A DNA stretch of 64,000 bases, taken from Microbacterium imperiale (lineage in GTDB: Bacteria; Actinomycetota; Actinomycetes; Actinomycetales; Microbacteriaceae). The stretch covers positions 1,116,001 to 1,180,000 of the forward strand of contig NZ_JAGIOK010000001.1 in NCBI RefSeq assembly GCF_017876655.1. Direction: 5' to 3'. Each line of letters begins with the position of its first letter. The stretch's first letter is position 1. The translations under genes were made by a program, and so were the position numbers. This document shows positions 1 through 64,000 of this stretch, in pieces. The notes beneath the pieces were generated by a model, which had not been told where the DNA came from, did no database searches, and saw only the letters and a program-made list of their open reading frames with translations.

Positions 1-1032
1 GCGCGGCGCCTTGCCGTAGGTGTGCACCTTGGCGCCGGGGTGGGCCGCGAGGGCGCCGGGGATGCGCGACTCGAGGCTGTCGGCGGCCGGCCCGCCGAGG
101 ATGTTGATCATCACCGACCACGGCGCCCGCGGCTCGGTGTCGCCGAGCGGCAGGTCGAGCACGGCGCGCAGGTGCTGCTCGAACTGCCCCGTCACGGCGC
201 CGTCCTGGCTCCAGTGGCCGCTGTTGTGGGGGCGCATCGCCAGCTCGTTCACCAGCAGTCGGTCATCGGCGGTCTCGAACAGCTCGACGGCCAGCATGCC
301 GGTCACTCCGAGCCCCTCGGCGATCGCGACGCCGATGCTCTCGGCGACATCCGTTAGTCGCTGACCGGCGCGCGGCGCCGGCGCGATCACCTCGGCGCAG
401 ACACCGCCGCGCTGCACGGTTTCGACGACGGGGTAGGCGCGCCACGAGCCCGAGGGGCGGCGGGCCACCTGCTGCGCGAGCTCGCGCGTGAAGTCGACGA
501 GTTCCTCGACGAGCAGCTGTCCGCCGGGCTCGAGCGCCTCGATCCAGTCGGCCGCGTCGGCTGCCGTCGACACGACGCGCACGCCCTTGCCGTCGTAGCC
601 GCCGCGCGGGGTCTTCACGACGGCCCGGCCGCCGTTGGCGTCGAGGAAGGCCTGCAGTTCGGCGGCATCCGAGATCGCCGCCCACTCGGGCTGCGGCATG
701 CCGAGCTCGGCGAGCTTCGCGCGCATCCGCAGCTTGTCCTGGGCGTAGAAGAGGGCGTCCGGGCCCGGGTGCACGGCGATCCCGTCCGCGACGAGCGCCC
801 GCAGGACGTCCTGCGGCACGTGCTCGTGGTCGAACGTGATGACGTCGACGTCGCGGGCGAAGGCGCGCACGGTCTCGAGGTCGCGGTAGTCGCCGGTGGC
901 GGTGGCGGCGAGCCCCGCGGCCATGCCCGGCTCTTCGGCCAGCACCCGCACGTCGAGGCCCAGCTCGACCGCGGGGGCGATCATCATGCGGGCGAGCTGC
1001 CCTCCGCCGACGATTCCGACTCGCAACGACAT
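1..1032 (-). CDS. purK: 5-(carboxyamino)imidazole ribonucleotide synthase PurK (3' end truncated by window)
   Basis: PurK carboxylates AIR with ATP and bicarbonate to N5-CAIR in purine synthesis. Translation from the ATG at 1032 gives [17 protein letters not shown], the typical PurK N terminus with the glycine-rich loop. The ATP-grasp part follows, with PRGGYDGKG, the LLVEELVDF stretch and [12 protein letters not shown], which is highly characteristic of PurK. All 344 visible codons are open. The family is usually about 375-390 residues, so a few dozen C-terminal residues lie beyond the window edge. The gene lies downstream of the PH-domain gene on the same strand with a 91-nt gap. In many actinobacteria purE follows, which would be outside this window. 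Confidence 0.95.
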
Positions 1033-1123
1033 GGCGCCTCCTCCGGGTTTCGCTCTCCATCTTCGCGCACACGCGCGGCCGCCCGCATGCGCGCGTCGGC
1101 ACCGGGCCGACGCCGTGGCGGAA

Positions 1124-1678
1124 TCAGGCGTCGGGCGTGATCGCCGGCATGCTGTGCGAGTCGCGGTGGGCGAGGATCTGGCTGACCTCGACCTGGTCGG
1201 CGAGCACCTCGTGCACGAGCGAGACGTTCGGGATGTTGCGCAGCCGCAGCGACGGGTCGACGCCGTTCGAGAGGGTCAGCGTGCCGCTGCGGCCCAGCCG
1301 CTGCAGGGGTCCGCGCGTCTCGTTGATGGCGTAGCCGCGGATGTGGCTGAGCTCGCCGCGGCGCCGCACCAGCAGCCCCGAGGTCTCGATGACCCGCCGC
1401 GTCGTGATGGTGTACGCGTGCCCGAGCCACCGCAGGTATGGCAGCACCACGAGCAGCAGCACGACGATGCCCGCGGCCGACCACAGCATGAGGTCGGTGA
1501 ACGGCTCGGGGAGGTTGCCCGAGAAGAACCCCACGGCACCGGCCAGCGCGATCAGCAGCAGCGCCGGCCACACCATGCCGCGCGCCTGCGGGCGCACGCG
1601 CGCGATGCGCAGTTCGGGGGCGGCTGCCCCCGGCGCGGGCGCGACGGGGCGGCCGAAGGATGCCGCGGGCTGACTCAC
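1124..1678 (-). CDS. PH domain-containing (bPH2/DUF304-type) membrane protein
   Basis: This 184-residue protein has a short Pro/Ala-rich cytosolic N terminus and two adjacent membrane segments (about residues 34-56 and 63-86). A bacterial PH-like domain follows, starting at [22 protein letters not shown] and running through the [10 protein letters not shown] and [13 protein letters not shown] stretches typical of the YdbS/bPH2 family. Its role is unknown; such proteins are assumed to act at the membrane. The GTG start is chosen because a GAAGAT box ends 6 nt upstream, fitting a leaderless transcript. It lies between birA and purK on the same strand, the place held by a membrane protein of the same type in mycobacteria. 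Confidence 0.85.
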
Positions 1679-1750
1679 AGCTCCATCTTCACCCGCCGTC
1701 GCCCCAACCCGGTGACGGCACGCCCGCGAACGACGCCGCGTGCGTCGCGC

Positions 1751-2539
1751 TCAGTCGGCCCGGCGCACGTGCACGACGTCACCGGCGCCCACCGCGACCT
1801 CGTTCGCGCCCGTGTCGACCACGAGGCGCCCGTCCTCGTCGAGGCGCCTAGCGGTGCCGGCAAGGACCTCACCGTCGGGCAGCGACACCGTGACCCGCTC
1901 CCCCAGGGTGAGGCACGCGCCGGCGACGCGTTCGCGCAGCCGCGGTGCGGCGCCGTCGACGGCGAGCTCGGCGATGCCGTCGCGCAGCCCGGTGAGGAAG
2001 TCCGCGAGCAGGCGGTCCTCGTCGACCTCCGCGCCGATCGCAGCGAAGGACGTGGCGGTCGAGACCGGCAGGTCGACCTCGGCCATCGTCGTGTTGACCC
2101 CGGCGCCCAGGACGACGTCCCCGGCCTCCCCCGGCAGGACCTCAGCCAGGATGCCGCTGATCTTCCGGCCGTCGACGAGCACGTCGTTGGGCCACTTCAG
2201 TCCGACGTCCGACTTCGGCAGCTGCGCCGCGACGGCCTCGCTCATGGCGACCCCGGCGACCAGCGGGATCCAGCCTCGGGCCGGCACCGGCACCGCGTCG
2301 ACCCGCAACACCACCGAGACGGCGAGCGCGGTGCCCGGCGGGGTCGTCCAGCTGCGATCGAGACGGCCGCGCCCGGCGCGCTGATCCCGGGTGAGCAGGA
2401 CCGAGAGGTGCGGATGCCCCTGCGGGTCGGCTTCGACATCGTGTCGCAGCTGAGCGTTGGTGGAGTCGCTGTGGTCGACGACATGCAGGCGGGGCGTCAC
2501 GGCTGCGGCGCGCGGGTAGCCGCTTTCGGGGATCGTCAT
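1751..2539 (-). CDS. birA: Biotin--[acetyl-CoA-carboxylase] ligase BirA
   Basis: BirA attaches biotin to the carboxyl carrier lysine of acyl-CoA carboxylases via biotinyl-AMP. The 262-residue product has the biotin/ATP loop GRGRLDRSW (residues 56-64) and [12 protein letters not shown] (from residue 115), and ends in a small SH3-like BPL_C domain. There is no N-terminal helix-turn-helix, so it is the monofunctional, non-repressor form. The likely substrate is AccA3 encoded at 9752-11518. It is divergent from accD5; the ATG at 2539 is preceded by a TAGAGT box 6 nt upstream, consistent with leaderless expression. Confidence 0.95.
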
Positions 2540-2545
2540 GGCGGC

Positions 2546-2551
2546 ACTCTA
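2546..2551 (-). promoter_or_regulatory. -10 box of birA (leaderless)
   Basis: On the minus strand the hexamer reads TAGAGT and ends 6 nt before the birA ATG, placing the likely transcription start at the start codon. No convincing -35 element was seen. Confidence 0.5.
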
Positions 2552-2655
2552 CGGTGCGGCATCCGTCACAGGCGAGGGGTTGCATCCGCGGAATCCGACA
2601 GACGATTCCGCTCCTCGTTGTGGCCGGGCTCCAACGGCTGCGCGACCGCGCTGGA

Positions 2656-2661
2656 TAGGGT
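2656..2661 (+). promoter_or_regulatory. -10 box of accD5 (leaderless)
   Basis: TAGGGT ends 7 nt before the GTG of accD5. No Shine-Dalgarno sequence is present, so transcription probably starts at or next to the GTG. This box decides the start within a much longer open frame. Confidence 0.5.
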
Positions 2662-2668
2662 GGAACGC

Positions 2669-4258
2669 GTGACCGACCAGCCCGACCTGTCCACGACCGC
2701 CGGCAAGATCGCCGATCTGCGCGCCCGCTATCAGACGGCCGTCGTCGAAGCCGAGACCGTCGCGCGCGAGAAGCAGCACAAGAAGGGCAAGCTGACCGCC
2801 CGCGAACGCATCGAGATGCTCGTCGACCCGGGTTCGTTCGTCGAGCTCGACGAATACGTCCGTCATCGCACGACGGCGTTCGGCATGGACCGCTCGCGCC
2901 CCTACGGCGACTCGGTCGTCTCGGGCGTCGGAACGATCCACGGCCGCACCGTCGCCGTCTACTCGCAGGACTTCACGACCTTCGGCGGCTCGCTCGGCGA
3001 GTCGGCCGGCGACAAGATCATCAAGGTCATGGAGCTCGCGCTGCGCGGCGGCATGCCGATCATCGGCATCCTCGACTCGGGCGGGGCCCGCATCCAAGAG
3101 GGCGTGGTCGCCCTCGGCAAGTACGGCGAGATCTTCCGCCTGAACACCGCCGCCTCCGGCGTGATCCCGCAGATCTCGATCATCATGGGGCCCGCCGCGG
3201 GCGGCGCCGTGTACTCGCCGGCCCTCACCGACTTCGTGATCATGGTCGACAAGACCAGCCAGATGTTCGTCACCGGTCCCGACGTGATCAAGACCGTGAC
3301 CGGCGAGGACGTCGGCATGGAGGAGCTCGGCGGTGCGCACACGCACAACACGCGCTCGGGTGTCGCCCACTACCTGGCCGAGGACGAGGACGACGCGATC
3401 GACTACGCCCGCTCGCTGCTGGGCTTCCTGCCCGACAACAACATGTCGGACGCGCCCGTGTACGAGAGCGGCTTCGAGTGGGAGACGACCGACGGCGATC
3501 GCACGCTCAACACGATCATCCCGGACTCCCCCAACCAGCCGTACGACATCCACCAGGTCATCGGCGGCATCGTCGACGACGGCGAGTTCCTCGAGGTGCA
3601 GCCGCTGTTCGCCCCGAACATCGTGATCGGGTTCGGCCGCGTCGAGGGACGCACCGTCGGCATCATCGCCAACCAGCCCTCGCAGATGGCCGGAACCCTC
3701 AACATCGACGCGGGTGAGAAGGCGAGCCGATTCGTGCGGTTCTGCGACGCGTTCTCGGTGCCGATCGTCACCCTCGTCGACGTCCCCGGGTACCTCCCGG
3801 GAACCGACCAGGAGTGGACCGGCGTCATCCGCCGCGGCGCGAAGCTGCTCTACGCCTACGCCGAGGCCACCGTGCCGCTCGTCACCGTCATCCTGCGGAA
3901 GGCCTACGGCGGGGCGTACATCGTGATGGGCTCGAAGCAGCTGGGCGCCGACGTCAACCTGGCCTGGCCGACCGCCGAGATCGCCGTGATGGGCGGTCAG
4001 GGCGCCGTCAACATCCTGTACCGCGGCGAGATCAAGCGCGCCGAGGAGGCCGGCGAGGACGTCGCGGCCGTACGCTCGCGTCTGGCGTCGGAATACACCT
4101 ACAACGTCGCGTCGCCGTTCCTGGCGGCCGAGCGCGGTGAGCTGGACGGGATCATCGAGCCCGCGCAGACCCGCGTCTACATCGCCAAGTCGCTGCGCGC
4201 GCTGCGCGGCAAGCGGGCGGAGCTGCCGGCCAAGAAGCACGGGAACATCCCGCTGTGA
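2669..4258 (+). CDS. accD5: Acyl-CoA carboxylase beta (carboxyltransferase) subunit
   Basis: This subunit transfers carboxyl from carboxybiotin to acetyl- or propionyl-CoA, supplying malonyl- or methylmalonyl-CoA for lipid synthesis. The 529-residue protein has the paired crotonase-like carboxyltransferase folds: the N half with GGARIQEGV and [15 protein letters not shown], the C half with [13 protein letters not shown] and [14 protein letters not shown]. The open frame extends far upstream, but homology begins at [18 protein letters not shown]. The GTG at 2669 has a TAGGGT box 7 nt upstream. Its stop overlaps the accE5 start (GTGA). The symbol follows the matching mycobacterial gene order; substrate preference cannot be read from the sequence. 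Confidence 0.95.
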
Positions 4259-4479
4259 GCGCGAGCGACGGTGAGCCCGTGCGCATCGACGTGCGCCGCG
4301 GGGATCCCACGCCCGAGGAGCTCGCGGCGGTCATCGCCGTGGTCAGCGAGTCGTACGCCCAGGAGGCGGCCGAGGCGATCGCCGACGACGCCCCGGCCGA
4401 GTCGGCCTGGCGCCGATCGGCCCGGGCGCTGCGCGCGCCGCTGCGCCGCGGCTACGGCTGGGGTCGGTTCACCGGGTGA
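4255..4479 (+). CDS. accE5: Acyl-CoA carboxylase epsilon subunit
   Basis: This 74-residue protein has the features of the actinobacteria-specific AccE family: an [21 protein letters not shown]-terminal segment and a basic C terminus ending [11 protein letters not shown]. AccE stabilises or stimulates the AccA-AccD complex. It is translationally coupled to accD5 through a GTGA overlap, as in mycobacteria and Streptomyces, and is followed by a strong hairpin. Confidence 0.88.
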
Positions 4480-4616
4480 CGGTGTCCCCCGAAATACCTA
4501 CAGACAGCCCCGCGCGCATCGCGCAAACTGGATGTGCTGGAACGCTTCTGCGTTCGGTCGCCTGAGCTTCAACGCCGGCGACTGCTGCGGGTCGGTTTTC
4601 GGGTAACCACTCGCAT

Positions 4617-4649
4617 GGCGAGGGGCGGGCGGCTTCGCCGCCCCTCGCC
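4617..4649. terminator. Convergent-gene hairpin, 12-bp perfect stem
   Basis: Positions 4617-4628 pair perfectly with 4638-4649 around a 9-nt loop. There is no T-tract. It sits between accE5 (+) and the membrane-protein gene ending at 4691 (-), so it probably acts as a bidirectional terminator. The rest of 4480-4690 shows nothing recognisable. Confidence 0.6.
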
Positions 4650-4690
4650 CCCAGCGAGCGACTCGCTCCCCTACTTCTTCGGCGGGGCGG

Positions 4691-5761
4691 TCATTTCTTC
4701 GGCCGGGCGATCTCGCGCCACAGGTCGACCGTCTCTTCGGCCGCGTCGTCGTGACGCGACCGTCCGACCACCGTGACGGCGGTGTCGGGATGCGTCGAGG
4801 TGCGGATGTAGAGCCGCTCTGATCGGGCGCCGTCGAGGATCGTCGCGAGCTCGGCGCGGATGGCCGCGAGCTCGCGCTCGTCCAGTCCGTCGAGCCCGCC
4901 CTCGTCGAGGAACGTCACGTGCGAGCCCGTGCGGCGCACCTCCTCGAGCACGCGGCGCACCGCGTCGTCGAGCAGGCGGGGACCGCGCAGCTCGTCGCGC
5001 AGCCGTCCCTCGGCCAACCGCGCCTGGAGGCGCTCGTCGTCGTCGAGCGCTCCCCCGGCGGCGATCGTGCGCGAGAGCACGGGACCGGCCACCGCGAGCG
5101 CCCGCTGGACGCGCACCCGACGCTCGCGGCGGCGCCCCTCCTGCGTCGCGAGCCACTCCGAGGCATCGCGCTGCAGCCGCGTCAGCTCCGCCGTCTCGAC
5201 GGCGGCGCGGTCGATCAGCAGCACGATGATCTGCGCCCCGCCCACCCAGATCGCCGAGCCCACCGCTCCCAGCGACAGCGTGGGGCCGATGCCGATCCAG
5301 ACGACCGACCCGACGAACATCACCGCCACCCCGGTCCAGGCGATGAGGGAACGCCGACGCACCACGAGGATGGCCAGCAGCGCGCCGAGGCCGCCCAGGC
5401 TCCAGGTGGCGAACGTCTGCAACCGCCCCTCCTCGCCTGCCGCCCACCACGTCGCCGAGGGGATGACCGCCGTGACGGCGAGTGCGAGCAGGGCGATCCA
5501 CAGGGGCAGCGGCGCCGGGCGGCTCAGACCGGCGGTGACGGCCGTCACCGCGCCGCCGACGGGGTGGGCCTGTTCGGCGGCGGCCATCGGCCGCGTGGGC
5601 CAGAAGATGCAGAGACCGGCGACGGCGAGGTACACCACGAGGGTCAGCACCAGCACCACCGGCGAATCGACGGGCCGCGTCCAGAACATCCCGCCGACGG
5701 CGAGGTAGCCGGTGAAGGCGACGCCGAGCGCGGAGAGGACCCAGCGAACGGAACGGTTCAC
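4691..5761 (-). CDS. Membrane protein of a two-component operon, unknown function
   Basis: About six hydrophobic segments fill the first ~190 residues. A cytosolic part of about 160 residues follows, containing an Arg/Glu-rich helical stretch (EGRRRERRVRVQRALAVAGP) and an alpha/beta-looking end with LDEGGLDGLDERELAAIRAE. The arrangement resembles a sensor kinase, but no catalytic His, N-box or DxGxG motif is visible. The GTG at 5761 is chosen because it forms a GTGA overlap with the kinase stop; the next upstream start at 5776 would overlap more. It is the third gene after response regulator and kinase, so a link with that signalling pathway is inferred. I do not recognise the family. Confidence 0.6.
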   Translation of the reverse strand: MNRSVRWVLSALGVAFTGYLAVGGMFWTRPVDSPVVLVLTLVVYLAVAGLCIFWPTRPMAAAEQAHPVGGAVTAVTAGLSRPAPLPLWIALLALAVTAVIPSATWWAAGEEGRLQTFATWSLGGLGALLAILVVRRRSLIAWTGVAVMFVGSVVWIGIGPTLSLGAVGSAIWVGGAQIIVLLIDRAAVETAELTRLQRDASEWLATQEGRRRERRVRVQRALAVAGPVLSRTIAAGGALDDDERLQARLAEGRLRDELRGPRLLDDAVRRVLEEVRRTGSHVTFLDEGGLDGLDERELAAIRAELATILDGARSERLYIRTSTHPDTAVTVVGRSRHDDAAEETVDLWREIARPKK

Positions 5762-6996
5762 GACGACCCCTCCCACACGATCGCCACGGTCGTGCCGGTC
5801 GGCCCGGAGGTCACCGTCGCGGTGCCGGCGACCGCCGCGACCCGCGCCACGATGGAGGCGCGGATGCCGAGGCGGTCCTCCGCCACGCGATCGGCGGCGA
5901 AGCCGGGGCCGTCGTCCTGCACACGGATCTCCAGACCCCGTGGGTCGGCCCGGAACGTCACGTGCAGCTCAGCTCCGCCCGCGTGCTCGACCGCGTTGGT
6001 CACCGCCTGCGCGGCGGCCAGGTGCAGGGCGCGGGCGACCCGCCCGGGCACGGCGCTCGCGCCCGGATCGATGCTGCTGATGTACCGCGCGGCGGGATGC
6101 AGGCGCTCGGTCGTCGCGGCCAGCTCGGCCGCCATCGCCTCGGCCGGGACAGGCGCGTCGGGTCCCTCTCCCGCCTCCTGGTCGACGTTCGCCAGACGGG
6201 TCAGGGCGTCGCGGGCCATCGACACCGCGAGCGCACGCTCGCGGTCGGTCTCGGCGCGCTCGGCGGCGATGAGGGCGGCCAGGACGCTGTCGTGCATGAG
6301 CGCCGCGACGGCGACGCGCTCCTTCTCGACCGCGTCCGCCGACGCCGCCTGGGCGAACGAGCGGACCGCGCTCTCGCGGCCCGCGTCGATGCTCGCCGCG
6401 AGCGAGCGGAGGATCCAGCCGACGACGATGAGGACGCTCGCGAGGATGATCGCGAACACCGTGTCGAGCGCGACGTCGACGAGGGTCGCCCGATGCAGGC
6501 CGAGGAGCACGAGACGCACGACGCCGTAGAGCACGGGCAAGAGGAACGCCCACACGATCTGCAGCGGCAGCGGGAAGCAGAACACGGCGGCCACGGTGCC
6601 GACGTTGATGAGGAACCACAGCCACGGCTGCTGGTCCACCGTCGTCGTGTCGCCCGCGGCGAGCGGCCACAGCACGATCGCCACCGGGAAGACGCCGGCG
6701 ACCAGGCCCGAGAAGGCGCGCACCCCGCGGGAGGTGAGCAGCGCGACGCACATCATGAGCAGGGATCCCAGCACGACCACCAGCAGCACGGTGTTCCAGA
6801 AGCGATCGCCCACGGGGGCGCTCAGCGCGCCGACGAGCGATTGCACACCGATGATGGCGCTGCCCGATCCGACGACGAGACCCAGGATGCGGTCGATGCG
6901 CGACTGCGTGAAGCGCTGTGTCTGCGCGAGGGCCTCGCGGAACTCCGCGGGGCCGCGCGGCCGGGTCACCGCGGCCGCCGACGGTTCAGCGGGCAT
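5758..6996 (-). CDS. Sensor histidine kinase, NarL/LiaS-like (HisKA_3-type)
   Basis: This is a membrane sensor kinase that would autophosphorylate and pass phosphate to the regulator encoded just upstream. The 412 residues contain about six hydrophobic segments (residues ~38-195). Next come a dimerisation helix with the phosphoacceptor in LMHDSVLAAL (His235) and an ATPase domain with the N-box AQAVTNAVEHA (Asn334), the DDGPGF loop (from 361) and LGIRASI. No extracytoplasmic sensor domain of note is seen, so the stimulus probably acts through the membrane segments. The start overlaps the response-regulator stop by 11 nt. Confidence 0.85.
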   Translation of the reverse strand: MPAEPSAAAVTRPRGPAEFREALAQTQRFTQSRIDRILGLVVGSGSAIIGVQSLVGALSAPVGDRFWNTVLLVVVLGSLLMMCVALLTSRGVRAFSGLVAGVFPVAIVLWPLAAGDTTTVDQQPWLWFLINVGTVAAVFCFPLPLQIVWAFLLPVLYGVVRLVLLGLHRATLVDVALDTVFAIILASVLIVVGWILRSLAASIDAGRESAVRSFAQAASADAVEKERVAVAALMHDSVLAALIAAERAETDRERALAVSMARDALTRLANVDQEAGEGPDAPVPAEAMAAELAATTERLHPAARYISSIDPGASAVPGRVARALHLAAAQAVTNAVEHAGGAELHVTFRADPRGLEIRVQDDGPGFAADRVAEDRLGIRASIVARVAAVAGTATVTSGPTGTTVAIVWEGSS

Positions 6997-7642
6997 CGGA
7001 GGTCTCTGAGACGAGGCCGTCCTCCATCGCGCGGCGGAGCAGGTCGACCTTCGTGGGCGCAGGTCGGCCCACCTCGACGTACTTCACGCGCACCCGCGTG
7101 ATGTTCTCCTTGGCCGTCGAGTACGCGATGCCGAGCTGTTCCGCGACCGACTTCAGCGGCAGTCCGGCGGCGTAGAGCCGGAGCACATCGCGCTCGCGGG
7201 CGGAGAGCTGCGCGTCGGCGAACGCGCGGTCGCCGTCGACGGCGCTGGCCCACTCGACGTTGTCGAGATGCTCGCCGCGCGCGACGGTCGCGATCGCGGC
7301 CACGACGTCGTCGGTGCGGGCCGACTTGCTGATGACGCCGAGGGCGCCCGCCGCGAGCGCCTGACGGACGGCGGCAGGCCGGTCGGCGACGCTGTGGATG
7401 ATCACCTGCGAGCCGTTCCAGACGAGGCGCGAGACGTTCTCGGAGACGGTGGCCCCGTCGCCCAGCATGAGATCGAGCACGACGACGTCGGCCGGCGGCT
7501 CGCCGGAGTCGCTGCGCCACCGCACGTACTCGGCGACGGTGCTGCCCGAGAAGACGACCTCGCCGACGCCCGAGCGGGCGCAGGCGGCGGCGAGCCCGAG
7601 CCGCACGGACTCGTGATCGTCGATGAGAGCCACCCGCGTCAT
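6986..7642 (-). CDS. LuxR/NarL-family response regulator
   Basis: This 218-residue transcription factor has an N-terminal receiver (acidic pair Asp8/Asp9, phosphoacceptor Asp57 in VVLDLML, Lys106 in VISKSA). Its C-terminal LuxR helix-turn-helix lies at about residues 146-190 (LSARERDVLRLYAAGLPLKS, AYSTAKENITRV). It is the first gene of the operon with the histidine kinase and the extra membrane protein. It has its own leaderless-type -10 box whose bases include the stop codon of the upstream methyltransferase gene. Target genes are unknown. Confidence 0.9.
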   Translation of the reverse strand: MTRVALIDDHESVRLGLAAACARSGVGEVVFSGSTVAEYVRWRSDSGEPPADVVVLDLMLGDGATVSENVSRLVWNGSQVIIHSVADRPAAVRQALAAGALGVISKSARTDDVVAAIATVARGEHLDNVEWASAVDGDRAFADAQLSARERDVLRLYAAGLPLKSVAEQLGIAYSTAKENITRVRVKYVEVGRPAPTKVDLLRRAMEDGLVSETSDAR

Positions 7643-7648
7643 GCGCTC

Positions 7649-7654
7649 AGCCTA
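7649..7654 (-). promoter_or_regulatory. -10 box of the response-regulator operon, overlapping a stop codon
   Basis: On the minus strand TAGGCT ends 6 nt before the regulator ATG. Its first three bases are the TAG stop of the upstream RNA methyltransferase gene, so the operon start is embedded in the end of its neighbour. Confidence 0.5.
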
Positions 7655-8956
7655 GGACAGGGCACCCGGAGCGGTCAGTACCGCGACGGTCTCGACGTGG
7701 TGCGAGTTCGGGAACAGGTCGATGCCGCGCAACGACAGCGGCTCGTACCCGCCGGTCCGCAGCTGCGCGACATCCCGCGCGAGCGCGACGGGGTCGCAGG
7801 CCACGTAGACGAGGGTGGCGGGCTGCAGCCGCAGCAGCGCGTCGACGACATCCCGCCCGGCACCCGACCGGGGCGGGTCGAGCACGGTGACGCCCGAGCG
7901 CAGCCGCGCGCGCTCGGCCGGCGACGCCGACTGCTCGAGGTGGGTCAGCCATCGGTCGACACGCCCGGTCTCGGCGCGCGCCCCGACCCAGTCGACGAGG
8001 TTCTCGCCGGCGTGGTCGGTGGCCCGCTCGTCGGACTCGACGCTCGTGACGCGGGTGGCGGGTCCGCCCAGCTCCGCGATCGATGCGGCGAGCAGACCGA
8101 CGCCGCCGTAGAGGTCGAGGTGCCACGCCTCGGGGTCGAGGTCGGCCCGCCCTGCCTCGCGCAGGCCGCGCTGCACGGCATCCGTCAGCGCCGTCGCGGC
8201 CAGCCGGTGCACCTGCCAGAACCCGCCAGCGTCGACGCGGAACTCGCGGTCGCCCACTCGCTCGACGACGACCTCCCGCAGCGCGGGATCCGGTGCCGTC
8301 CGCGGCCGTCCGCGACCACCGCGACCGTTCCGGCGGGCCGTTTCGGCGCGGGGCAGGACGCGCACACGGCCGTCGGCGGGCTGGACGAGGTCGAGGCGTC
8401 CGGGTGCGGCGGAGCGACCGCGGGCGATGGCCTCGGCGATGGCGGAGGTCGCGAGGGGGTGGTCGTCCACCTCGACGACCCGGTGCGAGCGGGCCGCGAA
8501 CGGGCCGACGCGCCCGTCGTCGTCGACGTGCAGGCTGACGCGCGTGCGCCATCCCGTGCCGTCGCCGGTCTCATCGGCTCCCGCCGGCTCGACCGAGACC
8601 GCGGTCTCGAGGCCGCCGAACCGCCGCAATGCGTCGGTGATGACGTGGGACTTCAGCTCGCGCTGGTGGCCGAGCTCGATGTGACCGAGGTCGGCGCCGC
8701 CCGGGCGGCGCTCCGGCGGCGTGCCGATGTCGGCGGGCGCCCACACGTGCGCACGCCGGTGCGTCGAGGCATCGAGGACCTCGAGGGCTTCGGCCCGCCA
8801 GAACGAGGACTTCGACGTGTCGGTCAGGCGCACCCGCACCCGCTCGCCGGGGATCGCGTCCGGGACGAACACGACGCGTCCCTCGTGACGGGCGACGAAT
8901 ACGCCGCCGTGGGCGACGTCGGTGACGTCGAGGTCGATGGTGTCGCCGGGCTGCAT
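7652..8956 (-). CDS. Class I SAM-dependent RNA methyltransferase (TrmA/RlmC/RlmD family) with TRAM domain
   Basis: This enzyme is predicted to make 5-methyluridine in tRNA or rRNA using S-adenosylmethionine. The 434 residues begin with a TRAM RNA-binding domain (about 1-60: DTIDLDVTDVAHGGVFVARH). The Rossmann methyltransferase core has the SAM loop LDLYGGVGLLAASIAE, the LDPPRSGAG motif and the catalytic cysteine in VYVACDPVALARD. The start is the ATG at 8956, where TRAM homology begins, not the much longer upstream open frame. The Cys-rich iron-sulfur signature of some family members is absent. The exact RNA target cannot be told from sequence. Confidence 0.88.
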   Translation of the reverse strand: MQPGDTIDLDVTDVAHGGVFVARHEGRVVFVPDAIPGERVRVRLTDTSKSSFWRAEALEVLDASTHRRAHVWAPADIGTPPERRPGGADLGHIELGHQRELKSHVITDALRRFGGLETAVSVEPAGADETGDGTGWRTRVSLHVDDDGRVGPFAARSHRVVEVDDHPLATSAIAEAIARGRSAAPGRLDLVQPADGRVRVLPRAETARRNGRGGRGRPRTAPDPALREVVVERVGDREFRVDAGGFWQVHRLAATALTDAVQRGLREAGRADLDPEAWHLDLYGGVGLLAASIAELGGPATRVTSVESDERATDHAGENLVDWVGARAETGRVDRWLTHLEQSASPAERARLRSGVTVLDPPRSGAGRDVVDALLRLQPATLVYVACDPVALARDVAQLRTGGYEPLSLRGIDLFPNSHHVETVAVLTAPGALS

Positions 8957-9003
8957 CCTCCGATGGTCCCATACGCCGCGGCCGCACGAGGGCGGTGCGC
9001 CGG

Positions 9004-9009
9004 TAGCGT
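9004..9009 (+). promoter_or_regulatory. -10 box of maf (leaderless)
   Basis: TAGCGT ends 7 nt before the maf ATG, with no Shine-Dalgarno sequence between them. Confidence 0.45.
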
Positions 9010-9016
9010 GAGCGGC

Positions 9017-9673
9017 ATGCGCGTGTGCCTCGCTTCGACCTCCCCCGCCCGCCTGATGCTGCTGCGACAGGCCGGCATCGAGCCCGTGACTCGCTCGCCG
9101 CAGGTCGACGAAGAGGGCGTCATCGCTGCCGTCGAGGCGGCCGAGGGACGGATGCTGCCTCCGGACGAGCATGTTCTGCTGCTGGCGCGGCGCAAGGCCG
9201 CCGACGTGGTGGCGACCCTCGCGCAGCTCGAGCCCGACTTCGACGGCGTCGTGATCGGCGGCGACTCGATGTTCGCCTTCGGCGGCGAGGTGCTCGGCAA
9301 GCCGCTCGAGCCCGCCGTCGCGACCGCCCGCTGGGAGAGCATGCGCGGGGGCACCGGCATCCTGCACTCCGGCCACTCGGTCTACCGGGTCGCGCCCGGG
9401 CAGCAGCCGCGCGAAGCGCACGCGGTCGCGCAGGCGGCCGTCACGTTCGCCGACGACGTCACGTCCGCCGAGATCGCGGCGTACGTCGCGTCGGGCGAAC
9501 CGCTGCACGTCGCCGGGGCGTTCACCGTCGACAGCCTCGGTGGCGCGTTCATCACGCGCGTGGAGGGCGACCCCTCGACGGTCGTCGGGATGTCGCTGTC
9601 GACCCTCCGCCGGCTCGTGCGCGAACTCGGCGTCGCGTGGACGGATCTGTGGAACCGCGAGCCCGTTTCGTAG
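9017..9673 (+). CDS. maf: Maf-like nucleoside-triphosphate pyrophosphatase
   Basis: Maf proteins hydrolyse non-canonical or modified NTPs to NMPs and pyrophosphate and are tied to septum control in some bacteria. The N terminus MRVCLASTSPARLMLLRQAG matches the family's LASxSPxRxxLL phosphate loop. Further signatures are DEEGVIAAVEAAEG, the metal-binding GGDSMFAFGGEVLGKP segment and TVDSLGGAFITRVEGDPSTVVG. The 218-residue length is normal. The ATG at 9017 is supported by a TAGCGT box 7 nt upstream. It lies between the AccD and AccA genes, as in mycobacteria. Confidence 0.92.
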   Translation: MRVCLASTSPARLMLLRQAGIEPVTRSPQVDEEGVIAAVEAAEGRMLPPDEHVLLLARRKAADVVATLAQLEPDFDGVVIGGDSMFAFGGEVLGKPLEPAVATARWESMRGGTGILHSGHSVYRVAPGQQPREAHAVAQAAVTFADDVTSAEIAAYVASGEPLHVAGAFTVDSLGGAFITRVEGDPSTVVGMSLSTLRRLVRELGVAWTDLWNREPVS

Positions 9674-9738
9674 CGTTCCACCGACGTTCGGCCGCTCAGT
9701 TTGTGCGAGTGATCCAAAAGCGGAGGCCCTCGGCTCGC

Positions 9739-9744
9739 TAGGCT
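9739..9744 (+). promoter_or_regulatory. -10 box of accA3 (leaderless)
   Basis: TAGGCT ends 7 nt before the accA3 ATG; no Shine-Dalgarno sequence lies between. Confidence 0.5.
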
Positions 9745-9751
9745 GGCATTC

Positions 9752-11518
9752 ATGCCTGAGATCGCCAAGGTCCTGATCGCGAACCGCGGCGAGATCGCCG
9801 TCCGAATCGTGCGCGCCGCCCGCGACAGCGGGAAGGCGTCCGTCGCCGTCTACGCCGACCAGGACCGCGATGCTCTGCACGCCCGCCTGGCCGACGAGGC
9901 TTACGCCCTCGACGGCTCCACGAGCGCCGACACCTATCTGTCGATCGAGAAGATCCTGTCGGTGGCCCGCCGCTCGGGCGCCGACGCCGTGCACCCCGGC
10001 TACGGCTTCCTCGCCGAGAACGCCGACTTCGCCCGCGCCGTCATCGCGGCGGGGCTGACCTGGATCGGGCCCTCCCCCGAGGCGATCGAGGCGCTGGGCG
10101 ACAAGGTGACCGCACGGCATGTCGCCGAGAAGGTCGGCGCTCCGCTCGCGCCGGGAACGCCCGGACCCGTCGAGGGCGCCGACGAGGTCATCGCGTTCGC
10201 GCAGGAGTACGGCCTGCCGATCGCCATTAAGGCCGCGTACGGCGGCGGCGGCCGGGGACTCAAGGTCGCGCGCGAGTTCGACGAGGTCGCCGAGCTGTTC
10301 GAGTCCGCCACCCGCGAGGCCATCGCGGCGTTCGGGCGCGGCGAGTGCTTCGTCGAGAAGTACCTCGACAAGCCGCGCCACGTCGAGACCCAGTGCCTCG
10401 CCGACGCCGAGGGCAACGTCGTCATCGTCTCGACTCGCGACTGCTCGCTGCAGCGTCGCCACCAGAAGCTCGTCGAAGAGGCGCCCGCGCCCTTCCTGAC
10501 CCCCGAGCAGAACGACATCCTGTACTCGGCGTCGAAGGCGATCCTGCGCGAGGTCGGCTACGTCGGCGCGGGTACATGCGAGTTCCTGATCGGCGCCGAC
10601 GGCACGATCTCGTTCCTCGAGGTCAACACCCGTCTGCAGGTCGAGCACCCGGTGTCCGAAGAGGTCACCGGCATCGACCTCGTGCGCGAGCAGTTCCGTC
10701 TCGCCGAGGGCGGCGTCCTCGACTACGACGACCCGGCGCCCGTCGGCCACTCGATCGAGTTCCGCATTAACGGCGAGGACCCGGGCCGCAACTTCCTGCC
10801 GCAGCCGGGCAACATCCACGTCTTCAAGACCTTCGGCGGCCCCGGCATCCGGCTGGACTCCGGCGTCACCGCGGGCGACTCCGTCTCGGGCGCGTTCGAC
10901 TCGATGCTCGGCAAGATCATCGTGACGGGCCGCACGCGCGAAGAGGCCCTCGAGCGCTCGCGCCGCGCCCTCGACGAGTTCGAGGTCGCGGGCATGCCGA
11001 CCGTGCTGCCCTTCCACCGCAAGGTGGTGCGCGAGCCGGCCTTCACGGCCGCGGACGGCACATTCGGCGTCTACACCCGCTGGATCGAGACCGAGTTCGT
11101 CAACGACATCCCCGCCTGGGACGGCGAGCTCGAGGCTCCCGCCGAGCCGGCCGGCCGCCACACGGTCGTCGTCGAGGTCTCGGGCAAGCGCCTCGAGGTC
11201 AGCCTGCCCGACCGCGTCGCATCGGCCCCGGTAGCCGTGGGGCGCCCGGCTCAGGTGCCGCCGTCACGTCGCTCGCACGCGGCGAGCGCGAGCGCAGCCG
11301 CATCCGGAGACGCGGTGAAGTCGCCCATGCAGGCGACCGTCGTCAAGGTCGCGGTCGAGGCGGGCCAGCAGGTCGTCAAGGGCGACCTCGTGGTCGTGCT
11401 CGAGGCGATGAAGATGGAGCAGCCCATCCAGGCCCACAAGGACGGCGTCGTCGGCGCGATCGATGCGGCTCCCGGCACCACGGTCGGCGCGGGTCACGCA
11501 CTGCTCACCATCTCCTGA
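9752..11518 (+). CDS. accA3: Acyl-CoA carboxylase alpha subunit: biotin carboxylase fused to biotin carboxyl carrier protein
   Basis: This subunit carboxylates its own biotin with ATP and bicarbonate and presents it to AccD subunits. The 588 residues comprise a biotin carboxylase N domain ([20 protein letters not shown]), an ATP-grasp domain with the [12 protein letters not shown] glycine-rich loop and [14 protein letters not shown], a linker rich in Pro/Ser/Ala, and a carrier domain with the biotinylated lysine in EAMKMEQP (Lys554). BirA at 1751-2539 is the expected modifying enzyme and AccD5/AccE5 the expected partners, although accA3 is a separate transcription unit. Confidence 0.96.
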
Positions 11519-11539
11519 GGCAGCGTCCCCCCGGGTTTG

Positions 11540-11583
11540 CTCCGCGGCACCGCATCCGGCTCGGCCGAGCGGATGCCGCGGAG
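11540..11583. terminator. Imperfect long hairpin between convergent genes
   Basis: Outer arms CTCCGCGG and CCGCGGAG, then CATCCG and CGGATG, then GCTC and GAGC pair with a 5-nt bulge on the left side. The stem lies 22 nt after the accA3 stop and 7 nt before the flavoprotein stop, as expected for a shared terminator. There is no T-tract. Confidence 0.55.
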
Positions 11584-11589
11584 CGCGGC

Positions 11590-13053
11590 TCAGGAGAGCG
11601 GGTCTTCGTCCCGCTGGACGAGGTGCATCGCGCGCGCGGCATCCGTGATGCTGCCGGTCAGCGAGGGGTAGACCGCGAACACGCGCGAGACCTGGTCCAC
11701 GGTCAGGCGACGCTCGACGGCGATCGCGATCGGGTAGATGAGCTCGGACGCACGCGGGGCGACGATGACGCCGCCGATGACGGTGCCCGATCCCTCCCGG
11801 GCGATGATCTTCACGAAGCCGTCCTTGACGCCCATCATCTTGGCCCGCGGGTTGGCGGCCAGCGGCAGCTTGTGCACGTAGCCGTTGACGAGGCCCGACT
11901 CGATGTCCTTCTGCTGCTGTCCCACCGTCGCGATCTCGGGAGCGGTGAAGATGTTCGCGGTGATGCGACGCCGCTCGAGCGGGATCACGGTGTCGCCGAG
12001 CGCGTGGAAGACCGCCTGGCGCCCCTGCATCGCGGCGACCGAGGCGAGGGGGACGAAGGTGGTGCAGTCCCCCGCCGCGTAGATGTTGGGCACCGACGTG
12101 CGCGCGACGCGGTTGACCTGGATGTGACCCGACTCGGTCAGCTGGATGCCGGCCTCCTCGAGGCCGATGCCGGCGGTGTTGGGGATCGAGCCGACGGCCA
12201 GCAGGCAGTGGCTGCCCTCGACGGTGCGCCCGTCCGAGAGCGTCGCGACGACGCCGTCGTCGGTGCGCTCGACCTTCTCGGCGCGGGACTTCGACAGCAC
12301 CGTCATCCCGCCGCGCTTGAACACCTTCTCGATGACCGCCGCGGCGTCGGCGTCCTCGCCCGGCAGCACCTGGTCGCGGCTCGAGATGAGCGTGACCTTC
12401 GCGCCGAGGTTCATGTACGCCGAGGCGAACTCGGCGCCCGTCACGCCCGACCCGACGACGATGAGGTGCTCGGGCAGCGACTTCATGTCGTACAGCTGGG
12501 TCCACGTGAGGATCCGCTGGCCGTCGGGCTTGGCGCTGGGCAGCTCGCGCGGCGACGCGCCGACCGAGACCACGAGGGTGTCGGCCTCGACGCGGTCGAA
12601 GTCCGTGCCGCCGGGACCGGTCGAGGCGATGATCGCGTGGGGGCCGTCGAGGCGCCCGTGACCGGAGATGATGCGCACGCCCGCCTCGATCAGCTGGGCG
12701 CGCATGTCGTCGGACTGCTGCCGCGCGAGCGCGAGCAGTCGGCGGTTGACGGCGGCGAGGTTGATGGCGACCTCGGGCTTGAGCGGCGTGCCCGAGTCGG
12801 ACCGCGCGAACAGCTGCACGCCGAGGTCGGACGCCTCGCTGATGGCCACCGCGGCGTCGGCCGTGGCGATGAGCGACTTCGACGGGACGACGTCGGTGAT
12901 GACGGCCGAGCCGCCGACGCCGGCACGTTCGACGAGCGTCACCTCCGCGCCCTGTTGCGCGGCGGCCAGCGCCGCCTCGTATCCGCCGGGACCGCCGCCG
13001 AGGACGGCGACGCTTTGGGTGCGCTCGAAGCTGAGAGGCGACATGATCTCCAT
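11590..13053 (-). CDS. lpdA: NAD(P)H-quinone dehydrogenase, LpdA-type flavoprotein disulfide reductase homologue
   Basis: The protein has the pyridine nucleotide-disulfide oxidoreductase fold: FAD loop VLGGGPGGYEAALAA (from residue 17), NAD(P) loop VVGSGVTGAEFASAYMNLG, FAD site NIYAAGDCT and a C-terminal dimerisation domain. At the position of the redox CxxxxC, the sequence is GVGGSAVITDVVPSK (46-59) with no cysteine. It therefore cannot be a dithiol reductase such as lipoamide dehydrogenase. This matches the mycobacterial LpdA (Rv3303c) group of NAD(P)H-quinone reductases. The 487-residue length is normal; ATGs at residues 1 and 4 are both possible starts. Confidence 0.88.
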   Translation of the reverse strand: MEIMSPLSFERTQSVAVLGGGPGGYEAALAAAQQGAEVTLVERAGVGGSAVITDVVPSKSLIATADAAVAISEASDLGVQLFARSDSGTPLKPEVAINLAAVNRRLLALARQQSDDMRAQLIEAGVRIISGHGRLDGPHAIIASTGPGGTDFDRVEADTLVVSVGASPRELPSAKPDGQRILTWTQLYDMKSLPEHLIVVGSGVTGAEFASAYMNLGAKVTLISSRDQVLPGEDADAAAVIEKVFKRGGMTVLSKSRAEKVERTDDGVVATLSDGRTVEGSHCLLAVGSIPNTAGIGLEEAGIQLTESGHIQVNRVARTSVPNIYAAGDCTTFVPLASVAAMQGRQAVFHALGDTVIPLERRRITANIFTAPEIATVGQQQKDIESGLVNGYVHKLPLAANPRAKMMGVKDGFVKIIAREGSGTVIGGVIVAPRASELIYPIAIAVERRLTVDQVSRVFAVYPSLTGSITDAARAMHLVQRDEDPLS

Positions 13054-13109
13054 TCTTGCTCAGGTCCAGGGGCCGCGCGCACGCCTGTGGCGGCGGGCTC
13101 ACCGCGTCC

Positions 13110-13115
13110 TAGAGT
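13110..13115 (+). promoter_or_regulatory. -10 box of the purine-nucleoside phosphorylase operon
   Basis: TAGAGT ends 6 nt before the ATG. GGAGG lies between the box and the start, but the spacing suggests transcription begins at or near the ATG. Confidence 0.45.
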
Positions 13116-13121
13116 GGAGGA

Positions 13122-13955
13122 ATGTCCGACACCTTCGCGCACCCGCTCGACGACCCCGCCGCCGACCCCCTCGAGGTCGCACGGCAGGCCGCGGCCGACA
13201 TCGCCCGCATCACCGGCGTCGAGCGTCACGACATCGCTCTGACCCTCGGCAGCGGCTGGGGCCGCGCCGCCGAACTCATCGGCGAGACCACGGCGACGAT
13301 CGCCGCCACCGACGTCACCGGATTCAGCAAGCCCGCGCTCGAGGGGCACGTCGGCACCCTGCGCAGCATCGTCACCCCCGAGGGCAAGCGCATTCTCGTG
13401 ATCGGGGCGCGCACCCACTACTACGAGGGCCACGGCGTCCGCCGCGTCGTGCACAGTGTCCGCACCGCCGCGGCGACCGCCGCGAAGATCATGGTGCTGA
13501 CCAACGGCGCGGGCGGCATCAAGCCGACCTGGCGCCCCGGGCAGCCCGTCCTCATCAGCGACCACCTGAACCTCACGGCCGACTCGCCCCTCGAGGGCGC
13601 GACGTTCGTCGACCTCACCGACCTGTACTCGTCTCGCCTGCGCGACATCGCCCGCACGATCGACCCGAGCCTCGACGAGGGCGTGTACACGCAGTTCCGC
13701 GGGCCGCACTACGAGACGCCCGCCGAAGTCCGGATGGCGCGCGCGATCGGCGGCGACATCGTCGGGATGTCGACCGCGCTCGAGGCCATCGCGGCGCGCG
13801 AGGCCGGCATGGAGATCCTCGGCTTCTCGCTGATCACGAACCTCGCGGCCGGCATCCAGGAGACGCCGCTCAGCCATGCCGAGGTCATCGAGGCCGGTCG
13901 CGAGGCCGAGCCCGTCATCTCGGCGCTGCTCGCCCGCGTGATCGAGGCGCTGTGA
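13122..13955 (+). CDS. punA: Purine-nucleoside phosphorylase (trimeric PNP type)
   Basis: PNP cleaves purine (deoxy)nucleosides with phosphate to base and (deoxy)ribose-1-phosphate. The 277-residue protein has the trimeric-family signatures ALTLGSGWG, GHVGTLRS, ARTHYYEGHG, LTNGAGGIKP, FRGPHYETPAE (purine-binding Glu) and FSLITNLAAGI (purine-binding Asn). The stop overlaps the GTG of the phosphohexomutase gene (GTGA). This pairing, also seen as deoD-pmmB in mycobacteria, suggests that ribose-1-phosphate is handed to the mutase. It would cooperate with the nucleoside importer and deaminases at 26187-34395. Confidence 0.94.
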   Translation: MSDTFAHPLDDPAADPLEVARQAAADIARITGVERHDIALTLGSGWGRAAELIGETTATIAATDVTGFSKPALEGHVGTLRSIVTPEGKRILVIGARTHYYEGHGVRRVVHSVRTAAATAAKIMVLTNGAGGIKPTWRPGQPVLISDHLNLTADSPLEGATFVDLTDLYSSRLRDIARTIDPSLDEGVYTQFRGPHYETPAEVRMARAIGGDIVGMSTALEAIAAREAGMEILGFSLITNLAAGIQETPLSHAEVIEAGREAEPVISALLARVIEAL

Positions 13956-15694
13956 GCGGCGCGACCGGCGCGGCGCCGGAGGACGAGCGCGAGGTGTCGG
14001 CCGAGGCCCCGGCGCCCGTGGTCCCGTTGGAGGCGGCGCGGGCCTGGCTCGCGCAGGACCCCGATCCCGAGACGCGCGACGAGCTGAGCGCGATCATCGC
14101 CGCGGCGGAGTCGGGCGATCCGGGCGCGCAGGCCGACCTCATCGACCGCTTCGCCACCCGCCTGGCCTTCGGCACCGCGGGCCTGCGCGGGCGTCTGGGC
14201 GCCGGCAGCAATCGCATGAACCGCGTCCTGGTCACGCAGGCCGCCGCGGGCCTGGCGGGCTACCTGCTCGACAAAGCCGGCCCGGATGCTCCGCCCGTCG
14301 TCGTCGTCGGCTACGACGGACGTCGCGGCTCGGCGCAGTTCGCCCGCGACTCCGCCGAGGTCTTCGCGGGAGCGGGGCTGCGCGCCATCCTCCTGCCGCG
14401 GCTGCTGCCGACCCCGGTGCTCGCCTTCGCGGTGCGCCATCTCGGTGCCGACGCCGGCGTCATGGTCACCGCGAGCCACAACCCGCCCGACGACAACGGC
14501 TACAAGGTCTACCTCGGCGGCGCCGACGACGGGTCGCAGATCGTCCCGCCCGCCGATGGCGAGATCGCCGCGCACATCCAACGCGTCGCCGACGCGGGCG
14601 ACATCGCCGCGCTCCCCCGAACCGACGAGTACGAGATCGCCGACGAAGCCGTCATCGAGGCCTACGTCGCCGCGACGGCGACCGTGGCCCCCGCGCCGGC
14701 CGGTGCGAGCGGGATGCGCTGGGTCTACACCGCGATGCACGGCGTCGGCACCGAGACGCTGCTGCGCATCCTCGACACGGCGGGCTACCCGCACCCCGTG
14801 CCGGTGACCGCGCAGGCCGAGCCCGACGGCCGGTTCCCGACCGTGGCGTTCCCCAACCCGGAGGAGCCGGGGGCGATGGACCTGGCGTTCGAGACCGCGC
14901 GGGCGAACGACGCCGAGTTCATCCTCGCCAACGACCCCGACGCCGACCGCCTGGCCGTGGCGATCCCGGATGCCGCTGCCGAGGGCGGCTGGCACCGGCT
15001 GACGGGCAATCAGATAGGACTCCTGCTGGGGTGGCGCGCCGCCCGCCGAGCAGCGGAACAGGGTGTGGCCGCCGATTCCTCGCTCGCCTGCTCGCTCGTG
15101 TCGTCGCCGGCGCTGCAGGTCGTCGCGGAGCGCTACGGCCTCGCCTTCCACGCGACACTCACCGGCTTCAAGTGGATCTCTCGCGCTCCGAACCTGGTGT
15201 TCGGGTTCGAGGAGGCGCTGGGCTACCTCGTCAACCCCGAGACCGTGAAGGACAAGGACGGCATCTCCGCCGCCATCGCGATCCTCGGCCTCGCCGCCGA
15301 GGCGCGCGAGCACGGGCGCACGCTGGGCGACCTGCTCGCCGAGTTCGACGCCGAGTTCGGCAGCTTCGCCAGTGGGCAGGTGTCGGTCCGCGTCGACGAC
15401 CTCGCGGTCATCGGCCGCATCACGACGGCACTGCGTTCGGCGCCGCCCGCTCGGATCGGCAGCGCCGCGGTCGTCTCGTTCGAAGACCTCGCCGCTCCCG
15501 TCGCCGGCCCGCCGCTCGGCGACATCCTGCGGCTGTGGCTCGACGGCGACGCTCGCATCCTCGTGCGCCCGAGCGGTACCGAGCCGAAGCTGAAGCTCTA
15601 CCTCGACGTACGCGGGGACTCGGCCGCCGACGCGGCATCCCGTCTCGCCGACCTCGAGGCCGGCGTGCGCGAGCTGCTCGCCGGGCTCAGCTGA
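13952..15694 (+). CDS. pmmB: Alpha-D-phosphohexomutase (phosphomannomutase/phosphoglucomutase type)
   Basis: The 580-residue enzyme has the four-domain phosphohexomutase plan: FGTAGLRGRLG, the catalytic phosphoserine loop VTASHNPPDDNG (Ser175), the metal loop ANDPDADRLAVA, the sugar loop GFEEALGY and the phosphate-binding RPSGTEPKLKLY. The GTG start is taken from the GTGA overlap with the upstream PNP gene. Members of this subgroup act on mannose- or glucose-phosphates, and some convert ribose-1-phosphate to ribose-5-phosphate. Tight coupling to a PNP makes the phosphopentomutase role plausible here, but this is inference from context. Confidence 0.88.
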   Translation: MSGATGAAPEDEREVSAEAPAPVVPLEAARAWLAQDPDPETRDELSAIIAAAESGDPGAQADLIDRFATRLAFGTAGLRGRLGAGSNRMNRVLVTQAAAGLAGYLLDKAGPDAPPVVVVGYDGRRGSAQFARDSAEVFAGAGLRAILLPRLLPTPVLAFAVRHLGADAGVMVTASHNPPDDNGYKVYLGGADDGSQIVPPADGEIAAHIQRVADAGDIAALPRTDEYEIADEAVIEAYVAATATVAPAPAGASGMRWVYTAMHGVGTETLLRILDTAGYPHPVPVTAQAEPDGRFPTVAFPNPEEPGAMDLAFETARANDAEFILANDPDADRLAVAIPDAAAEGGWHRLTGNQIGLLLGWRAARRAAEQGVAADSSLACSLVSSPALQVVAERYGLAFHATLTGFKWISRAPNLVFGFEEALGYLVNPETVKDKDGISAAIAILGLAAEAREHGRTLGDLLAEFDAEFGSFASGQVSVRVDDLAVIGRITTALRSAPPARIGSAAVVSFEDLAAPVAGPPLGDILRLWLDGDARILVRPSGTEPKLKLYLDVRGDSAADAASRLADLEAGVRELLAGLS

Positions 15695-15708
15695 ACCAGG
15701 GGCGCCGC

Positions 15709-15714
15709 TAGGCT
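15709..15714 (+). promoter_or_regulatory. -10 box of GNAT gene 15721 (leaderless)
   Basis: TAGGCT ends 6 nt before the ATG at 15721, directly after the end of the mutase gene. Confidence 0.45.
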
Positions 15715-15720
15715 TCGGGG

Positions 15721-16290
15721 ATGCTGCTGACGGAGCCGATCGAGCTCGCCGACGACCACGTGCGCCTGGTTCCCCTGGCAACCGACCACGCCGACGACCT
15801 TGCTCGGGCCACCGCGGGTCTCGAGTACGCCTGGTACACGTCGGTGCCGGCATCCGTGCCCGACGACATCTCGCAGCGGCTGACCTGGCGCGATGAGGGT
15901 CACATGAACCCGTTCGCGGTGCTGCGGGACGGTGTCGCCGTCGGGATGACCACGTTCTGCAACATCGACCAGCCGAACCGCCGCGTCGAGATCGGCCACA
16001 CCTGGTTGTCACCAGCCGTGCAGCGCACCGCCGTGAACACGGCGGCCAAGCGCCTGCTGCTCGCCCACGCCTTCGAGGCCTGCGATGCGATCGCCGTCGA
16101 GTTCCGCACGTCGTGGCACAACCGGCAGTCCCGCGCCGCGATCGAGCGCCTCGGCGCCAAGCAGGACGGCGTCCTGCGCAACCACCGGCTCGGCCCGAAC
16201 GGAACGCTGCGCGACACCGTCGTTTACTCGGTGCTCCCGCACGAGTGGCCCGCGGTCAAGCTGGGACTCGACGCGCGACTGGCCCGCTGA
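15721..16290 (+). CDS. GNAT-family N-acetyltransferase (RimJ/RimL-like)
   Basis: This 189-residue protein has the RimJ/RimL layout: N-terminal HVRLVPLATDHADDLARA, a central RRVEIGHTWLSPAVQRTAVN strand and acetyl-CoA loop, and a C-terminal EFRTSWHNRQSRAAIERLGAKQDGVLRNHRL, in which NxxSRxAIERLGA is the family's typical signature. The substrate, a protein N terminus or a small amine, is unknown. A TAGGCT box 6 nt upstream supports a leaderless start. It runs convergently into the mannitol regulator gene with only a 16-nt gap. Confidence 0.88.
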   Translation: MLLTEPIELADDHVRLVPLATDHADDLARATAGLEYAWYTSVPASVPDDISQRLTWRDEGHMNPFAVLRDGVAVGMTTFCNIDQPNRRVEIGHTWLSPAVQRTAVNTAAKRLLLAHAFEACDAIAVEFRTSWHNRQSRAAIERLGAKQDGVLRNHRLGPNGTLRDTVVYSVLPHEWPAVKLGLDARLAR

Positions 16291-16306
16291 GCGCGAGCGG
16301 ACCGGG

Positions 16307-18226
16307 TCAGCCGTCGACGACGGCGACGAGCTCGTCGAGGAACGCCCCGAAGCTCGTGCCGCGGCGGACGAGCCGCTGCACGCTCTCGCGTTCGCTGAAG
16401 ACCTCGACGAGCTGCTCGAACACGGTCTGGAACGCCGCGCGGTCGGATTCCGAGAAGGCCACCATCGCGACGACCTGAACCCGGCCGTCGCCCCACGCGA
16501 TCGAGGGGTCGGCGATCCCGAGCGAGATCGCCGTGCGCGTCGCCGTCATGCCGATGGCGTGGGGCACCGCGAGGGCGTCGGTGAACGCGGTCGACGAGAG
16601 CTTCTCGCGCTCGATGGTGCGGTCGATGTAGTCGTCGTCGATGATGCCCTGGTCGACGAGAAGCGACCCGAGCTGTCGGATGACGCCGTCCTCGCCGGCG
16701 GCGCCATCGATACCGCGAACGAAGGCAGCCGGATCGAAGTAGCGCTCGAGCTCGGCCCGCAGGCGCGCGAGGCGCCGCGCCCGGCGCACCCGCCCCGCCG
16801 CCGCCTGCACGCGGTCGATGTCGGCATCGGTGAGGAAGGGCTGGATGTGCACGATGCGGTCGCTCATCGCCGGCGGCGCGATGGTCGAGAGGATGAGGTC
16901 GGTGTCGATCGACGCCCAGTCCGGGTCGACGCGGGTCTCGACGCCGACGACGTCGAGGGCCTGGCCGAGCGACCGGTCGACGCTCGAGCGCAGCAGCTCG
17001 TGGAGCTCGTAGTAACCCGGGCACACGATCGTCGCCGTGAGCGCCTGCGCCGACAGCCGGCTGCGCTCGAGGCGCCCGCCCACGTGCATGGCGATGTACG
17101 CGATCTCGTCGTCGAGCAACGGGATGCCGAGCAGCCCGCGCAGCGCATCGGCGATGTACACCGCGACCTCGAAGATCATCGGATAGGTCGTCTTGAGCGA
17201 ACGCGTCAGCGGATTGCGCGACCACGCCTGCTCGCGTGCGCGGTGCCGGAGGTTCTGCACGTGCAGCGACAGGCGCAGCACGAAGTCCTCCTGGTCGATG
17301 TCGACGAGGAACTCGGCGGCCGCGCGGCGGACGACGTCGCGCACCGCGGCCGCGACGTCGGGATCGATGCGCTCGCGGATGAGCGCTGCGGGCTCGGTCG
17401 CGCCGGGCGCCACCACGCGGGTGAGGACGAGCGCCGCGAGATGCTGGCGGTCGCCCGAGCCGAGCACGACACCGAGGTGCCGGCGGGTCAGGCGGTCGAG
17501 GATGTCGCCGACCTCGGCCCGGAACGCGGCGTCATCGGCCTCGGCCACCTCGAGCGCGCGACCCCGGGCGATCCGGTCGGCGGCGATCGCGATGTGCATG
17601 ACGACATCGCCGATGCCGAACTCGTTGACGAAGTAGCCGAGCTCGGTCAGCTCGGCGACGAGGTCGTCCTTGAACGGGCCGAAGGCCACGGCGCCGACCG
17701 ACCGCTCGCCGAGGGTGCGGCGAAGGCTGTCGAGGTCGAACGACCCGTCGTCGGTCTCCTCGTGGGCGAGTCGGCTGAGCAGTCGCCGCTGCGCCATCTC
17801 GGTGCCCCGCAGGCGCGCCCGCGACGCGGTGCGCTCGAGGCTGAGCTCGGTGCCGCCCAGCAGACCGCGCACGCGTCCGAGGTCGGCGTCGATCGTCGCG
17901 GGGCTCACGAAGAAGGCGTCCGCGGTCTCGAAGACGTCGATGCCGTCGGGGGCGTCGAGCAGCGAGCGCACGAGCCGGTGCAGCCGCTCGCGCGGCGTTC
18001 CGCCGTCGCCGACGTGCACCGCCGACCCGCTGTCGGGGCCGGCGCGATACCCCTGCGGGCCGGACTCGACCACGACGCCGTCGGGCACGCGCGCGTTGAG
18101 CGCCGTGACGTAGCTGCGGATCGATCGCGGGGTGACGCCGATCGCGTCCGCGAGCCCGGAAGCGGTCACCCAGTCGCCGTCGCGCACGAGGATCGCGAGA
18201 ACGCGATCCTGCCGGCTCCTGGTCAC
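16307..18226 (-). CDS. mtlR: MtlR-like PTS-regulated transcriptional activator (HTH, PRD1, PRD2, EIIB-like, EIIA)
   Basis: This multidomain regulator would switch on the adjacent mannitol genes according to PTS phosphorylation. In 639 residues, the order is an N-terminal winged HTH (about 1-60, ASGLADAIGVTPRSIRSYV), an Mga-like HTH region (~75-160), two PRD domains (second with DEIAYIAMHVGGRLERS), an EIIB-like domain with Cys in ATIVCPGYYELHELL, and a C-terminal mannitol/fructose-type EIIA with the phospho-His in AVPHAIGMTATRT. The DNA-binding HTHs, rather than an RNA-binding CAT domain, mark an MtlR/ManR activator and not a BglG antiterminator. It is divergent from the PTS operon, with a palindrome between them. 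Confidence 0.88.
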   Translation of the reverse strand: MTRSRQDRVLAILVRDGDWVTASGLADAIGVTPRSIRSYVTALNARVPDGVVVESGPQGYRAGPDSGSAVHVGDGGTPRERLHRLVRSLLDAPDGIDVFETADAFFVSPATIDADLGRVRGLLGGTELSLERTASRARLRGTEMAQRRLLSRLAHEETDDGSFDLDSLRRTLGERSVGAVAFGPFKDDLVAELTELGYFVNEFGIGDVVMHIAIAADRIARGRALEVAEADDAAFRAEVGDILDRLTRRHLGVVLGSGDRQHLAALVLTRVVAPGATEPAALIRERIDPDVAAAVRDVVRRAAAEFLVDIDQEDFVLRLSLHVQNLRHRAREQAWSRNPLTRSLKTTYPMIFEVAVYIADALRGLLGIPLLDDEIAYIAMHVGGRLERSRLSAQALTATIVCPGYYELHELLRSSVDRSLGQALDVVGVETRVDPDWASIDTDLILSTIAPPAMSDRIVHIQPFLTDADIDRVQAAAGRVRRARRLARLRAELERYFDPAAFVRGIDGAAGEDGVIRQLGSLLVDQGIIDDDYIDRTIEREKLSSTAFTDALAVPHAIGMTATRTAISLGIADPSIAWGDGRVQVVAMVAFSESDRAAFQTVFEQLVEVFSERESVQRLVRRGTSFGAFLDELVAVVDG

Positions 18227-18254
18227 GCTCCCATTCCATCATGGCCGGGCCCGT

Positions 18255-18272
18255 CTTCCGCCCCCGCGGAAG
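18255..18272. other. Small inverted repeat in the mtlR/PTS divergent region
   Basis: CTTCCGC (18255-18261) and GCGGAAG (18266-18272) are perfect inverted arms around CCCC. They lie 29 nt before the mtlR start and could be an operator half or a small hairpin; no function can be assigned. Confidence 0.35.
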
Positions 18273-18305
18273 CAGGAATGGGTTGTCTCCTCCCAGGTCG
18301 CTCAC

Positions 18306-18315
18306 AACAATTGTT
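18306..18315. promoter_or_regulatory. AACAATTGTT palindrome, candidate operator of the PTS operon
   Basis: This perfect 10-bp palindrome is AT-rich in a GC-rich background. It lies 19 nt upstream of the first PTS gene and between two divergent transcription units, the expected place for an MtlR or catabolite-type operator. It is followed by GGAGGAGG, an unusually strong ribosome binding site for the gene at 18335. Confidence 0.45.
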
Positions 18316-18334
18316 CGGAGGAGGAGGCGGGTCG

Positions 18335-18688
18335 ATGAGGATCCTGGTCGTATGCGGCGCTGGTGCGTCGAGCACCTTCGTCGCACAGCGGGTTCGCCAT
18401 GCGGCGCAGGCGAGCGGCCTGGACATCACCGCCACCGCCGGAACCGAGCAGTCACTGCCGATCGATCTCGACGCGGCGGATGTCGTTCTCGTCGGACCCC
18501 AGCTCATCCCGAAGCTGGACCGGATCACCGAGGCCGCGGCTGCTCGCGGGACGCGCGTCATCCTGATGCCTCACGACATCTTCCGAGATCTCGACGGCAG
18601 CCGGACGCTCGCGCTGGTCACCGCGCCGGCCCCTCCGCACCCCCGTTCCAGCACCGACATCCCTTCAACGGAGAGGACCTCCTCATGA
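18335..18688 (+). CDS. Orphan PTS IIB component, lactose/cellobiose type
   Basis: This 117-residue protein starts MRILVVCGAGASSTFVAQRV, a IIB phosphate loop with the phosphocysteine at residue 7. The Rossmann-like core includes ADVVLVGPQLIPKLDRI, as in lactose/cellobiose IIB proteins. After about residue 97 it has a Pro/Ser/Thr-rich tail (APPHPRSSTDIPS) not usual in IIB. No lactose-type IIA or IIC lies in the window; the mannitol permease carries its own IIB. The ATG is set by the GGAGGAGG ribosome binding site and the gene ends in an ATGA overlap with HPr. A regulatory or shared-phosphoryl role is possible. Confidence 0.75.
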   Translation: MRILVVCGAGASSTFVAQRVRHAAQASGLDITATAGTEQSLPIDLDAADVVLVGPQLIPKLDRITEAAAARGTRVILMPHDIFRDLDGSRTLALVTAPAPPHPRSSTDIPSTERTSS

Positions 18689-18957
18689 GCGAGGCATCGC
18701 GCACCGTCCGCATCGGATCGTCCAACGGGCTGCACGCCCGACCTGCCAAGCTGTTCGCGCAGGCGGTCAAGCAGTCCGGCGCGAATGTCACGATCGCCAA
18801 GGGATCCGGTTCGCCGGTCAATGCGGCGAGCATCCTCGGGGTCATCGCACTCGGCGTCGAGTACGGCGACTACGTGACCCTGACAGCCGGTGGCGACAAC
18901 GCCGAGAACGTCCTCGACGAACTCGCGGATCTGCTCGCCACCGACCACGACGAGTGA
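18685..18957 (+). CDS. ptsH: HPr phosphocarrier protein
   Basis: HPr relays phosphate from EI to the sugar-specific IIA proteins. The 90-residue sequence has the active-site NGLHARPA (His17) and the regulatory-serine region SPVNAASILGVIALG (Ser49, equivalent to Ser46). The start overlaps the IIB stop (ATGA). It is followed 50 nt later by ptsI, so the general PTS enzymes are here grouped with the mannitol-specific ones. Confidence 0.95.
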   Translation: MSEASRTVRIGSSNGLHARPAKLFAQAVKQSGANVTIAKGSGSPVNAASILGVIALGVEYGDYVTLTAGGDNAENVLDELADLLATDHDE

Positions 18958-19007
18958 CGACGAACGACCACTGATACGAAATCGGACGAGACGAAGGAGA
19001 TCGAGCA

Positions 19008-20663
19008 ATGAGTGAGCTTCGCGGAGTGGGCATCGGCCTGGGTGTCGCACAGGGACCGATCGCGCGGATGGCGGAGCCGCTTCCGGCGCCGAAGGACGAG
19101 GCCTCCACCCGGAGCATCGACGAGGAGACGACGCGCGTCAAGGATGCCGTCGCCGCCGTGGCACGCGAGCTCGAGCAGCGCGGTGCGCAGGCCGGTGGAG
19201 CCGCCCGCGACGTCCTCGAGGCCCAGGCCATGATGGCCGAGGACCCGAGCCTCGAAGCCGAGGTCGCCTCGCGCCTGCAGGCCGGCAAGACCGGCGAGTT
19301 CGCCGTCTACGACGCCTTCGCCTCGTTCCGCGACACCCTCTCCGCCATGGGCGGCTACCTCGGTGAGCGCGCCGCCGACCTCGACGACGTCGCCCAGCGC
19401 GTCATCGCCCACCTGCGCGGCGTCCCCGCCCCCGGTGTGCCCGAGCCCGGCCACCCCTTCGTCCTCGTGGCCAAGGACCTCGCCCCCGCCGACACCGCCC
19501 TGCTGGACCTCGACATGGTCCTCGCGCTCGTCACCTCCGAGGGCGGCCCCACCTCGCACACCGCGATCCTCGCCCGCGAGAAGTCCATCGTCGCCGTCGT
19601 CGGCGTGACCGAGGCGGCGGGCCTCACCGACGGACAGACCGTCATCGTCGACGCCGCCAAGGGCGTCGTGACCACCGACCCCAGCGACGACGAGCTGGCT
19701 CAGGCCCAGAACCGCGCCGACGAGCGCAAGTCGGCCGCATCCGCTCCCATCACCCCGGGCGCGCTGTCGGACGGCACCGCCATCCCGCTGCTGGCCAACC
19801 TCGGCAAGCCCGAGGGCGCAGCGCAGGCCGTCGAGCTCGGCGCCGAGGGCGTCGGCCTCTTCCGCACGGAGTTCCTCTTCCTCAGCTCGTCGCAGGCGCC
19901 CACCGTCGCGCAGCAGCGCGAGGCCTATACGAAGCTCCTGCAGGCGTTCCCCGGCCAGAAGGTCGTCGTCCGAGCGCTGGATGCCGGTGCCGACAAGCCG
20001 CTCGCGTTCCTCAACGATGCGCACGAGGAGAACCCCGCTCTCGGTCTGCGCGGCCTGCGCGCGCTGCGCGCCAGCGAGGACATCCTGCGCGAGCAGCTGA
20101 CTGCGCTCGCCGAGGCCGACGCCGCCACCGAGGCCGACCTGTGGGTCATGGCGCCGATGGTGTCGACCGTCGAGGAGACCGAGTACTTCGTCTCGATCGC
20201 CCGCGAGTACGGCGTCAAGACCGCCGGCGTGATGGTGGAGGTGCCGTCCTCGGCGCTGCTGGCCGATCACGTGCTGAAGGTCGCCGACTTCGCCTCGATC
20301 GGCACCAACGACCTCACCCAGTACACCCTCGCCGCCGACCGGCTGCTCGGTTCGGTGTCGTCGTTCCAGGACCCCTGGCACCCGGCCGTGCTGCGTCTCA
20401 TCCACGAGACCGGCAAGGCGGGCCAGGCCAACGGCAAGCCCGTGGGCATCTGCGGCGAAGCCGCGGCCGACCCCCTGCTGGCCGTCGTGCTCGTGGGCCT
20501 CGGCGCCACGAGCCTGTCGATGGCGCCCACCGCGCTCGCCGACGTCCGCGCCACCCTGCTCACCCACAGCCTCGACGACGCCCGACGCATCGCCGAAGCA
20601 GCCTTGACCGCGACCGACGCGGCATCCGCCCGAGCGGCCGCCCAGCAAGCCGCCGGTATCTGA
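19008..20663 (+). CDS. ptsI: Phosphoenolpyruvate-protein phosphotransferase (enzyme I)
   Basis: EI takes phosphate from PEP and passes it to HPr. The 551 residues show the N-terminal domain beginning LRGVGIGLGVAQGPIARM, the phospho-His loop SEGGPTSHTAILA (His184) and the PEP-binding TIM-barrel half with GLFRTEFLF, DAGADKPLAF and FASIGTNDLTQY; the cysteine loop is GICGEAA. A clear AAGGAG ribosome binding site precedes the ATG. The length is slightly short of the ~570 typical of other phyla but fits actinobacterial EIs. Confidence 0.96.
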   Translation: MSELRGVGIGLGVAQGPIARMAEPLPAPKDEASTRSIDEETTRVKDAVAAVARELEQRGAQAGGAARDVLEAQAMMAEDPSLEAEVASRLQAGKTGEFAVYDAFASFRDTLSAMGGYLGERAADLDDVAQRVIAHLRGVPAPGVPEPGHPFVLVAKDLAPADTALLDLDMVLALVTSEGGPTSHTAILAREKSIVAVVGVTEAAGLTDGQTVIVDAAKGVVTTDPSDDELAQAQNRADERKSAASAPITPGALSDGTAIPLLANLGKPEGAAQAVELGAEGVGLFRTEFLFLSSSQAPTVAQQREAYTKLLQAFPGQKVVVRALDAGADKPLAFLNDAHEENPALGLRGLRALRASEDILREQLTALAEADAATEADLWVMAPMVSTVEETEYFVSIAREYGVKTAGVMVEVPSSALLADHVLKVADFASIGTNDLTQYTLAADRLLGSVSSFQDPWHPAVLRLIHETGKAGQANGKPVGICGEAAADPLLAVVLVGLGATSLSMAPTALADVRATLLTHSLDDARRIAEAALTATDAASARAAAQQAAGI

Positions 20664-20688
20664 CCCGCACCAGAAGGAGAAACCAGAA

Positions 20689-22338
20689 ATGACAACGACG
20701 TCAACAGTCGATAAGAAGACAGGAGGAGCCCGCGTCGCCGTCCAGCGATTCGGCACCTTCCTGTCGGGCATGATCATGCCCAACATCGCTGCGTTCATCG
20801 CATGGGGCTTCATCACCATGCTGTTCATCCCCGCCGGCTTCCTCGGCGCCGACAGCCCGTTCGGCATCCACTGGTACCCGGTCGCCGACATCATCGGCGG
20901 CTCGGGCAACCTCGAGGCCATCGGCTGGGAGGGCGCCATGACGGCGCTCGCCGAGAGCGACGGCACGAACGTCATGGCGTACGTCGGCCTCGTCAGCCCG
21001 ATGATCACGTACCTGCTGCCGCTGCTCATCGCCAACACCGCGGGCCGCATGGTCTACGGCGAGCGCGGTGGCGTCGTGGCGACGATCGCCACCGTCGGTG
21101 TCATCGCCGGCACGAACATCCCGATGTTCCTCGGCGCCATGATCATGGGCCCCCTGGCCGCCCTCGCGGTGAAGTACATGGACCGGATCTGGGACGGCAA
21201 GATCAAGCCGGGCTTCGAGATGCTCGTGAACAACTTCTCCGCCGGCATCCTGTCGATGATCCTCGCGGTCGTGGGCTTCTTCGCCTTCGGTCCGTTCTTC
21301 CGCGTCGTCAGCCAGGGGCTCGGCGCCGCGGTGGACTGGCTCGTCAGCCTGAACCTGCTGCCCTTCGTCTCGATCATCGTCGAGCCGGCCAAGGTGCTGT
21401 TCCTCAACAACGCGATCAACCACGGCGTCTTCACGCCGCTGGGTGTGCAGCAGAGCGAGGAGTTCGGTCGCTCGATCCTGTTCCTCATCGAGGCGAACCC
21501 CGGCCCCGGTATCGGCCTCCTGCTGGCCTTCACCTTCTTCGGTGTCGGCGCCGCCAAGGCCTCCGCTCCCGGTGCCGCGGTGATCCAGTTCGTCGGCGGC
21601 ATCCACGAGATCTACTTCCCGTACGCGCTGAGCAAGCCGATGCTCATCCTCGCCCTCATCGCCGGTGGCGCCACCGGTGTGACCACCAACATGCTGCTCG
21701 GCGGCGGTCTGGCCTTCCCGGCGGCCCCCGGAAGCATCATCGCGGTCGTCGCGGCGGCTCTGCCCGGCGGCGTCGGCAACCTGGTCGTGGTGCTGCTGTC
21801 GGTCGTCCTGGCCGCGGCCGTCACGTTCATCGTGTCGGCGGTCATCCTGCGGGCCACCCGCAAGCGCGACCTGGCCGCCGAGGGCTCGGACTTCGAGGCC
21901 GCCATCGCGCAGACCGAGGCCAACAAGGGCAAGTCGTCGGCCGCGATGGACTCGCTCCGTCGCTCCGGCGGCCGCGACGCCGAGGTGGCGACCGCCGCCG
22001 AGGAAGCCGCAGCCGGCACCGGCGCGGCCACGGCGACCAAGCAGGTGAGCAACATCGTCTTCGCGTGCGACGCCGGCATGGGCTCGTCCGCGATGGGCGC
22101 GAGCGTGCTGCGCAACAAGATCAAGAAGGCGGGCATCGAAGGTGTCACGGTCGTCAACAAGGCGATCGCCAACCTCGACAACTCGGCCGATCTGGTCATC
22201 ACGCAGAACCAGCTCACCGACCGCGCACGCCAGCGCACGCCCGACGCGATGCACGTGTCCGTGGACAACTTCATGAACTCGCCGAAGTACGACGAGGTCG
22301 TCGAGATGGTCCGCAAGCAGCACGGCGGCGACGCGTAG
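20689..22338 (+). CDS. mtlA: PTS mannitol transporter EIICB
   Basis: MtlA imports mannitol and phosphorylates it to mannitol-1-phosphate. The 549 residues contain the IIC membrane domain (about 10-370; VQRFGTFLSGMIMPNIAAFI, NNAINHGVFTPLG, GGIHEIYFPYAL), a charged linker, and a C-terminal IIB domain with the phosphocysteine loop VFACDAGMGSSAMGAS (Cys460). The IIA domain is absent from this polypeptide and is supplied by mtlF downstream. AGAAGGAG precedes the ATG. A 14-bp hairpin after the stop separates it from mtlF. Confidence 0.96.
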   Translation: MTTTSTVDKKTGGARVAVQRFGTFLSGMIMPNIAAFIAWGFITMLFIPAGFLGADSPFGIHWYPVADIIGGSGNLEAIGWEGAMTALAESDGTNVMAYVGLVSPMITYLLPLLIANTAGRMVYGERGGVVATIATVGVIAGTNIPMFLGAMIMGPLAALAVKYMDRIWDGKIKPGFEMLVNNFSAGILSMILAVVGFFAFGPFFRVVSQGLGAAVDWLVSLNLLPFVSIIVEPAKVLFLNNAINHGVFTPLGVQQSEEFGRSILFLIEANPGPGIGLLLAFTFFGVGAAKASAPGAAVIQFVGGIHEIYFPYALSKPMLILALIAGGATGVTTNMLLGGGLAFPAAPGSIIAVVAAALPGGVGNLVVVLLSVVLAAAVTFIVSAVILRATRKRDLAAEGSDFEAAIAQTEANKGKSSAAMDSLRRSGGRDAEVATAAEEAAAGTGAATATKQVSNIVFACDAGMGSSAMGASVLRNKIKKAGIEGVTVVNKAIANLDNSADLVITQNQLTDRARQRTPDAMHVSVDNFMNSPKYDEVVEMVRKQHGGDA

Positions 22339-22354
22339 GCTCGAACCCCAGACG

Positions 22355-22387
22355 CGGGGCCGGAGCGGTCCATCCGCTCCGGCCCCG
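22355..22387 (+). terminator. 14-bp perfect hairpin between mtlA and mtlF
   Basis: Positions 22355-22368 pair perfectly with 22374-22387 around a 5-nt loop. There is no T-tract. Within an operon this probably causes partial termination or protects the upstream mRNA, giving unequal mtlA and mtlF levels. Confidence 0.6.
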
Positions 22388-22425
22388 ACTCATACCCCCA
22401 GCACCACCCCTCAGAGGAGACAGAC

Positions 22426-22863
22426 ATGGCACGTGAGGTCCTGAACATCGGTCAGATCCGCATCCACTCCGGAAGCGCCACCCGCGAGGAGGCGATGCAG
22501 GAAGCGGCCGACATCCTCGAGTCCGCCGGCGCCGTGACCTCGGCCTACTTCGACGCCATGCAGCAGCGCGAGCTGACCGTCTCGACGTACATGGGGAACG
22601 AGCTGGCGATCCCCCACGGCACCAACGAGACCAAGGACGCGATCCTCGACTCGGCGCTGTCGTTCGTCCGCTACGACGGCGGCGTCGACTGGAACGGCGA
22701 GCCCGTCACCTTCGTCGTCGGCATCGCCGGCAAGGGCGACGAGCACCTCGACATCCTGTCGCAGATCGCCCTGCTCTTCTCGGAAGAGGACGACGTCGCG
22801 CGCCTCAAGGCCGCGCAGACGCCCGAAGAGCTCTTCGACCTGCTCGCCTCGGTGAACCAGTGA
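22426..22863 (+). CDS. mtlF: PTS mannitol EIIA component
   Basis: This 145-residue soluble IIA protein accepts phosphate from HPr on the histidine in [12 protein letters not shown] (His64) and passes it to the IIB domain of MtlA. The N-terminal [26 protein letters not shown] and C-terminal [21 protein letters not shown] match the mannitol/fructose IIA family. AGAGGAG precedes the ATG, and the stop overlaps the GTG of mtlD. Confidence 0.95.
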
Positions 22864-24026
22864 GCACCGCGGTCCACTTCGGCGCCGGCAACATCGGCCG
22901 CGGCTTCGTCGGTCTGCTGCTGCACGAGGGCGGCTACGACCTCGTCTTCTCCGACGTCGCCGCTCCCCTCGTCGACGCGATCAACGCCGCGTCGGAGTAC
23001 ACGGTGCACGAGGTCGGCGACGGGGGCGTCGACAAGGTCGTGACCGGGTTCCGCGCCCTGAACAGCGCCGCCGACCCGCAGGCCGTCGCCGACGCCGTCG
23101 CCACCGCTGACGTGGTCACCACCGCCGTCGGCCCCACGGTGCTGAAGTTCATCGCACCGCACATCCTCGCCGGGCTCGCCCTGCGCGACCCCGCCGCCGC
23201 TCCCCTGGCGGTCATGGCGTGCGAGAACGCCATCGGCGCGACCGACCTGCTGCGCGACGAGATCCGGGCTCAGGCCGGCGACGCTTGGGAAGCCGTTTCC
23301 GGACGGGCGATCTTCGCCAACACCGCGGTCGACCGCATCGTCCCGGCGCAGCCCGCGGACGGCGGCGTCGACGTCACGGTCGAGCCCTTCTTCGAGTGGG
23401 CGATCGAGGCCGGACCGTTCGGCGACGCGCTGCCGAGCATCCCCGGCGCGCACTTCGTCGACGACCTCGAGCCCTACATCGAGCGCAAGCTGTTCACCGT
23501 CAACACCGGGCACGCCACCACCGCGTACTTCGGCGCACAGGCGGGCACCAGCACCATCGCCGAGTCGCTCGCGGTGCCCGAGATCGCCGCCGGCGTGGCC
23601 GCCGCCCTCGAGGAGACCTCGGCGCTGCTCGAGCGCAAGCACGGCCTCGACGCCGCTGAACTCGCCGAGTACCGCGCCACGATCCTCCGCCGCTTCGCGA
23701 ACCCCGAGCTGCCCGACACCGTAGGCCGCGTCGGGCGCCAGCCGCTGCGCAAGCTCTCGCGACACGAGCGCTTCATCGGACCGGCGGCGGAAGCGGCCGA
23801 GCTCGGCCTCTCCGTCGACGCCCTGGTGGCAGCGGTGGGTGCCGCGCTCGCGTTCGACGAGCCCGAGGACCCGCAGTCGGTCGAGCTGCAGGAGCGCCTG
23901 CGCACCGAGGATGCCGCGACCCTCACGGCATCCGTCACGGGTCTCGAGCCGCAGCATCCGCTGTTCGCCCGTATCGAGGCCGCCGTCACCGCACGGCAGA
24001 CGGCGCTGGGCACCGACGCCCGATGA
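22860..24026 (+). CDS. mtlD: Mannitol-1-phosphate 5-dehydrogenase
   Basis: MtlD oxidises mannitol-1-phosphate to fructose-6-phosphate with NAD. The 388-residue protein begins with [20 protein letters not shown], the NAD-binding signature of the family. It continues with [23 protein letters not shown] and the catalytic region with [18 protein letters not shown]. It is coupled by GTGA overlap to mtlF and by ATGA overlap to the next hydrolase gene, completing the pathway from mannitol to glycolysis. Confidence 0.96.
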
Positions 24027-24820
24027 GCGACACGACGCCGGACTCCCCCACCTCTGCCGGTGCGGGAGTCCGGCGACGTTCGCGTGTTCGACGCGTGGTG
24101 TTCATCGCGCTGGGCGTGCTCGCCGGCCTGCTGCTCGTCGGCGTCGTCGGCATCCTGATCTGGAGTCAGGTCGGCGTCATGGCGGCGGAGCCGGGACCCC
24201 GCGACGATGTGCGCGGCGACGACCGCGTCGCCATGTCTGAGGTCGGCGGCAACGTCGTGATCGCGCCCGCTTCGGGGGCGTCGGACGTCGGGCTCGTCTT
24301 CATCCCCGGCGCCAAGGTCGAGGCGGAGGCCTACGCCGCGATCCTCGCCGGAGTCGTCGCGGACGAGAGCGTGACCGTCGTCATCACCCGCCCGTGGCTC
24401 AACCTCGCGTTCTTCGATCCGCGACCGCTCACGTCGTTCACCGACGCCGTGCCCGACGTGTCGACCTGGCTCGTCGGGGGCCACTCCCTCGGCGGCGTCC
24501 GTGCCTGCCAGCTCGCCCCCGACGCCGACGGCCTGGTGCTGTTCGCGTCGTACTGCGCGAACGACCTCTCCGAGACCGATCTGCCCGTCCTGAGCCTCTC
24601 GGGCTCGGAGGACGGCCTGACCACGCCGCAGAAGGTCGACGACAACCGCGGTCTGCTCCCGGCGGACGCCACCCTCATCGAGATCCCCGGCGCCAGCCAC
24701 GCCTCGTTCGGCGATTACGGTCCTCAAGCCGGAGACGGCACCCCGACGATCTCGGACGCCGACATGCGCGCCGACGTCACCGCTGCCCTCGCCGAGCTGG
24801 TCGCCACCCTCCCCCGCTGA
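24023..24820 (+). CDS. Membrane-anchored alpha/beta hydrolase
   Basis: The 265 residues start with a short basic cytosolic stretch and one membrane anchor (about 25-47), then an extracytoplasmic alpha/beta hydrolase domain. The nucleophile elbow is GGHSLGG, the acid is probably in SGSEDGLT, and the histidine is in [13 protein letters not shown]; this triad order is complete. The substrate is unknown. It is coupled to mtlD by ATGA overlap and so is likely co-expressed with mannitol use, but no functional link is evident. The gene ends just before a 441-nt repeat-rich stretch. Confidence 0.75.
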
Positions 24821-24866
24821 CCCCGCGACGCCCGGGTGGGTGGCCCGGGCCGGCGGCGGCTCGCGG

Positions 24867-24942
24867 CAACTCCTCAAATCCGCGAGGTTTCGCGCCCGAT
24901 CTGCCGGCCTGACGGTTCGAGCCCTCGGGTCTTGAGGAGTTG
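24867..24942. repeat. AACTCCTCA-family palindromic element, copy 1
   Basis: Perfect 11-bp inverted ends (24867-24877 with 24932-24942) enclose a variable interior with a small CGCGA-GGTT-TCGCG hairpin. The core from AACTCCTCA to TGAGGAGTT is 74 nt, the same as copies 2 and 3. It shares ATCCGYGMGGYTTCGCG just inside the left end with copy 2. Confidence 0.8.
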
Positions 24943-24993
24943 GCGACGGCCCGGCCGGGGTCCGGCGCCCCAGCGGTGGGCCGCTACGGCGGA

Positions 24994-25037
24994 CCCAGCG
25001 CCCGCGACGGCCCGGCTACCGGCGGGCGGGCGCTGGG
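24994..25037. repeat. 12-bp inverted repeat between element copies 1 and 2
   Basis: CCCAGCGCCCGC (24994-25005) and GCGGGCGCTGGG (25026-25037) are perfect inverted arms around 20 nt. It is unrelated in sequence to the flanking elements and would form a strong hairpin. Confidence 0.6.
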
Positions 25038-25072
25038 CCCGCGGCAGCCGGAATCGGCGATGGCTCGGGCTG

Positions 25073-25148
25073 TAATTCCTCAGATCCGTGCGGCTTCGCG
25101 GCAGAACGGCCGGTGTGGGGGCGTCGGACGTCGGGTTATGAGGAGTTG
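25073..25148. repeat. AACTCCTCA-family palindromic element, copy 2
   Basis: The left end is AATTCCTCA (one change, compensated by a G-T pair in RNA) and the right end TGAGGAGTT. The core is again 74 nt. The interior aligns without gaps to copy 1 over the first ~17 bases and then diverges. Confidence 0.75.
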
Positions 25149-25261
25149 GCGCGGCGCAGCGGCGGAGCCACCGACGCCTCCCCAAGAGGCAGCCGCGGCG
25201 GCCCCTCCCCCGCGGGCCGTCGTGGGGGGCCCGGGCGGCCCGGCTGGCGCAGACTGCTCGC

Positions 25262-26065
25262 GTGCTTCCGACCGACTGGATGAGCGCCGACGACCTGCGG
25301 CTCGGTCGCGCGGAGCTCGCCCGCGCCCTCGGTTCCGGCCAGCTCGTGCGCGTGCGGCGCGGACGCTACCTTCCCGCAGCCACGCATCCCGACGTCCTGG
25401 CCGCCGCGCGTCTGGGATGCCGCCTCGACTGCGTCTCGCTGCTCCGCGCGGCCGGCGTCTTCGTCCTCGAGCACCGGTCGCTGCACGTCAACGCCCGCGT
25501 CGGCGCGAGCAGGCTTCCCCCGGCGCCCGACGGTGTCGTCCGGCACTGGCGCCGCGATGCCGACCCGCCGACGTCGGTCCTGTCGGACATCGTCTCGGCC
25601 TTGGCCCAGTCCTGCCGCTGTCAGGAACCCCGCGCGGCGGTCGCGACGCTCGACAGCGCGTGGCACCAGCGGATGATCGACGCCGGCGACATCGCCGAGA
25701 TCTTCCGCCGCCTGCCACGTCGCTATCGCCGGTTGCGGGCGCTGCTCGACCCGTCGGCCGAGTCCGGAGCCGAGACGCTTCTGCGCCTCATCCTCCGGGC
25801 GCTCGGATGCCGCTTCGAGACCCAGGTCGTCGTCGAGGGAGTGGGCCGCGTCGACTTCCTCGTCGAGGGATGGCTCATCATCGAGTGCGACAGCGAGGCG
25901 CACCACGCCGATTGGGCCACGCTCAAACGCGACAAGCGACGCGACCTCGCCGCCGCCGCGCAGGGGTATACGACCGTCCGCCCGCTCGCCGAGGACATTT
26001 TCCACCACCGCGACGTGCTGGCCGAACAGCTGCGAGCCGTGCTGGCCAGCCGGCCGTCGCGCTAA
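25262..26065 (+). CDS. DUF559/Vsr-like nuclease-fold protein with AbiEi-type N-terminal winged helix (paralogue 1)
   Basis: This 267-residue protein has an N-terminal winged-helix-like stretch (ADDLRLGRAELARALGSGQL, RRGRYLPA). Its C-terminal restriction-endonuclease-like core has ESGAETLLRLILRAL, GVGRVDFLVEGWLIIECDSEAHH and a basic helix, that is, the E...D...E-x-D arrangement of Vsr/DUF559 nucleases. It closely resembles the product of 43154-44035. No methyltransferase or toxin partner is adjacent. A CAGACT box ends 6 nt before the GTG, suggesting a leaderless transcript. Its TAA stop lies inside palindromic element copy 3. Catalytic activity is not proven. Confidence 0.75.
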   Translation: MLPTDWMSADDLRLGRAELARALGSGQLVRVRRGRYLPAATHPDVLAAARLGCRLDCVSLLRAAGVFVLEHRSLHVNARVGASRLPPAPDGVVRHWRRDADPPTSVLSDIVSALAQSCRCQEPRAAVATLDSAWHQRMIDAGDIAEIFRRLPRRYRRLRALLDPSAESGAETLLRLILRALGCRFETQVVVEGVGRVDFLVEGWLIIECDSEAHHADWATLKRDKRRDLAAAAQGYTTVRPLAEDIFHHRDVLAEQLRAVLASRPSR

Positions 26066-26142
26066 CTCCTCACATCCGGCAGCCCGGCGCGGCGCTACCT
26101 CGTCGAGAGAGCCGAGGGCGACCGATTCTGAGGAGTTAGCGC
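26059..26142. repeat. AACTCCTCA-family palindromic element, copy 3
   Basis: Perfect 14-bp inverted ends (26059-26072 with 26129-26142). The 74-nt core is bounded by AACTCCTCA and TGAGGAGTT. The left arm supplies the TAA stop of the nuclease-fold gene. It lies between convergent genes, so it may also end transcription. Confidence 0.8.
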
Positions 26143-26186
26143 CCCGCGCCTAGCGCCCCGCCCACCGGGCCGCCGACGGCGGGCGG

Positions 26187-27302
26187 TCAGCGGGCGAAGC
26201 CCTCGGCGATGACCTCGATCAGCTCTTCGCGCTCTTCGACGGAGAGGAACGCGCCCGCTGCAGCGTTGAGCTGGAACGCCTGCAGGTCGTCGAGGTCGTA
26301 CTCGAACGTCTCTGCCAGCGTCGCCAGTTCGCGGGTGAGCGAGGTGCGGCTTTGCGTGCGGTTGTCGACGTTCACCGTGACCGAGAACCCGAGCTGGTAA
26401 AGCAGGTCGAACGGGTGGTCCTCCCACTGCGTGCCCCAGGCCTCGATGGCGCCGGTCTGCAGGTTCGACGAGGGCGACAGCTCCAGCGGGATCTCACGAT
26501 CTCGCACCCACCGCGCGAGGTCGCCGAACTGCACGAGCACCTCTTCGCCGGCGCGCGAGACGACGTTGAGGTCCGAGGCGATGCGAACGCCGTGCCCGAG
26601 ACGCAGCGCCCGGCCGTCGATGATGGCCGAGCGGATCGAGTCGAGCCCCGCGGCCTCGCCGGCGTGGACGGTCACCGGGAAGAACTCCGAGGCGAGATAG
26701 TCGAACGCCGCGCGGTGCTGCGCGGGCAGGAACCCGTCCTCGGGGCCGGCGATGTCGAAGCCCGAGACGCCGCGTGCGCGGTTGGCGACAGCCAGCTGCG
26801 CGATCTCGAGCGAGCGCCCCTCCTGCCGCATCGCCGAGAGGATCTGTCCGACCCGGATGTCGTGGCCGTCGGCCTCGGCGGCATCCTCGCCCTCTTCGAT
26901 GCCCTCCTGCACGGCGTCGACGGCGTCCTGCAGCGACAGGCCGCGCAGCAGGTGCTGCTCGGGCGCCCAGCGCACCTCGCCGTAGACGACGCCGTCGGCC
27001 GCGAGATCGGTGACGAACTCGCGCGCGATGCGGCGGAGCCCGTCGCGCGTCTGCATGACCGCGAGGGTGACCTCGAACGTCTCGATGTAGTCGACGAGCG
27101 AGCCGGAGTCGCTCTGCTCCTCGAACCAGTCGGCGAGGTCGTCCGCGTCGGTCTCGGGCAGCGCGTGCCCGATCTCGTCGGCCAGCTCGACGATCGTCGC
27201 GGGACGCACGCCGCCGTCGAGGTGGTCGTGCAGCGACACCTTCGGCAGCGAGCGCACCGAGACGCCCTGCAGCTTCGTGTCGGCGTGCTGTTCGATCGGC
27301 AT
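26187..27302 (-). CDS. add: Adenosine deaminase
   Basis: The enzyme deaminates (deoxy)adenosine to (deoxy)inosine. The 371-residue protein shows the zinc ligands in VSLHDHLDGG, the catalytic region VTVHAGEAAGLDSI, RLGHGVRI, and the LELSPSSNLQTGA / VTVNVDNRTQS loops. The ATG at 27302 is preceded by GAAGGAG; the longer upstream open frame has no homology. It is the last gene of the nucleoside operon, 55 nt after deoA. Inosine produced here would be a substrate for PunA at 13122. Confidence 0.95.
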   Translation of the reverse strand: MPIEQHADTKLQGVSVRSLPKVSLHDHLDGGVRPATIVELADEIGHALPETDADDLADWFEEQSDSGSLVDYIETFEVTLAVMQTRDGLRRIAREFVTDLAADGVVYGEVRWAPEQHLLRGLSLQDAVDAVQEGIEEGEDAAEADGHDIRVGQILSAMRQEGRSLEIAQLAVANRARGVSGFDIAGPEDGFLPAQHRAAFDYLASEFFPVTVHAGEAAGLDSIRSAIIDGRALRLGHGVRIASDLNVVSRAGEEVLVQFGDLARWVRDREIPLELSPSSNLQTGAIEAWGTQWEDHPFDLLYQLGFSVTVNVDNRTQSRTSLTRELATLAETFEYDLDDLQAFQLNAAAGAFLSVEEREELIEVIAEGFAR

Positions 27303-27357
27303 GGCGGCTCCTTCGGTCGTGTGGCGGGGTGTGGCGGCGGACGGATGCCGGTGGGCG

Positions 27358-28674
27358 TCAGGCGGTGATGCGCTCGAGGACCAGCGGGCCGGCGGGCGGC
27401 GCGTCGTCGTCGATCTCCCACGCGCCGTGCAGCGCGTCGAGAGCCCGGTCGAAGCGGGCACCATCGTCGGCCAGCAGGGTGAACAACGGCTGACCGGCGG
27501 CGACCTCGTCGCCGGGCTTGACGTGCAGGTCGATGCCCGCCGCGTGGATCACGGGATCCTGGGCGCGGGCGCGGCCGGCCCCGAGGCGCCAGGCGGCGAT
27601 GCCGAACGGCAGGGCCTCGAGGCGCGAGAGCACCCCCGCGGTCGGCGCGGTGACGGTGTGGGTCTCGCGGGGCGTCGGCAGCGCGGCATCCGGGTCTCCG
27701 CCCTGCGCCTGGATCATGCGGCGCCAGACGTCCATGGCCCGTCCGTCGGCCAGCGCGGCCTCGACGTCGGCGTCGGGCTGTCCCGCGAGCGCGAGCATCT
27801 CCCGCGCCAGCGCCACGGTCAGTTCGACGACGTCGGCCGGGCCGCCGCCGGCGAGCACCTCGACGGACTCTCGGACCTCGTTCGCGTTTCCGATCGCGAG
27901 ACCCAGCGGCGCGTTCATGTCGGTGAGCAGCGCCGTCGTCGCCACGCCCGAGTCGGCACCGAGCGCGACCATCGTGCGGGCGAGCTCCCGGGCCTTGTCG
28001 ACGTCCTTCATGAACGCGCCCGAGCCGAACTTCACGTCGAGGACGAGCGACTCGGTTCCCTCGGCGATCTTCTTCGACATGATGCTCGACGCGATCAGCG
28101 GGATCGCCTCGACGGTGCCGGTGACGTCGCGCAGCGCGTAGAGGCGCTTGTCGGCGGGGGCGAGCCCCGAGCCCGCCGCGCAGATGACGGCGCCGACGTC
28201 CTGGAGCTGCGCGAACATCTCGTCGTTCGACAGCGCCGCGCGCCAGCCCGGGATCGACTCGAGCTTGTCGAGCGTGCCGCCGGTGTGGCCCAGTCCGCGG
28301 CCCGACAGTTGCGGCACGGCGACGCCGAACGCCGCCACGAGGGGCGCGAGCGGCAGGGTGATCTTGTCGCCGACGCCTCCGGTGGAGTGCTTGTCGACCG
28401 TCCGCTTGCCGAGGCCGGCGAAGCTCATGCGCTCGCCCGAGGCGATCATCGCGTCGGTCATGACCCGGATCTCGTCGCGCTCCATGCCGTTGAGCAGCAC
28501 GGCCATGGCGAAGGCGGCCATCTGCGAGTCGGCGACGTATTCGCGCGTGTAGGCGTCGATCATCCAGCGCAGGGCGTCCTCGGGAACGGCGCCGCCGTCG
28601 CGCTTGGTGCGGATGACGTCGACGGCGTCGAATGCCTCGACGGCGGATGCGGCTGCGGTGGACTCGGCGCTCAT
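27358..28674 (-). CDS. deoA: Thymidine phosphorylase (pyrimidine-nucleoside phosphorylase family)
   Basis: DeoA splits thymidine or deoxyuridine with phosphate to base and deoxyribose-1-phosphate. The 438 residues show DVIRTKRDGG, the RMSFAGLGKRTVDKHSTGGV phosphate site, LSGRGLGHTGGTLDKLESIPG and LVLDVKFGSGAFMKD. The start overlaps the cdd stop (ATGA). Subgroup specificity (thymidine against uridine) is not certain from sequence. Confidence 0.95.
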   Translation of the reverse strand: MSAESTAAASAVEAFDAVDVIRTKRDGGAVPEDALRWMIDAYTREYVADSQMAAFAMAVLLNGMERDEIRVMTDAMIASGERMSFAGLGKRTVDKHSTGGVGDKITLPLAPLVAAFGVAVPQLSGRGLGHTGGTLDKLESIPGWRAALSNDEMFAQLQDVGAVICAAGSGLAPADKRLYALRDVTGTVEAIPLIASSIMSKKIAEGTESLVLDVKFGSGAFMKDVDKARELARTMVALGADSGVATTALLTDMNAPLGLAIGNANEVRESVEVLAGGGPADVVELTVALAREMLALAGQPDADVEAALADGRAMDVWRRMIQAQGGDPDAALPTPRETHTVTAPTAGVLSRLEALPFGIAAWRLGAGRARAQDPVIHAAGIDLHVKPGDEVAAGQPLFTLLADDGARFDRALDALHGAWEIDDDAPPAGPLVLERITA

Positions 28675-29084
28675 CGGGCGGTCTCCTCGAGGTCGCGGGG
28701 CCCGAACGCGTCGGGCAGCACCTCATCGATCGTGCGGATGCCCGAGACGGTCTCGAGCAGCATTCCGGGCAGGGCGAACTCGTTCAGCAGCTGACGGCAC
28801 CGTCCGCAGGGCATGATGGTCTGCCCGTCGTTGTTGACGCACACGAAGGCGACGAGTTGTCCGCCGCCCGACATGTGCAGGTCGCCGACGAGGGCGCATT
28901 CGGCGCAGAGGCCGACCCCGTACGAGGCGTTCTCGACGTTGCATCCCGAGACGATGCGACCGTCGCTGACGAGAGCCGCGGCCCCCACCTTGTAACGGGA
29001 GTACGGCGCGTAGGCGCGGGTCATGGCGTCGGTGGCGACGGCGCGCAGCTCGTCCCAGTCGATGTCGGTCACGTCGGTGGTCAT
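28671..29084 (-). CDS. cdd: Cytidine deaminase
   Basis: This 137-residue tetrameric-type enzyme converts (deoxy)cytidine to (deoxy)uridine. Zinc and catalytic residues are in GCNVENASYG...LCAECALV (Cys-Ala-Glu) and MPCGRCRQ. It is coupled on both sides by ATGA overlaps, to the permease upstream and to deoA downstream, so uptake, deamination and phosphorolysis are translated together. Confidence 0.96.
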   Translation of the reverse strand: MTTDVTDIDWDELRAVATDAMTRAYAPYSRYKVGAAALVSDGRIVSGCNVENASYGVGLCAECALVGDLHMSGGGQLVAFVCVNNDGQTIMPCGRCRQLLNEFALPGMLLETVSGIRTIDEVLPDAFGPRDLEETAR

Positions 29085-30367
29085 CCCTTGATGTACGGCT
29101 TGCCCGCCGCGGCCGGCCCGCGGATCTGACCGGCGAAGCCGGCGACCGCGAGGATCGTCACCACGTACGGGAGCATGAGCATGAATTCGCTGGGGATCGG
29201 CGTCCGCAGCACGGTCAGCAGGTTCTGGAGGTTGGTCGCGAACCCGAACAGCAGCCCGGCGAGGGCGGCGCGCAGCGGGTCCCAGCGGCCGAAGATGACG
29301 GCGGCCAGCGCGATGAAGCCGAGGCCGGCGGTCATCTCCTTGCCGAACTGCGGCACCGAGACGAGCGTGAAGTACGCGCCGCCGATGCCGGCGATGGCGC
29401 CGGCGAGCGAGACGTTCCAGAACCGCGTGCGGTTGACGTTGATGCCCACCGTGTCGGCGGCCTGCGGGTGCTCGCCGACGGCGCGCAGGCGCAGGCCCCA
29501 CCGCGTGCGGTACAGCGCCCACGTGACGACGGCGACCGTGACGAACATCAGGTAGACGATGATCGTCTGGTTGAACAGCACCGGGCCGATGATCGGGATG
29601 TCACCGAGCACCGGGATCTCGAGGCGCGTGAAGCGGACGGGACGGTTCAGCTCGCTCTCGTTGGGCACGAGCAGCGCGCCGTAGAGGAAGCCGGTGAGGC
29701 CGGTCACGAGCACGTTGAGGACGACACCGACGATGACCTGCTCGACGAGGTACTTGATCGCGAACGCGGCGAGCACGAACGACACCAGGACGCCGCCGAT
29801 CATCGCGCCGATCAGCCCCACGAACGGGTTTCCCGTGATGCTCGACAGCAGCGCGGCCGAGAACGCGCCGAGCAGCAGCTGACCCTCGATCGCGACGTTC
29901 ACGACGCCGACCCGCTCGCCGATGACGCCGCCGAGGGCGCCGAACACGAGCGGCACCGACAGCGACACCGCTCCGAAGAGCAGGCCCGTGACGGGCACGA
30001 GGCCGTCGGCCGCCGCCCATGTGAGGAAGGCGAACACCCCGAGGATGCCGAACAGCAGTGTCAGCCACAGCGGGATGTCGCGATAGCTCCACGCGAGCCA
30101 GAACGCCGCCGCCGCGATGAGGGCGATGAGCACGAGCACCGTCCACGCGGTGAGCGCGGTCGGGACGGCGACGTCGGGCAGCCCGACCGCCGCCGAGGCG
30201 TCGCCGAGCCGGAAGGTGCTCTCGCCGTCGCGGGGCGCGAAGGCGAACAGCGCCGCGAGCAGCAGCGTCACGACCGCGAGCGTGATCGGCACCTTGAGGT
30301 GCCGCTGCTTCACGGTGGCGAGGTGGATGGTTCCGTCGTCGGATGCCGTGGGGCTGAGCGTCGTCAT
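29081..30367 (-). CDS. ABC transporter permease, nucleoside (BMP-associated) family
   Basis: This 428-residue BPD_transp_2-type permease has about ten membrane segments. The conserved family stretch is GERVGVVNVAIEGQLLLGAF, followed by RAVGEHPQAADTVGINVNR. The N terminus is longer than in ribose permeases, with two extra segments around residues 25-110, as in NupQ/NupC-type proteins. The ATG at 30367 overlaps the stop of the other permease gene. With the genes at 30364-34395 it forms a complete importer. Confidence 0.9.
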   Translation of the reverse strand: MTTLSPTASDDGTIHLATVKQRHLKVPITLAVVTLLLAALFAFAPRDGESTFRLGDASAAVGLPDVAVPTALTAWTVLVLIALIAAAAFWLAWSYRDIPLWLTLLFGILGVFAFLTWAAADGLVPVTGLLFGAVSLSVPLVFGALGGVIGERVGVVNVAIEGQLLLGAFSAALLSSITGNPFVGLIGAMIGGVLVSFVLAAFAIKYLVEQVIVGVVLNVLVTGLTGFLYGALLVPNESELNRPVRFTRLEIPVLGDIPIIGPVLFNQTIIVYLMFVTVAVVTWALYRTRWGLRLRAVGEHPQAADTVGINVNRTRFWNVSLAGAIAGIGGAYFTLVSVPQFGKEMTAGLGFIALAAVIFGRWDPLRAALAGLLFGFATNLQNLLTVLRTPIPSEFMLMLPYVVTILAVAGFAGQIRGPAAAGKPYIKG

Positions 30368-31676
30368 GCCGTCACCGCCTTCTTCGCGGCCTTGGCTCGC
30401 GCTTTCGCCGCCTTCTCGAGGTCGGTCTTGGGGAGGAAGAACACCGTGCGCAGCAGGGGCGGCGCAGCGATGAAGAGCACGATCAGGGCCTGGACGACCA
30501 GCACGATGTCGACGGGGATGCCCTGCGCCTGCATCGAGAACGAGCCCGCCTTCAGGGCGCCGAACAGGATGCCGGCGGCGAAGACGCCCCATGCCCTGCT
30601 GCGGCCGAGGAGGGCCACGGTGATGGCGTCGAAGCCGATGCCGGCGTCGATCGTGCCGCTGAAGCCCGTCGTGATCGACCCCTGGATCTGGTTCATGGCC
30701 GCGAGTCCGGCGAGCCCGCCCGCGAACAGCATCGCGTAGACGTAGATGCGCTCGACGCCGATGCCCGCAGCGCGGGCCGCGTGGGGGTTCTCGCCCACCG
30801 CGCGCATCCGCAGGCCGAGGCTCGAGCGCTCGATAATCCACCACACCAGCACGGTCGCGGCGATGACGATCACGAAGCCCCAGTCCAGCGACGGGAAGCC
30901 CGCTCCGAGCAGCTCGGGGAACTGCGCGGAGGCCGGCGTCTCGGAGGTGATCGGCTGGTTCGTGCCCGGCTTCTGCAGCAGCCCCGGGGTCCGGATCATC
31001 CACGTGACGAAGTAGAACGCCACGTAGTTGAGCATGATCGTGAGGATGACCTCGTGAGCGCCGGTGCGCGCCTTGAGCACACCGACGATGCCGCCCCAGA
31101 GCGCGCCGCCGGCGATACCGGCGAGCAGGGTCAGCGGCAGGTGGATCCACATGGGCAGGTCGAGGCCGAAGGTGACGAGCGCCGCGAAGCCGGCACCCAC
31201 GAGGATCTGACCGCGCGCGCCGATGTTGAACAGGCCGACGCGGAAGGCCAGGGCGACGCCGAGACCGGCCGCGATGAGCGGCGCGGCGAAGCCGAGCGAG
31301 TTCGTCAGCGGACGGATCTGCGCGGCGAAGGAGTTGCCGCGGGGATTGAACACCGCGCCGCGGAAGAGCGCCTCGTAGCCGCCGGAGACGGCGGCCCAGA
31401 TAGCCGCCAGGGTGTCGCCGGGACGGGCGAAGAAGTAGCCGGCCGCCTCTTGCACGTCGTCGTCGGTGAAAGCGATGAGCACGCCGCCGGCGATCATCGC
31501 GAGCACGATCGCGAGGATCGTGGTGACGGCGCTGCCGCGCAGCAGCTCCTTGAGGAAGACGTTCGAACGCGGCGGCGGGGCCACCTCGGGCTGTCCGGTC
31601 AGCGGGCCCGACGCGGCGGGCAGCTGCTCGGGGGCGCCGCTGCGGGCGCTCTCGTGCGCTCCGGGTGTCGAGTCGC

Positions 31677-31680
<4 letters not shown>
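30364..31680 (-). CDS. ABC transporter permease, nucleoside (BMP-associated) family
   Basis: The 438-residue partner permease has a Pro/Ser-rich cytosolic N terminus (~45 residues), about nine membrane segments and the family motif FRVGLFNIGARGQILVGAGF, then RAVGENPHAARAAGIGVER. It ends in a Lys/Ala-rich tail (LEKAAKARAKAAKKA). It overlaps the ATPase gene and the second permease gene by ATGA, as expected for stoichiometric assembly. Confidence 0.9.
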
Positions 31681-33191
<1,511 letters not shown>

Positions 33192-33232
33192 GTTCGCCAA
33201 TCTATGCGACGTTGGAGTACCGCGGACAGGAA

Positions 33233-33266
33233 TCGGGGCCGGGAGACGATCGTCTCCCGGCCCCGA
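33233..33266. terminator. 34-nt perfect palindrome between the BMP and ATPase genes
   Basis: Positions 33233-33249 are the exact reverse complement of 33250-33266. As RNA it would give a stem of about 15 bp with a tiny loop. It lies 13 nt past the BMP stop and 41 nt before the ATPase start, suggesting partial termination so that the binding protein is made in excess. Confidence 0.65.
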
Positions 33267-33279
33267 CCTCAGAACCGGA

Positions 33280-34395
33280 TCACGGGGAGTTCGGCGACTC
33301 CACGGTGATGTCACCGGCGACGATCGACTCCTGCAGCGCGGTCAGCTCGTCGAGCAGGCCCTCGGGCAGCTGCGACTCGAAGTCGTGGAAGCTCGACAGC
33401 TTCACGCCCTCGTTCTCGAGCGTGCCGACGTAGGGCTCCACCTCGAAGTCGCCACCGGCGGCCTCGATGGTGGCGTCGCGCACGGCGACGTCGATGGCCT
33501 TCATGATCGAGACGAGCACGAGGTCGGCGACGGTCTCGTCGGCGACGGCCAGGTCGGTGTCGACGCCCAGCATGAGGGTGTCGGTGCCGCCGTCGGTGAT
33601 CGCCGCGGCTGCGCTCTGGTAGACCGGGCCGCCGACGGGAAGGATGACGTCCGCGCCCTGGTCGAGCAGGTTCTGCGCCGTCTGCTTGGCCGTGTCGTTC
33701 GCCGCGAAGCCACCGGTGAACAGGCCCTCTTCGGTGCCCATGTCCCAACCGAGGACCTCGACGGAGCCGCCCTTGTCCTCGTTGTACTTCTCGACGCCGA
33801 GCTGGAAGCCGTCCATGAACACGGCGACCGACGGGATCTGCATGCCGCCGAAGGTGCCGACCTTGTTCACACCGCTCTGCTCCGACCATGCGGCGGCGGC
33901 GTAGCCACCGAGGTAGGCGGCCTCGGCCGTGTTGAACACGAGCGGCTTGATGTTCGGGGCGTCGGTCTCGCCGTTGAAGTCGTTGTCGGCGAGGTCGTCG
34001 ATGATCGCGTAGTCGATCTCGGGGTTCGCCAGTGCCGACTCGACCGTGGCGGCCGAGAGGTTGAAGCCGACCGACACGATGAACGTGCAGCCCTCGGCGA
34101 CGAGCTGCTCGAGGTTCGGCGCGTAGTCGTTGGGGGTGGTCGACTCGAGCTCGATGCCCTCGACGCCGAGCTCTTCGAGAGCGGCATCCATACCGGCCTT
34201 GGCCGACTGGTTGAACGACTTGTCGTTCCAGCCGCCCTCGTCCGAGATCAGGCAGGGAGTGAAGCCGTCGACGGCTTCGCCGGCGGCGTCGCCGGTCGAG
34301 CTCGCCTCGGGTGCGGATCCGCATCCGGCGAGAGCGACGAGAAGGCCCGCGGCGGCGGTGATGCCGACGAGCTTCTGAGGGGTCGAGAGAGTCAA
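33280..34395 (-). CDS. BMP-family nucleoside-binding lipoprotein
   Basis: This extracytoplasmic solute-binding lipoprotein (PF02608 type) delivers nucleosides to the permease pair. The signal peptide ends in LVALAGC with the lipidated Cys25. The mature part shows CLISDEGGWNDKSFNQSAKAG and GTFGGMQIPSVAVFMDGFQLG, typical of BmpA/PnrA. I choose the TTG at 34395 because GGAGG lies 5 nt upstream; the GTG at 34407 overlaps that ribosome binding site. It heads the operon running through importer genes to cdd, deoA and add. Confidence 0.9.
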   Translation of the reverse strand: MTLSTPQKLVGITAAAGLLVALAGCGSAPEASSTGDAAGEAVDGFTPCLISDEGGWNDKSFNQSAKAGMDAALEELGVEGIELESTTPNDYAPNLEQLVAEGCTFIVSVGFNLSAATVESALANPEIDYAIIDDLADNDFNGETDAPNIKPLVFNTAEAAYLGGYAAAAWSEQSGVNKVGTFGGMQIPSVAVFMDGFQLGVEKYNEDKGGSVEVLGWDMGTEEGLFTGGFAANDTAKQTAQNLLDQGADVILPVGGPVYQSAAAAITDGGTDTLMLGVDTDLAVADETVADLVLVSIMKAIDVAVRDATIEAAGGDFEVEPYVGTLENEGVKLSSFHDFESQLPEGLLDELTALQESIVAGDITVESPNSP

Positions 34396-34443
34396 TGCAG
34401 CCTCCACATTGAAGGCGCCGCGGACTTCGCGGCGGCTGCATCG

Positions 34444-34449
34444 AAGTTA
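34444..34449 (-). promoter_or_regulatory. Possible -10 box of the nucleoside operon
   Basis: On the minus strand TAACTT lies about 48 nt before the TTG start, leaving an untranslated leader of roughly 40 nt with a GGAGG ribosome binding site. The -35 region is unclear. Confidence 0.3.
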
Positions 34450-34522
34450 CCCAGTGTTTCGCCGAGGGCGTACCTCCGAAGCCCCCCGCCTCGCGAATGG
34501 TTACAAAGACGCAATATGAGCG

Positions 34523-35638
34523 TCACAGAACGTCGCCGCGACCGGTCAGCTTGAGGGCGTCGACGACGTGCTTGACCCGCTGCGCGTTCTCGCTGGTGGT
34601 CACCAGGAGCGCGTCGGGGGTGTCGACCACGACGATGTCTTTGACGCCGATGAGGCTGATGACGCGGGAGGTGTGGCTCACGACGATGCCGCTGGCGGCA
34701 TCGGAGAGGATGCGCGCGTTCTCGCCGAGGATGGCCAGGTCGTTCTTGCGGCCGTTGGAGTTGAGCTTGGCGAGGCTGGCGAAGTCGCCCACGTCGTCCC
34801 AGTCGAAGTGACCCGGAACGACGGCGAGCTTGCCCTTCTCGGCGGCCGGCTCGGCGACGACGTAGTCGATGGCGATCTTCTTCAGCGTCGGCCAGATGCG
34901 GTCGACGGCGGGGCCGCGCCGGTCGCGATCGTCCCACGCCTCGGCGAGCTCGAGCAGGCCGGCGTGCAGCTCCGGGCTGTTCGCCTCGATCTCGGCGAGC
35001 AGCACATCGGCGCGCGAGATGAACATTCCGGCATTCCACAGGTACGAGCGATCCGAGACGTAGGTGCGCGCGGTCTCGAGGTCGGGCTTCTCGACGAAGC
35101 GCTCCACGAGAGAGGCGTCACGGGCGCCCTCGACGATGAGCTCGCCGCCGCGCTTGATGTAGCCGAAGCCGACCGCGGGCTCGGAGGGGGTGATGCCGAT
35201 CGTGCAGATGTAGCCCTCGCGCGCGACCTCGACCGCGTCGCGCACGGCGAACTCGAACACGCGAGTGCCGCGGATGACATGGTCGGCCGCGAACGAGCCG
35301 ATGATCACGTCGGGGTGACGTCGATGCAGGATGGCCGCGGCCAGACCGATCGCGGCGGCGGAGTCGCGGGGCTCGGACTCGAGGAAGACGTTCTTGTCGG
35401 GGATGCCGGGCAGCTGGGCCTCGACCGCGGCTCGGTGCGCGCGACCCGTCACGACCGCGATGCGGTCCTGCCCGGCGAGGGGGGCGAGGCGGTCCCAGGT
35501 GTCACGCAGCAGCGAATGCCCTGACCCGGTGAGGTCGTGCAGGAACTTCGGGGCGTCGGCGCGCGAGAGCGGCCACAGCCTGCTGCCCACTCCACCGGCG
35601 GGGATGACGGCATAGAAGTCCGGAATCTCGTCGACCAT
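34523..35638 (-). CDS. manC: Mannose-1-phosphate guanylyltransferase
   Basis: The enzyme makes GDP-mannose from mannose-1-phosphate and GTP for mannolipids and glycoconjugates. The 371-residue protein has the nucleotidyltransferase signature AVIPAGGVGSRLWPLSRADAPKFL, GSFAADHVI, the FVEKPD stretch and LWNAGMFIS. The C-terminal isomerase domain of bifunctional AlgA/ManC enzymes is missing, as usual in actinobacteria. A TACTCT box lies 6 nt before the ATG. PmmB at 13952 could supply its substrate. It is divergent from sdhC. Confidence 0.94.
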   Translation of the reverse strand: MVDEIPDFYAVIPAGGVGSRLWPLSRADAPKFLHDLTGSGHSLLRDTWDRLAPLAGQDRIAVVTGRAHRAAVEAQLPGIPDKNVFLESEPRDSAAAIGLAAAILHRRHPDVIIGSFAADHVIRGTRVFEFAVRDAVEVAREGYICTIGITPSEPAVGFGYIKRGGELIVEGARDASLVERFVEKPDLETARTYVSDRSYLWNAGMFISRADVLLAEIEANSPELHAGLLELAEAWDDRDRRGPAVDRIWPTLKKIAIDYVVAEPAAEKGKLAVVPGHFDWDDVGDFASLAKLNSNGRKNDLAILGENARILSDAASGIVVSHTSRVISLIGVKDIVVVDTPDALLVTTSENAQRVKHVVDALKLTGRGDVL

Positions 35639-35644
35639 GCTCCG

Positions 35645-35650
35645 AGAGTA
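35645..35650 (-). promoter_or_regulatory. -10 box of manC (leaderless)
   Basis: On the minus strand TACTCT ends 6 nt before the manC ATG, with no Shine-Dalgarno sequence. Confidence 0.45.
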
Positions 35651-35731
35651 CCGGCGTGCGCGGACGACGCCCGGCGCAAGAACCCGGTTTCTTTAGGGTG
35701 CCCTTCGTCGCCCCCTTCGATTTTCCCGGCC

Positions 35732-35829
35732 TAGAATCGTTGTGCGCCCATGTGACGCCGGGGGTTGCCACAACCCCACCGGGGCATCGATCGCCCCCAC
35801 GAACCGTGTTCGATCCAGGGAGGACGACC
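35732..35829 (+). promoter_or_regulatory. sdh operon promoter (-10 TAGAAT) and structured 5' leader
   Basis: TAGAAT at 35732-35737 is the best -10 box; transcription from about 35744 would leave a leader of some 86 nt. Two small hairpins follow: GGGGTT (35761-35766) with AACCCC (35772-35777), and GGGGC (35781-35785) with GCCCC (35793-35797). GGGAGGACGACC then precedes the sdhC GTG as ribosome binding site. Confidence 0.45.
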
Positions 35830-36264
35830 GTGTCTGCACCAGCACGCGTCACACCGTCGGTGGCCCAGACCACTTCCAAGACCCCGCGCGGCACGCTGTA
35901 CCGCGGCAACGAGGGCATGTGGTCGTGGGTGCTCCACCGCATCACCGGCGTCGCCATCTTCTTCTTCCTCTTGGTCCACGTGCTCGACACCGCGCTGATC
36001 CGCGTGTCGCCCGAGGCCTACGACGCTGTCATCGGCACCTACAAGAACCCGATCATGGGGCTCGGCGAGGTCGCGCTGGTCGCCGCCATCGTCTACCACG
36101 CCTTCAACGGCCTGCGCATCATCGCCGTCGACCTGTGGCCGTGGGCCACCCGCCACCAGCGCCAGCTGTGGTGGGGCGTGCTCGCGGTGTGGGCCGTCAC
36201 GGTGCTCGGCTTCGCCGCTCGCCACGTGCCGATCGTTCTCTCGGAGATTGGAGGGGGTCACTGA
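35830..36264 (+). CDS. sdhC: Succinate dehydrogenase cytochrome b556 subunit
   Basis: This 144-residue membrane anchor helps bind haem and quinone in complex II. It has the family opening GTLYRGNEGMWSWVLHRITG (quinone-site Ser/Arg region) and three membrane segments; histidines in LVHVLD and VYHAFNGLR are candidate haem ligands. The GTG is chosen from the GGGAGG ribosome binding site. The stop is followed immediately by the overlapping sdhD ATG (TGATG). Confidence 0.93.
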   Translation: MSAPARVTPSVAQTTSKTPRGTLYRGNEGMWSWVLHRITGVAIFFFLLVHVLDTALIRVSPEAYDAVIGTYKNPIMGLGEVALVAAIVYHAFNGLRIIAVDLWPWATRHQRQLWWGVLAVWAVTVLGFAARHVPIVLSEIGGGH

Positions 36265-36707
36265 TGACCGCCGACACCCTGGCCGCACCGCGCAGCCCGC
36301 AGGTCCGCAAGAAGGGCGCCAACCTCGAGAAATGGGGCTGGGTCTACATGCGCGCCTCAGGCGTGCTCCTGGTCGTGCTCATCTTCGGGCACCTGTTCGT
36401 CAACCTGATGCTCGGCGAGGGCATCAAGGGCATCGACTTCGCGTTCGTCGCCGGCAAGTTCGCCAGCCCGTTCTGGCAGTGGTGGGACGTGCTGATGCTG
36501 TGGCTCGCGCTGATCCACGGCGCCAACGGCATGCGGACGATCGTCAACGACTACGTCACGGGCGCCACCGCTCGAAAGGTCCTCGTGTGGGCCATCTGGC
36601 TCTCCGCCGCACTGCTGATCCTGCTGGGCACGCTCGTCGTGTTCACCTTCGACCCCTGCCTGGGCGTCACCGCGGACAGCATGCTCTGGGAGATGTGCCA
36701 GGGCTGA
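36264..36707 (+). CDS. sdhD: Succinate dehydrogenase hydrophobic membrane anchor subunit
   Basis: The 147-residue second anchor has three membrane segments. It shows [20 protein letters not shown] and [15 protein letters not shown], where His and the GxR motif match haem/quinone anchor families. It is coupled to sdhC by TGATG and precedes sdhA. Together the order sdhC-D-A-B forms succinate:menaquinone oxidoreductase. Confidence 0.93.
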
Positions 36708-36753
36708 CCCGGCGCACCCACGACGTGAATCACAGCAACGAAAGGCTCGCCGA

Positions 36754-38580
36754 GTGAGCACCGAGACCCCCGAGGTCGTCGTCAAGGACGGCATCCACTA
36801 CCACCAGTTCGACATCGTGATCGTCGGTGCCGGCGGCGCCGGCATGCGTGCCGCGATCGAGGCCGGTCCGGGTGCGCGCACCGCGGTGATCTCGAAGCTC
36901 TACCCGACGCGCTCGCACACGGGTGCGGCCCAGGGCGGTATGGCGGCGGCGCTGGCCAACGTCGAAGAGGACTCGTGGGAGTGGCACACCTTCGACACGG
37001 TCAAGGGCGGCGACTACCTCGTCGACCAGGACGCGGCTGAGATCCTCGCCAAGGAGGCGATCGACGCCGTCATCGACCTCGAGAACATGGGCCTGCCGTT
37101 CAACCGCACGCCCGAGGGCAAGATCGACCAGCGCCGCTTCGGCGGGCACACCGCCGATCACGGCAAGTCCCCCGTCCGCCGCGCCTGCTACGCGGCGGAC
37201 CGCACGGGCCACATGATCCTGCAGACGCTCTTCCAGAACTGCGTCAAGCTCGGCATCAACTTCTTCAACGAGTACTACGTGCTCGACCTGATCACCGTCA
37301 CCGCCGCCGACGGCAGCACGCAGACGGCGGGTGTGGTCGCGTACGACCTCGCCACCGGCGACCTGCACGTCTTCCACTCGAAGGCGGTCATCTTCGCCAC
37401 CGGCGGCTTCGGCAAGATCTACAAGACGACCTCCAACGCCCACACGCTCACCGGCGATGGCGTCGGCATCGTCTGGCGCAAGGGCCTCCCCCTCGAGGAC
37501 ATGGAGTTCTTCCAGTTCCACCCGACCGGCCTCGCCGGTCTCGGCATCCTCCTGACTGAGGGCGCACGCGGCGAGGGCGCGATCCTGCGCAACGCGTCGG
37601 GCGAGCGCTTCATGGAGCGCTACGCCCCCACGATCAAGGACCTCGCTCCGCGCGACATCGTCTCGCGCTGCATGCAGCAGGAGGTCGCCGAGGGCCGCGG
37701 CGCCGGTCCGCACCGCGACTACGTGCTGCTCGACTGCACCCACCTGGGCGCCGAGGTGCTCGAGACCAAGCTCCCCGACATCACCGAGTTCGCGCGCACC
37801 TACCTCGGCGTCGACCCCGTCGTCAAGCCGGTGCCGGTGATGCCGACGGCGCACTACGCCATGGGCGGCATCCCCACCAACGTCAAGGCCGAGGTTCTCG
37901 CCGACAACACCACGGTCGTGCCCGGCCTGTACGCCGCCGGCGAGTGCGCCTGCGTCTCGGTGCACGGCTCCAACCGCCTCGGCACCAACTCGCTGCTCGA
38001 CATCAACGTCTTCGGCAAGCGCGCCGGACGCAACGCGGTCGAGTACGTCAAGACGGCCGACTTCGTGCCGCTTCCCGACGACCCGGCCGCGGGTGTGCGC
38101 GACCTCATCGAGGGCGTGCGCAACAACGCGGGCACCGAGCGCATCGCCGTGCTGCGCAAGACCCTGCAGGACGAGATGGACAAGGGCGCGCAGGTCTTCC
38201 GCACCGAGGAGTCGCTGCTGCACGTCATGGACGTCATCGCGGACCTTCGCGAGCGGTTCAAGAACATCCACGTCGACGACAAGGGCAAGCGGTTCAACAC
38301 CGACCTGCTCGAGGCGGTCGAGCTGGGCTTCCTCCTCGACATCGCCGAGGTCGTCGTCGTGGCCGCCCGCAACCGCAAGGAGAGCCGCGGCGGTCACATG
38401 CGCGACGACTTCCCCTCGCGCGACGACGAGAACTACATGCAGCACACGATGGCGTACCTCTCGGGCGACCCGCACTCCTCGCACGCCGAGGACCACATCC
38501 GTCTGGACTGGAAGCCCGTCGTCTTCACCAAGAACGAGGCGGGCGAACTGCGGTACCCGCCGCTGGAAAGGAAGTACTGA
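36754..38580 (+). CDS. sdhA: Succinate dehydrogenase flavoprotein subunit
   Basis: SdhA oxidises succinate to fumarate through covalently bound FAD. The 608 residues show the FAD loop [15 protein letters not shown], the FAD-linkage histidine region [14 protein letters not shown], the substrate loop [31 protein letters not shown] and [15 protein letters not shown]. The GTG start is preceded by AAAGG. It is followed by sdhB through a TGATG overlap. Confidence 0.97.
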
Positions 38581-39338
38581 TGACCCTCGTCGCCCCCGAG
38601 ACGGAAGTCACGAACGACACCGGCATCCAGTCGTTCCTCGTCACCTTCATCATCCGCCGGTTCGACCCCGAGGTCGACGCCGAGCCGCGCTGGGTGGACT
38701 ACGACGTCGAGCTGTACTCGACCGACCGCGTGCTCGATGCGCTCCACAAGATTAAGTGGGAGGTCGACGGCTCGCTGACCTTCCGCCGCTCGTGCGCGCA
38801 CGGCATCTGCGGGTCGGACGCGATGCGCATCAACGGCCGCAACCGGCTCGCGTGCAAGACCCTGATCAAGGACCTCGACATCTCGCAGCCGATCTACGTC
38901 GAGGCGATCAAGGGCCTGCCGCTCGAGAAGGACCTCGTCGTCGACATGGAGCCGTTCTTCGCCTCCTACCGCGACGTGCAGCCCTTCCTCATCGCGAACT
39001 CGAAGCCCGAGGCGGGCAAGGAGCGCATCCAGACGATCGCCGACCGCGAGATCTTCGACGACACCACCAAGTGCATCCTGTGCGCCGCGTGCACGTCGTC
39101 GTGCCCCGTGTTCTGGACCGACGGGCAGTACTTCGGCCCCGCCGCGATCGTCAACGCGCACCGCTTCATCTTCGACTCGCGTGACGACGCGGGCGATGTG
39201 CGTCTCGACATCCTCAACGACAAGGAAGGCGTGTGGCGCTGCCGCACGACCTTCAACTGCACCGAGGCGTGCCCCCGCGGCATCGAGGTGACCAAGGCGA
39301 TCGCCGAGGTCAAGCAGGCGGTTCTGCGCGGCCGGTGA
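38580..39338 (+). CDS. sdhB: Succinate dehydrogenase iron-sulfur subunit
   Basis: SdhB carries electrons from FAD to quinone through three clusters. The 252 residues contain the 2Fe-2S binding set SCAHGICGSDAM...RLAC, and in the C half CILCAACTSSCP and CTEACPRG for the 4Fe-4S and 3Fe-4S clusters. Length and cysteine spacing are normal. It is the last gene of the sdh operon, followed by a weak hairpin. Confidence 0.97.
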   Translation: MTLVAPETEVTNDTGIQSFLVTFIIRRFDPEVDAEPRWVDYDVELYSTDRVLDALHKIKWEVDGSLTFRRSCAHGICGSDAMRINGRNRLACKTLIKDLDISQPIYVEAIKGLPLEKDLVVDMEPFFASYRDVQPFLIANSKPEAGKERIQTIADREIFDDTTKCILCAACTSSCPVFWTDGQYFGPAAIVNAHRFIFDSRDDAGDVRLDILNDKEGVWRCRTTFNCTEACPRGIEVTKAIAEVKQAVLRGR

Positions 39339-39339
39339 C

Positions 39340-39374
39340 GGGCGCGGCCTGCCGGGCCACCCGTCGCCGCGCCC
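39340..39374 (+). terminator. Possible terminator after sdhB
   Basis: GGGCGCGG (39340-39347) pairs perfectly with CCGCGCCC (39367-39374) around a 19-nt loop. It begins 2 nt after the sdhB stop codon. No T-tract, so the call is tentative. Confidence 0.35.
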
Positions 39375-39383
39375 CGCGGCCGG

Positions 39384-39389
39384 TACATT
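39384..39389 (+). promoter_or_regulatory. -10 box of the yihY-like gene (leaderless)
   Basis: TACATT ends 7 nt before the GTG at 39397; no ribosome binding site is visible between them. Confidence 0.45.
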
Positions 39390-39396
39390 CGAGGGT

Positions 39397-40560
39397 GTGA
39401 CCACCGATCCGTCGAGCGCCGACGCGCTGCGCGATCGGTGGGACTCCTCGCGGCTGCGCGAGCGCCTCGACCAGCCGATCGAGCGCGCGACCACGATCAC
39501 CCGCCGCACGCTCGGCTGGTTCCCGATCCGGGTCTGGCGCCACTTCTTGCGCCACAACGGGTTCCTGCTCGCGGCGAGCATCAGCTATCAGTCGCTGTTC
39601 GCGCTCTTCGCGACGCTGTACTCCGCGTTCGCGGTCGTCGGCCTCTGGCTCGGCGGCTCGTCGGCCGCGATCGACGCGCTCATCCGCGTCGTCAACTCGT
39701 ACATCCCCGAGCTGATCTCGACCGGCGGTCCCGTCTCGCCCGACGACGTGACCGCTATCGCCCGCGACAGCGGCAGCGTGCTCGCCGTCACCGGCGCCGT
39801 GGCTCTCTCGGTCGCCGTCTGGACCGCGATCGGTTTCGTCACGTTCACCCGGCGGGCGGTGCGCGACATCTTCGGGCTGCCGTTCGACACGCGCAACTAC
39901 GTCCTGCTGAAGCTGCGCGACTTCGGCGCCGCGATCCTGTTCGGACTGGCACTCGTCCTGGGCGCGGCGCTGGGTCTGGTCGCCGGCGGTGTCGTGCGCC
40001 AGGTCTTCGACTTCTTCGACGTGCCGTACGAGTCGATCACCATCGACGTGCTGAGCCGCCTGGCGTCGGTGCTCGTCGCGATCGTCCTGAACGCCGCGGC
40101 ACTGACCGGACTGATCCGGTTCCTCACCGGGACCTCGCTGCCGTGGCGCACGATCATGCCGGGAGCCCTCTTCGGCGGCGTCACGCTCAGCCTGCTGCAG
40201 CTCGGCGCCGGCTTCCTCGCCGTCTACTCCCCCACCAACCCCCTGCTGGCGACGTTCTCGGTGCTGATCGGCTTCCTCCTGTGGCTGCGCCTGGCGGGGA
40301 TCGTCATGCTCGTCGCGGCGTCGTGGGTGGCCGTATCGGCGGCCGACGACGACATCCCGCTCGTGGTGAAGACCGACGAGGAGCGGCGCGCCGACGAGCG
40401 TCGCGCTCTGCGGCTGATCGCCGAGGCCCAGGTTCGGGATGCCGAGCGCGCACTCGCGGACGCCGGCTGGTGGCGACGCGCCTCGGCACGCCGCGCCGTC
40501 CGGCAGGCGCGCGCCCTGCTCGCGCGGCTCGACGAGAACGAGGCGGGCACGCCCGGGTGA
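39397..40560 (+). CDS. YihY/BrkB-family inner-membrane protein
   Basis: This 387-residue protein has a cytosolic N terminus and about six membrane helices. It shows the family stretches FLRHNGFLLAASISYQSLFA, RRAVRDIFGLPFDTRNYVLLKLRDFG and TNPLLATFSVLIGFLLWLRL. A hydrophilic C-terminal tail of about 70 residues is rich in Arg/Ala/Glu and probably helical. The family was once annotated as RNase BN, but the function is unknown; transport or envelope roles have been suggested. A TACATT box precedes the GTG. Confidence 0.88.
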   Translation: MTTDPSSADALRDRWDSSRLRERLDQPIERATTITRRTLGWFPIRVWRHFLRHNGFLLAASISYQSLFALFATLYSAFAVVGLWLGGSSAAIDALIRVVNSYIPELISTGGPVSPDDVTAIARDSGSVLAVTGAVALSVAVWTAIGFVTFTRRAVRDIFGLPFDTRNYVLLKLRDFGAAILFGLALVLGAALGLVAGGVVRQVFDFFDVPYESITIDVLSRLASVLVAIVLNAAALTGLIRFLTGTSLPWRTIMPGALFGGVTLSLLQLGAGFLAVYSPTNPLLATFSVLIGFLLWLRLAGIVMLVAASWVAVSAADDDIPLVVKTDEERRADERRALRLIAEAQVRDAERALADAGWWRRASARRAVRQARALLARLDENEAGTPG

Positions 40561-40593
40561 CGCGTCGGGAGCGGCTGTGTCGCCGGCCCCGGT

Positions 40594-40599
40594 TACGCT
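40594..40599 (+). promoter_or_regulatory. -10 box of xthA (leaderless)
   Basis: TACGCT ends 7 nt before the GTG at 40607, which fixes the start inside a longer open frame. Confidence 0.45.
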
Positions 40600-40606
40600 G
40601 ACACGC

Positions 40607-41446
40607 GTGTCACGCCAGCTCCGCATCGCCTCCGTCAACGTCAACGGCATCCGCGCCGCCGCCCGCAAAGGCATGCACGACTGGCTCGAGACGGCCGATG
40701 TCGACATCCTGACGCTGCAAGAGGTGCGCGCCCAGGCTTCCGACCTCGCCGCCGCCCTGCCCGGGTGGCACTTCGTCGCCGACGAGGCGCTGGCGAAGGG
40801 CCGCGCGGGCGTCGCGATCGCCGCCCGTGAGCCTCTCGACGTCTGGCGCATCGAGCTCGGCGACGACGACCTCGACTCGAAGGGACGCTGGGTCGAGGCC
40901 GACATCGAGGTCGCCGGCGAGCACCTCACCGTGGTGAGCGCCTACGTGTTCACGGGCGAGGCCGACACCGACAAGCAGGTGGCGAAGTACGCGTTCCTCG
41001 ACGCGATGGAGAGCCGGATGCCGCACCTCGGCCCCCTCGCCGTCATCACCGGCGACCTCAACGTCGGGCACCGCGAGTTCGACATCCGCAACTGGAAGGG
41101 AAACCGCAAGAAGGCCGGCTTCCTGCCGCGCGAGCGCGCCTACTTCGACCGTTTCACCGGCCCCACGGGCGAGCCGGTCGCGACGGTCGACGGCGAGACC
41201 GGAACGGGCCTGGGCTGGGTCGACGTCGGCCGCCGCTTCGCCGGCGAGGTCGACGGGCCGTACACGTGGTGGTCGAACCGCGGCAAGGCGTTCGACACCG
41301 ACACCGGCTGGCGGATCGACTACCACCTCGCGACGCCCGCCCTCGCCGAGCGCGTCGCCGACTACCGGGTCGTGCGCGCCCCCTCGTGGGACACGCGCTG
41401 GAGCGACCACGCACCGGTCGTCGCCGACTACGTCTTCCCCGGCTGA
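40607..41446 (+). CDS. xthA: Exodeoxyribonuclease III (AP endonuclease family)
   Basis: The enzyme cleaves at abasic sites and trims 3' ends in base excision repair. The 279-residue EEP-fold protein has RIASVNVNGIRAAARKG, ILTLQEVRAQ (metal-binding Glu), VITGDLNVGH and the C-terminal WRIDYHLAT...WSDHAPVVADY with the catalytic Asp-His. The start is the GTG with a TACGCT box 7 nt upstream; the upstream part of the open frame has no homology. A second repair enzyme, an Fpg/Nei glycosylase, is at 44917. Confidence 0.95.
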   Translation: MSRQLRIASVNVNGIRAAARKGMHDWLETADVDILTLQEVRAQASDLAAALPGWHFVADEALAKGRAGVAIAAREPLDVWRIELGDDDLDSKGRWVEADIEVAGEHLTVVSAYVFTGEADTDKQVAKYAFLDAMESRMPHLGPLAVITGDLNVGHREFDIRNWKGNRKKAGFLPRERAYFDRFTGPTGEPVATVDGETGTGLGWVDVGRRFAGEVDGPYTWWSNRGKAFDTDTGWRIDYHLATPALAERVADYRVVRAPSWDTRWSDHAPVVADYVFPG

Positions 41447-41476
41447 GGGCCGCTCCGCGGCGCCCCGGCCCGCCCG

Positions 41477-42998
<1,522 letters not shown>

Positions 42999-43064
42999 AC
43001 GGCATCCGGCGGCTCGGTAGGGTCGGAAGGGTCGGTCGCAGCGCTGTGTCCCGTCGGAGATGTC

Positions 43065-43133
43065 CCGTCGACAGGCTGAGCGCCGTACTCATCGCCCGCT
43101 GAGCCCCGGAGACCGCGCTGAGCCTGTGGACGG
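43065..43133. repeat. GTCGACAGGCTGAG-family inverted repeat, copy A
   Basis: The left arm CCGTCGACAGGCTGAGCGC (43065-43083) pairs with the right arm at 43115-43133 at 17 of 19 positions, around 31 nt. It lies between the SseB-like gene and the 3' end of the second DUF559 gene. The preceding TGTCCCGTCG is also present as a nearby direct duplicate. Confidence 0.75.
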
Positions 43134-43153
43134 CACAGCTCGCGCGTTCGACC

Positions 43154-44035
43154 TCAGCGACCGCGAACCGGCTGCGGTCCGCGCGCGAGGAGCCCGCGAA
43201 CAGCTGCGAGCACCCGCTCCGGCCGCCACATGATGTCGGCGGCCATGGGTCGCAGCGTCACGTACCCCAGGGCGGCCGCCGCCAGGTCGCGTGCGCTGTC
43301 TCGGCGACGCGCGTCGAGTCCGGCGTGGTGGGCCTCGCTGTCGCACTCGACGATCAACCAGCCGTCCACGAGCAGGTCGACGCGTCCGACCCCGGCGATG
43401 CGCACCTGCACCTCGACCGTCCGGGCTATCCCCCGCAGCAGCAGGCGCATGAGCGTCTCGGGTCCCGATTCCGCCCGCGCATCGATGAGACGCCGCAACG
43501 GCGAGTACTTCACCGGCAGAGCCGCGAAGACGACGGCGAGATCGGACTCATCCAGCACTCCCTGGTGCAGGGCGCTGTCGATCGTCGCGACGGCCGCGCG
43601 CGGCGGCTGGCACTCCACCGCCCGCACGACAGCATCGACGATGCCCGAGCACACGTGATGCCGGGCGCGCGGATCGAGCGGCGGCGTCCAGTGCAGCACG
43701 GGTCGCTCGAAACGGTCACCGGCGATGTCCGGCACCCGCGACGCGGTGCGGGGCAGTTGGACGTGCGGACCGCTGCGATCGAGCACGAACACGTCCGCCA
43801 GCCGCAGCAAGCTCACGCAGGTCAGCCGGCCACCCAGGGCAACGGCCGTCACGACCGGCTCCGGGACGTCCGCAGCCAGGTACGACCCCCGACGCGGACG
43901 GAGGAGTCGCCCGGCGGCGACCGCCTCGGCCATGTCGCGCTTCCGAAGGCCGTCAGCGCGCAGCTCGGCCGACGACCATCGCCGCAGATTCAGGATCTCG
44001 GCGGGGTGCGAGGGCGACGCGGTGCGATGGCTCAT
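43154..44035 (-). CDS. DUF559/Vsr-like nuclease-fold protein (paralogue 2)
   Basis: This 293-residue protein is related over its full length to the product of 25262-26065. The N-terminal winged-helix-like part is RWSSAELRADGLRKRDMAEA, RRGSYLAA. The nuclease-fold core has ESGPETLMRLLLRGI, GVGRVDLLVDGWLIVECDSEAHH and RDSARDLAAAALGYVTLRPMAADI. The ATG at 44035 is chosen because a CACGGT box ends 6 nt upstream; the open frame continues through repeat copy B to 44212 without homology. It has no obvious partner gene and is bracketed by two inverted repeats of one family. Confidence 0.75.
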   Translation of the reverse strand: MSHRTASPSHPAEILNLRRWSSAELRADGLRKRDMAEAVAAGRLLRPRRGSYLAADVPEPVVTAVALGGRLTCVSLLRLADVFVLDRSGPHVQLPRTASRVPDIAGDRFERPVLHWTPPLDPRARHHVCSGIVDAVVRAVECQPPRAAVATIDSALHQGVLDESDLAVVFAALPVKYSPLRRLIDARAESGPETLMRLLLRGIARTVEVQVRIAGVGRVDLLVDGWLIVECDSEAHHAGLDARRRDSARDLAAAALGYVTLRPMAADIMWRPERVLAAVRGLLARGPQPVRGR

Positions 44036-44134
44036 CCGGACACCGTGCCGCGACGCGTGCGGGCTCCCGCCGGCGGCGGCCCGAATTGTGAGCCGTTCGC
44101 CGCCGTCAAGCGTTGGGGGTGCGGCGACGTCGTT

Positions 44135-44210
44135 GTGCCGTCGACAGGCTGAGATAGGCGCCCGCCCGCGAATCCCGACCCTAAGCGGGCGCTGAGCCTG
44201 TGGACGGCAC
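44135..44210. repeat. GTCGACAGGCTGAG-family inverted repeat, copy B
   Basis: The left arm GTGCCGTCGACAGGCTGAG (44135-44153) pairs with 44192-44210 at 17 of 19 positions; the same two positions are mismatched as in copy A. The interior adds GCGCCCGC (44158-44165) facing GCGGGCGC (44185-44192). It lies upstream of the second DUF559 gene. Confidence 0.75.
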
Positions 44211-44221
44211 ACGCACCGGCT

Positions 44222-44287
44222 GCCACAGCCACAGCCACAGCCACAGCCACAGCCACAGCCACAGCCACAGCCATAGCCACAGCCACA
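44222..44287 (+). repeat. Hexanucleotide microsatellite (GCCACA)x11
   Basis: Eleven tandem GCCACA units; the ninth is GCCATA. The tract ends 8 nt before the TAGGGT -10 box of the next gene. Read on the minus strand it gives a Trp-Leu repeat in one open frame, but nothing suggests it is translated. The rest of 44036-44307 holds only repeat copy B and the promoter. Confidence 0.9.
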
Positions 44288-44295
44288 CCGGTCGG

Positions 44296-44301
44296 TAGGG
44301 T
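44296..44301 (+). promoter_or_regulatory. -10 box of GNAT gene 44308 (leaderless)
   Basis: TAGGGT ends 6 nt before the ATG. The adjacent microsatellite occupies the region where a -35 element would lie. Confidence 0.45.
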
Positions 44302-44307
44302 CGGCAC

Positions 44308-44904
44308 ATGCGACCGGTGACCCTGCGAACCGCCCGGCTCGAGCTGTCGATCCCGACGACCGCCGACGTCGATGCCATCACCGCCGCAGCCCAGGACCCG
44401 GAGGTCCCGCGGTGGACGACCGTGCCCTCGCCGTACCACCGGTCTCACGCCGAGGAGTTCGTCGCGAAGGCGGCGACCTGGTGGGACGAGCAGAGCGAGC
44501 TGACGTGGGGCATCCGCGTGAACGGCGCGTGGGTCGGCATGATCGGGCTGCACGGCACGACGCCGGGCGGGGCGGCCGAGATCGGGTTCTGGATGAGCGC
44601 TCCCACGCGCGGTCACGGGTACCTGACCGAGGCGGCGCGCGCGGTGATCGACTTCGGTTTCGCCGATCCGCTGTCGCTCGCGCGCATCCAGTGGCGCGCG
44701 ATCGTCGGCAACGTCGCGTCGGCGCGCACCGCGCGAAGCCTGGGCTTCCACTACGAGGGTCTGCTCCGCCAGGGGCTGTCGGATCCGCGGGGCCGCCACG
44801 ACGGGTGGATCGCCGCGCTCCTTCCCACCGACGACCGCGCCCCGCAGCCGTGGCCGGTCCTCGGCGACGACGCAAGCCGGGTGCCGCGCGGGGGTGGTGC
44901 GTGA
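44308..44904 (+). CDS. GNAT-family N-acetyltransferase (RimJ/RimL-like)
   Basis: The 198-residue protein has an N-terminal RPVTLRTARLELSIPTTADVDAI, the central AAEIGFWMSAPTRGHGYLTEAAR with the acetyl-CoA loop R-G-H-G-Y, and the C-terminal VGNVASARTARSLGFHYEGLLRQG. All three are hallmarks of RimJ/RimL-type acetyltransferases. The acceptor is unknown. It is followed 12 nt later by the glycosylase gene. Unusually, a microsatellite abuts its promoter. Confidence 0.88.
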   Translation: MRPVTLRTARLELSIPTTADVDAITAAAQDPEVPRWTTVPSPYHRSHAEEFVAKAATWWDEQSELTWGIRVNGAWVGMIGLHGTTPGGAAEIGFWMSAPTRGHGYLTEAARAVIDFGFADPLSLARIQWRAIVGNVASARTARSLGFHYEGLLRQGLSDPRGRHDGWIAALLPTDDRAPQPWPVLGDDASRVPRGGGA

Positions 44905-44916
44905 CAGGATGACGCC

Positions 44917-45780
44917 ATGCCCGAGATGCCGGAAGTGCAGGGACTCGTCGACTACCTCGGCGAGCGCCTCGCCGGGCGCCGCGTCACGAAGGCGCGGATC
45001 AGCGCGATCTCGGCATTGAAGACCTACGATCCGCCGATCGAGTCGCTCGAAGGCACGACGGTCGTCGCGACCTCTCGTCATGGCAAGTTCGTCGACCTGT
45101 CCACCGATGCCGGAACGCACCTCGTGTTCCACCTCGCGAAGGCGGGCTGGTTGCGCTGGTACGACCTGCTTCCGTCGACCGTCATCCGCCCGGGCAAGAC
45201 GCCCATCGCGCTGCGCGTCGGTTTCGACGACGACTCGGGCTTCGACCTCACCGAGGCCGGCACGAAGAAGTCCCTCGCCGTGTACGTGGTGCGCGACCCC
45301 GCCGAGGTGCCGGGCATCGCCCGCCTCGGCCCCGACCCGCTCGATCCTTCGTTCGACCGCGCTGCCCTCGCGAGCCTGCTCGCCGGTCGCCGCACCCAGA
45401 TCAAGGGCGTGCTGCGCGATCAGTCGATCATCGCGGGTATCGGCAACGCCTACTCGGACGAGATCCTGCACGCCGCAAAGATGTCGCCGTACGCGCTGGC
45501 GGGGAACCTCGACGACGGCGAGATCGACCGCCTGTATGCCGCGCTGTCGGCCACTCTGGCCGAGGCCGTCGCTGCGGCATCCGGCAAGCCCCCCGCCGAT
45601 CTGAAGGACGCCAAGCGTCGCGGCATGCGGGTGCACGGGCGCCGGGGCGAGGCGTGCCCGGTCTGCGGCGACGAGGTGCGCAGCGTCTTCTTCGCCGACA
45701 ACAGCCTCGAGTACTGCCCCACCTGCCAGACCGGCGGCAAGCTGCTCGCCGATCGCCGGCTCTCACGCCTGCTCAAGTGA
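44917..45780 (+). CDS. Fpg/Nei-family DNA glycosylase
   Basis: This bifunctional glycosylase/AP lyase family excises oxidised bases. The start MPEMPEVQG aligns with the E. coli Fpg start MPELPEVE, so the N-terminal Pro2-Glu3 catalytic pair is intact. The catalytic lysine is Lys57 (SRHGKFVDL), the helix-two-turn-helix includes LRDQSIIAGIGNAYSDEIL, and the zinc finger has CPVC...YCPTC. The 287-residue length is normal. The choice between 8-oxoguanine (MutM) and Nei-like specificity is uncertain. Confidence 0.92.
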   Translation: MPEMPEVQGLVDYLGERLAGRRVTKARISAISALKTYDPPIESLEGTTVVATSRHGKFVDLSTDAGTHLVFHLAKAGWLRWYDLLPSTVIRPGKTPIALRVGFDDDSGFDLTEAGTKKSLAVYVVRDPAEVPGIARLGPDPLDPSFDRAALASLLAGRRTQIKGVLRDQSIIAGIGNAYSDEILHAAKMSPYALAGNLDDGEIDRLYAALSATLAEAVAAASGKPPADLKDAKRRGMRVHGRRGEACPVCGDEVRSVFFADNSLEYCPTCQTGGKLLADRRLSRLLK

Positions 45781-45820
45781 CGGCAGAAGTCGGGAATGCC
45801 GCCCGCACCGCCGCGTTGAG

Positions 45821-45826
45821 TACGAT
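45821..45826 (+). promoter_or_regulatory. -10 box of the riboflavin operon
   Basis: TACGAT lies 12 nt before the first paired base of the FMN riboswitch, placing transcription start a few bases before the aptamer. Confidence 0.45.
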
Positions 45827-45838
45827 CGGAGTATTGAA

Positions 45839-45981
45839 CGTGCTCCGGGGTCGGTGAGAATCCGAACCGGCGGTGAGAGTCCGCGACCCTCGAGGCCCTC
45901 GGGCCGAGAGGTTGATCCGGTGGAATTCCGGGACCGACGGTGATGCGACGCGAGTCGCGAGTCCGGATGAGAGGCAGCACG
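45839..45981 (+). ncRNA. FMN riboswitch (RFN element)
   Basis: The basal stem is CGTGCT (45839-45844) with AGCACG (45976-45981). Conserved RFN blocks are seen in order: TCCGGGGTCGGTGAGAATCC, GAACCGGCGGTGAGAGTCCGC, GATCCGGTGGAATTCCG, GACCGACGGTGA and GAGTCCGGATGAGAGGCAGC. A GCAGCG-TTCG-CGCTGC hairpin (45982-45997) follows directly. No T-tract is present, so control may be translational or Rho-linked. It regulates ribD-ribE-ribBA-ribH in response to FMN. Confidence 0.95.
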
Positions 45982-46040
45982 GCAGCGTTCGCGCTGCGCG
46001 CGCCCGCCCGCGTCCCCGGAGACTGACCGAAGGACGAAGG

Positions 46041-47117
46041 ATGCCGGGCATCACCGATCGCGAGACCGCGGCGATGCAGCGTGCGTTCGAGATCGCACTG
46101 CGCGGTCCCCGCGGCGCGAATCCGCAGGTCGGTGCCGTCTTGCTGCGGCCGGACGGCACGGTGCTCGCCGAGGGCTGGCACCGCGGCGCCGGCACCCCGC
46201 ACGCCGAGGTCGACGCGCTCTCGCGCATCTCGCCCGACGACGCCCGCGGCGCGACCGCGGTGGTGAGTCTCGAGCCCTGCAACCACACGGGGCGCACCGG
46301 CCCGTGCGCCGTCGCCCTCATCGAGGCGGGCATCGCCCGCGTCGTCTACGCCGTGTCGGATCCGGGCGACGCGTCCTCGGGCGGCGCCCGCCGCCTGCGC
46401 GAGGCCGGCGTCGACGTCGTCGGCGGCGTCCTCGAGGCCGCGGGCCGGGAGCTCATCGACGGGTGGCTGACCGTGCAGCGCCTCGGCCGACCGCATGTGA
46501 CGGTCAAGTGGGCGCAGTCGCTCGACGGCCGGGCCGCGGCGGCAGACGGCACGAGCCAATGGATCACCGGTCCTGCCGCGCGGGCCGACGTGCATCGGCG
46601 GCGCAGCGAGGCGGACGCCATCGTCGTGGGCACGGGCACGCTCCTCGCGGACGACCCCGCCCTCACCGCCCGCCGCCCCGACGGCACGCTCTACGACGAG
46701 CAGCCGATGCCCGTGATCCTCGGCGCGCGCGGCATCCCGGACGACGCGCTCGTGCAGCGGCATCCGCGCCCCCTGCTGCACCGTGACGGCGAGAACCTCG
46801 GGGGCGAGAGCCCGAACGGACCCTCGCTCATGACCGAACTGCGCGAGCTCGGAGTGCAGCGCGTGTTCGTCGAGGGCGGCCCGACGATCGCGAGCGCGTT
46901 CCTGCGCGCGGGGCTCGCCGATGAGATCCTCGCCTACGTCGCGCCGACGCTGCTCGGGCTCGGTGCCGATGGCTCCGACCGTCCCGCGCTGCGCTCGCTC
47001 GGCGTCGAGACGATCGACCAGCAGCGCCGCCTGCGAGTGACATCCGTTCAGACGCTCGGCGACGATCTGCTGATCGTCGCCGCCCCCGAGACATCCCCGG
47101 CAGAAGGAGACGCCTGA
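46041..47117 (+). CDS. ribD: Bifunctional diaminohydroxyphosphoribosylaminopyrimidine deaminase / 5-amino-6-(5-phosphoribosylamino)uracil reductase
   Basis: RibD carries out the deamination and the NADPH reduction that follow GTP opening in riboflavin synthesis. In 358 residues, the N-terminal zinc deaminase has TPHAEVDAL (His54, Glu56) and EPCNHTGRTGPC (Cys80, Cys89). The reductase half has VKWAQSLDGRAAAADGTSQW, ADAIVVGTGTLLADDP and VFVEGGPTIASAFL. The ATG is preceded by GAAGG and lies 60 nt after the riboswitch. It overlaps ribE by TGATG. Confidence 0.96.
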   Translation: MPGITDRETAAMQRAFEIALRGPRGANPQVGAVLLRPDGTVLAEGWHRGAGTPHAEVDALSRISPDDARGATAVVSLEPCNHTGRTGPCAVALIEAGIARVVYAVSDPGDASSGGARRLREAGVDVVGGVLEAAGRELIDGWLTVQRLGRPHVTVKWAQSLDGRAAAADGTSQWITGPAARADVHRRRSEADAIVVGTGTLLADDPALTARRPDGTLYDEQPMPVILGARGIPDDALVQRHPRPLLHRDGENLGGESPNGPSLMTELRELGVQRVFVEGGPTIASAFLRAGLADEILAYVAPTLLGLGADGSDRPALRSLGVETIDQQRRLRVTSVQTLGDDLLIVAAPETSPAEGDA

Positions 47118-47752
47118 TGTTCACCGGAATCATCGAAGAGCTCGGCGAGGTCATCGCGACCGACCCGTCCGGCGACGGCGTGCGGATCACCGTGCGCGCG
47201 CCGAAGGCGGTGTCGGATGCCGCCCACGGCGACTCCATCGCCGTCAGCGGCGTCTGCCTCACCGTCGTCGACCAGGGCGCCGACTGGTTCACCGCCGATG
47301 TCATGCGTCAGACCCTCGACGTCTCGAGCCTTGCCGGGGTCGCGCCCGGCCGGGCCGTGAACCTCGAGCGCGCGCTCGCGGCGCACACGCGCCTCGGCGG
47401 CCACATCGTGCAGGGCCACGTCGACGGACTGGGCCGCGTGCTCGAGGTCCGTCCCGGCGAGCAGTGGCGCGTGCTGCGCATCTCGCTGCCCCTCGACCTG
47501 GCACCGCTGGTCGTCGACAAGGGGTCGATCACGGTCGACGGCGTCTCGCTGACCGTGAGCGCGGTGAGCCCCGCCGACACGGCCGAGCAGTGGTTCGAGG
47601 TCTCGCTCATCCCCGAGACCCTCGCCGCGACGACCCTCGGCGACCGCGCCGCGGCTGACACCGTCAACCTCGAGACCGACATCCTGGCCCGTCACGTCCA
47701 GCGGCTGCTGGCATTCACCTCACCCGTTTCGAACGAAGGAGGCTCGCGATGA
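47117..47752 (+). CDS. ribE: Riboflavin synthase (alpha subunit)
   Basis: The enzyme dismutates two lumazines to riboflavin. The 211-residue protein has the two repeated barrels typical of the trimeric enzyme: MFTGIIEELGEV...GDSIAVSGVCLTV and GGHIVQGHVDG...GSITVDGVSLTVS. Starts and stops overlap those of its neighbours (TGATG with ribD, ATGA with ribBA). Confidence 0.96.
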   Translation: MFTGIIEELGEVIATDPSGDGVRITVRAPKAVSDAAHGDSIAVSGVCLTVVDQGADWFTADVMRQTLDVSSLAGVAPGRAVNLERALAAHTRLGGHIVQGHVDGLGRVLEVRPGEQWRVLRISLPLDLAPLVVDKGSITVDGVSLTVSAVSPADTAEQWFEVSLIPETLAATTLGDRAAADTVNLETDILARHVQRLLAFTSPVSNEGGSR

Positions 47753-49062
47753 GCCTTTCTCCCCTGTCCGCCGCGCTCGACGCGCTGCGCGCCGGCAAGC
47801 CGATCATCGTCGCGGACGATGAGAACCGCGAGAACGAAGGCGACGTCATCCTGTCGGCAGCCCTCGCGACCCCCGAATGGATCGCCTGGACCGTGCGGCA
47901 CTCGAGCGGCTTCATCTGCGCGCCCATGCCGGCCGAGTGGGCCGACCGCCTCGACCTGCCGCCGATGGTCGAGACGAACGAGGATGCCCGCGGCACGGCG
48001 TACACCGTCTCGGTGGATGCCGCCGAGGGCGTGACGACGGGCATCAGCGCCGCCGACCGTGCACGGACGCTCACGGTTCTCGCCGACCCCGCGTCGACTC
48101 CGAGCAGTGTCATCCGCCCGGGTCACATCCTGCCGCTGCGCGCCGTCGACGGCGGCGTGCGCGAGCGCAGCGGCCACACCGAGGCCGCCGTCGAGCTCAT
48201 GCGACTGGCCGGCCTCGAACCGGTCGGCGCGATCGCCGAGATCGTCGCCGAGGACGGCTCGATGATGCGGATGCCGGGGCTGCTCGAGCTCGGCGCCCGC
48301 GACGGCATCCCGGTGATCACGATCGAGCAGCTCATCGCCCACCTGAACGAGGTCGACCCGCGCCCGACCAGCGCCGAGGCGGCGCACCGTCGGCGCGTGA
48401 GTCTGCGCGCCGAGGCTCAGGTGCCCACGTCCCACGGCACGTTCCGCTTCCTCGCCTACAAGGACCGCATCACGGGCACCGACCACATCGCGGTCGTCTC
48501 GGGCGATCTCACCGGCGGCGCCCCGCTCGTGCGCGTGCACTCCGAGTGCCTGACCGGCGAGGCCTTCGGGTCGCTGAAGTGCGAGTGCGGTCCGCAGCTC
48601 GATGCCGCTCTCGACGCGATCGACCGCGACGGCGGCATCGTCATCTACATGCGCGGACACGAGGGCCGCGGCATCGGTCTGATCAACAAGCTGCGCGCGT
48701 ACCAGCTGCAGGAGCGCGGCCTCGACACGCTCGACGCGAACCTCGCGCTGGGCCTGCCCGCTGACGCGCGCGACTACGCGGCGGCCGCCGGCATCCTGGC
48801 CGATCTCGGTGTCGACAGCATCCGCCTGCTGACGAACAACTCCGACAAGGTGTCGCAGCTGCGTGCGCTCGGGCTCGACATCGCCGAGCAGGTGCCGCTG
48901 CTGGTGGGCGTGGGCGCCAACAACCACCAGTACCTGGCGACCAAGCGCGCCCGCATGGGGCACATCATCGACGAGGCCGAGCTCGACGCCGCCCTCGCCC
49001 GCGGCGGGGCGCCCGCCGACCAGACCATCGACGACCGACAGAACTCGGAGAACATCGCATGA
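47749..49062 (+). CDS. ribBA: Bifunctional 3,4-dihydroxy-2-butanone-4-phosphate synthase / GTP cyclohydrolase II
   Basis: RibBA supplies both precursors of riboflavin. The 437 residues comprise DHBP synthase (about 1-205; [25 protein letters not shown]) and GTP cyclohydrolase II (about 215-420) with the zinc ligands in [18 protein letters not shown] and the catalytic [10 protein letters not shown]. Both halves keep their key residues, so the enzyme is likely bifunctional. It is coupled by ATGA to ribE and ribH. Confidence 0.96.
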
Positions 49063-49532
49063 GCGGACACGGAGCCCCCGATCGGCAGCCCATCGACGCG
49101 AGCGACCTGAAGGTCGTCGTCGTCGCGGGTGAATGGCACGACGTCATCAGCGACGGCCTCATCGCGGGCGCCGAACGCGTGCTCGAGGAGTCCGGCGCGG
49201 CCTGGCGACTCGTGCGCGTGCCCGGCTCGTTCGAGCTGCCCGTCGTGGCCAAGGCGGCGCTCGATGCCGGCGCCGACGCCGTCGTCGCTCTCGGTGTGAT
49301 CATCCGCGGCGGCACGCCCCACTTCGACTTCGTCTCGTCGGCGGCGACCGACGGGCTCACCCGCGTCGCGCTCGACACCGGAAAGCCCGTCGGGTTCGGC
49401 GTGCTCACGCTCGACGACGAGGCGCAGGGAATCGATCGCGCCGGGCTCCCCGGCTCGAAGGAGGACAAGGGGGCCGAGGCCGCCGATGCCGCGCTGCGCA
49501 CCGCACTGACGCTGCGTTCGCTGCGCGGCTGA
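49059..49532 (+). CDS. ribH: 6,7-dimethyl-8-ribityllumazine synthase
   Basis: RibH joins the RibBA and RibD products into lumazine. The 157-residue protein has [51 protein letters not shown] (catalytic His) and [15 protein letters not shown]. It ends the rib operon; a new leaderless promoter follows. Confidence 0.96.
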
Positions 49533-49553
49533 CACATCTCCGGCACCTTCAGT

Positions 49554-49559
49554 TAGGCT
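49554..49559 (+). promoter_or_regulatory. -10 box of the small membrane-protein gene (leaderless)
   Basis: TAGGCT ends 6 nt before the ATG at 49566. Confidence 0.45.
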
Positions 49560-49565
49560 GAGGGT

Positions 49566-49916
49566 ATGGAAACACTGCGCGGAATCGTCCTGGTCGTCCA
49601 CCTCATCGGCTTCGCGGTGCTGTTCGGCGCCTGGGCAGTTGAAGCCCTCGGCGCCCGTCGCATCACCCGGATCATGAGCTGGGGTCTCCTCGTCGCGGGC
49701 GTCGCCGGCCTCGCCCTCGCCGCACCGTGGGGCACCGATCACGACCTGAACTACACGAAGATCGCCGTCAAGCTCATCGTGCTGCTGGTCATCGGGGCTC
49801 TGCTCGGCGTCGGGTCGGCCCGGCAGAAGCGCTCGCAGGCACTGCCCGCTGCGATCTTCTGGGTCATCGGAGCGGCGACCGTCGCGAACGTCGCCATCGC
49901 CGTCCTCTGGCGCTGA
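49566..49916 (+). CDS. Small four-helix membrane protein, function unknown
   Basis: This 116-residue protein consists almost wholly of four hydrophobic segments (about 5-25, 38-54, 67-83, 92-113) with short basic loops (ARRITR, ARQKRSQ). No motif is recognised beyond a general likeness to actinobacterial fusion/transport-associated small integral membrane proteins. A TAGGCT box 6 nt upstream supports expression as its own leaderless transcript. A very strong hairpin follows its stop by 24 nt. Confidence 0.65.
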   Translation: METLRGIVLVVHLIGFAVLFGAWAVEALGARRITRIMSWGLLVAGVAGLALAAPWGTDHDLNYTKIAVKLIVLLVIGALLGVGSARQKRSQALPAAIFWVIGAATVANVAIAVLWR

Positions 49917-49940
49917 CGGACACGCCACGCCGGTCCACCT

Positions 49941-49986
49941 CGCGCGGATGCCGCGGCTCGGAACATCGAGCCGCGGCATCCGCGCG
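49941..49986. terminator. 20-bp perfect hairpin
   Basis: Positions 49941-49960 pair without mismatch to 49967-49986 around a 6-nt loop. It probably terminates the small membrane-protein transcript. Its right arm ends exactly where the TAGGAT -10 box of the next unit begins. The arms contain the GGATGCC/GGCATCC motif that recurs through the window. Confidence 0.7.
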
Positions 49987-49992
49987 TAGGAT
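49987..49992 (+). promoter_or_regulatory. -10 box for the arginine-rich leader / MHS transporter
   Basis: TAGGAT directly abuts the hairpin and ends 8 nt before the GTG of a ten-codon reading frame. The -35 region falls inside the hairpin. Confidence 0.4.
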
Positions 49993-50000
49993 GGACGATC

Positions 50001-50033
50001 GTGCGTCGTCGACACCGCCGACGCCGCCGGTGA
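50001..50033 (+). CDS. Possible arginine-rich leader peptide (10 residues)
   Basis: The frame reads [10 protein letters not shown] then TGA: eight arginines and one histidine in ten codons. Its GTG is placed for leaderless translation after TAGGAT. The stop overlaps a GTG (50030) that is in frame with the MHS transporter gene starting at 50141. By analogy with amino-acid-rich leader peptides, including leaderless cysteine-rich ones in mycobacteria, it might sense arginine supply. It is too short to be certain and could be chance in GC-rich DNA. Confidence 0.35.
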   Translation: MRRRHRRRRR

Positions 50034-50140
50034 ATCACCCGCGCAGGACGCCCGCCGCACCACCCCCGCCTCGGACGCCCGCCCACCGGCGCGCTCCCAC
50101 GAGGGCGCTCCCCGTTTTCCCAGACAGGCACCCCTTCGCA

Positions 50141-51583
50141 ATGTCATCCGCCACCGCGGCTCCCACCGCGCCCGCGAACCCCCGCTCCCGCGTCATCACC
50201 GCCAGCCTCGTCGGCACCACGATCGAGTTCTACGACTTCTACGTCTACGCGACCGCCGCGGTGCTGGTCTTCCCGATCCTCTTCTTCCCCAGCGACGACG
50301 ACACCGCGTCGCTGCTGGCCTCGTTCGCCGTCTTCGGCGCGGCCATGATCGCCCGTCCCATCGGCGCCGTCGTGTTCGGCCACTTCGGCGACAAGTTCGG
50401 CCGCAAGGCGACCCTCGTCGCGTCGCTGCTGACGATGGGCATCGCGACCGTCCTCATCGGCTGCCTGCCCACCTTCAACGACATCGGCTGGTGGGCGGCC
50501 CTGCTGCTGCTCGTCCTCCGCCTCGCGCAGGGCTTCGCCCTCGGCGGCGAGTGGTCGGGGGCGGCCCTCGTGGCGACGGAGAATGCCCCCAAGGGCAAGC
50601 GCGCCTGGTACGGCACGTTCCCGCAGCTGGGCGCGCCGATCGGCTTCATCATCGCCAACTCGGTCTTCCTGGCGATTTACTTCGCCCTGCCGCACCCGGA
50701 CGGCCCCGCCCAGCGCTCCGAGGAGTTCCTCGCCTGGGGCTGGCGTGTGCCGTTCCTGTTCTCGGCCGTCATGGTCATCGTCGGACTGTGGGTGCGCCTC
50801 AAGCTCGTCGAGTCCGAGACGTTCTCGAAGGCCGAGAAGACCGGTGCCATCCGCAAGTTCCCGCTCGGGTCGGTCATCCGCGGCCACTGGCGTGCGCTCA
50901 TCCTCGGCACGTTCATCATGCTCGCCACGTACGTGCTGTTCTACCTGATGACGAGCTTCACCCTCGCCTACGGCACCAAGCCGACGTTCGAGGCCGCGCA
51001 GGCGACCGCCGAGGCGACGGGGGCTCCGTTCGACGCCGCCGCGTACGTGCCGGGCCTCGGGTTCGGCTTCACGGACTTCGTCATCATGCAGATCGTCGGT
51101 GTGATCTTCTTCGGCATCTTCACGCTGCTCTCGGGCCCCGTCGCCGACTCCATCGGCCGTCGCAAGCTCCTGCTGTGGGTCACGGGTGTCATCGCGGTCT
51201 TCGGCCTGCTGTTCGCCGTCTTCCTCTCGCCGCAGCTCGACCCGAAGTTCACCGGAGCGCTCGTGCAGGCCTTCCTGGTGCTGGGCTTCATGCTCATGGG
51301 TGCCACGTTCGGACCGATGGGCGCGCTGCTGCCCGAGCTGTTCCCGACGAACGTCCGCTACACCGGCTCGGCGATCTCGTACAACGTCGCCTCGATCCTC
51401 GGCGCCGCCGTGGCACCGAGCATCGCCACCACCCTCTGGGCGCTGGCGGGCGGCTCGACGTGGCTCGTCGGCGTGTATCTCACGGGCTCGGCCGTCCTGA
51501 CCTTCGTCGCCCTGTGGCTGTCGAAGGAGACCAAGGACACCGAGTACGAGTCCAACTTCGGCGACGCGTCGCTCGCGCGCTGA
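50141..51583 (+). CDS. MFS transporter, metabolite:H+ symporter (MHS) family
   Basis: This 480-residue twelve-helix transporter has the MHS opening VITASLVGTTIEFYDFYVYAT, the MFS loop GHFGDKFGRKATLVASLLTMG and RLAQGFALGGEWSGAALVATE. The family moves organic acids, amino acids or osmolytes with protons; the substrate is unknown. An in-frame extension back to 50030 is possible but is Pro/Arg-rich and unlike the family. Upstream lie a strong hairpin and a possible arginine-rich leader. A UUCG-loop terminator follows. Confidence 0.9.
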   Translation: MSSATAAPTAPANPRSRVITASLVGTTIEFYDFYVYATAAVLVFPILFFPSDDDTASLLASFAVFGAAMIARPIGAVVFGHFGDKFGRKATLVASLLTMGIATVLIGCLPTFNDIGWWAALLLLVLRLAQGFALGGEWSGAALVATENAPKGKRAWYGTFPQLGAPIGFIIANSVFLAIYFALPHPDGPAQRSEEFLAWGWRVPFLFSAVMVIVGLWVRLKLVESETFSKAEKTGAIRKFPLGSVIRGHWRALILGTFIMLATYVLFYLMTSFTLAYGTKPTFEAAQATAEATGAPFDAAAYVPGLGFGFTDFVIMQIVGVIFFGIFTLLSGPVADSIGRRKLLLWVTGVIAVFGLLFAVFLSPQLDPKFTGALVQAFLVLGFMLMGATFGPMGALLPELFPTNVRYTGSAISYNVASILGAAVAPSIATTLWALAGGSTWLVGVYLTGSAVLTFVALWLSKETKDTEYESNFGDASLAR

Positions 51584-51599
51584 TCCCGACTCCTGACAA

Positions 51600-51635
51600 A
51601 CGGATGCCGCGGGCCTTCGGGCTCGCGGCATCCGT
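51600..51635 (+). terminator. 16-bp hairpin with UUCG tetraloop
   Basis: ACGGATGCCGCG (51600-51611) pairs with 51624-51635, extended by four inner pairs (one G-T) to a C-TTCG-G tetraloop. It lies 17 nt after the MHS transporter stop. No long T-tract. Confidence 0.7.
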
Positions 51636-51706
51636 CGTTGTCAAGCTCTCCCCACCCCCGAATGTGCGGTCTACTGTCTGATTCACATTCAGGTCAGGAG
51701 GCTGCC

Positions 51707-52687
51707 ATGAGAAAAGTCACCGAGGCGGTGGTCGTCGAGTACGACGAGCCCGGAGGTCCCGAGGTCCTGCGTCTGGTGAAGCGACCGCTGCCGGAGCCCG
51801 GGCCCGGCGAGGTGACGGTCGAGGTCATCACGATGGGGCTCAACCACATCGACGGGTTCGTGCGATCCGGAGCCGAGAAGGAGTGGGACGATCCCTATCC
51901 GCGACGCTCGGGCAGCTGCTTCGCCGGCACCGTCGTCGCTGCAGGCCCGGGCACCGGTGGATTCCCCGTCGGCGCCGATGTCGTCGGTCACCTGCGGGCG
52001 GGCGCGCACGCGAGCCACGTCACGGTCGCGGTGGACCGACTGGTGCGCAAGCCTCGCGCCGTGACCTTCGAGACCGCGGGCGGGCTGTATCTCGCGGGCA
52101 CCACGGCGCTCGACATCCTCGACGAGCTCAAGATCGGCGCCGACGACACCGTCGTCATCTCGGCGGCCGCCGGTGGCGTCGGCAGCATCGAGGCGCAGAT
52201 CGCAATGCACCGCGGCGCCCGCGTCATCGGCACGTGCGGCGAGCGCAACTTCGACTATCTGCGCCAGCTCGGCGTCAAGCCGGTTCGCTACGGCGAGGGG
52301 ATCGTCGAGCGCATCCGCGCACTCGCGCCCGGGGGCGTGACAGCGTTCATCGACAACTTCGGGCAGGACGGGCACGAAATAGCGGAGGCTCTCGGCGTGC
52401 CCGCGGGACGGTTCCGTTCGAGCGCCGACCGTCGTGATCGCGAGGTCGCGCTGCTCTCCGACAGCTCGGACGCCGTCGCCCACGGCACGACGCAGCTGCG
52501 AAAGGTCGTCGAGCTCGCCGAGAAGCGGGTCGTCTCGCCGCTCGTCTCGGGCTTCTACCCGCTCGCCGATGTCACCGAGGCGTACGACGACCTTCAGAAG
52601 CTGCATTCCCGGGGCAAGGTCGTGCTCGCCACGCACCCCGTGAACCCTCGGCGGATCCGCAAGGCCCGCGAGGTCATCGAGGCGTGA
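51707..52687 (+). CDS. Zinc-independent alcohol dehydrogenase / quinone oxidoreductase-like protein (MDR superfamily)
   Basis: This 326-residue NADP-dependent reductase-like enzyme has the GroES-like N half (GPEVLRLVKRPLPEPGPGEV) and a Rossmann half with AAAGGVGSIEAQIAMHRGARVIGT. The C terminus has PLADVTEAYDDLQKLHSRGKVVL, as in quinone oxidoreductases. Structural and catalytic zinc ligands are absent. TCAGGAGG precedes the ATG, and the longer upstream frame is not used. The substrate is unknown. Confidence 0.88.
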   Translation: MRKVTEAVVVEYDEPGGPEVLRLVKRPLPEPGPGEVTVEVITMGLNHIDGFVRSGAEKEWDDPYPRRSGSCFAGTVVAAGPGTGGFPVGADVVGHLRAGAHASHVTVAVDRLVRKPRAVTFETAGGLYLAGTTALDILDELKIGADDTVVISAAAGGVGSIEAQIAMHRGARVIGTCGERNFDYLRQLGVKPVRYGEGIVERIRALAPGGVTAFIDNFGQDGHEIAEALGVPAGRFRSSADRRDREVALLSDSSDAVAHGTTQLRKVVELAEKRVVSPLVSGFYPLADVTEAYDDLQKLHSRGKVVLATHPVNPRRIRKAREVIEA

Positions 52688-52709
52688 CGCCGATCGCGCC
52701 CCGGCACGG

Positions 52710-53537
52710 TCAGTCGAGGAAGAGCGCCCGCAGCCGCTTGGTGGTGAAGACGAGACCGAGCGCGATCATCACGACGAAGTAGAGCACGTGCCAGAGCATC
52801 CCGGCGGAGAGGATGCCGGTCGTCAGGCCGCGGATGAGCTCGACACCGTGCCACAGCGGGAGCGCCTGGACGATGACCTGCACCCACTCGGGGTACACCG
52901 TGATGGGGTAGAACGTCGCCGAGAACAGAAACATCGGCAACAGGACGAAGTTGATCCAGTCCATGTGCTGGAACGTCTTCATGTAGCTCGTGACGGCCAT
53001 GCCGACGCTCGCGAACCCGAAGGCGATGAGCAGCACGGCCGGGAGTGCGAGCACGGCGGTCCACGCGAGATTGAGGCCGAGCACCTGCATGATGATCATG
53101 AATCCCGTGGCGTAGACCAGGCCCCGCAGGAGGGCGTACAGGATCTCGCCGAGAGCGACGTCGAGCGGACCGAGCGACGTCGACAGCATCCCCTCATAGA
53201 GCTTGCCGTAGTTGAGCTTGAAGAAGACGTTCCACGTCGAGTCGTAGACCGCGCCGTTCATCGCCGAGACGGCCAGCAGCGCGGGGGCGATGTACGCCGC
53301 ATACGGCACCTCGGCACCCGAGGACGTCTCGACCTCGCCGATGAGGGCGCCGAGCCCGATGCCGAGAGACGCGAGGTAGAACACGGGCTCGAAGAAGCCC
53401 GAGAGCACGACGATCCAGCTCGACGAGCGCGCCGCGATGAGACCGCGCTGCACGACCGCCCCCGGGTTGCCCGCCCACAGCGCCCGCACGCCGCCGCGCC
53501 GTCCGGCCGGTGCGCCCCGCTCGATCACGGCGCTCAT
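52710..53537 (-). CDS. ABC-2 type transporter permease (NodJ/DrrB-like)
   Basis: This 275-residue permease has six membrane segments and the family stretches GAVYDSTWNVFFKLNYGKLYEGMLSTSL and FLFSATFYPITVYPEWVQ. It is the last gene of a three-gene exporter with a second permease and an ATPase; starts and stops overlap (ATGA). Such systems export lipids, polysaccharides or antibiotics, and the NodIJ-like ATPase suggests a small lipophilic substrate. The specific cargo is unknown. Confidence 0.88.
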   Translation of the reverse strand: MSAVIERGAPAGRRGGVRALWAGNPGAVVQRGLIAARSSSWIVVLSGFFEPVFYLASLGIGLGALIGEVETSSGAEVPYAAYIAPALLAVSAMNGAVYDSTWNVFFKLNYGKLYEGMLSTSLGPLDVALGEILYALLRGLVYATGFMIIMQVLGLNLAWTAVLALPAVLLIAFGFASVGMAVTSYMKTFQHMDWINFVLLPMFLFSATFYPITVYPEWVQVIVQALPLWHGVELIRGLTTGILSAGMLWHVLYFVVMIALGLVFTTKRLRALFLD

Positions 53538-54394
53538 TTCGCGAGCCTCTCGGTGAAGACGCGCCGGCCCCAGAGGTACCCGACGGCGGCGAGCGCGAGC
53601 AGGTAGAGCACGTGCACGGCGATCATCCCGGCACCGATGTCGGCTCCGTAGGTCGCCGCACGCCCCAGCTCGGCGCCGTGCCACAGCGGCGAGATCCACG
53701 CGATCCACTGCAGGCCGACCGGGAGGGTCTCCACGGGGTAGAACGTGCCCGAGAAGAGGAACATCGGCATGAAGATGAAGCGCTGCACGAGAGCGAACTG
53801 CCCCTTATCGTCCTGGATCGACCCGGCGTATGCCATGAGCGGGATGCCGAAGGCGACCCCGGCCGCAACGCCCGCGAGAACCGACAGCCACCCCGTGGCG
53901 GGATTCGGCACAGCCCCGAAGGGCAGGAGCCAGATGAAGAGGTAGTAGGCGGAGACGGCGACGATCATCCGCGCCGTGGCCCCGATGATGACGCCGTTCG
54001 CGATCTGGGGGCTCGACAGCGCCGACGCGTTGAATCCGTAGAAGTAGCGGCGCCACTTGAAGCCCGCCATCACCGGATAGGTCATCTCCTCGGAGGCCAC
54101 GGCGATCGCCGCGGTCACCAGCAGCGCCGGCGCGACGAACGGCAGATAGCCGACCTCTTGCCCGTGAGAGGCGATCGGCGCGGTGATGAGGGCCGCGAGG
54201 CCGACCGCGAGCCCGAGCAGATACATGATCGGCTGCCCGACGGCGCCGACGACGATCGTCCAGCCGTAGGCGCGCATGGCGCGGATCATGTGCTCGGCGA
54301 CGTACCAGGTGCCGTAGCGCCGGGGCCGGCGCCCGCCGGCGAGCGCCTCGGCGCGCAGCTCGTCGAGCGTGGGGTGTGCGGTTCGCGTGCTCAT
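53534..54394 (-). CDS. ABC-2 type transporter permease (NodJ/DrrB-like)
   Basis: The 286-residue partner permease shares the plan and motif FLFSGTFYPVETLPVGLQWIAWISPLWHGAELGR with the neighbouring permease, so the two arose by duplication. The long cytosolic N terminus contains GGRRPRRYGTWYVAEHM. It overlaps the ATPase gene and the other permease gene by ATGA, which points to a heterodimeric membrane channel. Confidence 0.88.
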   Translation of the reverse strand: MSTRTAHPTLDELRAEALAGGRRPRRYGTWYVAEHMIRAMRAYGWTIVVGAVGQPIMYLLGLAVGLAALITAPIASHGQEVGYLPFVAPALLVTAAIAVASEEMTYPVMAGFKWRRYFYGFNASALSSPQIANGVIIGATARMIVAVSAYYLFIWLLPFGAVPNPATGWLSVLAGVAAGVAFGIPLMAYAGSIQDDKGQFALVQRFIFMPMFLFSGTFYPVETLPVGLQWIAWISPLWHGAELGRAATYGADIGAGMIAVHVLYLLALAAVGYLWGRRVFTERLAK

Positions 54395-55332
54395 TCGATC
54401 AGCGACCGTCCGGTCAGGCGCAGGAAGACGTCTTCGAGGCTCGAGCGGCGCACGAGGCTCGTGAGCGGCGTAAGCCCCGCCGCGGACACGCGCTCGAGGG
54501 CCGCCTCGCCGTCGTGCGCGTAGACGAGGATGCGGTCGGGCAGCACCTCGACGCGATCACCGATGCCCCGGAGCTGCGCGGCCGCAGACTCGTTGCGGTC
54601 GGAGCCGAAGCGCACCTCGAGCACCTCGCGGCTCGAGTGCTCGCGGATGAGGGAGGCGGGCGTCCCCTCGGCCATGATGCGGCCCTTGTCGACCACGATG
54701 AGCCGATCGCACAGCTGCTCGGCCTCGTCCATGTAGTGCGTCGTGAGCACGAGCGTCGTGCCGCGCTCCTTGAGGCGGAACAGGCGGTCCCACAGCACGT
54801 GCCGGGCTTGGGGGTCGAGACCCGTCGTCGGCTCGTCGAGCAGGAGGATGCGCGGGTCGTTGATGAGGCCGCGGGCGATCGTGAGGCGCCGCTTCATGCC
54901 GCCCGAGAGCTGGTCGACCTTGTTCTTGGCCTTGTCTTCGAGCTGCGCGAACGCCAGCAGCTCGTCCGCCTTCTCGTGGCACACCTTGCCCGGCAGACCG
55001 AAGTAGCGCCCGTAGATGTAGAGGTTCTCGCGGGCGTTGAGCTCGCCGTCGAGGTTGTCCTGCTGCGGCACCACGCCCAGCCGGGACCGGATCTCGGGGC
55101 CGTAGCGGTCGGGATCGAGCCCGAGGATCTGCAGGTCGCCGTCCGTGCGGGTGGAGACGGCCCCGATCATCTTCATCGTCGTCGACTTGCCGGCGCCGTT
55201 GGGACCGAGCAGACCGAACGACTCACCGGGCGCCACCTCGAACGACAGGTCATCGACGGCGACGAAATCGGGCTTGCCCTTGACGGCGTACGTCTTGCGC
55301 AGCCCACGGGCGGAGATGACGGATTCTGGCAC
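54391..55332 (-). CDS. ABC transporter ATP-binding protein (NodI/DrrA-like)
   Basis: This 313-residue ATPase has Walker A GLLGPNGAGKSTTMKMIG, signature QLSGGMKRRLTIARGL, Walker B ILLLDEPTTGLDPQ and a C-terminal regulatory extension (EVLEVRFGSDRNESAAAQLRG). The segment NLYIYGRYFGLPGKVCHEKADELL is typical of NodI/DrrA-type drug or lipid exporters. It is the first gene of the exporter operon and is divergent from the rhodanese gene. Confidence 0.93.
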   Translation of the reverse strand: MPESVISARGLRKTYAVKGKPDFVAVDDLSFEVAPGESFGLLGPNGAGKSTTMKMIGAVSTRTDGDLQILGLDPDRYGPEIRSRLGVVPQQDNLDGELNARENLYIYGRYFGLPGKVCHEKADELLAFAQLEDKAKNKVDQLSGGMKRRLTIARGLINDPRILLLDEPTTGLDPQARHVLWDRLFRLKERGTTLVLTTHYMDEAEQLCDRLIVVDKGRIMAEGTPASLIREHSSREVLEVRFGSDRNESAAAQLRGIGDRVEVLPDRILVYAHDGEAALERVSAAGLTPLTSLVRRSSLEDVFLRLTGRSLIE

Positions 55333-55383
55333 GCGACAACACTAGCGACGCCCGACGACGCCGGCCCCGGACTCCGGGGGCGG

Positions 55384-55389
55384 CAGAAT
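55384..55389 (+). promoter_or_regulatory. -10 box of the sulfurtransferase gene (leaderless)
   Basis: CAGAAT ends 6 nt before the ATG at 55396, fixing the start in a longer open frame. Confidence 0.4.
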
Positions 55390-55395
55390 CGGGGC

Positions 55396-56247
55396 ATGGC
55401 CTCGATCCTCACCACCGCCGCCGACCTGCAGACCGCGCTCGCCGCAGGAAGCTACCCGGACGGCGGACCCGTCCGGGTGCTCGACGTCCGCTGGCGGCTC
55501 GACCGCCCCGACGGGCGGCCGGCTTTCCTCGCCGGTCACATCCCCGGAGCGCGCTACGCCGACCTCGACGCGCAGCTGGCCGAGCACGGCGACCCGGGCG
55601 CCGGGCGGCATCCGCTTCCCTCGCCCGAACGGCTGCAGGCCGCGGTGCGCGATTGGGGCATCGACGCGGGCGACACCGTCGTGGTCTACGACGACGTGAA
55701 CAACCTCTCGAGCGCCCGGGCGTGGTGGGTGCTGCGGGATGCCGGAATCGCCGACGTCCGCGTCCTCGACGGCGCCCTCGCGGCGTGGATCGACGCCGGA
55801 TTCGCGCTCGAGCAGGGCGAACCGGATGCCGCTCGTCCAGGGTCCGCGGTCGTCTCGCCCGGGACGCTGCCCGTGCTCGACATCGATGAGGTGCTCGACC
55901 ACGCACGCACCGGGCTGCTGCTGGACGCGCGGGCGGGCGAGCGTTTCCGCGGTGAGGTCGAGGCGATCGACCCGCGCGCGGGCCACATCCCCGGCGCCGT
56001 CTCGGCGCCCACCACCGACAACCTGGATGAGACCGGACGGTTCCGTCGCGCCCAAGAACTGCGCGCCCGCTTCGCCGCCCTGGGCGCGGAGCCCGGCGGC
56101 GCCGTCGGGGTCTACTGCGGATCGGGCGTCACCGCGGCGCACGAGGCCGTCGCCCTCACCGTCGCGGGGTACGAGCCGGTGCTCTACCCGGGCTCGTGGA
56201 GTCAGTGGTCGCAGCATCCCGACCGGCCCCTCGCGACCGGCGCCTGA
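55396..56247 (+). CDS. Thiosulfate/3-mercaptopyruvate sulfurtransferase (tandem rhodanese)
   Basis: The 283-residue protein has two rhodanese domains. The inactive N-terminal one has VRVLDVRWRLDRPDG and FLAGHIPGARYADLD; the catalytic C-terminal one has the active cysteine in VYCGSGVTAAHEAVAL and ends YPGSWSQWSQHPDRP. The CGSGVT loop is that of 3-mercaptopyruvate/thiosulfate sulfurtransferases. The start follows the -10 box and homology. Confidence 0.92.
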   Translation: MASILTTAADLQTALAAGSYPDGGPVRVLDVRWRLDRPDGRPAFLAGHIPGARYADLDAQLAEHGDPGAGRHPLPSPERLQAAVRDWGIDAGDTVVVYDDVNNLSSARAWWVLRDAGIADVRVLDGALAAWIDAGFALEQGEPDAARPGSAVVSPGTLPVLDIDEVLDHARTGLLLDARAGERFRGEVEAIDPRAGHIPGAVSAPTTDNLDETGRFRRAQELRARFAALGAEPGGAVGVYCGSGVTAAHEAVALTVAGYEPVLYPGSWSQWSQHPDRPLATGA

Positions 56248-56333
56248 CCGGGGCCGCATCGCGCCGCCGCCGGGCGACCCGCAGCGACGAAGTACGGTCG
56301 AGGGTGACACCATCGCCGAACCGAGGGGACCGC

Positions 56334-58214
56334 ATGTCCGACACCCGCACGCGCTCGCGCGGACGCCGCCGCACCGAGGAAGGGCCGCGCGCGCGACTGT
56401 CGCAGCTGCTCCCCTACCTCTTCGAGCACAAGGGCGTCCTGGTCGCCGTCGCGGTGCTCAGCGTCATCGAGGCCGTCGCGACGCTCGGCCAGCCGCTCGT
56501 CGTCGGGCAGGTCATCGAGCGCGTGCAGGCCGGCGACACGCTCGGCATCCTCGTCTGGGCTCTCGTGATCCTCGTCGTGGTCTCGTCGGCCATCGGCGCG
56601 TTCCAGCACTACCTGCTGCAGCGCACCGGAACCGCTGTCGTGTTCTCGAGCCGCCGCCGACTCATCGCGCGGCTGCTGCGCCTGCCGATCTCGGAGTTCG
56701 ACGCGCGGCGCACCGGCGACCTCGTCTCGCGCGTCGGCACCGACACGACGCTGCTGTACGCGGTGCTGACCCAGGGTCTGGCCGACTCGGTCGGCAACGC
56801 CCTCATCTTCGTCGGTGCCATCGTGGCGATGCTGTTCATCGACCCGCTGCTGCTGCTGCTGATCGTCGTCGTCATCGGCGCCTCGGTCGCGGTGGTGGTG
56901 GCCCTGAGCACCCGCATCCGGCGCGCGACCCGCGAACAGCAGGAGCGCGTGGGTGAGCTGGCCTCGGGCGTCGAGCGCGCGATCGGCTCGATCCGGACCA
57001 TCCGCGCCGCCGGCGCCACCGAGCGCGAGGAGGCCGCGGTCGCGGGGTCTGCGCGCGACGCCTACGACGCCGGCGTGCGCGTCGCCCAGGCGTCTGCGCT
57101 GGTCGTGCCCGTCGCCGGCATCGCGCTGCAGCTGTCGTTGCTGGTCGTGCTGGGCGTCGGCGGCTACCGCGTCGCCGCGGGCGCCATCTCGATCGCGAGC
57201 CTCGTGACGTTCGTCATGTTCCTGTTCTTCCTCGTGCAGCCGCTCGCCTCGTTCCTCGGCGCCGTCACGTCGGTCAACCAGGCGCTGGGCGCACTCGGCC
57301 GCATCCAAGAGGTGCTCGACCTGCCGACGGAGGACGCGCTCGACACGGATGCCGCTGCAGCGGCGACCGATCCGGGTGACGCGGACATCGCGATCGAGTT
57401 CCGCGACGTGCACTTCCGCTACCCCGAGGCGGTCGTCGCCGCGCGCCGATCGGCGTCGGACGAGGCGCAGCGCACCCTCGCCGATGCCGGCGTGGACGCC
57501 GCGGTCGACGATCCCGCCGACGTGGCCGCCGACGGCGAGGTGTTGCGCGGCGTCAGCTTCCGCGTCCCGCGCGGCGCGCGCGTGGCCCTCGTGGGACCGT
57601 CGGGAGCCGGCAAGTCGACGACCCTCGCGCTCATCGAGCGCTTCTACGACGTCACCGGCGGCGCCGTGCTCGTCGGCGGCAGCGACATCCGATCGGTCCC
57701 CCGCGGCGACCTGCGCGCGCAGCTCGGCTATGTCGAGCAGGACGCCCCCACCCTCGCCGGCACGATCGCCGACAACCTGCGCCTCGCCTCTCCCGAGGCC
57801 ACCGACGCGGACTGCGAGCGCGTGCTTCGCGCCGTCAACCTCGGCGAGGTGCTCGAGCGCAGCGAGCTGGGCCTGGAAGCCCCCGTCGGCGAGGCCGGCG
57901 TCATGCTGTCGGGGGGCGAGCGCCAGCGCCTCGCGATCGCCCGCGCCCTGCTGGCCGCGCCCCCGATCCTGCTGCTCGACGAGTCGACCTCGTCGCTCGA
58001 CGGGTTGAACGAGCAGCGGATGCGCGAGGCGATCGATGCCGTCGCGACGGGTCGCACGCTCGTGGTGATCGCCCACCGCCTGTCGACGGTCGTCGACAGC
58101 GACGTCATCGTCGTGCTCGACCACGGCCGGGTCGTCGGCCAGGGCACGCACTCCGAGCTCGTGGCCACGGTCCCCCTCTACCGCGACCTCGCGAAGCACC
58201 AGCTGCTCGTCTGA
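56334..58214 (+). CDS. ABC transporter, fused transmembrane and ATP-binding domains (multidrug type)
   Basis: The 626-residue half-transporter has six membrane helices (about 30-310) and a nucleotide-binding domain with Walker A GPSGAGKST (Lys427), signature MLSGGERQRLAIARALL, Walker B ILLLDESTSSLD and the H-loop IAHRLS. Between the A-loop tyrosine (Tyr363 in FRYPE) and Walker A there are about 33 more residues than in MsbA or Sav1866; the extra stretch is Ala/Asp-rich (VAARRSASDEAQRTLADAGV). It would work as a homodimer. Its GAGGGGACC ribosome binding site supports the start. Confidence 0.93.
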   Translation: MSDTRTRSRGRRRTEEGPRARLSQLLPYLFEHKGVLVAVAVLSVIEAVATLGQPLVVGQVIERVQAGDTLGILVWALVILVVVSSAIGAFQHYLLQRTGTAVVFSSRRRLIARLLRLPISEFDARRTGDLVSRVGTDTTLLYAVLTQGLADSVGNALIFVGAIVAMLFIDPLLLLLIVVVIGASVAVVVALSTRIRRATREQQERVGELASGVERAIGSIRTIRAAGATEREEAAVAGSARDAYDAGVRVAQASALVVPVAGIALQLSLLVVLGVGGYRVAAGAISIASLVTFVMFLFFLVQPLASFLGAVTSVNQALGALGRIQEVLDLPTEDALDTDAAAAATDPGDADIAIEFRDVHFRYPEAVVAARRSASDEAQRTLADAGVDAAVDDPADVAADGEVLRGVSFRVPRGARVALVGPSGAGKSTTLALIERFYDVTGGAVLVGGSDIRSVPRGDLRAQLGYVEQDAPTLAGTIADNLRLASPEATDADCERVLRAVNLGEVLERSELGLEAPVGEAGVMLSGGERQRLAIARALLAAPPILLLDESTSSLDGLNEQRMREAIDAVATGRTLVVIAHRLSTVVDSDVIVVLDHGRVVGQGTHSELVATVPLYRDLAKHQLLV

Positions 58215-58236
58215 CCCCGGCCGTCCTGCCCGGCCA

Positions 58237-58265
58237 CCCGCCGAGGACGCACCGTCCTCGGCGGG
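58237..58265. terminator. 12-bp hairpin between convergent genes
   Basis: CCCGCCGAGGAC (58237-58248) pairs perfectly with GTCCTCGGCGGG (58254-58265) around 5 nt. It lies between the ABC exporter (+) and pckG (-) stops. Confidence 0.65.
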
Positions 58266-58272
58266 GAGAGTC

Positions 58273-60162
58273 TCAGCCGCGCCGGCCGAGCCGGTAGCGC
58301 AGCGCCTCGAGCTCCGCACGCAGCGCCGCAGGCAGGCGGTCGCCGAAGGTGTCGTAGAACTCCTCGGTGAGATCGGCCTCGCGCAGCCATGACTGCGGGT
58401 CGACCGCGAACAGCTCGTCGAGGTCGCGTTGCGGCACGTCGAGGCCGGTCAGGTCGAGCTCATCGGTGCGCGGCACCCGGCCGATCGGGGTGTCGATCGC
58501 CCCCGCCTCGCCGTTCAGCCGGCGGACGATCCAGTCGATGACGCGGGCGTTGTCGCCGAACCCGGGCCACAGGAACCGGCCGTCGGCGCCCTTGCGGAAC
58601 CAGTTGACCTGGAACACCCGCGGCGCGCGGTCGAACCGGAGCTTCTGCCCCACCTTCAGCCAGTGGGCGAAGTAGTCACCCATGTTGTAGCCGCAGAACG
58701 GCAGCATCGCGAAGGGGTCGCGCCGGAGCTCGCCGACGGTTCCCTCGGCGGCCGCGGTCCGCTCCGACGAGATGTTCGACCCGATGAAGACGCCGTGCGT
58801 CCAGTCGGTCGCCTCGACCACGAGCGGGACATTGGTCGCACGCCGACCGCCGAAGAGGATGGCGTCGAGGGGCACGCCCTCGGCGGCATCCCAATCCGGC
58901 GCGATCTGCGGGCACTGGGCGGCGCGCACCGTGAACCGCGAGTTCGGGTGGGCGGCGGGCCGTCCCGACGCGGGCGTCCAGGGGTTGCCCTCCCAGTCGG
59001 TGAGCTCGGCCGGCGGCTGGTCGGTCAGCCCCTCCCACCACACGTCGCCGTCGGGACGCAGCGCGACGTTCGTGAAGATGGTGTTGCCCCACAGGGTCTC
59101 GACCGCGGTGACGTTGGTCGACTCGCCGGTTCCTGGCGCGACGCCGAAGAACCCCGCCTCGGGGTTGATCGCCCACAGCCGCCCGTCTTCGCCGGGACGC
59201 AGCCACGCGATGTCGTCGCCGAGGGTCTCGACCCGCCACCCGGGGATCGTCGGGCGCAGCATCGCGAGGTTCGTCTTGCCGCAGGCCGAGGGGAACGCCG
59301 CGGCCACGTGGTAGGCCCGCCCCTTCGGATCGATGACGCGGATGAGCAGCATGTGCTCGGCCAGCCACCCCTCGTCGCGGCCGATCACCGAGGCGATGCG
59401 CAGCGCGAAGCACTTCTTGGCGAGGATCGCGTTGCCGCCGTAGCCCGAGCCGAACGACCACACCTCGAGGGTGTCGGGGAAGTGCACGATGTACTTCTCG
59501 TCGTTGCACGGCCACGCCACGTCGGCCTCGCCCGGCTCGAGCGGCGCGCCCACGGAGTGGACGGTCTTGACCCACGGCTTGCCCGCCGCGATCTCGTCGA
59601 GCACCGCCGCGCCGACGCGGGTCATGATCCCGATGGATGCCACCGCGTACGCGCTGTCGGTGACCTGCACGCCGATGTGCGACAGCGGCCCGCCGACCGC
59701 CCCCATCGAGAACGGCACGACGTACATCGTCCGCCCCCGCATCGAGCCCGCGAACAGCGGCGTGATGGTCGCTCGGATGTCGTCGGGGTCGGCCCAGTTG
59801 TTGGTGGGACCGGCATCCGCTTCGTCACGCGAGGCGATGAAGGTGCGCGCCTCGGTGCGGGCGACGTCGCTGGGGTGGGACCGCGCGAGGTACGACCCGG
59901 GCCGCCACTCGGGGTTGAGCTTGATGAGCTTGCCCTCGTCGACCATCTGGCGCAGCAGCTCGTCGTTCTCGGCCGCCGAGCCGTCGACCCAGTGGACGCG
60001 GTCGGGCCGCGTGAGCGCGGCGATCTCGTCCACCCAGGCGGCGAGGTCGGCGAGCGCGCCGGTCGGCGCCGGGGGTGCACCGTGCGCGGTACGGGCGGAG
60101 CGGGCGGGGCGTGCGGGAGCACTGCTCGCAGGGGTGCGGCTGAACAGGTCGGCGATGGCCAT
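58273..60162 (-). CDS. pckG: Phosphoenolpyruvate carboxykinase (GTP)
   Basis: PCK converts oxaloacetate and GTP to PEP in gluconeogenesis, and PEP also feeds the PTS encoded at 18-24 kb. The 629-residue protein shows substrate residues in [14 protein letters not shown], the P-loop [13 protein letters not shown] (catalytic Cys), the metal/GTP loops TLGDDIAWL and GFFGVAPGT, and [19 protein letters not shown] precedes the ATG at 60162, and the longer upstream frame is not coding. It is divergent from the RamB-like regulator gene. Confidence 0.97.
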
Positions 60163-60244
60163 GTCGGTCTCCTCCGTCGGCGGTGAGGCGGTTGCGTACT
60201 CCGATTTCAACGCACGAAACCGACCTCTTCTGGGCAGGTACGTC

Positions 60245-60273
60245 TTCAAGAACAGCGAATCTTTCCGTATGGT
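60245..60273 (+). promoter_or_regulatory. ramB promoter (-35 TTCAAG, 17-nt spacer, -10 TATGGT)
   Basis: TTCAAG (60245-60250) and TATGGT (60268-60273) are separated by exactly 17 nt, and the -10 ends 6 nt before the ramB ATG. This is the clearest full promoter in the window and predicts a leaderless transcript. It lies in the 117-nt gap shared with pckG. Confidence 0.55.
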
Positions 60274-60279
60274 GAAGGA

Positions 60280-61722
60280 ATGGCCGCATCCGGAATCGAA
60301 CTGGCGACGTTGGGTCACCGCATCCGACACCACCGCCTCGCCCGCGGGTTCACGCTCGACGAACTCGGGGCGCGCGTGGGGGTGGCCGGCAGCCAGCTCA
60401 GCCTGATCGAGAACGGGCGGCGCGAGCCCAAGCTCTCGTTGCTGCAGGCGATCGCCTCGGCCACCGGCACCGACGTCGCCGATCTGCTCTCGTCCGAGCC
60501 GCCCAATCGTCGCGCCGCCCTCGAACTCGAGCTCGAGCGCGCGCAATCGAGCCCGGTCTTCCGGCGCCTCGGGATCGCGCCGGTGCGGGCGGGCAAGACG
60601 ATGAGCGACGAGACGCTCGAGTCGATCCTCGGGCTGCACCGCGAGCTGCAGCGCCGTGAGCGCGAGGCCATCGCGACGCCCGAAGAGGCCCGCCGCGCCA
60701 ACACCGAGCTGCGACTGCGGATGCGCGACGCCGACAACTACCTGCCCGAGATCGAGCGCCTCGCCGAGAAGCAGCTGAAGGCGGCGGGTCACACCTCGGG
60801 CGCCCTGACCCATCGGACGGTCAGCATCATGGCCGAGCAGCTCGGCTTCGAGCTGATCTACGTCGCGGACCTGCCGCACTCGGCCCGGTCGGTCATCGAC
60901 CTCGAGAACGGCCGCATCTACCTTCCGCCCGCGTCGATCCCCGGCGGCCATGGCCTGCGATCCATGGCGTTGCAGGCCATGGCGCACCGGTTGCTCGGCC
61001 ACACACCCCCCGGCGACTACGCCGACTTCCTGCAGCAGCGCCTCGAGATCAACTACTACGCCGCGTGCTGCCTCATGCCCGAGACCGCCTCGGTGGCGTT
61101 CCTCTCGCAGGCGAAGAAGGACCGGAACCTCGCCGTAGAGGACTTCCGCGACGCCTTCGGGGTCACGCACGAGGCCGCCGCCATGCGCATGACCAACCTC
61201 ATGACGACGCACCTGGGCATCCCGCTGCACTTCCTGCGCGTCGACGGCGCGGGCGCGATCACCCGCGTCTACGAGAACGACGGACTTCCCCTGCCCATGG
61301 ACGTCACCGGCAGCGTCGAGGGACAGATCGTGTGCCGCGCGTTCTCCGCGCGCTCGGCGTTCGAGGAGCAGAACCGCACCGTCGAGCACTACCAGTACAC
61401 CGACACCCCCGGCGGCACCTTCTGGTGCTCGAGCCAGACCGGGACGACCGCCGAGGGCGAGTTCTCCATCACCGTCGGGGTCCCCTTCGACGACGCCCGG
61501 TGGTTCCGGGGGCGCGAGACCCAGAAGCGCGCGGTGTCGACCTGCCCGGACGAGGCGTGCTGCCGCCGCCCCGCCCCCGACCTGACCGCCCGATGGGAGG
61601 GCAAGGCCTGGCCGAGCGCGCGCGTGCACATGCAGATGTTCTCGCCACTTCCCCGCGGCGCCTTCCCGGGCGTCGACGACGGTGAGGTCTACGCCTTCCT
61701 CGACCGCCACGCCGCCGGGTGA
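60280..61722 (+). CDS. ramB: RamB-like short-chain fatty acyl transcriptional regulator (XRE HTH with ImmA/IrrE-like domain)
   Basis: This 480-residue regulator has an N-terminal XRE helix-turn-helix (about 12-65: [36 protein letters not shown]). Next is an IrrE/ImmA-like region ([20 protein letters not shown], in which the zinc HExxH is not preserved). A C-terminal family domain includes several cysteines ([10 protein letters not shown]). This layout is that of RamB/ScfR-type regulators of acetate and propionate metabolism. Divergence from pckG suggests it may control gluconeogenic PEP synthesis. Element copy 4 follows its stop. Confidence 0.9.
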
Positions 61723-61733
61723 GCCGGAGCGTG

Positions 61734-61833
61734 GCGCCGTAACTCCTCAGAGCCGCGCCGCCTGCGGGCCCGGGTCGGCGAGGTGGCGCGGGTCGGGCCG
61801 GGCGGCACTGCCGGAACTGAGGAGTTACGGCGC
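61734..61833. repeat. AACTCCTCA-family palindromic element, copy 4 (solo)
   Basis: Perfect 16-bp inverted ends (61734-61749 with 61818-61833), the longest of the four copies. The core from AACTCCTCA to TGAGGAGTT is 86 nt, 12 more than the others. No nuclease gene is nearby. It lies between convergent genes and could act as a terminator. Confidence 0.8.
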
Positions 61834-61865
61834 GGCGACCGCGCTCACCCTCGCGCGGCGACGGC

Positions 61866-62936
61866 TCAGGCGGTGAGGAACCGCGAGACGCGGGCGAGCG
61901 ACGCCGCGACGTCGGATGCCGCGAGCCCCGGATCGGTCACGAGCACGGGCTCGGGCGGCAGATGGTGCCGACCGACGGCGACGGAGTGGCGCCAGATGCC
62001 GACGACCCGACCTCCGGCCACGAGGACCGGCGCGACCTGCCCGTTCAGCGTCGGACCGATGCGCGGCGCGAGGTCGACGCCGCAGACCTCCGTGCGGTCG
62101 GCGTACGAGAGGTAGTACTCGTCGAAGGGCGGCAGCGCGATGAGCGCACACTCGCTCCCCGGCGGCGGTCCCACCGCGGCATCGGGTGCCGCGAAGAGCC
62201 CGGGCTCGATCTCGGCCACGCGGCCGGCGGCCGCCTCGGCGGCCCGTCGCGAGATGCCGATGGGCAGGCCCGCCCACCAGCGGAAGTCCTCCACGCGCGC
62301 GGGGCCGTGCGAACGGACATAGCCCGCGAACATGTCGGCCAGCGGATCCGCGACGCCTCGCGCCGCCGGCAGCTCGTCGACCGCGACGAGGAACTGCTCG
62401 CGGGTGGGTCCACCGGTGCGCGGCACGACCGGACCGAACGCGAGCACGCCGCGCACCGCGAGCGCCGAGAGGATGTGGTTGCCGCGCGACCCGGCCGGGT
62501 CGATGCCCGCGTCCCGCAGAACCTCGGCGAACCCGTCGCGCGTCAGCCTGTTCCCACCGCGGAGCGCGGCGCGGGCGGCGCGCTCGGCCCGCGCCAGCAC
62601 CGCGTCGTCAACGGCGAGCCCGCGCAGGATGCCGGCCGCCGCGCGCTGCTGCCGGTCCGCGGTGACCGCGAGCAGCGCGGGCAGGTCGACCGAGCGCACG
62701 ATGTGCAGCGTGCCGCGCTGCGTCCACGAGCGCACGAGCGTGCCGTCCTCGAACGCCGCGTCGACCTCGCGCAGCACCGGCTCACCCGTGGTGCGCACGG
62801 ACAGCGCCCAGCGACCGGCCCAGAACTCCTGAGCCTGCACCGCGAGCATGTGCCCGGCGGTGTCGGCCAGCGTGGACGCGGGCGCGCTGAGCAGGTGCGA
62901 GCGCATCCGCTGGGCTGCGAACTCCGGCGTCGACAT
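61866..62936 (-). CDS. Winged helix DNA-binding domain-containing protein (HTH_42/YcaQ-like)
   Basis: The 356-residue protein matches the HTH_42 family: an N-terminal RMRSHLLSAPASTLADTAGHMLAVQAQEFWAGRWAL, then WTQRGTLHIVRSVDLPAL and the C-terminal IALPPFDEYYLSYADRTEV and NGQVAPVLVAGGRVVGIWR. Some relatives (AlkZ/YcaQ) are DNA glycosylases with a QxQ or QxD motif; here the equivalent VQAQEFWAG segment is present, but activity cannot be claimed. The ATG at 62936 is favoured because a CAGGAT box ends 7 nt upstream. Confidence 0.85.
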   Translation of the reverse strand: MSTPEFAAQRMRSHLLSAPASTLADTAGHMLAVQAQEFWAGRWALSVRTTGEPVLREVDAAFEDGTLVRSWTQRGTLHIVRSVDLPALLAVTADRQQRAAAGILRGLAVDDAVLARAERAARAALRGGNRLTRDGFAEVLRDAGIDPAGSRGNHILSALAVRGVLAFGPVVPRTGGPTREQFLVAVDELPAARGVADPLADMFAGYVRSHGPARVEDFRWWAGLPIGISRRAAEAAAGRVAEIEPGLFAAPDAAVGPPPGSECALIALPPFDEYYLSYADRTEVCGVDLAPRIGPTLNGQVAPVLVAGGRVVGIWRHSVAVGRHHLPPEPVLVTDPGLAASDVAASLARVSRFLTA

Positions 62937-62995
62937 GCCGCTCATCCTGCCGCATGGCGGGCGGTCGGCTCGCGGCATCCGCTGCACGTAATACA

Positions 62996-63025
62996 GGGAC
63001 GCGCAACACGATCGTCGTGCGTCCC
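62996..63025. promoter_or_regulatory. Imperfect inverted repeat in a divergent promoter region
   Basis: GGGACGC (62996-63002) faces GCGTCCC (63019-63025) with a partly symmetric ACACGATCGTCGT centre. It lies between the winged-helix gene and the solute-binding lipoprotein gene and may be an operator. Confidence 0.35.
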
Positions 63026-63093
63026 GGGGGAGAATGGATGCAGCCGCCGGTGACAGCACGCCGATGTGCGGCATCCGCACCCGGAGGTACCCG

Positions 63094-63948
63094 ATGTCCC
63101 GCTCCCTCGTCCGCGCCGCCTCGGTCGGTGTCGCCGCCCTCGCGATCGTCCTCGCCGGCTGCTCGTCCTCGCCCGCACCCGCCGCCTCCGGCGACGCCGC
63201 CGGCGGGCCCGCCGCCGAGGATTACGTCACGCCGGGCAAGTTCACCATCGCCACCGGTGAGACCGCGTACGAGCCGTACTTCATCGACGACGACCCCGAG
63301 TCGGGCGAGGGCTTCGAGGCCGCCGTGGCATACGCCGTCGCCGAGAAGCTCGGGTTCGCGGCCGAGGACGTCGAGTGGGTCCGCACGAGCTTCGAGGGCG
63401 CGATCGCACCCGGACCGAAGAGCTTCGACGTCAACATCCAGCAGTACACGATCACCGACGAGCGCAAGCAGGGCGTCGACTTCTCGTCGCCGTACTACTC
63501 GGCGAGCCAGTCGATCGTCGCGCTGAAGGGCGGAGCCGCCGACGGCGTCGGCGACATCGCGGGTCTCGCCGACCTCACGATCGGCGCGATGGCGAACTCC
63601 ACGAGCGCCCAGACCCTCGAGCAGGTCGCCCCCGACGCCGAGGAACGTCTGTACAACTCCAACGAGGATGCCGTCGCCGCCCTCGGCGCCGGCCAGATCG
63701 ACGCGATCGTGCTCGACACCCCGACGGCCTACCTTGCGGTGAACTTCTACATCGAGAACTCGTTCTTCGTCGGTGAGCTGCCGAAGGCGGGCATCGAGGA
63801 CGAGTGGGGCCTGCTCCTGGCGAAGGACTCGCCGCTGACCCCCGCCGTGACCGAAGCCGTCGACGAGCTGCGCGCCGACGGCACCCTGGCCGAGCTCGAG
63901 AAGGAGTGGCTGTCGGGACTGACGGAGGGCGTGACGCTCCTCCAGTGA
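63094..63948 (+). CDS. ABC transporter solute-binding lipoprotein, amino-acid type (SBP family 3)
   Basis: This 284-residue extracytoplasmic binding protein has a signal peptide ending in VLAGC with lipidated Cys23. Its bilobal SBP_bac_3 fold has GEGFEAAVAYAVAEKLGF, VNIQQYTITDERKQGVDFSSPY (family signature) and LGAGQIDAIVLDTPTAYLAV. CGGAGG precedes the ATG; the open frame starts 20 codons earlier without a site. Amino acids are the usual ligands. The next gene, cut by the window edge, probably encodes its permease. Confidence 0.9.
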   Translation: MSRSLVRAASVGVAALAIVLAGCSSSPAPAASGDAAGGPAAEDYVTPGKFTIATGETAYEPYFIDDDPESGEGFEAAVAYAVAEKLGFAAEDVEWVRTSFEGAIAPGPKSFDVNIQQYTITDERKQGVDFSSPYYSASQSIVALKGGAADGVGDIAGLADLTIGAMANSTSAQTLEQVAPDAEERLYNSNEDAVAALGAGQIDAIVLDTPTAYLAVNFYIENSFFVGELPKAGIEDEWGLLLAKDSPLTPAVTEAVDELRADGTLAELEKEWLSGLTEGVTLLQ

Positions 63949-63956
63949 GAGCGGGC

Positions 63957-63962
63957 TAGCGT
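63957..63962 (+). promoter_or_regulatory. -10 box before the last partial gene
   Basis: TAGCGT ends 6 nt before a GTG at 63969, matching the leaderless pattern of the window. Confidence 0.35.
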
Positions 63963-63968
63963 CTATCC

Positions 63969-64000
63969 GTGACCACCTTCACTCCGAGCGCGCTCGAACT
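63969..64000 (+). CDS. Start of the next gene (truncated), possibly an ABC permease
   Basis: GTG followed by TTFTPSALEL is all that is visible. The TAGCGT box 6 nt upstream and the position 20 nt after a solute-binding lipoprotein gene make a transporter permease likely, but the ten residues carry no motif. Confidence 0.4.
   Translation, partial: MTTFTPSALE

Follow-up and report, generated by a model that had tools for sequence, protein, structure and literature searches.

The window (the whole 64,000-nt stretch of Microbacterium imperiale DNA that was analysed) contains a predicted nuclease gene with palindromic elements on both sides, a homologous gene with elements of a different arm, and one further element away from both genes. 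The features are:

24862..24947, no strand: element 1, 74-nt core 24868-24941, arms AACTCCTCA/TGAGGAGTT, 3 of 6 outer bases pairing
25068..25153, no strand: element 2, 74-nt core 25074-25147, left arm AATTCCTCA with one mismatch, 2 of 6 outer bases pairing
25262..26065, + strand: predicted AbiEi-like/Vsr-like nuclease gene (DUF559, MTES_1575), 267 aa
26058..26143, no strand: element 3, 74-nt core 26064-26137, 5 of 6 outer bases pairing, overlapping the stop codon of the nuclease gene
43057..43141, no strand: element of a second family, arm with GTCGACAGGCTGAG / GTCCACAGGCTCAG, beside the second homologue
43175..43957 (hit coordinates, not the full ORF), - strand: second homologue in the window (DUF559/MTES_1575), with 51% identity across the hit
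44134..44211, no strand: partner element with the same arm as 43057-43141, on the opposite flank of the second homologue
61735..61832, no strand: dispersed copy belonging to the 86-nt class, with all 6 outer bases pairing around the core 61741-61826

The nuclease gene was preceded by two elements and followed directly by the third, which overlapped its stop codon TAA. An earlier note on this DNA had described this arrangement and three cores of exactly 74 nt, and both descriptions held. The fourth element, 86 nt long (61741-61826) and flanked by an HTH-protein gene and an AlkZ-like gene, was additional to those three. Six outer bases per side were counted as arm on the basis of covariation over 90 and 187 elements (see below). 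When the window was shuffled 100 times, no exact AACTCCTCA...TGAGGAGTT pair appeared. The complete genome of the strain (G000, 3.17 Mb) contained 47 exact AACTCCTCA half-sites, compared with 15 for the reversed word. At gaps of 46–76, these formed 17 exact pairs (ten of 74 nt, two of 73, four of 86, and one of 85) against none in the reversed control, in line with the note's expectation that copies would exceed chance. Gaps of 68–98 added one 96-nt element (5 pairs in G000 against 2 in the reversed control), giving a total of 18 exact elements of 73/74, 85/86, or 96 nt. In one case (L136, 4640-5328, G000), an ASCH-domain gene lay between two TCA elements, where M. thalli (L036) had a single element; the gene was possibly gained between the elements.

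The same element was found across Microbacterium in a scan of named genomes (at least 119 stretches). Its anatomy was described from 90 non-redundant exact elements from GC-rich loci (>62%), restricted to lengths of 72–75 and 85–87; AT-richer genomes, in which lengths scatter, were dropped as background. The lengths were 74 nt (54 elements), 73 (18), 86 (12), and 75, 85, and 72 (2 each). The six positions outside the 9-base arm paired above expectation (0.63–0.76 against 0.35–0.46), and this was repeated in 187 elements chosen by AACTCC/GGAGTT alone (0.60–0.82 against 0.33–0.57). Pairing ended sharply past the sixth outer base. Inside the arms, both ends of the 90 elements shared the consensus ~GA(A/T)(T/C)CGG without clear covariation. 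This common inward consensus indicated that the element is symmetric, and the single orientation that the note had read from NATCCG at the left end was thus not retained. The three-base arm suffixes were equal on both sides in 152 of the 187 elements (fetched loci; 59.9 expected); 95 of these were TCA/TCA, for which the loci had been picked, and 57 of 92 were equal without them.

The interior of the 74-nt class displayed A/T maxima near positions 12, 22, 33, 42, 52, and 63, with a period of 10.0 and a power of 0.34 (best of 2000 shuffles, 0.041). Fifty-five elements with other arms had their maxima at the same positions (period 9.9, power 0.36; best of 1000 shuffles, 0.034), and the 73-nt class agreed (period 10.2; 0.31 vs. 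0.12). Helical steps were rejected as a rule for all classes, since the 86-nt class had a centre of its own and different periods: 11.6 in Microbacterium (n = 13) and 13.8 in G130. That centre (e.g., L272) was a conserved quasi-palindrome of about CCSCG..AT..CGSGG, absent from the 74-nt class, and is possibly a third site.

As single-stranded DNA, three of the four window elements folded better than their shuffles (z = -3.7, -0.9, -4.2, and -5.2). The lengths of 74 and 86 resemble those of class I and class II tRNAs. A tRNA-like or otherwise structured RNA was rejected, since the interiors had no convincing covariation and no Rfam match fell on the elements at 16 loci, the sole match being a TPP riboswitch elsewhere. 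An ordinary intrinsic terminator, which the note had named as the competing explanation, was also rejected: no TTTT lay within 12 nt of an element on any of 374 sides. At five places (L231 8004-8171, L234, L235, L066 1845-2048, and L038 5504-5671), elements of two specificities adjoined each other about 20–30 bp apart. A different, more complete palindrome repeat was present at G050:C11:45397-45929 as three copies of 65 nt, with arms of the AACTCCTCAAGTCTCCGAC type. Inverted repeats of 94–136 nt with AACTCCTCA ends in a Bacteroidaceae MAG (L028 705-3529) are probably unrelated.

The protein encoded at 25262..26065 scored 26.1 bits against PF04480 (DUF559), over the family cut-off of 20.6, and 30.2 bits against PF18741 (MTES_1575), under the cut-off of 38.2. 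Its AlphaFold2 model had a mean pLDDT of 95.5; residues 7–163 matched the AbiEi antitoxin fold, and residues 165–266 matched I-Bth0305I, 3hrl, and Vsr. The protein was modelled as a fusion of an AbiEi-like module (about 1–163) with a nuclease domain like Vsr and I-Bth0305I (EDxHD; about 165–266). Residues E171, D198, E208, D210, and H215 did not vary among 42 homologues and appear active-site-like. The residues that correlated best with the arm, with kinship ignored, included 33 (wing), 76–83, 256, and 265. R33N was present in all 4 proteins of the genus whose arm was ACG/ACC and absent from the 17 others tested, again ignoring kinship; it was also found in L251, which belongs to another genus and has a different arm. 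The four neighbours tested bore the Pfam names mannitol dehydrogenase, alpha/beta hydrolase, adenosine deaminase, and pyrimidine phosphorylase, and none of three homologues tried had an NCBIfam name. The MTES_1575 Vsr domain is named in PMC3710099. Among the open-access papers listed, none tied such elements to DUF559, to MTES_1575, or to Microbacterium, and no substrate for proteins with the MTES_1575 nuclease domain turned up in that literature.

All 59 genus genomes contained MTES_1575 matches (E up to 0.001), and in 29 of them the match exceeded the family cut-off. Exact TCA pairs were present in 9 of 59, including G050, whose repeat is the different 65-nt one. This patchy distribution against a ubiquitous family raised the possibility of no link to DUF559; it was rejected, since homologues in genomes without TCA elements carried other arms. 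Elsewhere in the genus, homologues were flanked by the same type of element with the arms AACTCCTTC, AACTCCACG, AACTCCACC, AACTCCTGA, AACTCCGGA, AACTCCTGC, AACTCCTCC, AACGTCGGC, and AACGTCGCC; in other Microbacteriaceae genera, the arms were different still. A locus counted as bracketed when an identical 8-mer inverted-repeat arm occurred within 600 bp in each direction. This applied to DUF559/MTES_1575 genes at 12 of the 20 loci from the genus and 12 of the 28 from the family (one of 29 omitted as too short), compared with 13 of 3998 random 750-bp segments, mostly from element-containing loci. The excess of DUF559 genes beside copies that the note had anticipated was therefore present. At order level, with the limit set at 700 bp, 13 of 30 loci had an 8-mer arm common to the two sides, several of them from genomes already counted. 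An extension beyond Microbacteriaceae was rejected, since loci from other families were bracketed in only two of nine cases, one of them convincing (L303).

The copies dispersed through a genome carried the arm found at its nuclease gene. With a pattern leaving the suffix free (AACTCCN{61,63}GGAGTT), matches occurred in 42 of 59 genus genomes, compared with 2 for the reversed control; genomes with one to three matches include background with unequal suffixes. Among the matches listed, both arms bore GGA in 9 of 9 elements of G056, TCA in 12 of 13 of G000 (one arm in the 13th), and TTC in 6 of 8 of G013 (one arm in 2), while all 6 elements of G043 had ACG on one or both arms. Likewise among the matches listed, G001 bore mostly GGA, and G045 bore both TGC and TCA. 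Five genomes with 14–17 matches each (G008, G010, G017, G028, and G038) entered the count only, outside the suffix comparison. In other genera, copies of TAACTCNNGC numbered 19 in G130, 16 in G128, 12 in G142, 10 in G170, and 4 in G108, with none in seven other genomes; the control gave 0 in all 12. In G128, G142, and G170, a few copies deviated from the main suffix. The arm at the DUF559 gene equalled the dispersed arm wherever both were known, namely in G000, G013, G043, G056, G045 (TCA), G130, G128, G142, and G170; G045 (TGC) and G001, whose partner genes were not located, are outside this statement.

The second homologue in the window scored under both the DUF559 and the MTES_1575 cut-offs. 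Its two elements, 43057-43141 and 44134-44211, were the only two that the search pattern found genome-wide, so bracketing can occur in the absence of dispersal. Nine other loci (L158, L165, L167, L168, L169, L171, L172, L285, and L289) matched this locus on both flanks, at 80–87 and 69–77%, and the elements there had the arms AACGTCGGC, AACGTCGCC, AACTCCTGC, AACTCCTCC, and AATGCAGG.

A change of arm in place was also observed at the locus of the first gene. This gene occupied the same locus in 12 genomes, beside adenosine deaminase (Pfam name) in 11 and with the remaining neighbours of the locus in L161, and the elements there had the suffixes TCA, TTC, ACG, TGA, ACC, and GGA. A further case was an ABC-ATPase gene with an internal 73-nt element at eight loci (L147 5088-5160, L027, L133, L209, L178, L077, L079, and L112). 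In L147, it sat 15 codons past the start of the Walker A motif GKTTLL. Six of these loci had TCA arms, G043 had ACC/ACG, and G033 had GGA; the codons in the arm changed with the DNA (NSS, NST, and NSG), and the element was translated as a variable insert. Unlike arms at homologous sites were also found in L216/L022, L210/L056, L217/L084, L224/L041, and L226/L069. Over 406 homologous-site comparisons, which are redundant and include overlapping loci, an element was present in 363 by a lenient test, with another arm in 200 of these, and no element was found in 43.

Outside the DUF559 locus, only four neighbour-gene pairs were shared (at least 50% identity; 165 neighbour genes, nine genomes), and some element sites were vacant in relatives. 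For example, L071 and L078 differed by presence and absence (gap 105 vs. 7; 83 and 89 percent for the flanks). The empty sites inspected showed no evident target duplication. Copy gain or loss between species does occur. Among 437 within-genome pairs of interiors, 9 lay above the 99 percent point of between-genome pairs (4.4 expected), with one strong local pair (L136). Recent dispersal by copying was therefore not supported, this local pair excepted: interiors resembled each other no more within than between genomes. The few shared sites, the vacant sites, and the comparison of interiors together pointed to a slow turnover of copies in which arm, length, and phase are retained. The comparison of interiors and the orthologous sites with changed arms favour maintained sites, which would track the specificity of the protein, over recent copy-and-paste. 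The note had suggested a structure- or end-recognised mobile or processed element; the defined ends and constant length stood, and a role of the nuclease in moving or processing the elements stayed conjectural.

By gene context, 113 elements were placed as convergent (37), tandem (45), divergent (6), overlapping a predicted gene (14), or at a locus edge (11). The same loci contained 329 intergenic spaces of at least 90 nt, including 67 convergent and 91 divergent, with genes called by a simple codon-usage script. Dispersed copies thus lay mostly 3′ of genes.

We consider it likely that the nuclease and the palindromes form a co-evolving two-part system, with a layout like that of REPIN-RAYT built from unrelated parts, in which the protein would bind and cleave. 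The palindromic element would be its binding site: a pair of inverted half-sites, each about 22 bp long and made of the 6 outer paired bases, the 9-base arm, and the inner GAWYCGG, at a constant distance in helical turns. By analogy with AbiEi on its 23-bp inverted repeats, binding would most likely involve two protein molecules, one per half-site. Bending of the duplex between the half-sites by the bound protein would account for the 10-bp A/T rhythm of the 73/74-nt class, and the nuclease may act, perhaps by nicking, at the bound element. The gene-flanking elements would be the core of the system, as operator, substrate, or both, and probably control the gene or serve as the primary substrate. 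Dispersed copies, which may work for or against the cell, may buffer the nuclease, or may spread slowly, would be kept as cognate sites with arms that shift as the specificity of the protein shifts. Duplex binding does not explain the covariation of the outer six bases, which suggests that the element is folded at times. A folded element leads to the reading that the Vsr-like nuclease itself keeps the elements palindromic by nicking and patching arm mismatches in a hairpin or cruciform, which we regard as a long shot. If true, such upkeep would give 15-bp arm pairing although the outer six bases vary between elements, and arms could be rewritten in place genome-wide upon a change of specificity; the element would be a nuclease-written, self-copying mark rather than a transposon.

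The strongest competitor, with a real though minority chance, is a pure network of binding sites, in which the protein is an autoregulator or a chromosome-organising factor and the nuclease domain is incidental or rarely used. The inverted 23-bp repeats of AbiEi-type operators (PMC7319586), the two window elements upstream of the gene, the helical spacing with its bend signal, and the age and maintenance of the sites all fit it. However, the active-site-like residues are invariant, and copies are few between divergent genes (6/113) and lie mostly 3′ of genes, away from repressor positions. Somewhat more doubtful is a REPIN-like mobile element that the DUF559 nuclease nicks or cuts and spreads from the bracketing pair as its source. 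The REPIN-RAYT-like layout and copy numbers, the dispersed sites that mostly differ by species, the presence and absence in L071 and L078, and the local duplicate at L136 agree with such movement; the unremarkable within-genome similarity of interiors, the differing arms at orthologous sites, and the empty sites without evident target duplication argue against it.

It is very improbable that the elements are RNA hairpins acting as terminators or processed RNAs. Covariation of the outer six bases, better folding of three window elements, and a location 3′ of genes would suit RNA, but the absence of T runs and of Rfam matches, an inner half-site consensus that is symmetric without covariation, a duplex-type 10-bp rhythm, and an element within coding sequence would not. 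Chance proximity of a common gene family to a common repeat could draw on the mismatch between 59 of 59 genomes with MTES_1575 and 9 of 59 with exact TCA pairs; it has next to no probability in view of bracketing far over control and the identity of arms within each genome. The co-evolving two-part system is the preferred reading. Genes with the MTES_1575 nuclease domain occur in all 59 Microbacterium genomes, and many have a candidate substrate alongside and across the genome. Some two dozen natural protein–DNA pairs with differing arms make function, specificity code, and concerted site evolution directly testable.

Vsr and other EDxHD nucleases share the fold and the conserved acidic and histidine residues of the window protein. 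Unlike Vsr and I-Bth0305I, the four tested neighbours were metabolic, with no methyltransferase or intron, and cognate palindromes flanked the gene. The likeness to AbiEi and Rv2827c of type IV toxin-antitoxin systems lies in the fold of residues 7–163 and in a half-site of about 22 bp, compared with 23-bp repeats. The two inverted repeats of 23 bp to which AbiEi binds, with bending of the DNA, are separated by 3 bp, and the gap within the repeat pairs of Rv2827c is 13 bp (PMC7319586); here, in contrast, about 42–64 bp separate the half-sites. Elements also flank the gene on both sides and are dispersed, and a nuclease domain replaces the partner toxin gene: no AbiEii nucleotidyltransferase gene was present among the four neighbours tested. 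Although the modelled fold is AbiEi-like, the locus in the window does not form an AbiE toxin-antitoxin pair.

REPIN-RAYT systems have inverted ends, a preferred spacing, a variable spacer of constrained length, extragenic copies, and a type-specific cluster by the protein gene (PMC3116915). The present elements likewise have two inverted ends, fixed spacing, and a variable spacer, and a cluster of them adjoins the gene of the cognate protein, as the note had remarked, with a different protein family. They differ in the duplex phasing of the 74-nt interior, in the lack of excess recent copying, and in a protein that is AbiEi-like plus Vsr-like rather than an HUH Y1 transposase. The Y1 transposase (PF01797, RAYT) was found in none of 16 carrier genomes, with 5 of 14 control genomes positive; because of this absence, the system is REPIN-RAYT in layout and a non-member of that class. 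Neither a fused protein with bracketing cognate palindromes nor in-place arm switching turned up in the open-access literature searched. REPIN-RAYT is the nearest working analogue of the system, which, if borne out, would represent a second, unrelated solution to the same layout.
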